From a virus, in the IMG/VR virus record IMGVR_UViG_3300046535_000852, positions 1 to 25,819 of that record: a stretch of 25,819 bases of DNA; one strand, 5' to 3'. Shown in pieces: positions 1-25,819 of this stretch. Made by a program: the position numbers and the translations under genes. Position 1 is the stretch's first letter. Each line of letters begins with the position of its first letter. The notes below the pieces were generated by a model that made no database searches, was not told the DNA's origin, and saw nothing but the letters and a program-made list of their open reading frames with translations.

Positions 1-862
1 GGTCGGTCTGGATCAGGATCGTGCAGATCAGCGGGCTGGCGGGGGTGGGGTTGGGGGACGCGACCGGGAAGCTGGTGTATGTCGTGTTGGAGGTGGCTCC
101 TGGCGTCGTGCTGCCCCGGTTCCAGGTGCCCGCGCTCTGATCGCAGCAAAAGCCGATCCAGTATTCGCTTCCCTTGTCCACGGCGATCGAAGGCGGCGTG
201 CTGTCGGTGCCGGTGAACAGGAACGTGTTGACGCCCGTCACCGGGCTGGTCTCGGGAACTGCTGAGCCGAGCACCTCACCCAACCCCGCCGAGTATACCG
301 AGCACTTCATATGACCCGCGAAACCGGCGCCGAGCGAAACGGTGATCCTGGTCACCCTGCCGCTGAAGGTGGGCACGAAAGCAGTATAGCGGGCATTATC
401 GCGCACGATCGGATCGGTGCCGGTGATCGCGGTGACAGGACTGAGCGTGCCGCTCTGGACGATGGGGCCGAAGGTATTGTCGGCCAGCGTGATCTTCCAG
501 CCGTTCGCCGAGCCATCGACAATCACCATATCGAGGCCGTTATCGACCATCGAGACCGGTGTCGTCAGGCCTGAGGTGATGTCCCCGAGATGCGTCCCGG
601 CCCAGGTCGCGGGGTCTACCAGGTACACGCCGCTGCCGCTGACGCAGTAGATGCCGCCCGTGGCGGCCTGCCGGATGCCCCGAACGGGGCCGGGGCCGAT
701 AGTGCTGAGCAACCGCGTGCCTGGCGTGGGGTAGTGTCCCGCCGGCATCGGCTCGCCCTGTGCCTGCGGCATCGGTTCAATGTATAAATTCCGGCAGGTC
801 TGGGCCGCCGCGACCACGCTGCGCGCCGTGTACGCCCCGCCAAGCAAGGGGACTTTGCTCAC
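1..862 (-). CDS. P22 gp10-like tail accessory (DNA stabilization) protein, 3' end outside window
   Basis: The frame is open from a GTG at 862 to the left edge (287 codons, no stop). The N-terminal ~130 residues look like P22 gp10, the head-closure protein that plugs the portal after packaging: PLLGGAYTARS near residue 5, CRNLYIEPMP at 23-32, YPTPGTRLL at 44-52, GPVRG at 58-62 and MVDNGLDMVIVDGS at 105-118. From about residue 135 the sequence changes to a beta-rich domain with TRITVSLGAGFAGHMKCSVY (171-190) and GSEYWIGFCCDQSAGTWNRG (231-250), a pattern I associate with fibre or receptor-binding modules rather than with gp10. The GTG overlaps the stop of the upstream HNH-AP2 gene in a GTGA, so the two are probably translationally coupled. 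The Shine-Dalgarno sequence is weak. The N-terminal call is fairly firm; the role of the second domain is inferred. Confidence 0.8.
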   Translation of the reverse strand, partial: MSKVPLLGGAYTARSVVAAAQTCRNLYIEPMPQAQGEPMPAGHYPTPGTRLLSTIGPGPVRGIRQAATGGIYCVSGSGVYLVDPATWAGTHLGDITSGLTTPVSMVDNGLDMVIVDGSANGWKITLADNTFGPIVQSGTLSPVTAITGTDPIVRDNARYTAFVPTFSGRVTRITVSLGAGFAGHMKCSVYSAGLGEVLGSAVPETSPVTGVNTFLFTGTDSTPPSIAVDKGSEYWIGFCCDQSAGTWNRGSTTPGATSNTTYTSFPVASPNPTPASPLICTILIQTD

Positions 863-1539
863 TGGAGATGCCTGACCTTGGCGGCTTCTCTGTAAGCGAC
901 GCCGGCTTCTTCCTTGGTCGCAAACGCGCCAAGATATGTTTGTTTGCCACGAATGACGATTTTAGAGACCCACTTGCCACGAACCAAGGTGGCGCCGCGC
1001 ACTCCTGACGAACTATTTTGGATAGGCGTTTCCTTGAAAGTCCATAAACCGGGATCTCTCTTGTTTTGGTTTTGCTCTCGTCTGGTTGCCCATCGGCAAT
1101 TATCAGGCTCATAGCCTTTCGTATTGTCTAACCGCTCAATCGTGAGGCCCGGAGCATAACCAGGGGCCATGTCCCCAAAGAATCTCTCAAATGAGCGCCA
1201 TCTCTCACAGACCAGGATTCCCCCGCCGCCGTACCGGGGATAAGCTGGGTCCCTGGGATTGTGACACCGCCCCATCATCGCCTTCCAGTTCCCGTAAGTC
1301 GGGAAGCCGGTCATGTTATGGGTGGCAAGCCGACTAGCAGTAAGTTCAGCGATCAGACAACCACACGAGCCGCTTCTGCCAGAGAACAGCGCGCTAGCCT
1401 GAACAGTAAAACTCTCTGCTCCGCAGTCGCATCTACAATGCCATCGCGCAGAGCCGTTGGTGCGCGACTTCGCTCGTCCAACTACCGTCCAACGGCCATA
1501 TCTTTTCCCAGTAAGATCATACCTCGGCTTACCAGCCAT
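859..1539 (-). CDS. HNH-type homing endonuclease with C-terminal AP2 DNA-binding domain
   Basis: A 226-residue protein with three parts. Residues 35-61 hold a cysteine-rich zinc-ribbon-like region (CRCDCG at 35-40 and SCGC at 58-61). Residues 83-160 hold the phage HNH-like core, with NWKAMMGRCHNP, then ERLDN (135-139), GYEPDNCRW (142-150) and REQNQNKR. Residues 178-224 form an AP2-like DNA-binding domain (GVRGATLVRGKWVSKI, then YLGAFATKEEAGVAYREAAK). Such proteins are free-standing homing endonucleases that nick or cut intronless phage DNA and spread by gene conversion. I chose the ATG at 1539 because it starts just before the conserved YDLTGKRYGRWTV region; ATGs at 1560 and 1626 are also in frame, and none has a convincing ribosome binding site. 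It sits between a tail fibre gene and the gp10-like gene, and its last codons overlap the gp10-like start. Confidence 0.87.
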   Translation of the reverse strand: MAGKPRYDLTGKRYGRWTVVGRAKSRTNGSARWHCRCDCGAESFTVQASALFSGRSGSCGCLIAELTASRLATHNMTGFPTYGNWKAMMGRCHNPRDPAYPRYGGGGILVCERWRSFERFFGDMAPGYAPGLTIERLDNTKGYEPDNCRWATRREQNQNKRDPGLWTFKETPIQNSSSGVRGATLVRGKWVSKIVIRGKQTYLGAFATKEEAGVAYREAAKVRHLQ

Positions 1540-1639
1540 CGCACACCCCCCAACCGTCATGGAGGATATATCACACACGTGAGGCTGCGAAAGCTGGTAG
1601 CCTCCTGTGAGGGCCTGCCTCATCATGTCACCCGGATCA

Positions 1640-2710
1640 TCAACACGCTACCGTTGCGATACATCCTTCCAGCTTCGCCACTCTCTGGCGCAAGGCTTTC
1701 ACCTCGGCGAGCAAGAGCGGGACGAATTTGGAATAATCCACGCCCCATGTGTCACTCGGCTCGTCATGGGTCACGGCACCGGGAAATATCTCGTACGCTT
1801 CCTGCGCGATCACGCCGAATGCCCGGCCGCCCGACTTCCAGGCGAAGTCACAGGCGTTTAACGCGTCGATGATCGGCCCGGCGTCGAAGGCCCGCGCGTC
1901 CTCTTTCAGGCGACCGTCGCTGGTCGTATTATAGGCCGTGACGGTCGCGGTCACGGAGATGGACCCAACCGCGCCGCCGGCATAGAGAAAGTTAACGGCG
2001 GCGCCCGTGGTGCCAATTCTGTTGACACTGACCGGAACAATCGTGTTTTCGAAAACCGCGCCGTTGCTCACGTCAAGGCTCATGCCGGCGACGTTGACAA
2101 CCCCCTGATTGCCGCCGTGCGCTATCACGATGTTGCCGGGTGTGACCCTGCCGGCGAACGTCGCGCCCTGACCCGACAACTGGCCGGAAATCGCCAGCGT
2201 GTTATTGACACCGACCGCGCCCTGGAACGTCGCCGCCTGAGCTGTGATCGCGCCAGTAAACGTCGCTAAGTTATCCACTTCCAACGGGCCGTGGAACGTC
2301 CCGGCCTGAGCCGCCAGATCACTGGAGAATGTCGCGGATGTGCCGGTCAACGGGCCGGCGAACGTCGCGGAGTTAGCGGCCAACGGACCGGAAAGCGTCA
2401 GCGTGTTGTTAATGCCCACGGCGCCCTCGAACGTCGCCGCCTGACCAACCAACGCACCAGTGAACGTCGCCGCGTTGTCAACCAACAGCGGGCCATGGAA
2501 AGTCCCGGCCTGGGCTGTCAGGTCGCTGGAGAACGTCGCCGTGGTTCCGACTATTGGGCCGCCAATCTCCAACCGCGCCGCGAATGCCGCGTTGAGGTCG
2601 TCGGCGTAAAGCACATCCCCGTCCTGCCACGGATAGCCCGAGGGGCTGGTGGTGAGGCTGCCGACCAGCGGGGGAAGGCTCGCCATCGTGGCCATTGGTG
2701 CCCGGCTCAT
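1640..2710 (-). CDS. Tail fibre protein with S74 intramolecular chaperone domain
   Basis: A 356-residue fibre. The N-terminus has YPWQDGDVLYADDLNAAF (26-43), a motif shared with the fibre encoded at 11773-13023 and probably a virion attachment point. Residues 58-192 are two tandem ~68-residue repeats rich in ATF..G..., typical of beta-helical shafts. The C-terminus from about 262 is a peptidase S74/intramolecular chaperone domain: SDGRLKED with the presumptive catalytic Ser264, then FGVIAQEAYEIFPGAV (298-313), VDYSKFVPLLLAEVKALRQR and a short coiled coil. In this family the domain trimerises the fibre and cleaves itself off after folding. The start has a good GGAGG seven bases upstream. It lies 13 bases after the gp4-like gene, so it is probably in the same transcript. 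Confidence 0.9.
   Translation of the reverse strand: MSRAPMATMASLPPLVGSLTTSPSGYPWQDGDVLYADDLNAAFAARLEIGGPIVGTTATFSSDLTAQAGTFHGPLLVDNAATFTGALVGQAATFEGAVGINNTLTLSGPLAANSATFAGPLTGTSATFSSDLAAQAGTFHGPLEVDNLATFTGAITAQAATFQGAVGVNNTLAISGQLSGQGATFAGRVTPGNIVIAHGGNQGVVNVAGMSLDVSNGAVFENTIVPVSVNRIGTTGAAVNFLYAGGAVGSISVTATVTAYNTTSDGRLKEDARAFDAGPIIDALNACDFAWKSGGRAFGVIAQEAYEIFPGAVTHDEPSDTWGVDYSKFVPLLLAEVKALRQRVAKLEGCIATVAC
2132..2539 (-). repeat. Tandem coding repeat in the S74 fibre, two ~204-bp units
   Basis: Two consecutive units of 68 codons, residues 58-125 and 126-192. Each contains SSDLxAQAGTFHGPL, then VDN.ATFTGA, QAATF.GAVG.NNTL and ATFAG in the same order and spacing. The DNA copies are also similar but diverged at many third positions. 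This looks like an internal duplication that lengthened the fibre shaft. Confidence 0.85.
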
Positions 2711-2723
2711 GTCATGTCCTCCG

Positions 2724-3926
2724 TTAACTCAGCACCGACCCGCCGCCGGTCACCCAGGCTTGCGAAAGCCCTCGCCCGGACCAACTCGACACGTCGCCCC
2801 GGTGATGCGTGAGCGCCGGGGGCATGCCGAGGAGGGGTATCTGGCTGTTGGCCAGTCTGATCGTCTCCAGCGCGGCCCTGGCCTGGCCGGCGAGGAACGG
2901 CGAGACCTGTCCGCCTGAAGCGATGACAATCCGGCACGCCAGATTGCTAACGATAGCATCAGTGTATTCCGGCGGCAGGTCGAGCGTGTTGTCCAGCGCG
3001 TCGTAGTCTGGCAGCGATGCCTTGACCAACAGGTGCATCTCGTAAAGTCCGGCCGGCGCGACCGGGTAGAAATACACCCGCGCCTGGGGCCATCCGCTAT
3101 CGTAGAACACCGCTGAGGGGATGCTCTTGAGGTCTTTGATGGTGATATGCGACCAGTCTTCCTTCGCCTCGATGATGGACAATGGAATATCGACCATGTT
3201 CGGCGTACGCGGGGAGGCGGCGGCGCCGAGGGGAAACGGCAGTTCCTCCGCCAGCACCGCGCCACCTTCACCGAACGAACCGGGGCCGATCGTCACCCAG
3301 GCGGCGTGAATCTTGTCCGGTCGCGCGACATTGATATCGAGGCCCCGACCGATCGTGTAGAAGTTCGCTCCGGTGGATACGACACTCGTCTCGACCTCAT
3401 TCCACACGAGCCATCGTTTGCGCTGCCACTGGCCCAGCATCATCATCAGTTGGCCAAATGCATCGTAAACGTCCTTGGAGCCGTCAGCCACGCTTTGCGT
3501 ATCGTTGATCCGCCCGGCCAGCCGCAACGCCATGAAGATGGCCTGTTCGACGGTCTCCACGAGAGCCGGCAGGAATGGCGCCACGTATTGTTGGTTAATC
3601 GCACTGAACGCCTTGAGCGCGGAGACGGCCAGTTGCACGTCGAGCGGGACGGGCGGCAGCGAGTAGATCTGCCGCAGCCGCACCGCCATGGTCGTGAGCA
3701 AAACGTGCTCGTAAGGCGTCCAATACGGGACGTCCGTCGTGAGGTTGGGAAACGTCGGGACCGATGTTCGATTGGCCTGGACGAGGCGTTCAAGGTTCCA
3801 TTCGTTGATCATCGCGTTAAGGATTTTGAAGCTGTCGTTAACGTCATCCGGCATCGGTGTTTGGCCGATTCCGTTCACGCCGGAATTTCTGAGACTTAAA
3901 AAGATGATGTCGTTCGCTATCGTCAT
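2724..3926 (-). CDS. P22 gp4-like tail accessory / head completion protein, internally duplicated
   Basis: A 400-residue protein in the position expected for a gp4-like adaptor (after coat, before gp10), which binds the portal ring and extends the DNA channel. The best-matching part begins near residue 124: VEQAIFMALRLAGRIN, DAFGQLMMMLGQWQRKRW, FYTIGRGLDINVARPDKIHAAWV, then LPPEYTDAIVSNLACRI and LANSQIPLLGMPP near the end. The first ~115 residues repeat the plan without the middle section: NDIIFLSLRNSGVNG, DSFKILNAMINEWN, then YWTPYEHVLLTTMAVRLRQI and ALKAFSAINQQY. Family members are usually shorter (about 160-220 residues), so this is about double length and looks like a tandem domain duplication. 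It starts with ATG six bases after a tiny membrane ORF. Confidence 0.75.
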   Translation of the reverse strand: MTIANDIIFLSLRNSGVNGIGQTPMPDDVNDSFKILNAMINEWNLERLVQANRTSVPTFPNLTTDVPYWTPYEHVLLTTMAVRLRQIYSLPPVPLDVQLAVSALKAFSAINQQYVAPFLPALVETVEQAIFMALRLAGRINDTQSVADGSKDVYDAFGQLMMMLGQWQRKRWLVWNEVETSVVSTGANFYTIGRGLDINVARPDKIHAAWVTIGPGSFGEGGAVLAEELPFPLGAAASPRTPNMVDIPLSIIEAKEDWSHITIKDLKSIPSAVFYDSGWPQARVYFYPVAPAGLYEMHLLVKASLPDYDALDNTLDLPPEYTDAIVSNLACRIVIASGGQVSPFLAGQARAALETIRLANSQIPLLGMPPALTHHRGDVSSWSGRGLSQAWVTGGGSVLS

Positions 3927-3932
3927 TTCACA

Positions 3933-4046
3933 TCACCAGCGCCAGAGAGCGAAGAACAGCACGAGCGCCACCACGATGATGATCACGGCCACCACCGCGT
4001 TGGCCGCCCATGCCCATCCGATCAGGCCGACAGAATCGAGAACCAC
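3933..4046 (-). CDS. Putative 37-residue single-span membrane peptide
   Basis: A short reading frame starting at a GTG inside the 3' end of the decoration-like gene (different frame) and ending six bases before the gp4-like gene. The product is mostly one hydrophobic helix: WAWAANAVVAVIIIVVALVL followed by FFALWRW at the C-terminus. The clean transmembrane pattern fills a gap that otherwise holds no gene. The GTG start has no clear ribosome binding site, and coupling to the upstream stop is possible. No function is assigned. Confidence 0.4.
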   Translation of the reverse strand: MVLDSVGLIGWAWAANAVVAVIIIVVALVLFFALWRW

Positions 4047-4381
4047 ACGCCCACGTCCGGCGAGACGAACTGGGCTTTACCGGCGGCCGCGAGACTGATC
4101 CCGGTCGCCGCCGCCACGCCGTTGATGGTGTCGGCGGTCCCAGGTGCCGCGAACACCTGGGTGGCCGCCGCGCCACTGTTGATGACCGTCACCTCCTGCC
4201 CGCCGGTAGCAGGCGGCAGGGAGACGCTATCAGCCGCCGTGGCGCACACAGTCACCCTGTTGAACGCCGCCACGAGAGGACGCGCGGCGGCCCGCGTGCC
4301 TCCCGCCGTCGCCGTGATGTTGTTCTGAAACGACGAGATGCCCGTGGGGTCGAACAGTTGCGGGCCGCGATCGTATGCCAT
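4022..4381 (-). CDS. Small capsid-decoration-like protein
   Basis: A 119-residue protein in the head module between the coat gene and the gp4-like gene. It has a repetitive beta-strand pattern, with GGQEVTVINSGAAATQVFAA (60-79), then TADTINGVAAATGISLAAAG and a final VWFSIL. I recognise this as a frequent small phage protein type (VTVINxG...V..APG..DTINGVA...) usually next to coat genes and probably a particle decoration or stabilising protein; the exact role is not proven. It follows the HNH gene by 12 bases. Without that insertion it would lie directly after the coat gene. Confidence 0.7.
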   Translation of the reverse strand: MAYDRGPQLFDPTGISSFQNNITATAGGTRAAARPLVAAFNRVTVCATAADSVSLPPATGGQEVTVINSGAAATQVFAAPGTADTINGVAAATGISLAAAGKAQFVSPDVGVWFSILSA

Positions 4382-4393
4382 GGTGTCGGTCTC

Positions 4394-5203
4394 CTACTCG
4401 ATGTGTTTCCAAGAACGACGATGCCGAATGCCGGACACGTATTGCACCGAGATCCCGTAACGGCTGGCCAGATCGATGCCGCGATCCGTGCTTGAACGGA
4501 TGATCCGCACGATCTCAGGCGTGATCCGATCGCTGACGCCCACTCTCGGTCCAATACGAGGCGCCTTCACGCCTTTCTCGTCTCCAAGATGGGGCCATGA
4601 ATGACGCGCCTTGAGGCTACTGATCGTGTTGCGCGAGACCTTATAATCGTCAGCTATCCGGCTGTGGGTTCGCGGGTCGGCCAGGATTCTCCTGGCGTCC
4701 TCTTCAGTCAGAATTGCCCGGTAGTGATTTTCACCTTCAGGCGTGCGATGGCGACCTTTCGCCATCATGTCATCGGTGTTCTCGGCGCTTGTCCCGAGGA
4801 ACAGATGGTCCGGATTAACACAGGCCCGCACGTCGCATGTGTGACAAACAAAAAGCAGCGAAGAAATCGGCCCTTTGTGACGAGCGTAACTATAACGATG
4901 CGCTCTGGCCTGTAACACTCCATTAACCCGGCCATTGAACAATCCATAACCGTCTTTGTCTTTGCCGCCCTTCCACAACCAGCAGCCTTTTTCGTTTTCC
5001 TTGTTGATTTTCGAAGCAAATCTTTCATCAAACGACATGCGCCGCCAAAGCCAAGGCATCATCTGCGAGGCTACCGGTGAGCCATACTTTTGGTTCCGGC
5101 GCATGTGGTTGATGCAAAGCCCGAGAGAGATCGACGGTTCGTCGCAGCCCTTGACGCAGCATTCCGCCCAAAGGGCGTCTTCATTTCCTGACACGGTGTC
5201 CAT
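4394..5203 (-). CDS. Free-standing HNH homing endonuclease
   Basis: The protein begins with a small cysteine cluster (CCVKGC then GLCINH, a zinc ribbon seen at the N-terminus of some HNH proteins). The HNH zinc-finger core follows: [11 protein letters not shown], then [20 protein letters not shown] with paired cysteines and the NPDHL active-site segment. After the core come two helix-turn-helix units, [20 protein letters not shown] and [20 protein letters not shown], likely for target recognition. The frame is open back to a TTG at 5251. I prefer the ATG at 5203 (269 residues), just behind AAGGAG, although the spacing is very short; a GTG at 5194 would be better spaced. It sits alone between coat and decoration genes, a typical homing site. 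Composition is less GC-rich than its neighbours, consistent with later arrival. Confidence 0.88.
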
Positions 5204-5311
5204 GCTCCTTTTCAGCACGGACACCATATCAATGACGTTCACATTTGACAACGTGTATTCCGTATATTCAAATTGGTTATGTCATCTGGGTAGATATGGC
5301 GGAATTGCCGG

Positions 5312-6517
5312 CTAATTGGCTGCTAGCCTGACGGCCAATTGGGGTCGTAACGCAACGGCTCCCCATAGGACATCAATCCTAATTGGCATGGTGTCGTCGG
5401 AAATACTATATTGACGCACGGCCCTCATGGAGATACCATCTTTTACCACGCGTGATGCCATATCGACCCCGCCGGGCATCACCAGATCGGCTGTCGCGAA
5501 GGTAAAAGCGTCGGGACTGTAAGCAAGACTCAACCCGGTCGCCGTGCTCGCCGTTCCCTGGAACGCGATCGCCGCCGTCGCGTTGGCCACGGGGATGGCG
5601 ACGTTCTGCGATGGGGAGCCGACCAGGGCATTGATGGCCGGTGCGATGGCCATGTTGCCACCGCCGCCTCCGTAGGCCGCTGTCAACACGAACTGCTGGA
5701 GCACGCCGCTGTTGACCTTGGTTTCGGGGTGGATTCTGTAGACACCCGCGATGGTGAACACATCCCCCGCGTTACCCGCGCCGGCCCCGGTGATCACGGC
5801 CAGGGTGGCGCCGGTGACCTGATTGAGCACGATGGCCGTCGTGTAGGCAGCGTTCTCGGCGCCGCGGGTCTGGGTCGTCAAATGGGTGTTCTCCGCCCAC
5901 TCGAAGCCGCCGGCGAGGCCCATGACCCCGTCGGTATATTGCCGCGCGATCTGTGTGCTCTGCTGGAACAAGCCCTTGAGGCTGTCCACCAGATCCACGT
6001 TGTCCTGGGTGTTGATGCGTAGCTGCCACTGCTTGGACTGTGGCGTCAGGTTGTCGAGCAGCATCTTGCGAGCCACGAGCACGTTCTTGAACGATTGCGC
6101 GACACCCGGCGTCCCGACCTGATTCCAGACGGTCGGCCACATCATGCCGATAACCGCCGCCTCGATCTGCGCCGCGAGGACGGCGATGGCGGGTTCGATG
6201 TAGCGCGCGGTGAAGTCGTCAATGGACAGCGTGAGTTCAGCCGAGGAGAACGAAAAATCGACGTGATACTGATTGGTGATCGGCAGGCTGACCTGGGTTT
6301 CCACCGTGTTCTGCAAGCTGAGCGCCGGGGTGGTGCTGACGGTGTATTGCACCGGCAGGCGGATACGGAGCGTGCTGCCGATCTTGGCGCCGCTGTTGGC
6401 GAAGCTGTCGTCGTATTGCCTGTTGATGCTGCCTATGAAGTTGCACTTTTGGTGCAGGATCGCGAGCGCCTTGGCCGTGATCATGTTGATGGTGAGGAGT
6501 GTATTGGTGGCGGGCAT
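5312..6517 (-). CDS. Major capsid (coat) protein, P22 Gp5 family
   Basis: A 401-residue protein placed portal - scaffold - coat as in P22-like phages. It has the N-terminal coat pattern: ITAKALAILHQKCNFIGSIN, YDDSF (35-39), GAKIGSTLRIRLPVQYTV (43-60), LPITNQYHVDFSFSSAELTL (78-97) and the conserved IDDFTARYIEPAIAVLAAQI (99-118). The later part carries WQLRINTQDNVDLVDSLKGL and a VFTIAGVYRIHPET stretch like the inserted (I) domain region of this family, ending with RIDVLWGAVALRPQLAVRL. The start ATG has an AGAGG at good distance. A 192-base untranslated leader precedes it. It builds the icosahedral shell on the HK97 fold. Confidence 0.92.
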   Translation of the reverse strand: MPATNTLLTINMITAKALAILHQKCNFIGSINRQYDDSFANSGAKIGSTLRIRLPVQYTVSTTPALSLQNTVETQVSLPITNQYHVDFSFSSAELTLSIDDFTARYIEPAIAVLAAQIEAAVIGMMWPTVWNQVGTPGVAQSFKNVLVARKMLLDNLTPQSKQWQLRINTQDNVDLVDSLKGLFQQSTQIARQYTDGVMGLAGGFEWAENTHLTTQTRGAENAAYTTAIVLNQVTGATLAVITGAGAGNAGDVFTIAGVYRIHPETKVNSGVLQQFVLTAAYGGGGGNMAIAPAINALVGSPSQNVAIPVANATAAIAFQGTASTATGLSLAYSPDAFTFATADLVMPGGVDMASRVVKDGISMRAVRQYSISDDTMPIRIDVLWGAVALRPQLAVRLAAN

Positions 6518-6709
6518 GGTGGCCTCTGTTGTTCAAACGGATTGAATGAGAGGCGTCCGCTTTCATTGGGACGCCGGTTCAGTCCGCTGTCGCAACAGAG
6601 AAGCCACGCGATCAGCCGGGATACGCACGCCACGCGGTGTTGTCGGATCCGCTACCCGTCAGGCACGTCATGTCACGCGGTGGTTGCCCGCTCCGCTGCC
6701 GGGTAGACG
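6518..6709 (-). promoter_or_regulatory. Untranslated leader upstream of the coat gene, with inverted and direct repeats
   Basis: This is the longest gap in the head module, and I see no gene in it. It contains a perfect 7-bp inverted repeat with a 10-base loop at 6552-6575 (ggcgtcc/ggacgcc), a second 7-bp inverted repeat ctacccg (6652-6658) / cgggtag (6700-6706), and an imperfect direct repeat beginning cacgcggtg near 6632 and 6674. The hairpin at 6552-6575 lies about 35 bases before the coat start and could stabilise or regulate the coat message. No convincing -35/-10 pair was found by eye. Confidence 0.35.
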
Positions 6710-7477
6710 TTAGCGCCGGGTCTGTTTCTCCAACGTCTGGCGCATATAGAAATCAGCCAACTGCTGCGCCGTCGCCGTGTATTCATTGAACTGCGGCGAT
6801 GCGCGGCCCGTCACCGGGCGCACCGGAGCGGGAGCGCGTGTTACCGGGATCGGCGGCACTGGATGACCGTTGACCGGCCGCGACGGCGCATCCTCGATCG
6901 TGGCGGCATACTTGCCGAGGGCCATTGACCGCGCTCGTTCCGTCTGAAGGTTCGCGATGCGTTGCAGCGCGTCAGGATCGCTTGCCAGCGCCGCCGCGAC
7001 CCGCACTCCCTCGTCGGCGGGCATCTCAACCAATAGCGAGGCAATCTGAGGATCGGCTCCCATCGCCATCAGATCATCGCAGCGTTGTTTCCAGTCGGCG
7101 TATTGCGCCGCGCCCTGCTGATGGAACGTCTCGGTTCTTATTTTCGCGCGCTCCTCGGCCCTTATCTCCATCCGTTCACGCTGAATACGTTGCTCTGGCG
7201 TTTCATCCTGGGGCGCCACGTTGGCCGCCTGCCGGCGGTAGAACTCCAGTTCCGCGAGTTGCTCTGCTTCACGCCGCTCGGCCGCCGCCAGCCGCGCCCG
7301 CACCTGGGCAACGCGACGGCCCTCGGTGTCACGTTCCCGCCGTTGCGCCTCCTCCTCGGTCTGCTCCGGGGCTTCTGGCGTGTCCGGTGTGGACTCTGCC
7401 GACGGCGGATCGGGAACAGCGGGTTGCGTTGCGCCTCCGGGATCGGGGACGACGGGGTCGGTATTGGTTTCAGACAT
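6710..7477 (-). CDS. Scaffolding protein
   Basis: A 255-residue hydrophilic protein directly before the coat gene. The N-terminal 45 residues are Pro/Thr/Glu-rich and look disordered. A long charged helix follows (EEAQRRERDTEGRRVAQVRA to AELEFYRRQAA), then QRIQRERMEIRAEERAKIRT and YADWKQRCDDLMAMGADPQI, a Pro/Val-rich linker, and a basic helical C-terminus (ATAQQLADFYMRQTLEKQTR). This coiled-coil/acidic pattern with a basic tail, at this gene position, fits phage scaffolds, which line the procapsid interior and leave before or during packaging. I chose the ATG at 7477 because upstream codons (arginine-rich and overlapping the previous gene) look non-coding. No catalytic motif is visible. Confidence 0.75.
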   Translation of the reverse strand: MSETNTDPVVPDPGGATQPAVPDPPSAESTPDTPEAPEQTEEEAQRRERDTEGRRVAQVRARLAAAERREAEQLAELEFYRRQAANVAPQDETPEQRIQRERMEIRAEERAKIRTETFHQQGAAQYADWKQRCDDLMAMGADPQIASLLVEMPADEGVRVAAALASDPDALQRIANLQTERARSMALGKYAATIEDAPSRPVNGHPVPPIPVTRAPAPVRPVTGRASPQFNEYTATAQQLADFYMRQTLEKQTRR

Positions 7478-7491
7478 GGGATTACTCGGTG

Positions 7492-7740
7492 TTACCGTGG
7501 TGCACTGGGTGGCACGTCGTGATGGATGACGGCGGGCTGCTCGTCCTCCGGCATGACGGCCCGCTTCGCCAGCGAGCCGCACAGGATGGCGAGTTTGGCC
7601 TCGAGGTCGAGCACGCGGTCGCGTAGTCGCTCGTTCTCGGCCAACAGCCGCTTGTTCTCCTCCAGCGTGTCGTAGAGCATGCCGATGGCGTTGCCATCGT
7701 TCAGCGGGACACCGTCATCGTCAGTGCCGGTGCCGGTCAT
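7492..7740 (-). CDS. Small coiled-coil protein between portal and scaffold
   Basis: An 82-residue protein with an acidic N-terminus (GTGTDDDG) and one strong heptad region, YDTLEENKRLLAENERLRDR continuing into VLDLEAKLAIL. It likely forms a dimeric or oligomeric coiled coil. Its ATG overlaps the portal stop as ATGA, so it is translationally coupled. The scaffold gene follows 14 bases later. I do not recognise a family; an assembly or scaffold-accessory role is suggested only by position. Confidence 0.75.
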   Translation of the reverse strand: MTGTGTDDDGVPLNDGNAIGMLYDTLEENKRLLAENERLRDRVLDLEAKLAILCGSLAKRAVMPEDEQPAVIHHDVPPSAPR

Positions 7741-10700
7741 GCCGTCGCACCCCCTGGAGCCGGTCCAGACGGCGCCTGACCGTCCGCCCCGTTCACGGGC
7801 ACCGGAGGCGCCAGCGTAGCCTGTAGCTCGCTCTCGTTCGCCGCGTGCTGCTGTAGGACGGGATGGATCTCGGTGCCCAGCATATCAGCGACCATTTGCC
7901 GCACGATCGCCTGGAGGCTGAGCGGATCGATCTGACCGACCGCCTTCAATCGATCCGTCTCCGCCTGATAGTCCTTGATCTCGATCTCCGCGCTCTTGTC
8001 CTTGGCCGCCTCCTGAGCATGCACCAATTGGGCCTTTAGCGATGCGATCTCCGCGTCGGCCTTGCCCAGCATGTCCTGCGCCTGCTGTTGCATCTGCTGC
8101 GCCTGCTGCGTGACCGCCATGACCTGCGGATCTGGCCCGGCCTTGTATTGCGGCGGCAATCCACGCTTCAGACGCTCCGCCAGTTCGTCCGCGTTCGGGA
8201 AATCCGAGTTCGCCGCCCAGAAGTCGCCCACGATCTGAAATGCCGCCGGATTTTGTTGCATTATCTGACTGAAAGCGTTGGCCGCTTCCTGTCGCTGCGT
8301 GCCATACGCCGGCCCGACATCGGCCTCGACGTCATAAGTCCCGACTTGCGGGTTGAATATGATCGCCGGATCTGGTGTCGCGGGGTCTTCCTGCTGTTTC
8401 TGCGCCTCGGCGGGCGAAATCGGCCCCGGCGGGGCGCCGTTCGGCTGTTGCCCGATGTATTGGTGCGCGTCGGGCAAATCCGGCGCGATCATCGCCTTGT
8501 TTTCGGTCCCGTCCTCGGCCAGCATCATCACCACGCGCCGCGTGTCGTATACTTTCGGGATCAGATCGAGCAAAATACGCCCGATTTGCCGGATGCCCTT
8601 GGCCTGATTGTCCACGTAGTGATAAGTCGCGACATCACTTTGTCTTTGCCGCGCGTCAATGGCCCGACCGCTGCGCTCATTGCCCGGCATCCCCATCTCA
8701 GCCTGATACTGACCGGTGACGGAGCGTAAATCGTCACGCGCGATCGACATACCCTGAATGTAGGCCTGCGCCATGGCCGGCGGATCGTTGCGCGCCGGCG
8801 GAGGGATCGGGTTTCCCGCCTCGTCGAGGCCGTTGTAAACCAGCACCGACCAGTTCTTGACGTTCGCCGTGGCCCACTGCTCCGTCCGCCCCTCGATCGC
8901 GTCAGCACGCGCCACGTAAGGCGTCTTGGTCTGTAGCGCGACCTGCTCGACAGCCGCCGAGTTGTGCGTCGGCACCATCGATGGACCGGCGAGGAACAAG
9001 TGTGACGCAGCCTCGACATGAACACACCGCACCGGCTCTGACGGCACCGCTTCAATGCTCTTGATGCGGAACCGCCTGGTGCGCCGCCAATGAGTAACGC
9101 GCGCATGCTCCTGTACCGCCCGTTTCCGACGCAAGCGAAACACTTGCACATCCGGAGGAGCGGAAAACGTGAACTGATCGTACGCCAGACAATCTCGAAT
9201 GTTGCCATCGGGGAATTTACGACGGGCCGCGACCCGAGATAAACGAATGGATTTTAACCCGAGAGTGCTGAGCAGTTCAGCGAACCCGTCCGACAGCCGT
9301 GAATTTCCGGTATAGAACGTGCAGGTGCGAACTTTCAGATTCGCCGACCCGTCCGTGTCCATCAGGCCCTGTAAGAGAGCCCATCGCTGCCGCGCCGACG
9401 CGCGTAGATAGACCTCAGGAATATGTTTGTTACCCGCCAGACCAAGTCTGACGAACCGATCCCACACATCGTAAACGGAGAACGCTCCGTCTTTATGGAC
9501 GGGAGATAGGCGGCAACCGACTTCGGCGAGATGCTGCCTGAACTCGTCTATATCCGTCTTGCCGGTGATTCTGGCTCCAGCAGCCGTGCCATCGCCCAGC
9601 CAAACACCAAGCAGATACGGATCAATGGGCAGGTCGACATCCGGCAAATCGAGTGGTTCGGGCATCCGGATAAAATGCTTGGTTGGTGTCAGTTCCTTCG
9701 TGCTTACAACCTTCGTGTCCCATTTCCACCCGCCAGCGATAGCCTTGCCTCGCTCCTCGACCTGCCATGGATGACCAGCATCCGCGATGATCGACGAGCC
9801 GTCATCAAATGTGACCCGATGACATTGGCGGAAAAGAAAGACCGGGCTTAGACCAGACACCAGGGTTGGATGCCCCTGTTCGTCAAGCAGGAAATCGCCC
9901 TCTCGGACCTCGCCCATCGTGGTCCAGCCAGCAGGCGTCGGCAAAGGAGTATGCAAAGCCAGCGGCGCCCAATAATTGTAAATCCGCTGTGCATCGATCT
10001 GGGCGCGGGTGTGCCCTTTCCGGTCCATCTCGCCCTCGATCACCGTCTCTTCGCCGATGAACGGCACAATGGGTATGTATTTACCCAGCCATTGCTCGCG
10101 ATCGATGATCTTGTCGCCGGCCAGCTTGAACCACTCGATCTCCGGCTCCGCGACGTCGCGCGACTGAACGATCAGCGCCTTGACCTGATCGCGCAGTTCC
10201 GCCGGGATCTCGCTGTCGCGCACCACCGTCCCGTCCTGAAGCCGGTGCAACGTCTCGTTGTTGAGATTCCGCCTCCAGTATTCCGCGATCCGCACATGGT
10301 CCTTGTCGTTCCAGCCGTCACTGTGCTCCAGCGTAGCCGGTGCGACGTTGTCCTCTTTCCCGTATTCCTCCTCGTAACGATCGCGCGGGATGTCCTCAAA
10401 AACGAACGCGAAACCGGAATCCGACTTGTCGTATTCCTTCGCATCCGGGTCCATGTAGATCGACAGCGGATTGGCGACCCGGCGGATGAACAGATCGAGG
10501 TCGAAGCTGTTACCATCAATGTAGTCTGTATCCACCCGAACGTAACCAAGGCCGCTCTCGACCTGGTGGTATGTCGCGGTGCTGTAGGCGTCGACCGCTT
10601 TGCTGACGTATTCGATGCGCCGAATGATGCCGCTGAACACCTGCGCCGCTTCGTATGACGCATGGCCACCAACAGGAGTGACCTTGATCTGCGCTTTGTT

Positions 10701-10964
10701 CTGCCGCGCATCGTTGATCACCTGGAGGTTGTGCTGGCGGACCTGATTATACGTCAGTGTCGGCCGGTCGCCCCGATCGGTCATCGTTCCCGCGTTGCTG
10801 TACCACTGCCAGCCGTTCTGGCTGTCGCCGTTCGCGAAGCGCGTATCGAACAACGCGCGCGTCCTCCACGCGCTTTCCCAACCCACGCACCGCTCAAAGC
10901 GAGCCTTGGCCTCCTTCAGGATGTCTTCGTCGCTGTCTTTAGCCCGAGGCATGGTACCACTCAT
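7737..10964 (-). CDS. P22-like portal protein precursor with an in-frame intein
   Basis: A 1075-codon frame encoding a portal interrupted by a 336-residue intein (residues 333-668). The exteins add up to about 739 residues, close to the P22 portal (725). Recognisable portal parts are DGDSQNGWQW-like text near 46-54, PTLTYNQVRQHNLQVINDAR (68-87), NPLSIYMDPDAKEYDKSD (165-182), WLGKYIPIVPFIGEE (292-306) and QIDAQRIYNYW (322-332). After the intein come SAAVEQVALQTKTPY, the TGQYQAEMGMPGNERSGRAI stretch, and a C-terminal coiled coil with QQAQQMQQQAQDM. The portal is the dodecameric DNA channel at the capsid vertex and the terminase docking site. An ATG at 10952 is an alternative start. The 5' end overlaps the upstream HTH gene by 26 bases. 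Confidence 0.93.
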   Translation of the reverse strand: MSGTMPRAKDSDEDILKEAKARFERCVGWESAWRTRALFDTRFANGDSQNGWQWYSNAGTMTDRGDRPTLTYNQVRQHNLQVINDARQNKAQIKVTPVGGHASYEAAQVFSGIIRRIEYVSKAVDAYSTATYHQVESGLGYVRVDTDYIDGNSFDLDLFIRRVANPLSIYMDPDAKEYDKSDSGFAFVFEDIPRDRYEEEYGKEDNVAPATLEHSDGWNDKDHVRIAEYWRRNLNNETLHRLQDGTVVRDSEIPAELRDQVKALIVQSRDVAEPEIEWFKLAGDKIIDREQWLGKYIPIVPFIGEETVIEGEMDRKGHTRAQIDAQRIYNYWAPLALHTPLPTPAGWTTMGEVREGDFLLDEQGHPTLVSGLSPVFLFRQCHRVTFDDGSSIIADAGHPWQVEERGKAIAGGWKWDTKVVSTKELTPTKHFIRMPEPLDLPDVDLPIDPYLLGVWLGDGTAAGARITGKTDIDEFRQHLAEVGCRLSPVHKDGAFSVYDVWDRFVRLGLAGNKHIPEVYLRASARQRWALLQGLMDTDGSANLKVRTCTFYTGNSRLSDGFAELLSTLGLKSIRLSRVAARRKFPDGNIRDCLAYDQFTFSAPPDVQVFRLRRKRAVQEHARVTHWRRTRRFRIKSIEAVPSEPVRCVHVEAASHLFLAGPSMVPTHNSAAVEQVALQTKTPYVARADAIEGRTEQWATANVKNWSVLVYNGLDEAGNPIPPPARNDPPAMAQAYIQGMSIARDDLRSVTGQYQAEMGMPGNERSGRAIDARQRQSDVATYHYVDNQAKGIRQIGRILLDLIPKVYDTRRVVMMLAEDGTENKAMIAPDLPDAHQYIGQQPNGAPPGPISPAEAQKQQEDPATPDPAIIFNPQVGTYDVEADVGPAYGTQRQEAANAFSQIMQQNPAAFQIVGDFWAANSDFPNADELAERLKRGLPPQYKAGPDPQVMAVTQQAQQMQQQAQDMLGKADAEIASLKAQLVHAQEAAKDKSAEIEIKDYQAETDRLKAVGQIDPLSLQAIVRQMVADMLGTEIHPVLQQHAANESELQATLAPPVPVNGADGQAPSGPAPGGATA
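8961..9968 (-). mobile_element. Class 3 intein with LAGLIDADG homing endonuclease, inside the portal
   Basis: The insert begins APLALHTPLPTPAGWTTMGE, the usual N-terminal block of inteins that lack Cys1/Ser1, and ends MVPTHN followed by Ser (+1 extein residue). It shows the WCT signature of class 3 inteins: Trp400 in DAGHPW (block B), Cys647 in VRCVHVEAASHLFLAG (block F) and Thr666 in VPTHN (block G). In class 3 inteins the block F Cys starts splicing, which fits the Ala at position 1. The middle has two LAGLIDADG-type motifs, YLLGVWLGDG (450-459) and ALLQGLMDTDG (529-539), with the expected acidic residues, so the endonuclease may be active. The exact N-junction (W332/A333) is my best reading; one residue either way is possible. 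Confidence 0.9.
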
Positions 10965-11154
10965 ACCGCCGATATCTCATTTCCTTTTCTATCATTTGCC
11001 TCGCCCGCTCCGTGGAGACGCCCATAGCGGCGCCCACTTCGGAGCGCTTCAGGCCACTTTCATACAGAGCGAGAGCTTTCGCGCGGCGCGCACGCGCCTC
11101 GGCGTGACGTGGTTCCAGGCATCGCTTCATCATTTGCTCTTGAGCAGCCAGCAT
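10939..11154 (-). CDS. Small helix-turn-helix protein (sigma region 4-like)
   Basis: A 71-residue basic protein. Residues ~20-60 read RARRAKALALYESGLKRSEV then GAAMGVSTERARQMIEKEMR, a helix-turn-helix like the region 4 DNA-binding part of sigma factors (A..MGVS.ERARQ.E). The gene lies immediately upstream of, and overlaps, the portal gene, in an unusual place for a regulator. It might act in late gene control or in DNA recognition; both are guesses. It starts four bases after the upstream membrane-protein stop, with a weak ribosome binding site. Confidence 0.72.
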   Translation of the reverse strand: MLAAQEQMMKRCLEPRHAEARARRAKALALYESGLKRSEVGAAMGVSTERARQMIEKEMRYRRYEWYHASG

Positions 11155-11157
11155 CGC

Positions 11158-11403
11158 TCAATTCGCCTGAAGGCACTTGTCGATGATTTTCGTCAGCATG
11201 GCGTTGCGCGCCTCGGTGTTGTGCTGCACGGCATACGTGAGACCGCCCATGAACAGGATTTTCAGCACGATCAGAACCACGAAACCGGCCGGCAGCGCCT
11301 TGATGAGCCGTTCCGGCACCGTGGCGAGAATGTGCGTGGCTGACCGCCCGTTGCCATTACCCTTAGGCGCCTCACTCAACGCATCCTCGGGATGCTGGCA
11401 CAC
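11158..11403 (-). CDS. Single-span membrane protein (holin/spanin-like position)
   Basis: An 81-residue protein that begins at GTG 11403 and overlaps the previous gene by 28 bases. A polar N-terminal ~35 residues is followed by one membrane span (LPAGFVVLIVLKILFMGGLT, about 37-56) and a polar C-terminus with TEARNAMLTKIIDKCLQ. Size and topology allow a one-span holin or an inner-membrane spanin-like protein, but no endolysin is seen nearby, so the lysis role is only a possibility. Confidence 0.65.
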   Translation of the reverse strand: MCQHPEDALSEAPKGNGNGRSATHILATVPERLIKALPAGFVVLIVLKILFMGGLTYAVQHNTEARNAMLTKIIDKCLQAN

Positions 11404-11606
11404 ATCATGAGGTCATAGGCGAACCAGACCAGCACAATCAGCACGATGGCGATCAGCACGATATTGATGACCTGCATCACGATGCCGCCGGCCACGCCCA
11501 GCCAACCCAGGACGATGGGCAATATGACGCGTCCAATGGCCACGATGGCGCAAACGATAATCAACCAGATGAGGAGATTGACGAACCACGCGGCGGAGAA
11601 GCACAT
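11376..11606 (-). CDS. Small two-span membrane protein
   Basis: A 76-residue, highly hydrophobic protein with two or possibly three spans: FVNLLIWLIIVCAIVAIGRV, then ILPIVLGWLGVAGGIV and VINIVLIAIVLIVLVWFAY, with a short polar tail ending RMR. The ATG at 11606 follows a very good GGAGGTGA and shares its A with the stop of the upstream small gene (TGATG); a GTG one codon earlier is less likely. With the single-span protein just downstream it forms a membrane-protein pair. A holin role fits the size and topology but is not shown. Confidence 0.75.
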   Translation of the reverse strand: MCFSAAWFVNLLIWLIIVCAIVAIGRVILPIVLGWLGVAGGIVMQVINIVLIAIVLIVLVWFAYDLMMCASIPRMR

Positions 11607-11776
11607 CACGTCACCTCCGGTTTATCGTCGGCTTGTTGGCGTGTGCATTGACCCTGGATGTCCTGCAACAGCGGCGCCACGAACTCATAAGGAACCGGCG
11701 ATTTCGCCATGATCCGGATCACGGCATCCCAGGCCTGGGCTTCGAGCGTCACTGCCAGCTTGTCCGTCGGGATCAT
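11606..11776 (-). CDS. Small conserved-looking phage protein, 56 residues
   Basis: A short gene tightly fitted between the fibre gene and the membrane gene: its ATG overlaps the fibre stop as ATGA, and its stop overlaps the next ATG. The product reads MIPTDKLAVTLEAQAWDAVI then RIMAKSPVPYEFVAPLLQDI and a polar tail. The pattern (a beta-strand start, AWDAVI, PY..VAPLLQ.I) resembles very small phage proteins found next to fibre and holin genes, whose function is unknown to me. The tight coupling on both sides is the main evidence that it is real. Confidence 0.72.
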   Translation of the reverse strand: MIPTDKLAVTLEAQAWDAVIRIMAKSPVPYEFVAPLLQDIQGQCTRQQADDKPEVT

Positions 11777-13023
11777 ACCAACCGCACCTGGACCGCATTA
11801 GCATTGCGATACATCGCACCAACCGGCACACCCGCGCTCGCCGCCGCCGCGTCGTTCGCCGCGTTCGTCAGCAACGCCGCCAGGCGGCCGGTAAACGTAG
11901 CCAGTCCGCTTGTGTCGATACCGAACCGCGCCCCGACACTTTCGTCTGAGATGATGAAACTGCCGGTCGGAAACACACCCGCTGTCCATGATCGCGTGCC
12001 GGTGACGGTGTAGTTAACGCGCGCGTAGTTGCCCGAGGCGACTGTGACGTGCAACGGATCGTTACCCGACGGGGATGACGCGGTAAGACCGATGGAGGCA
12101 ATCGCCCCCGCTCCATCCACGCTGAAACCCGTGGAGCGAAACGCCGTGCCGCTGAACGTGACACCGGTCAGGTCAATGCCGTGTGTCGCCAGATAAGCCG
12201 CACCGCCCGCGATCAATGACGTAGCGGTCGTGAACAACGAACCGGTCGGATGGATCGGCCACCATCCCCCGGCACCGCCAAACACGATGCCGTTCTTCAG
12301 CCCGACACTTCCGCGTCCGGTAAGCATCGCGAACCCCAGCAACGCGTCATAGTCCTGTGGGCCTTGTTGATGCGTTCCAAGAACGACACCGATGCCGGTC
12401 ACATACGAAGCGTTAGCGCCAGCAGCCACACCGACGTTGATCTCACACCCGATCGCCGCGTTCCAGTTGGTGGCGCCCGCTTCCAGTTGCGCGTTGAACA
12501 GGCCACCCCACATCGAGCCGTAAGGTCCGCCCGAACCGGGAACGCCGCCGACATTGCCGGTAGCGACGCAGTAGGAGGACACACCGAGGAACTGCTCACC
12601 GGTATTGGCCGCTTTATTTCCTGGTGCTCCGGTGAAGTTAACGTTCGCGCCGATGGCGGAGCGTCCGCCCATGGCACCACTGGTCGTGCCTCCGTTCATC
12701 TCCACGAACAGTCCGCAGAGACCGGCGCCACCCATATCAGCGGTATCCGTCAACACTCTGATACCCGAGAGGTAACCATTGCCGCCAGTACGTGTACCGG
12801 ACAGGTCCGCGTAAATACCCAGCGACGTGTTGAGCGTGCCTCCCGTCCATGCGCGATGATTGTATGTCGTAAACGTCTTCGCATCGATCTCGCCGGAGAC
12901 ATTGCCGCCGGTCAGGGGAAGGTATGGGCCATATGCCGCCGAGTTCGCGATTGCCGCGTTGAGTTCGCTCGCGAACAGCGCGTCACCTTCTTTCCACGGA
13001 TAATGTGGCCGCGCACCACTCAT
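11773..13023 (-). CDS. Tail fibre-type protein
   Basis: A 416-residue protein. The N-terminus has HYPWKEGDALFASELNAAIA (7-26), the same attachment motif as in the S74 fibre, and YLPLTGGNVSGEID (34-47), a common tail-fibre repeat starter. The rest is Gly/Thr/Asn/Ala-rich beta structure with no enzyme motif visible, ending with LATFTGRLAALLTNAANDAA and AGVPVGAMYRNANAVQVRLV. That ending (VPVGAMYRNAN...) is common at the C-terminus of phage fibre and exposed proteins. I chose the ATG at 13023 because it overlaps the upstream stop as ATGA and sits directly before the attachment motif. It has no S74 chaperone domain. Confidence 0.83.
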   Translation of the reverse strand: MSGARPHYPWKEGDALFASELNAAIANSAAYGPYLPLTGGNVSGEIDAKTFTTYNHRAWTGGTLNTSLGIYADLSGTRTGGNGYLSGIRVLTDTADMGGAGLCGLFVEMNGGTTSGAMGGRSAIGANVNFTGAPGNKAANTGEQFLGVSSYCVATGNVGGVPGSGGPYGSMWGGLFNAQLEAGATNWNAAIGCEINVGVAAGANASYVTGIGVVLGTHQQGPQDYDALLGFAMLTGRGSVGLKNGIVFGGAGGWWPIHPTGSLFTTATSLIAGGAAYLATHGIDLTGVTFSGTAFRSTGFSVDGAGAIASIGLTASSPSGNDPLHVTVASGNYARVNYTVTGTRSWTAGVFPTGSFIISDESVGARFGIDTSGLATFTGRLAALLTNAANDAAAASAGVPVGAMYRNANAVQVRLV

Positions 13024-14600
13024 GTCGTCACCTGGCGCATTTCCGCATCGGAGAGAACACGAGGCCACGCGACGACACGACGAAACCAGGCGCAAGCACC
13101 GGAACTGAGCGACCATGGATCGTTGCCGATCGCCAACCTGGTCGCGCCCGACTGGGTCAAAGCTCCGGACACCGTCGCGGGGATGCCCCCGTTATTGCTT
13201 AGTTTCACATTACCCCCCGCCGTCGAGGCGGCGCATTGCTTGCTGACACTACCATTGGTGAGCGCGGGGCTACCCGTCACGGTTCCACCACAAACATATT
13301 GCGAATTGGTGAAATAAGATGTGTTCGCGCTGAACGCGGCATCGGATATTCCGCCGAAGACTTTCGATACGTCAGATGCGATGAACTCAAAGGCCAACGA
13401 ATAGGTGTTGACATTGAACCACGCGCCAAGCGGCATCTGGCAAACGTCCAAGGCCCTGGTCACGGCGGCGGAAGTCGTGGGAATATAGGAAGTCGCGGAC
13501 GCACCTTGCTCGATCTGCGCGCCCCAGACGTAAATGGTCTGCGCGGGCGTCCCGCTCTGCCCCGCGTCACGCAGGTCGGTCCCAATCGAAGGGAACCACG
13601 TCGTGGCCGTCAGGTTTGGCGTCGTGAGCACGTACCGCTGCCAGGTTGTCGTCAATGTCATCAGCAGGCGGTAGAACAGTGAGCCATTAGGAGTCAGATT
13701 CAGGTAAACCTGTTCACCGCCGACACTCCCTCGAGCCCATATCGACAAAGTATAGGGCGCCACAGACGCACCGGAACCGGAATCCAGGCCCAGATTGCTG
13801 GCATTTCCCGCTCCCGACACAGCGGGGTAGACAACACGAGCACCAGACATCGTTCCGTCAGGTGCCAGGATCTGATTTCCCGTCACGACCGGTGCCGCGA
13901 CCCCTATGTTACCCTTCGACCACGTCGCATTGCTCGCGTCACCGCTGTTCCGTACGACATTTCCGCGCGATTCCTCGATCAGCAGCCCACGCGGCACACC
14001 GCCCGCGTAATCCCAGCGTGGCGCGTTGACCGCCGCCGTCTGTATCGTTCCGCTCGCGTCGGTGTATGTCGCGGTCGATGCGCGGGTAAAGATGATACGA
14101 GAGTCCAATGTTCCCGGCGTCATGAAGTCGAGCGACAACGAGGGCGCCCCGACCGCCGCCCATGCGCTGCCGGTCCAGCCGAAGCGGGCCACGCCCTGGA
14201 GGACACCGTAGGGTGTCGCCACGTCAGGCCCCGCCTGCCCCGCCGGCTGCCACGCGGCCCCGTCCCAGTCGAAGGCGGCGACCCCACGCAAGGCCCCGGA
14301 CGGCGTTGATGGCGTCGGCTGCCCGCCCGGCGGGGTCCACTGCGAGCCGGACCAGGTGTAGACGGCGACACCGTCAAGCACGCCGGTGGGGGTGGCCACG
14401 CCAGAACCAGCTCGGCCGGTCGGTTGCGGGGGGACGCCACTGAACGCCGCGACGCCCTGGAGATTGCCCGTTGGCGTCGGCACGGACGGGCCGGCACGCC
14501 CCGCCGGCTGCCAGACAGCGCCATCCCAGTTGAACGCGGCCACGCCCTGGAGGATGCCCGTGGGGGTCGGCACGCTCATGGTTGGATCTGAAACAGCCAT
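13020..14600 (-). CDS. Fibre/head-spike-type virion protein with five N-terminal repeats
   Basis: A 526-residue protein. Residues 9-153 are five ~29-residue repeats (P.G.LQGVA.F.WDGA.WQPAGRAGP). From ~160 there is a phage fibre-type beta-sandwich pattern: LDSRIIFTRASTATYTDASG, then RWDYAGGVPRGLLIEESRGN and APYTLSIWARG, YVWGAQIEQGASATSYIPTT, then a second lectin-like half ending FRRVVAWPRVLSDAEMRQVT. The RASTATYTD...GLLIEESR.N signature is one I associate with phage head-fibre and tail proteins that bind carbohydrate. It lies between the Ig-like gene and another fibre gene. The start at 14600 has no clear ribosome binding site; an ATG at 14579 is an alternative. Confidence 0.85.
   Translation of the reverse strand: MAVSDPTMSVPTPTGILQGVAAFNWDGAVWQPAGRAGPSVPTPTGNLQGVAAFSGVPPQPTGRAGSGVATPTGVLDGVAVYTWSGSQWTPPGGQPTPSTPSGALRGVAAFDWDGAAWQPAGQAGPDVATPYGVLQGVARFGWTGSAWAAVGAPSLSLDFMTPGTLDSRIIFTRASTATYTDASGTIQTAAVNAPRWDYAGGVPRGLLIEESRGNVVRNSGDASNATWSKGNIGVAAPVVTGNQILAPDGTMSGARVVYPAVSGAGNASNLGLDSGSGASVAPYTLSIWARGSVGGEQVYLNLTPNGSLFYRLLMTLTTTWQRYVLTTPNLTATTWFPSIGTDLRDAGQSGTPAQTIYVWGAQIEQGASATSYIPTTSAAVTRALDVCQMPLGAWFNVNTYSLAFEFIASDVSKVFGGISDAAFSANTSYFTNSQYVCGGTVTGSPALTNGSVSKQCAASTAGGNVKLSNNGGIPATVSGALTQSGATRLAIGNDPWSLSSGACAWFRRVVAWPRVLSDAEMRQVTT
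14142..14576 (-). repeat. Five tandem ~29-codon repeats (GVAxFxWDGxxWQPAG)
   Basis: The repeats start at about residues 9, 39, 67, 98 and 126 of the fibre protein. The core LQGVAAFNWDGAVWQPAGRA is kept in copies 1 and 4; copies 3 and 5 have W.GS.W; copy 2 has lost the WDG section. The pattern suggests a flexible or beta-repeat stalk made by duplication, with one copy shortened by deletion. Confidence 0.85.
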
Positions 14601-14612
14601 GTGGTTACGTGG

Positions 14613-14654
14613 TTACGCCACGGTCGAGCCGAGGGCGTTGGTGGCCGTCGTCAT
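14613..14654 (-). pseudogene. Remnant of a lost Ig-like repeat downstream of the Ig gene
   Basis: Between the Ig-like gene and the fibre gene, a 13-codon frame begins with an ATG that overlaps the Ig gene's TGA stop. It reads MTTATNALGSTVA, then TAA. The ten residues ATNALGSTVA are identical to the last strand of the Ig domain in the gene just upstream (residues 146-155), but the codons differ at most third positions. It is therefore a diverged relative of that strand and not a fresh copy, probably the end of an ancestral second Ig domain. Confidence 0.55.
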
Positions 14655-15154
14655 GCGGCGAACACCGCGACCACGGCATTCGACGCCGGCGCGACCGTCG
14701 ATCCCAGCGCGTTCGTCGCGGTGACAACGCACGCGAGACCATGCCCCGCATCATCCGCCGTAACGGTATAGGTCGCGCTCGTCGCGCCACTGATCGCGAC
14801 ACCATCCTTTTGCCAGGCATAGGCATAAGAAGTCGGCTCACCGCGCCAGTTGCCCATGGTGCAATTGACCACGCCATCACTTTGCGAAACGAAAGGGATG
14901 TCCACGACAACCGGCGGCCCGGCGGCGGCGACCACCTCCGCCAGGAGGGCCGCGATCTCCAGGCTGTGCGTGCGATCGTTGTTAAGCCAGTCCGTCGTCA
15001 GCAGCAGCAGCATCCGCGCCTGGTCCTTGGTCGCGTCTCTCGGCGTTGCCGTGGCGGCTTTTGGCTCGACCGTCGTGGTCGGAGCCGGTTTCCGGTCGTG
15101 CTCTTTCTCTTTGGTGTCGGCGTGCGGCGCGGGATGCGAAGGTGCGTTGGCCAT
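14651..15154 (-). CDS. Ig-like domain protein
   Basis: A 167-residue protein. The first ~45 residues are Pro/Lys/Thr-rich and disordered. A helical part follows (ARMLLLLTTDWLNNDRTHSL to AALLAEVVAAA). Residues ~80-165 form an Ig-like fold: VVDIPFVSQSDG, GNWRGEPTSYAYAWQKDGVA (101-120), then SGATSATYTVTADDAGHGLA and the closing strand VVTATNALGSTVAPASNAVV. Ig-like domains are common on phage surface proteins and may bind cell-surface sugars weakly. The gene stands at the head of the fibre group. A clear promoter is not seen in the 138-base gap before it. Confidence 0.78.
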   Translation of the reverse strand: MANAPSHPAPHADTKEKEHDRKPAPTTTVEPKAATATPRDATKDQARMLLLLTTDWLNNDRTHSLEIAALLAEVVAAAGPPVVVDIPFVSQSDGVVNCTMGNWRGEPTSYAYAWQKDGVAISGATSATYTVTADDAGHGLACVVTATNALGSTVAPASNAVVAVFAA

Positions 15155-15180
15155 GGTGGTTACTCCATGTGACTTTGTTA

Positions 15181-15201
15181 TACTTGGTTATGCTTCAAGT
15201 A
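15181..15201. promoter_or_regulatory. Small inverted repeat upstream of the Ig-like gene
   Basis: In the otherwise empty, AT-richer gap 15155-15292, tacttg (15181-15186) and caagta (15196-15201) form a perfect 6-bp inverted repeat with a 9-base centre, 27 bases before the Ig-like start. It might be an operator or an mRNA hairpin. No good -35/-10 pair accompanies it. Confidence 0.25.
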
Positions 15202-15292
15202 GAAAGTTGGCCTACTGATCAAACGGAGGTTTGCGGATGACCTGGCGGTTTGTATGAGCGGCTAACGGAGGCATCGCGGCGCTAACAATCGC

Positions 15293-15769
15293 TCATGAGT
15301 GCCGCACATCGAAACAAAGCATCTGGGCGTCATAGCCGATGCTGTAAACGCTGAGCACACGTGTCTGGATGCCGTTCCTGTCGCTGAAAGCGTAATTATC
15401 GATGCCATGTGGAACGGACAACTCCGCTCCAATAGCGAGGGTTCCGCCTCTTTTGTTGACGGTGGACGCGATCATTTCCGCCGCCGGCGCGATGTAGCGT
15501 CCAGAGAACTGCTCCATGGAAAGCATCAATTGCTTCGGCGGTATTTTCAGATCGACCGTTCCCTGTTGAATCGCGTCGGAAGAAACGAACCCCGTGCCAA
15601 CCATTGCCTGCAAGCGCCGATTGAACTCCCGCGCGATCATCTCGGGCGTTATGATACCTTTCGGCCCATGGGTCGGGAGCGCCAAGGTCGATACGGGCAT
15701 CAGCAACCCCGGCGTGGTGATGACCGCGGGCGCGGCGAACAGACCACCAAGGAAAGACCGACGCCGCAT
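15293..15769 (-). CDS. Tat-signal protein with a coat-protein-like segment
   Basis: A 158-residue protein that starts directly after the terminase stop. Residues 1-32 look like a twin-arginine signal: RRRSFLGG (2-9), a hydrophobic stretch to about residue 28, then LALP. The next part, GIITPEMIAREFNRRLQAMV (38-57), resembles the N-terminal arm of Gp5-type coats. LMLSMEQFSGRYIAPAAEMI (81-100) aligns with LTLSIDDFTARYIEPAIAVL in this window's coat (about 10 of 22 residues identical over the wider stretch). The coat's I-domain and C-terminal half are missing. It could be a minor virion protein, an exported coat derivative or an envelope protein. No function is assigned. Confidence 0.75.
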   Translation of the reverse strand: MRRRSFLGGLFAAPAVITTPGLLMPVSTLALPTHGPKGIITPEMIAREFNRRLQAMVGTGFVSSDAIQQGTVDLKIPPKQLMLSMEQFSGRYIAPAAEMIASTVNKRGGTLAIGAELSVPHGIDNYAFSDRNGIQTRVLSVYSIGYDAQMLCFDVRHS

Positions 15770-17143
15770 CTAAACCCCCATCCACCCCGTGCTCGTCCGC
15801 ACGCCCTCGACCCACTGGCCGCGCGAGAACGACGCTCGCTGCGCCGCGACGATGTCAAGGCCAGTGTCGGGCCGCGCCTCCTTCAACCCCATCGCCAAAG
15901 TTCGAACGGCATCGCAACAATGCGAAGACCAATCATGGATCGGCGCATCCTTGAACACGCCCAGGCGGTCGTTGAAGTCGCGATGGTAGTAGACCATGCA
16001 CTCGCGCAGCCGCTCGGTGCGAACACGATCCATCCAGCACCTCGGCAGCAGCATCTTCACCGCGTTGATCCCGTCATCGATATCCTGACGCGGCACTACG
16101 CGCACCTTCCGACCGTTGGCGCGTAGCAACTCCTCGCGCGTCTTGCCGGTGCCCAGTTCTCGCGCGCCGGCATCGTGAGGAAGCAGATCGGTCGTGTATC
16201 GATACGGCTTACTGTCGAGCCAATGGACGTAATGCGTCAGCGGCTCGCCCGTCGCCTCGTAATAATCGATGACATGCACCTCGCGGCCCACGAGCTGCGC
16301 GCAGACGATCGCCGTGGCATCGCCGATCCCCAGATCCCACGCTGTCCAGACAGGCACGGCCGGGTCATACGGGACACTGCAGATACGTCCATCAGCGTCA
16401 GCCGCGGCCATCTCGGCACGATAGATCGAACCACGAATGGCCGCGTCGAAGCTGACCTCGAGTTCCTGGTCATACTGATCGGCGGTTAATGTTCGCCGCA
16501 TGTCGTCCAGTTCGGACTGAGGCAACAGTCCGCTCTGGGATGCCCGCAATACCATCGAGAACCATAATGGATTATCTTGGGCTTCCTTGTGGATGGCATA
16601 AAAGTCGTTGCGACCCTTCGGCGTGCCGATGAACACCGCCCAACCGTTACGATCAGCGAGCGACGGACGTAGCACCTCCGGCCACGCGCGCGGGTCGATA
16701 TCGCCATATTCATCGAGCACGACGCCGTCAGCGAAGGTGCCACGCAGCCGGTCGTAGTTCTCAGCGCCGTACAGACGAACGCGGCTGCCATTCGGGAACA
16801 GTACCATCAGGTCGCTCTCGCGTTGCTCAACACCTGGGATGTCAGCGGTGAAGCGCTTCAGGTACGACCAAGCAGTGTCCTTGGATTGCGCGTAGGTTGG
16901 CGCCAAATAAGCAAAGCGTCCGTCAGGCTTCTTGCAGCGCAGAGCTGCGTCGATGAGATCCATCACACAGGCGACGGTCTTGCCGGCGCGGCGATGAACG
17001 ACGAGACAGGCCCAACGCTGTTTGCGCGCATGGAACGCGGCAAACTGCGAACGCGCAGTATAGCCAAGCTCAATCTTTGATGGTCTCGTTGCCACTGATT
17101 TCGCCGCGATCGACGCCTGTAACGATGAGGACGGGGCCGCCAT
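15770..17143 (-). CDS. Terminase large subunit (packaging ATPase/nuclease)
   Basis: A 457-residue protein with the full terminase plan. The ATPase has Walker A HRRAGKT (50-56), the AYLAPTYAQSKDTAW helix after it, NGSRVRLYGAENYDRLRG (118-135), Walker B VVLDEY (141-146) and the coupling motif FIGTPKG (171-177). The RNase H-like nuclease has WTAWDLGIGDATAIV with Asp270, VIDYYEA (291-297), and late Asp/His residues near IHDWSSHCCDAVRTLA. It cuts concatemeric DNA and drives it into the procapsid through the portal. It overlaps the upstream small gene by 74 bases; a GTG at 17095 is a possible later start. The stop TAG is followed at once by the next ATG. Confidence 0.93.
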   Translation of the reverse strand: MAAPSSSLQASIAAKSVATRPSKIELGYTARSQFAAFHARKQRWACLVVHRRAGKTVACVMDLIDAALRCKKPDGRFAYLAPTYAQSKDTAWSYLKRFTADIPGVEQRESDLMVLFPNGSRVRLYGAENYDRLRGTFADGVVLDEYGDIDPRAWPEVLRPSLADRNGWAVFIGTPKGRNDFYAIHKEAQDNPLWFSMVLRASQSGLLPQSELDDMRRTLTADQYDQELEVSFDAAIRGSIYRAEMAAADADGRICSVPYDPAVPVWTAWDLGIGDATAIVCAQLVGREVHVIDYYEATGEPLTHYVHWLDSKPYRYTTDLLPHDAGARELGTGKTREELLRANGRKVRVVPRQDIDDGINAVKMLLPRCWMDRVRTERLRECMVYYHRDFNDRLGVFKDAPIHDWSSHCCDAVRTLAMGLKEARPDTGLDIVAAQRASFSRGQWVEGVRTSTGWMGV

Positions 17144-17342
17144 CTGGGCCGGTATGTGAGGTCACGGCGAGGTCTGGGATGGTCTTACGAAGTAGGCCGA
17201 GGGCCGCCCGAACCTGATCACTGGACATATTTATCGAATTTTTCTCATCTAAAGCGAACTTATTCAAGCGGTTAACCAACTGACTTGTCTGGATGGCATT
17301 GCGCGTTCGCTCATCCTGTTTTGGGTTTAGTCGAGTTGGCAT
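17070..17342 (-). CDS. Putative terminase small subunit
   Basis: A 90-residue protein directly before the terminase large subunit gene. Residues 15-58 (NAIQTSQLVNRLNKFALDEK, then MSSDQVRAALGLLRKTIPDL) match the pattern of short terminase small subunits in podo- and siphoviruses (IQ.S.L..RL...A...  .M...Q..AA..LLRK..PDL). The last 30 residues are beta-rich. Position and pattern make a DNA-recognition role in packaging likely. It is much smaller than most small subunits (140-200 residues), so it may be a minimal form. It starts three bases after the NusG-like stop and is a little less GC-rich than its neighbours. Confidence 0.72.
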   Translation of the reverse strand: MPTRLNPKQDERTRNAIQTSQLVNRLNKFALDEKNSINMSSDQVRAALGLLRKTIPDLAVTSHTGPDGGPVLIVTGVDRGEISGNETIKD

Positions 17343-17345
17343 TGC

Positions 17346-17927
17346 TCACGTATCACGTCTTATGGCCAGACACTCGGCTTTGACTGTCACCTCGCGCAGT
17401 TCGCCGAACATGAGGACGTGGACGCGTGCGCTGTCGCCGGTCACGCGGTGGACGACAGCGTTGATGCCATCGAGGGGTGATCCGTTGGCGAGCTTGCAAG
17501 GCGTCCCTGGGCGCCATGTGTCGCTGGCGGGTGGTAACGAGCGCCGCTCCTCTTCAGTCGCCTGTAGCGCCTCGACAGCCCCGCCACGGACATAGGTAGG
17601 ACGGCCGCCCGCCATGCACAGTTTATGAACACCGGCTGCATAACGAGCGGCGACCCATCCCTGGTCGGGGCTAAGGGCCAGGAACAGATAGTTGGGGAAC
17701 AGCGGTCGGTGGACAATGCGACGCGGGGTGCCGGCCAGCTTCGCGTAGAGCGGGAGGTATGTTTCGTAGCCAGCGCGATTGAGTGAGACCGAGGCCCAGG
17801 TTTCGCTGTTCGGGTGGGTGTGGATGACTGCCCATTGGCTCGCGGCGGCATCGCGTCCGCAGTCCGGTAGCAAGATGCTCTCGGTTTCCACGCGTGGGTT
17901 GTGTCCAGATTTTTCACCGATGGTCAA
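17346..17927 (-). CDS. NusG/RfaH-like transcription elongation factor
   Basis: About 160-193 residues with both NusG domains. The NGN domain (about 32-115) has QWAVIHTHPNSETWASVSLN, then AGYETYLPLYAK, FPNYLFLALSPDQG (77-90) and a VHKLCMAGGRPTYV end. The KOW-type C-domain (about 138-187) has WRPGTPCKLANGSPLDGINA and VHVLMFGELREVTVKAECL. NusG-family proteins bind RNA polymerase and control pausing and termination. The gene lies 27 bases after a Rho-independent terminator and directly before the terminase genes, which fits a phage-encoded late antiterminator (inference). The longest frame starts with TTG at 17927; a GTG at 17891 is possible, and neither has a clear ribosome binding site. Confidence 0.87.
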   Translation of the reverse strand: MTIGEKSGHNPRVETESILLPDCGRDAAASQWAVIHTHPNSETWASVSLNRAGYETYLPLYAKLAGTPRRIVHRPLFPNYLFLALSPDQGWVAARYAAGVHKLCMAGGRPTYVRGGAVEALQATEEERRSLPPASDTWRPGTPCKLANGSPLDGINAVVHRVTGDSARVHVLMFGELREVTVKAECLAIRRDT

Positions 17928-17953
17928 GATGGGTCAGCATTGCTGTCGCGCAC

Positions 17954-17983
17954 AAAAAAACCGCCGGAGGCGAACCCGGCGGT
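17954..17983 (-). terminator. Rho-independent terminator between the PEP-CTERM-like and NusG-like genes
   Basis: On the minus strand an 8-bp perfect stem, ACCGCCGG (17983-17976) and CCGGCGGT (17967-17960), closes an 8-base loop and is followed by a run of T down to 17954. It ends the early-side transcript 29 bases after the PEP-CTERM-like stop and precedes the NusG-like gene. Confidence 0.9.
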
Positions 17984-18011
17984 CAGGGGGGAATCGGTGT
18001 AGTTAGCTGAG

Positions 18012-18611
18012 TTACGCTGTATCGCCCGACGTGGCGGCGGATGCAAGAGGCCACGCGGCGCCTCCTGAGGGGTCTGTGCGGCGTGGACGGCGGCTGGCGG
18101 TGACATAACCCAGGGCGGCCAGTCCGACGCCGAGGATGGCGAGGGCGGCTGGCTCGGGCGTATCCACGACGTCAGCGGTGGGAACAACCACCAGGTAGAA
18201 GCTCTCGGCGCCGTCGCTGGCACCTGACCACGCGGCATGGAAGAGCAGGCTGTCGCCCGGCTGGATCTTGCAGTCGGCCAGGACGAACGAGCCTGAGTCA
18301 CGGCAACCGAGCGAGAGGTCGAAGCCGGAGATGAGGTAGTCGCCCTTGCCGTTGCCGTTGGCGGTGTCTGGCAGCGCGAGTGGCAGTCCGGTCAGGTCGA
18401 AGATGATGCGTTGCCCAGCGGGCTTGCTCAGGTCGATCAGTTGGAATGCTTCGAGCGTCTCGCCGTTGTGCGCGGTGTTGACGTCGATCACGACGCCGAA
18501 GCCACGCCCTGGGGGCACGCCGGCGTCGCCCAGCGCCTGGCAGATCGCCTGGCAGGCGCGGCGGTTGGCGAGGGGTAAGGTATCGGCGTCGATCTCGATG
18601 CAGTTCGTCAT
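18012..18611 (-). CDS. Protein with a PEP-CTERM-like C-terminal sorting signal
   Basis: A 199-residue protein. Residues 1-145 look like a beta-rich globular domain with four or five cysteines. The end carries the PEP-CTERM layout: the Pro-Glu-Pro motif (152-154), a hydrophobic helix AALAILGVGLAALGYV (155-170), then SRRPRR (173-178). In bacteria this signal targets exported proteins for processing by exosortase. Two oddities: no N-terminal signal peptide is visible, and 21 further residues follow the arginines where normal signals stop. The start has no good ribosome binding site. It is followed by a strong terminator. I do not recognise the globular part. Host-derived cargo is possible. Confidence 0.7.
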   Translation of the reverse strand: MTNCIEIDADTLPLANRRACQAICQALGDAGVPPGRGFGVVIDVNTAHNGETLEAFQLIDLSKPAGQRIIFDLTGLPLALPDTANGNGKGDYLISGFDLSLGCRDSGSFVLADCKIQPGDSLLFHAAWSGASDGAESFYLVVVPTADVVDTPEPAALAILGVGLAALGYVTASRRPRRTDPSGGAAWPLASAATSGDTA

Positions 18612-18715
18612 CGCGTTCGGACCCGGTCATGAATTACGCCCAGTGGTTGTGCGGGTGCACCAGGTGGCTCAACCGTGCCGTGCATTTCATGACTTTCATG
18701 TCTCGCGCTGTGAAT

Positions 18716-18756
18716 CAAAGAAAGAAAGGGGGTTTTTTCCTTCTATTTTTCCCCCC
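18716..18756 (-). terminator. Possible Rho-independent terminator after the membrane-anchored primase-tail protein
   Basis: On the minus strand GGGGG (18756-18752) can pair with CCCCC (18732-18728) around a long A-rich loop, followed by TTTCTTTCTTTG. The all-G/C stem and interrupted U-tract are less typical than the terminator at 17954-17983, and the loop is long (19 bases). It lies about 84 bases after the upstream gene's stop. The rest of the gap 18612-18839 holds the direct repeats listed separately and no gene. Confidence 0.4.
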
Positions 18757-18764
18757 GCGCGTGT

Positions 18765-18827
18765 GAGGCATATTCGTCATGGTCATGCTGTTGGCGCACG
18801 TCGCGCGCGAGGCATATTCGTCATGGT
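18765..18827. repeat. Two identical 19-bp direct repeats, 44 bp apart
   Basis: gaggcatattcgtcatggt occurs at 18765-18783 and again at 18809-18827, both preceded by a similar CG-rich stretch (cgcgcgtgt / cgcgcgc). They lie in a non-coding gap just after a gene end. A related gcgcgcgaggtatat lies near 19667. They may be protein-binding sites or a local duplication. Confidence 0.6.
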
Positions 18828-18839
18828 GGATGGCTTCGG

Positions 18840-19208
18840 TCATCTTTGCCGCCGTGCCGCGAGGCCGTCGATTTGGGCGCGGATGGCGGTTCGGCGCGCG
18901 CGCTCGGCGATGCCGCGTTCGGCCATCGCGGTGCGGATGGCGGGGTCGAAGAACCAGGCGCGGTTGCCTGGGAAGTCGTTTTCGGGGGTGAGCCAGCCGC
19001 GTGTCACGAATGGATCGAGCACCTCGGCGATCCCCTTGCTGGTCAGCGGGCGGCAGGCTTTGACATTGTTGGTGAGGTCAGAGGCCACGATGCGTTCACC
19101 ATGGCGGCGGTTTTTTTGTGTTTGGCTGATGCGTGCGGCCGCGAGAGCGATGCCGGCTGCCGCGAGGGTGATCACGACGGCGACCTGGAGGGCGTAGAGC
19201 AGGATCAT
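18840..19208 (-). CDS. Membrane-anchored paralogue of the primase C-terminal domain
   Basis: A 122-residue protein. Residues 2-25 are a membrane helix (LLYALQVAVVITLAAAGIAL). Residues 39-115 match the last ~75 residues of the DUF3987 primase in this window: RIVASDLTNNVKACR against RIVMSDLTANVRVCR, then GWLTPENDFPGNRAW against GWLMPEKEFNPNAW, and a shared Arg-rich final helix (about 33 of 77 identical by eye). In the primase this part looks like a winged-helix nucleic-acid-binding unit. The ATG at 19208 overlaps the upstream stop as ATGA. The arrangement suggests a primase-related DNA-binding domain tethered to the membrane; function is unknown. Confidence 0.78.
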   Translation of the reverse strand: MILLYALQVAVVITLAAAGIALAAARISQTQKNRRHGERIVASDLTNNVKACRPLTSKGIAEVLDPFVTRGWLTPENDFPGNRAWFFDPAIRTAMAERGIAERARRTAIRAQIDGLAARRQR

Positions 19209-19615
19209 GGGTGGTCGGTCACGTCGCGGCGTTCCTGTTCGAGGCCCTGTCGGATTCGTCTGGTTCGTTCGGACGGCGCGATTGCTTCGGCCCATTTTGC
19301 CATAGCGAGTTCGTCATCGAAATCATGGATGACGATTGGTCGGCGGCCGATGAGGGCGGCGAAGAGATCTGTTCGGGCTTCCTGTGCGAAATCTCGGTTG
19401 TCCACGGGGACATTGATCTGGTCGAGGCGCAGCCGGCCTTTCGCGCTGATGCTGGCGACGACGAAGTACCAGTGTTTGGTATCGTGTCCGGTCTCGATAC
19501 CCCAGACGAGCGGCCCGATGGCGATCATGGGCGCTTTGCCGGCGCCGTGGGTGACGTGTTTGGCGATGGCGTTGGCCGCGTCCTGCCGGGTTCCGAAGTC
19601 TTGAGGTGGTTTCAT
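19205..19615 (-). CDS. Unknown protein, 136 residues
   Basis: A soluble, unrecognised protein with an AIAKHVTHGAGKAP start region, IGPLVWGIETGHDTKHWYFV (32-51), a second half with VIHDFDDELAMAKWAEAIAP and an Arg/Glu-rich C-terminal helix. A clear AAGGAAA ribosome binding site precedes the ATG, and the gene follows a 128-base gap that may hold a promoter. It overlaps the membrane-anchored primase-tail gene by 4 bases, so the two are probably co-expressed. Confidence 0.72.
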   Translation of the reverse strand: MKPPQDFGTRQDAANAIAKHVTHGAGKAPMIAIGPLVWGIETGHDTKHWYFVVASISAKGRLRLDQINVPVDNRDFAQEARTDLFAALIGRRPIVIHDFDDELAMAKWAEAIAPSERTRRIRQGLEQERRDVTDHP

Positions 19616-19743
19616 TTTGGTTTCCTTTTATCCCATTTCGTCTGTGTTCCTGACAAATTCGCTTGCGCGCGAGGTATATAGGCAAAGGCGTATAAAAAAA
19701 GAAACACCGATGCCTCTCTATGCCCCGTACGCAATCCGGATTG
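19616..19743 (-). promoter_or_regulatory. Gap after the primase gene with a weak candidate promoter
   Basis: No gene is seen. On the minus strand, TTGTCA near 19656 and a GGATAA about 17 bases later (near 19630) form a weak promoter-like pair just before the 136-residue gene. A T-run near 19695 follows without a clear stem. One copy of a TCCTGACA box (19648-19655) lies here; three more, in the opposite orientation, are at the primase end. Confidence 0.3.
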
Positions 19744-19768
19744 TCAGGAAGTGTCAGGATTGTCAGGG
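19742..19768. repeat. Three TGTCAGG boxes at helical spacing at the primase 3' end
   Basis: On the plus strand tgtcagg starts at 19742, 19752 and 19761, a spacing of 10 and 9 bases, with an inverted copy at 19648-19655. The three overlap the final codons of the primase (the DPDNPDTS end), so part of the pattern is forced by repeated Pro-Asp codons. It may be an iteron-like binding site or coincidence. Confidence 0.4.
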
Positions 19769-22224
19769 TCGAAATCAGCCCCTGTGATAAGGGCTCGGAC
19801 CATGGCGCGCCGTAGGATTTCCCTTTGAGTTCGTTCGGTAAAGAACGTGTGAACGGCGTCATTGACGAGCCATGCGTTAGGATTGAACTCTTTTTCGGGC
19901 ATCAGCCATCCGCCGGCTTCGAGGGGTGAGATGAGTTTACGGATGTCCTCGGTTGCTTTGTGCCGGCAGACGCGGACGTTGGCGGTCAGGTCGGACATGA
20001 CGATGCGTTGGAGGCGTTTGGTCAGGATGTATCCGGCGATGGACCTGGTGGCCTCGATGTCGCCCCCGGCTCCGCCCATTGCCGCGTAGACCCTGGCCGC
20101 GTTTGGCAGTGCGGACTGGAACACGAGGTCTCGCGCCATCCTGGCGGTTTCTCCGCTCACGTCGCCGAATGCGTTATCCCCGAGCAGATGCAGTACGAGG
20201 GAGATCCTTCCCCACAGGCCGGTGAGTTTGCCGATAAAGCCGGTGAACCTCGCGCCGAGCACGTCGGCTTGTTCCATGGCATGGGTTCGGCGTTGGACTT
20301 CCTCTCTGATCGCGTGGGCATCGCTGGAGAGATGGACGAGGCGGGTTCGTGTATCGCGCAGGAGGCGGTTGATCAGGCGATCGTAGAGTTCGGGGGTTTG
20401 GTCGGTTGGTTCGTCGGTTCCGATGGACGCCTCGGCGACGATGATCGGGGCGAAGCGTTGCCAGAGGCCGTCATCGGTGAGGTCTCGGAACTGGCGCAGC
20501 CTGTCCGGTTGTATGCCGCCGCAAATGGTGGCGAGCAGGTTCTCGATCGGCAGTGTGCCGCGCGCGACACGGTCCACGACATGGGCGCCGCCGTTGTAGG
20601 ATTGGAGCCAGAAGGCGCGATCGGCCGCTCCGCCTTTTCCTGGGGCGTATTTTTCCATGGAGCCGATCCATCCGGCGAGTTCGTCGCGCACGATGCCGAC
20701 GCCGCGGCTCTGTCGGACCATGATGTCCTGCATGGCCTCGATGGTGCCGTCGTGGCTGACGAGGCGGCGTGGTTGGGTCGGCTCCGGGGTGTCGTCTCGT
20801 TCCTTTTTCGGCAGTCTTTTCCATACGTTGAGTTGCTTCAGGTATTCCCTGAGTTCGACGGTCTGGATTTTGATATGTGGTCGCCAGGCGGTATCGATGA
20901 TGGGTGTTTTCTTGGTTGACGGTTCGCCCACGAGCGCGACCCAGATGGCTGCCGGGACCGTCCAGCTATCGTAACGCTTCATGAGCAGGCGGATCTCGCC
21001 ATGGACGGCGGCGGAAGCGGCGCTGATGGTTGCCCATGCGAGGGCGCATGGGTCGGCCCCTATGGTATTGGCGCGGGATTGGACGAATTGGGCCAGATGA
21101 TCTGGTAGCATGGCGAGATCGAACCGGACGGGTCGCATGGTGTTCCAGGGGTCGAAGACGCGCGTGGTTGGTGTCCATGTTTCGGTCTCCGGCCAAGGCG
21201 GCGGCGCGATTTGTGGCGCGTCGATCTTGATGGATAGCCAGTAGTTTGGATCATCGATCGGCGGCGGCGGTTCCGGTTCCTGGGGACGGGCCGGAACGAC
21301 GGACCTGCTCCAGATGCGTTCGAAGTAGCGCTCGTCGTTGGCGTGTTCCGGGCCGGCGCCGTGTGGATTGGCGAGGATGGCGGCGCGCATTTCCCCGTAG
21401 GTGAGCCCCGCCGCCTTGAGCATCGAGCCGAGCGACATATCGAAGCCCGAACGAGATGTGTCGGTGAGGCCGGTGCCGATGCCGAGCCAGCGTTCGGCGA
21501 GGTATGGGCGATCGCGCAGCGCGCCCGCGAGTTTGGCGCGTAACGCTTCAGGTGCTGGCGCCGTGGCGTCTCCGATATCGTCTGACCCGGCGATGGTGGT
21601 CTCGCGTGGGCCGAACAGAGCGGCAACGGTGCGAATGGCGTCCAGTCCGATCAGGGCGACGTGTTCCCCCGCTTCGTGCCATTGCCTGCCGGTGACGGTA
21701 AAAAAGCGGTGGCTGAGGTAGATTTCAGCGGCGGGTCCGTGTGCCTCTCCGGTGCCGTTTCCATTGCCGTTCGGATAGGTTTTCTTGCGGCCGTTCATAT
21801 TTGGCGGGATGGCGAACGCGGCGCGGATGGTTGGTAGTTCAGCCTGCGAGACACGGAAGAACAGCTTCAGTCCGACGCCGGATGGTGAGACCTCGGCGTA
21901 TGTGTCCAGGACATCGAGGTATGGTCTGGCCCACTCGGCCAGTCGGCCGTCCACGAGGCAGCTATCCAGATCGAGGCCGACGAGGGCTTCGCCTGTGCCA
22001 AGGTCGCCCAGCACGATGCCTTCGCCGTCCCATGCTCCCTGGGTTCGTACACGGGCGGCGGCGCAAAACGCGTGGCTTCCCCAGTTGCGTGGGTCGGTGA
22101 CGTCGGCGGCGGGTCCGCCTCGGACGCTGATGGGGATTTTGGTTTGTTTGCCGGCGCGGATGACGTTTTGCCAGAGTATCCAGCGGTCGAGGTCGGTCAG
22201 GTAAGGCGGGATTGTGCCGGTCAT
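19744..22224 (-). CDS. Primase/helicase-like replication protein (prim-pol-like N-terminus, DUF3987)
   Basis: An 826-residue protein. The N-terminal part resembles an archaeo-eukaryotic-type primase/polymerase: ALVGLDLDSC (80-89) gives the paired aspartates, and EVSPSGVGLKLFF (111-123) gives the SPSG.G motif, with Lys where many relatives have His. A linker with PPPP follows. The second half is a DUF3987/helicase-like ATPase: VALVGEPSTKKTPIID (430-445) as a Walker A variant, GIVRDELAGWIGSMEK as Walker B, and ICGGIQPDRLRQF as the sensor-like motif. The C-terminus (740-815) is a winged-helix-like unit, repeated in the membrane protein downstream. It likely primes and unwinds phage DNA. The ATG at 22224 overlaps the nuclease stop as ATGA. 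Confidence 0.85.
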   Translation of the reverse strand: MTGTIPPYLTDLDRWILWQNVIRAGKQTKIPISVRGGPAADVTDPRNWGSHAFCAAARVRTQGAWDGEGIVLGDLGTGEALVGLDLDSCLVDGRLAEWARPYLDVLDTYAEVSPSGVGLKLFFRVSQAELPTIRAAFAIPPNMNGRKKTYPNGNGNGTGEAHGPAAEIYLSHRFFTVTGRQWHEAGEHVALIGLDAIRTVAALFGPRETTIAGSDDIGDATAPAPEALRAKLAGALRDRPYLAERWLGIGTGLTDTSRSGFDMSLGSMLKAAGLTYGEMRAAILANPHGAGPEHANDERYFERIWSRSVVPARPQEPEPPPPIDDPNYWLSIKIDAPQIAPPPWPETETWTPTTRVFDPWNTMRPVRFDLAMLPDHLAQFVQSRANTIGADPCALAWATISAASAAVHGEIRLLMKRYDSWTVPAAIWVALVGEPSTKKTPIIDTAWRPHIKIQTVELREYLKQLNVWKRLPKKERDDTPEPTQPRRLVSHDGTIEAMQDIMVRQSRGVGIVRDELAGWIGSMEKYAPGKGGAADRAFWLQSYNGGAHVVDRVARGTLPIENLLATICGGIQPDRLRQFRDLTDDGLWQRFAPIIVAEASIGTDEPTDQTPELYDRLINRLLRDTRTRLVHLSSDAHAIREEVQRRTHAMEQADVLGARFTGFIGKLTGLWGRISLVLHLLGDNAFGDVSGETARMARDLVFQSALPNAARVYAAMGGAGGDIEATRSIAGYILTKRLQRIVMSDLTANVRVCRHKATEDIRKLISPLEAGGWLMPEKEFNPNAWLVNDAVHTFFTERTQREILRRAMVRALITGADFDPDNPDTS

Positions 22225-22778
22225 GACGGGCTGAATGTGCCGGACCCGGCTCGGGTCACCTTGGCCAGCATTCCCTGGTGGTATCCGGTCCATTCGGTCC
22301 AGAACCGTTCGCCGCACAGGCGGAGGCAAAGTCCGCGTGCTTCGCGGGTGAGAAATCCCACGTTGGCTGCCCCGAACAGACGGTGCGCGGCGAATGCGTG
22401 CTGTCGCATGTATTCATCGGCGCGGCTGAATTTGGTTCGCACGAAGACTGCTTCGAGCGGGCGGCCGGTCCACTTTTGTGGCACTTCCGCGCCGTTGGCC
22501 GCGATGACGCCGACAGCGTATTGGCTGGCCTGGAGCAGGTATTGGCCCAGCTCGGCGGCGCGGGTGGGCGCTCGCTTGACCTCGATACCCAGGATGCGGC
22601 CTTCCAACTCCATCACGAAATCGATCCGCAATGGGTCGGGTTTGCCCTTCATGGCATGGGTCCAGCAGAGCATTCGAACCTCCGAGCGAAACAGGCACCT
22701 GTCGCCCAGACGGCGTAAGTCGGCCACCAGTTCGGCGCTGATTTCGGCCTCGGACTGGAAAGTGGCGGCCTCGCTCAT
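22221..22778 (-). CDS. PD-(D/E)xK nuclease
   Basis: A 185-residue protein with the active-site pattern Asp53 (RIDFVMELEG, 51-60) and Glu66-x-Lys68 (ILGIEVKRAP, 62-71), followed by a QxxxY-like QASQY (83-87). This is a single-domain PD-(D/E)xK fold like those in phage recombination or restriction-related nucleases. It lies in the replication/recombination block directly before the primase. The start at 22778 overlaps the upstream stop as ATGA; a much longer open frame upstream overlaps other genes and is not used. Its target is unknown; it may process replication or recombination ends. Confidence 0.83.
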   Translation of the reverse strand: MSEAATFQSEAEISAELVADLRRLGDRCLFRSEVRMLCWTHAMKGKPDPLRIDFVMELEGRILGIEVKRAPTRAAELGQYLLQASQYAVGVIAANGAEVPQKWTGRPLEAVFVRTKFSRADEYMRQHAFAAHRLFGAANVGFLTREARGLCLRLCGERFWTEWTGYHQGMLAKVTRAGSGTFSPS

Positions 22779-23041
22779 GACAGGCGCCTTTGGAGCCGCG
22801 CGAGGACGGCGCGGATGAGGATGCGCGCGACGGGCTCGGCGATCGGGCGGGGTTGGTCGGTGGGCAGTCGTAGCCATTCGGGTGGGGTGTATGTCGGGTC
22901 GGGGTCGCACTCGGGGCCGGGGGCAAAGTTGAACGGTGTGATGGCGTATGGACGTGTGGACGTATCCACGTGTTGGCTTGTGGCACGACTGTGCACGACT
23001 GGGCGGGCGAACAGGTCCGGCTGAGTGGCGCGGGCGGTCAT
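22775..23041 (-). CDS. Unknown small protein, 88 residues
   Basis: An unrecognised, Pro/Arg-rich protein with TQPDLFARP near the N-terminus and YTPPEWLRLPTDQPRPIAEP in the middle, ending in a basic helix (RILIRAVLARLQRRL). It is joined to both neighbours by ATGA overlaps, which supports real expression. The IRAVLARLQ end may be a protein- or nucleic-acid-binding helix. Confidence 0.65.
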   Translation of the reverse strand: MTARATQPDLFARPVVHSRATSQHVDTSTRPYAITPFNFAPGPECDPDPTYTPPEWLRLPTDQPRPIAEPVARILIRAVLARLQRRLS

Positions 23042-23478
23042 GACGCCGCCCAGTATCGTGGTTCGCGCGCGTAACAAATGCCGCGGCAGCGAGGGCAGTA
23101 TGACGAGCCGAGGCGTGCTGGTTTCCGGCAATATTCGTGGTTCGGCGCCGTGTTGTCGGCCCACAACGGATAGCGGCACTGCCCGGACATTGGGAGCGGC
23201 GCCAGGGCTGGTGTGAGTGGAATGACGGGCAACGCGACCATCGGCGGCTCAACGGCTCTGGGTGCCGTTGGAGGGGGCGGGCGCGGGTATGGCGGCGGGT
23301 CACCCGGGCGGTGGATCGGGGATGGGAAACTCTCGGTGATGAGGCCCAGCCGTTTAAGTCGGTTGATGCGGCCGGCGATACTGTTCTTGCCCTTGCCCAG
23401 CAGCCGCCCGATGTCGCTGACGGACGTCCCGAGATTTCGTTCCGAGATAATAATGTCATCGTCGGGTTGCACTGGCAT
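23038..23478 (-). CDS. GcrA-like regulator
   Basis: A 146-residue protein with the two-part plan of GcrA, an alphaproteobacterial cell-cycle transcription factor. The N-terminal HTH reads SVSDIGRLLGKGKNSIAGRI then NRLKRLGLI (19-47). After a Pro-rich linker, the C-terminal cysteine motif reads CRYPLWADN (101-109), EYCRKP (115-120) and SSYCPRCRGICYARE, close to the GcrA pattern CRWP....FC......YC..H....Y. GcrA acts with sigma-70 RNA polymerase at promoters marked by CcrM methylation. The usual N-terminal tryptophan is absent. The start at 23478 overlaps the upstream stop in TGATG. It could redirect host transcription; this is inference. Confidence 0.75.
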   Translation of the reverse strand: MPVQPDDDIIISERNLGTSVSDIGRLLGKGKNSIAGRINRLKRLGLITESFPSPIHRPGDPPPYPRPPPPTAPRAVEPPMVALPVIPLTPALAPLPMSGQCRYPLWADNTAPNHEYCRKPARLGSSYCPRCRGICYAREPRYWAAS

Positions 23479-23672
23479 CACGGCATTCTCCGGTGTTCCA
23501 GGGCCAGCGCGGCGACGGCCTGATCGCATCGCCGCATCGGCCGGCCGCTCCAGCTTTGCCAATAACCGCGCCACGTCGCGCGCTTCAGCACGCGGATTGA
23601 TGTCACGCGGCCATCGGGGCCCAGGAACACGAGGAAATCACGGTCTCCGCGCCTGACCGGAACCTGCGTCAT
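23478..23672 (-). CDS. Unknown small protein, 64 residues
   Basis: A small basic protein: MTQVPVRRGDRDFLVFLGPD then GRVTSIRVLKRATWRGYWQS and a C-terminal helix QAVAALALEHRRM. The ATG shares a base with the RusA stop (TGATG) and the stop does the same with the GcrA-like start, so it is embedded in a coupled chain. I do not recognise a family. Confidence 0.65.
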   Translation of the reverse strand: MTQVPVRRGDRDFLVFLGPDGRVTSIRVLKRATWRGYWQSWSGRPMRRCDQAVAALALEHRRMP

Positions 23673-24148
23673 CACGGCATCCTCCAGGCCAGTCCCGGCA
23701 ACTTCCGTGTCGCCCTGAACGTGCGTGTCCGTGCCGCGCGATGCCGCCCCCCCTTGGGTGCCGCCGGGGCACGCACCGCGCCCATCTCGGGCAGGGGCCA
23801 GAACGCTGCCATGCAATCGGTTCGATCGGCTGGTGTGATCGTGATCCCGGCGCAGTTTTTGTCGTTGGAGATGATCCCCAGGTTCTGCGCGAGGTCGAGG
23901 ATTGGTTTCACGTTGTTATCAAGATCGGTTCGCGACGTTCGCGGCACCTCGATGACGATGTTGAACCGCGTGGTGATTGTCAAAAGTCCAACAATTTGCA
24001 TCTTGACGGCCCACCCCGCTTCATCGCGCCACGCCTTGTATTCCGGCGTCAGATCGCGATGGCCGCGCCGGGTCATCTGCCGCGAGAACATTTTGTTGGC
24101 CGATGTAGGTCGGGGAAAGTGGATGACCACGGTTGGCTGTTCGCTCAT
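23672..24148 (-). CDS. rusA: RusA-type Holliday junction resolvase
   Basis: A 158-residue protein with the RusA signature RTDLDNNVKPILDLAQNLGI (73-92) followed by NDKN (95-98). Asp75, Asp77, Lys81 and Asp96 keep the same spacing (2, 6 and 21) as the catalytic Asp70, Asp72, Lys76 and Asp91 of E. coli RusA. RusA cuts four-way DNA junctions made in replication and recombination, so phages use it before packaging. The C-terminal ~45 residues (Ala/Arg/Lys-rich) extend beyond the usual ~120 and look disordered. The ATG overlaps the methyltransferase stop as ATGA. Confidence 0.88.
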   Translation of the reverse strand: MSEQPTVVIHFPRPTSANKMFSRQMTRRGHRDLTPEYKAWRDEAGWAVKMQIVGLLTITTRFNIVIEVPRTSRTDLDNNVKPILDLAQNLGIISNDKNCAGITITPADRTDCMAAFWPLPEMGAVRAPAAPKGGRHRAARTRTFRATRKLPGLAWRMP

Positions 24149-25023
24149 GGCAGGTAGACCCGCGCGATGTGTCGTGACAGCGGGAGCGGGATCTTGGCAA
24201 TCATGGCGGATGCGAATTTTCTGGATGTGCCGATGTGTTGCCGCTTGTCGTCCTCGGAGCGTTCTATCTTCACACCCTCGACCATGTGCGCGAATTGTCT
24301 GGCGTTCGCGACGTTGAAGCCGACATCGGACAGGTCGATACCGGGTTGTTTCAGCCCCTCATGTTCAGCGGGATTGGTCCAGTGTCCGGCGGTGCGGTGC
24401 GGGACGCCTTTGATGCCGTCCAGATGTCCTTGAGCGAGACCGCCGGGAGGAAACCGGCCATTCGCCAATCCTGTAACCTTCACGCCATTGGGGCGGTCGT
24501 AGCTTTTTTGTCCATCCGAGATATGCGAGGTCACCAGTGCCATTTTCTGGCGTCCGCTGACCGGCGGCATCAGCGCGGGCACGTCGCCCCACAGATAATA
24601 CGAGCCGAAGTTCCACCGTGCCCGCCCGACCCACGGCTGCGCGCCGCGCACGTTTTCCACGACGAGCGGGATGTGATGGCTGGCGGCGAGCGACGCCTGG
24701 GCCTGAATGCGGAAGCACGCCTCGAACAGGGCGTTGCACGGCGGCGGCAGCGCCTTGGCGCGTGACCAGGGCATCGCGCGGTAGCTGTAGCTCTGGCATG
24801 GCGGGCTGGCGACGATCAGCGCGGCGTCTTTGAACTGCGCGCCGTGCAGCGTCAGAACATTTTGAATGACGAGACTAAAGTGCGGTGGTTTCGGCTGTCC
24901 GAATTGCGCCGACATATCTTCCAAATCAAACCCGACCACACGAAAACCTTCAGCGATCAGGCCATCCGCCCATCCATGAAGACCCGTAAACAAATCGATG
25001 GCCAGGGGCCTCACGTCACTCAC
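24145..25023 (-). CDS. DNA C5-cytosine methyltransferase
   Basis: A 292-residue protein with the C5-methyltransferase motifs in order: AIDLFTGLHGWADGL (motif I, binds S-adenosylmethionine), SPPCQSYSYR (motif IV, catalytic Cys76) and VVENVRG (motif VI, ENV at 123-125). The region between VI and the end is short, so target recognition may be simple or atypical; RQFAHMVEGVK and RKFASAMIAKIPLPLSRHIA form the C-terminal part. It would protect phage DNA from host restriction or mark it. I start it at the GTG at 25023, which follows GAGGG and overlaps the upstream stop as GTGA; the open frame continues to 25089 but would overlap the HTH gene by 70 bases. Confidence 0.87.
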   Translation of the reverse strand: MSDVRPLAIDLFTGLHGWADGLIAEGFRVVGFDLEDMSAQFGQPKPPHFSLVIQNVLTLHGAQFKDAALIVASPPCQSYSYRAMPWSRAKALPPPCNALFEACFRIQAQASLAASHHIPLVVENVRGAQPWVGRARWNFGSYYLWGDVPALMPPVSGRQKMALVTSHISDGQKSYDRPNGVKVTGLANGRFPPGGLAQGHLDGIKGVPHRTAGHWTNPAEHEGLKQPGIDLSDVGFNVANARQFAHMVEGVKIERSEDDKRQHIGTSRKFASAMIAKIPLPLSRHIARVYLP

Positions 25024-25277
25024 CGTTCGCCCTCGCGCTTGATCCACCAGAATCCGCCGCGGGTGACGACGGTCACGGTCTTTGGCCACCGCGGGGGCAC
25101 CCAGTCCGCGGCGTGATAGTGTTGCAGCGCGCGGCAGGTATGTATCGTCAGGCCGGTGCGCGCGGCGATCTCCCGCCAGCGCAGGCCGTCGTGGCGTAAC
25201 GCGGCGATGAGGCGGCCGGTCTCGCGGCGGAATCGCTCCGTGGTCACTGTCACCGCGCGTTCGGCCGGCTCGCTCAT
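25020..25277 (-). CDS. Small helix-turn-helix protein, 85 residues
   Basis: A small basic protein with a helix-turn-helix at about residues 30-54 (DGLRWREIAARTGLTIHTCR) and a beta-rich tail TVTVVTRGGFWWIKR. It has a strong GGAGGG ribosome binding site before the ATG. It is the first gene of the coupled chain that runs through methyltransferase, RusA and GcrA-like protein, so it may regulate or be co-regulated with them. The family is not identified. Confidence 0.75.
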   Translation of the reverse strand: MSEPAERAVTVTTERFRRETGRLIAALRHDGLRWREIAARTGLTIHTCRALQHYHAADWVPPRWPKTVTVVTRGGFWWIKREGER

Positions 25278-25375
25278 GTGGTTCCCTCCGTCCGTTAACG
25301 CGGCTTCAGTTCATTCGCGGCCTCCGCCAGAGCGGCACGGTATCGCCCCAGTTCGTTGCTGACCGAGGCGCGGCA

Positions 25376-25819
25376 CTACTGATTGCCACGGGCCGCATCG
25401 GCGACGGTCTCAGGTTCATCGGCAGGCGACTCAGACGCGAGTTCTCGTCTGGCTACTTCCAGCGCGTCCATAACGCGCGCCAAACGCTGACTGTGGGCAG
25501 CCTGCGTAAGAGTGATAATGACTTTTGCAACCTCTGGGATGGTCGCCATAAGGCGCAGAAGAATGTGCATGGGCGGCGTGTGTATGCCATACAAATAGTT
25601 ATCAGCTACGCGCTTGTCGCACCCTGTTAAACGCTGGACTTCTTGGCGTCTGCCACCTGTGCCGCGAACCAACGCGCGCCGGAATTGCTCACGCCAATCA
25701 TCGGGTATCGGGTCGGCAAAGTCTGTTCCCAACGGAAGCGAAGATTGTTCTGGGGCATCCTGAAATTCGGGGGGTTCAATCTCAAGCATCTCAGGAGAAA
25801 ATTCGAACCATTCTCGTGT
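25376..25819 (-). CDS. Possible regulator, 5' end probably outside window
   Basis: The frame ends at TAG 25376 and stays open to the right edge. The edge-side codons read TREWFEFSPEMLEIEPPEF, which looks coding, so the ATG at 25789 may be internal and the true start may lie beyond the window. The middle, QRLTGCDKRVADNYLYGIHT then PPMHILLRLMATIPEVAKVI, looks like a helix-turn-helix region of phage regulators. The C-terminus is acidic and disordered. The 98 bases between this gene and the next hold only an in-frame continuation after the TAG. Confidence 0.65.
   Translation of the reverse strand, partial: TREWFEFSPEMLEIEPPEFQDAPEQSSLPLGTDFADPIPDDWREQFRRALVRGTGGRRQEVQRLTGCDKRVADNYLYGIHTPPMHILLRLMATIPEVAKVIITLTQAAHSQRLARVMDALEVARRELASESPADEPETVADAARGNQ

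Follow-up and report, generated by a model that had tools for sequence, protein, structure and literature searches.

A candidate class 3 intein with a LAGLIDADG endonuclease domain in the portal protein of an uncultured P22-like phage

The portal gene of an uncultured P22-like phage contains an in-frame insert that is, with very high probability, a class 3 intein of full length that includes a LAGLIDADG endonuclease with two motifs. The window, i.e., the whole stretch of DNA that was analysed, is an uncultured contig of 25,819 bases (IMG/VR virus record IMGVR_UViG_3300046535_000852), and the boundaries of the insert, its motifs and fold, the empty sites in its relatives, the family to which it belongs, and its sporadic distribution were established computationally. 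Class 3 inteins, which are defined by the absence of a nucleophile at residue 1 together with Trp-Cys-Thr (WCT) at block positions B:12, F:4, and G:5 (PMC5050341, PMC5222942), have been described in helicases and terminases as well as in other phage proteins (PMC5050341, PMC4031507). This element is one of a known kind; as far as we found, the P22-like portal is a new host protein and a new site for class 3 inteins.

Results

The portal gene and the limits of its insert

The portal precursor is encoded on the minus strand by an open reading frame of 1075 codons followed by a stop (7737..10964); a plus-strand reading of 8961-9968 was rejected, as translation gave many stops. The initial annotation had taken the host for a P22-like portal, and this is borne out by P22_portal (PF16510), which covers the frame in two stretches on both sides of the insert (overall E=3.8e-150) with a LAGLIDADG_3 match between them. 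The frame also matches phrog_156 (portal), a profile of intein-free portals matched P22 gp1 and other solved portals, and the same contig holds a gene for a P22-type coat protein (PF11651, E=6.4e-26).

A scan of viral contigs returned 53 portal relatives, all intein-free where the site was readable. When the exteins were aligned with intein-free portals, the insert was absent from the latter and the site empty: more than 40 of them read continuously QR[I/M]YNYW-[A/S/N]-S[A/S]A.E, and portals up to 95% identical to that of the window read NYW-A-SAAVEQ. Since intein-free portals have one residue between NYW and Ser, Ala333 belongs to the extein and the intein starts at Pro334 of the precursor (Pro1 of the intein). 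The precursor accordingly comprises an N-extein of 332 residues through NYW plus Ala333, ending in QRIYNYWA (9966..10964, minus strand), an intein of 335 residues from Pro1 to Asn335 (8961..9965, minus strand), and a C-extein of 407 residues that starts with Ser+1 (SAAVEQVAL; 7740..8960, minus strand). Both exteins are delimited by the intein-free portals and the Pfam stretches, and the intein by the intein-free portals, the DNA alignment, the PDB profile, and the structural model. The insert had previously been placed at 8961-9968, with 336 residues and an alanine at position 1. All but the N-terminal boundary of that placement holds; this boundary lies one codon off, and with Ala333 in the extein the length becomes 335 residues and residue 1 becomes a proline, as fixed by the more than 40 intein-free portals.

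The insert is in frame and measures exactly 335 codons (1005 nt). In a DNA alignment with the nearest intein-free portal (L059), which is about 89% and about 85% identical on the two sides of the site, the match extends up to the junction from both sides, and the window has 1005 additional bases and no other gain or loss. Because the window is an uncultured contig, a chimeric assembly of two phages might be suspected, but we regard this as extremely improbable given that the frame is exactly kept and the same arrangement occurs in about 20 independent contigs.

Splicing residues and fold

The residues that define class 3 are present in the insert (all on the minus strand). Pro1 (9963..9965) is a non-nucleophilic first residue, and the WCT triad consists of Trp67 (block B:12, in ADAGHPW; 9765..9767), Cys314 (block F:4, in VRCVHVEA; 9024..9026), and Thr333 (block G:5, in VPTHN; 8967..8969), each at the place initially assigned to it as W400, C647, and T666 of the open reading frame. 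The block B histidine (B:10) is His65 (9771..9773), Cys48 (9822..9824) is the equivalent of Cys48 of the DnaBi1 intein (PMC6195587), and the C-terminal splice junction is formed by His334-Asn335 (8961..8966) and Ser+1, the first residue of the C-extein (8958..8960), which correspond to the H667-N668 and S669 noted earlier. Cys48, His65, Trp67, Cys314, Thr333, His334, and Asn335 are invariant in all 21 portal inteins that we gathered; Trp67 is also found in 200 and Cys314 in all of 201 other relatives, and the +1 residue is Ser or Thr in each of the 222 inteins counted. Residue 1 of the window intein is thus neither Cys nor Ser, the block F cysteine is conserved throughout the gathered portal inteins, and because Pro1 is as non-nucleophilic as Ala, the class 3 assignment stands despite the shift of the boundary.

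The fold points the same way. A PDB sequence search with the insert alone gave class 3 DnaB inteins as top matches (E=2.6e-28, a similarity well above what chance would produce), and a profile search with 56 sequences did so at 2.2e-47, with PI-SceI at 1e-16 for the endonuclease part. An AlphaFold2 model of the intein, built with the 56-sequence alignment, reached a mean pLDDT of 96.7 and a pTM of 0.93. Foldseek returned PI-SceI as the top match of this model, and VIA-align superposed it on PI-SceI along the entire length with Z 27.5 (324 residues) and on the class 3 intein 6bs8 with Z 23.1, where 125 residues at 50% identity fitted with an rmsd of 1.0 Å. The sequence features, together with a predicted structure that superposes on class 3 crystal structures, support the identification of the insert as a class 3 intein. 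That it should be a class 1 or class 2 intein with incidental WCT residues is scarcely credible: no point in favour of such an assignment was found, Pro1 is unable to serve as a class 1 nucleophile, and in class 2 inteins splicing is initiated directly by Cys+1 (PMC4031507), whereas the window has Ser+1. The conserved cysteine at F:4 in all 21 gathered portal inteins and the class 3 identity of the nearest solved structures argue in the same direction.

Splicing of the insert, cleavage by its endonuclease, and homing as the source of the sporadic distribution are our inferences. The portal would be translated as a 1075-aa precursor, in which Cys314, the predicted initiating nucleophile, would attack the Ala333-Pro1 peptide bond, with a block F branched intermediate predicted. 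The N-extein would then be transferred from Cys314 to Ser+1, the second nucleophile, Asn335 would cyclise with the help of His334, and the exteins would be joined as NYW-A-S-AAVEQ into a normal portal of 740 residues. Where a co-infecting phage has an intein-free portal allele, the endonuclease would in turn cleave this allele at the conserved site, and the intein would be copied into it during repair.

The endonuclease domain and selection

The LAGLIDADG homing endonuclease domain spans approximately residues 108-293 (9087..9644, minus strand) and is supported by PF14528 (27 bits, cut-off 22.5) and by structural matches to PI-SceI and I-Tsp061I. Both of the LAGLIDADG motifs first reported from the sequence are there, YLLGVWLGDG (9588..9617, minus strand) and LLQGLMDTDG (9348..9377, minus strand), and they keep their acidic residues (Asp125 in LGDG, Asp203 and Asp205 in MDTDG). 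Three of the 21 gathered portal inteins (L111 at 2491-3507, L118, and L188) have LGNG in motif 1, with Asn at the first acidic position; their endonucleases may be impaired though the splicing residues are intact, so that some relatives may no longer have endonuclease activity.

Between close pairs (the window and L111; L279 and L280), dN/dS was about 0.1-0.2 in both the splicing and the endonuclease parts, consistent with purifying selection on both, with dS near saturation in the pair of the window and L111. These values bear on whether the intein is decayed and non-splicing, leaving the portal non-functional as in the Arthrobacter FB24 pseudogene Arth_1007. Inactive class 3 inteins do exist (PMC3196547), but decay is very unlikely here: the 1075 codons contain no stop or frameshift, all catalytic positions are intact, dN/dS is far below 1, and an inactive insert at a conserved place in the portal, an essential head protein, would be lethal in the absence of complementation.

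A family of inteins at the portal site

What was first described as a single case belongs to a family: class 3 inteins of 44-68% identity are present at this site, three of them one codon upstream, in at least 21 P22-like portals, the window included, and the true number is larger. Carriers were gathered with a C-terminal junction pattern and then by scanning viral and genome contigs with alignments; duplicates were removed, and the carriers that remain match portals on either side of their intein, with Pfam run on seven. They come from uncultured IMG/VR phages and one Verrucomicrobiota MAG, a Chthoniobacterales genome with the carrier on a 45-kb contig (L188). The second carrier found (L109/L111) has an Ala1 intein at the same site, 68% identical to that of the window, between exteins that are about 63% identical. 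L393 resembles a further carrier beyond the 21; L108 and L110, also from the junction-pattern scan, proved not to be carriers.

Residue 1 varies widely among the 21 gathered portal inteins (Pro in nine, Ala in five, His in three, Leu in two, Asp and Cys in one each), the +1 residue is Ser or Thr, and the joined extein motif has the same length in every gathered carrier. The intein follows NYWx in 18 of the 21, and in the other three (L272:4001-5011, L278:628-1650, and L287:3998-5020) it lies one codon upstream with Thr as +1 (NYW/TS versus NYWx/S, the slash marking the insertion point). Since these three are scattered rather than grouped in the intein tree, the one-codon shift may have arisen more than once. 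The apparent Cys1 occurs together with Cys at F:4 in a WCT-bearing portal intein (L276:3998-5014), and the same combination is seen, with putative boundaries, in the terminase inteins L120:3998-4975, L121:3998-5014, and L122:3998-5011.

Insertion site and spread

As the initial annotation had recognised, the insertion lies in a conserved segment of the portal, a stretch rich in invariant residues in the alignment of intein-free portals: among twelve diverse ones, invariant Q, R, N, and Y stand upstream and A, L, K, and P downstream. By profile alignment, with residue numbers counted from it, the site corresponds to the Met334-Ser335 bond of P22 gp1 (3lj5), where an unspliced insert should disturb the portal. 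Precise insertion at a conserved site that is empty in relatives is characteristic of a homing element.

In the portal tree, carriers are dispersed among intein-free portals and 11 changes are needed, with long and uncertain deep branches. The nearest of the gathered carriers has a portal only 62% identical to that of the window, for which an intein-free relative exists at 95% identity. An even closer pair comes from one metagenome (3300012923): the portals of L269, which has the intein, and L397, which lacks it, share 98.8% identity, and a clean insertion of 1020 bases sets the two apart. Judging from the sequences, this patchy distribution is likely to stem from horizontal spread through homing. 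In the intein tree, the 21 gathered portal inteins and five terminase inteins (L115, L120-122, and L283) form one clade (bootstrap 98, SH-aLRT 95), the bootstrap being not fully settled; since a few terminase inteins are placed among the portal inteins or next to them, the tree lends no support to a strictly single origin of the latter. In 167 of 171 carrier pairs, the inteins resemble each other more closely than the exteins do (mean 48% versus 33%), counted on sequences that were gathered by similarity to the window intein. Slower evolution of inteins than of portals could contribute to this higher identity, which alone is no proof of transfer, and transfer appears to be the best reading of the contrast, though not the sole one.

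Discussion

The crystallised class 3 inteins of Mycobacterium smegmatis DnaBi1 (6bs8, 6own) and M. chimaera DnaB1 (6rix) share with the window intein the class 3 domain, WCT, Cys48, and the His-Asn end. However, both are mini-inteins in the P-loop of a bacterial helicase, whereas the window intein has an endonuclease and a phage portal as host. The class 3 LAGLIDADG inteins of phage TerL proteins (for example those of Vibrio phage 489E54-1 and Acidovorax phage ACF1, and mycobacteriophage TerL) have the same domain layout and 34-37% identity over 96%; their host gene differs from the portal, and many lie in the ATPase P-loop. PI-SceI, the yeast VMA intein, shares the fold over the whole length, with a Hint domain and LAGLIDADG, but differs in its class 1 splicing and in an extra DNA-recognition region.

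Inteins in phage portals as such have been described before in six cases of cluster C1 mycobacteriophages (PORT inteins; PMC5050341). These phages are unrelated to P22-like phages, and the text consulted gives no class for the PORT inteins. Gp109, gp110, and gp124 of Gizmo were examined as candidates for the C1 PORT gene, and none was recognisable as a portal. Three different carriers were each searched against 50,697 phage records, and no place in these covered at least 80% of portal plus intein. In the literature covered here, we found no earlier report of a portal that hosts a class 3 intein, though an earlier mention may exist elsewhere.

The DnaBi1 intein also raises the question of whether the portal intein might act as a regulatory switch and not only as a selfish element. 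In M. smegmatis, the class 3 DnaB intein splices conditionally via Cys48 and Cys118 (PMC6195587), and by analogy a Cys48-Cys314 disulphide formed under oxidising conditions might hold the portal in its precursor form, so that this redox- or condition-gated toggle would delay portal maturation and hence head assembly and DNA packaging. Cys48 was termed non-conserved in PMC6195587, but nearly all class 3 inteins of this branch have it: all 21 portal inteins and 180 of the 201 other relatives gathered. Its conservation may, however, reflect catalysis or folding only, as mutation of Cys48 abolishes DnaBi1 splicing (PMC6195587), and the sporadic presence of the intein argues against an important regulatory role; we consider gating of this kind unlikely, and a homing intein that splices out of the portal is the reading we prefer.

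With the P22-like portal added to the hosts of class 3 inteins, an unusual natural allelic series becomes available: a single site has at least 21 alleles that vary in their first residue (Pro, Ala, His, Leu, Asp, Cys), with three one-codon shifts and near-identical plus/minus pairs. Such a series could be used to probe the tolerance of class 3 splicing at position 1 and the ways in which inteins pass from one phage to another or cross between portal and terminase genes; it could also show whether these inteins supply new splicing tools.

Annotation and other mobile elements

Within the portal, the intein gives matches to the PHROGs phrog_36964, phrog_15, and phrog_19299, annotated as 'terminase large subunit', and automatic annotation can therefore mislabel intein-bearing portals as terminases. 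The head module of the window appears to hold a second mobile element, a free-standing HNH endonuclease gene (4394-5251, minus strand; PF13392, 7.7e-8) that adjoins the P22-type coat gene (5312-6517). A further open reading frame of 255 aa (859-1626, minus strand) resembles by eye an HNH/AP2-type homing protein and has no Pfam match at 1e-3. Among the relatives, the N-terminal third of the terminases of L142, L153, and L154 (and of L143, whose N-terminus is cut) contains two class-3-like inteins in the P-loop, apparently three extein residues apart. These tandem inteins read ...MN/CGK/ALALDT...HN/ST, with slashes at the apparent intein ends, and the first is a mini-intein with a Met-Asn end and Cys as +1.
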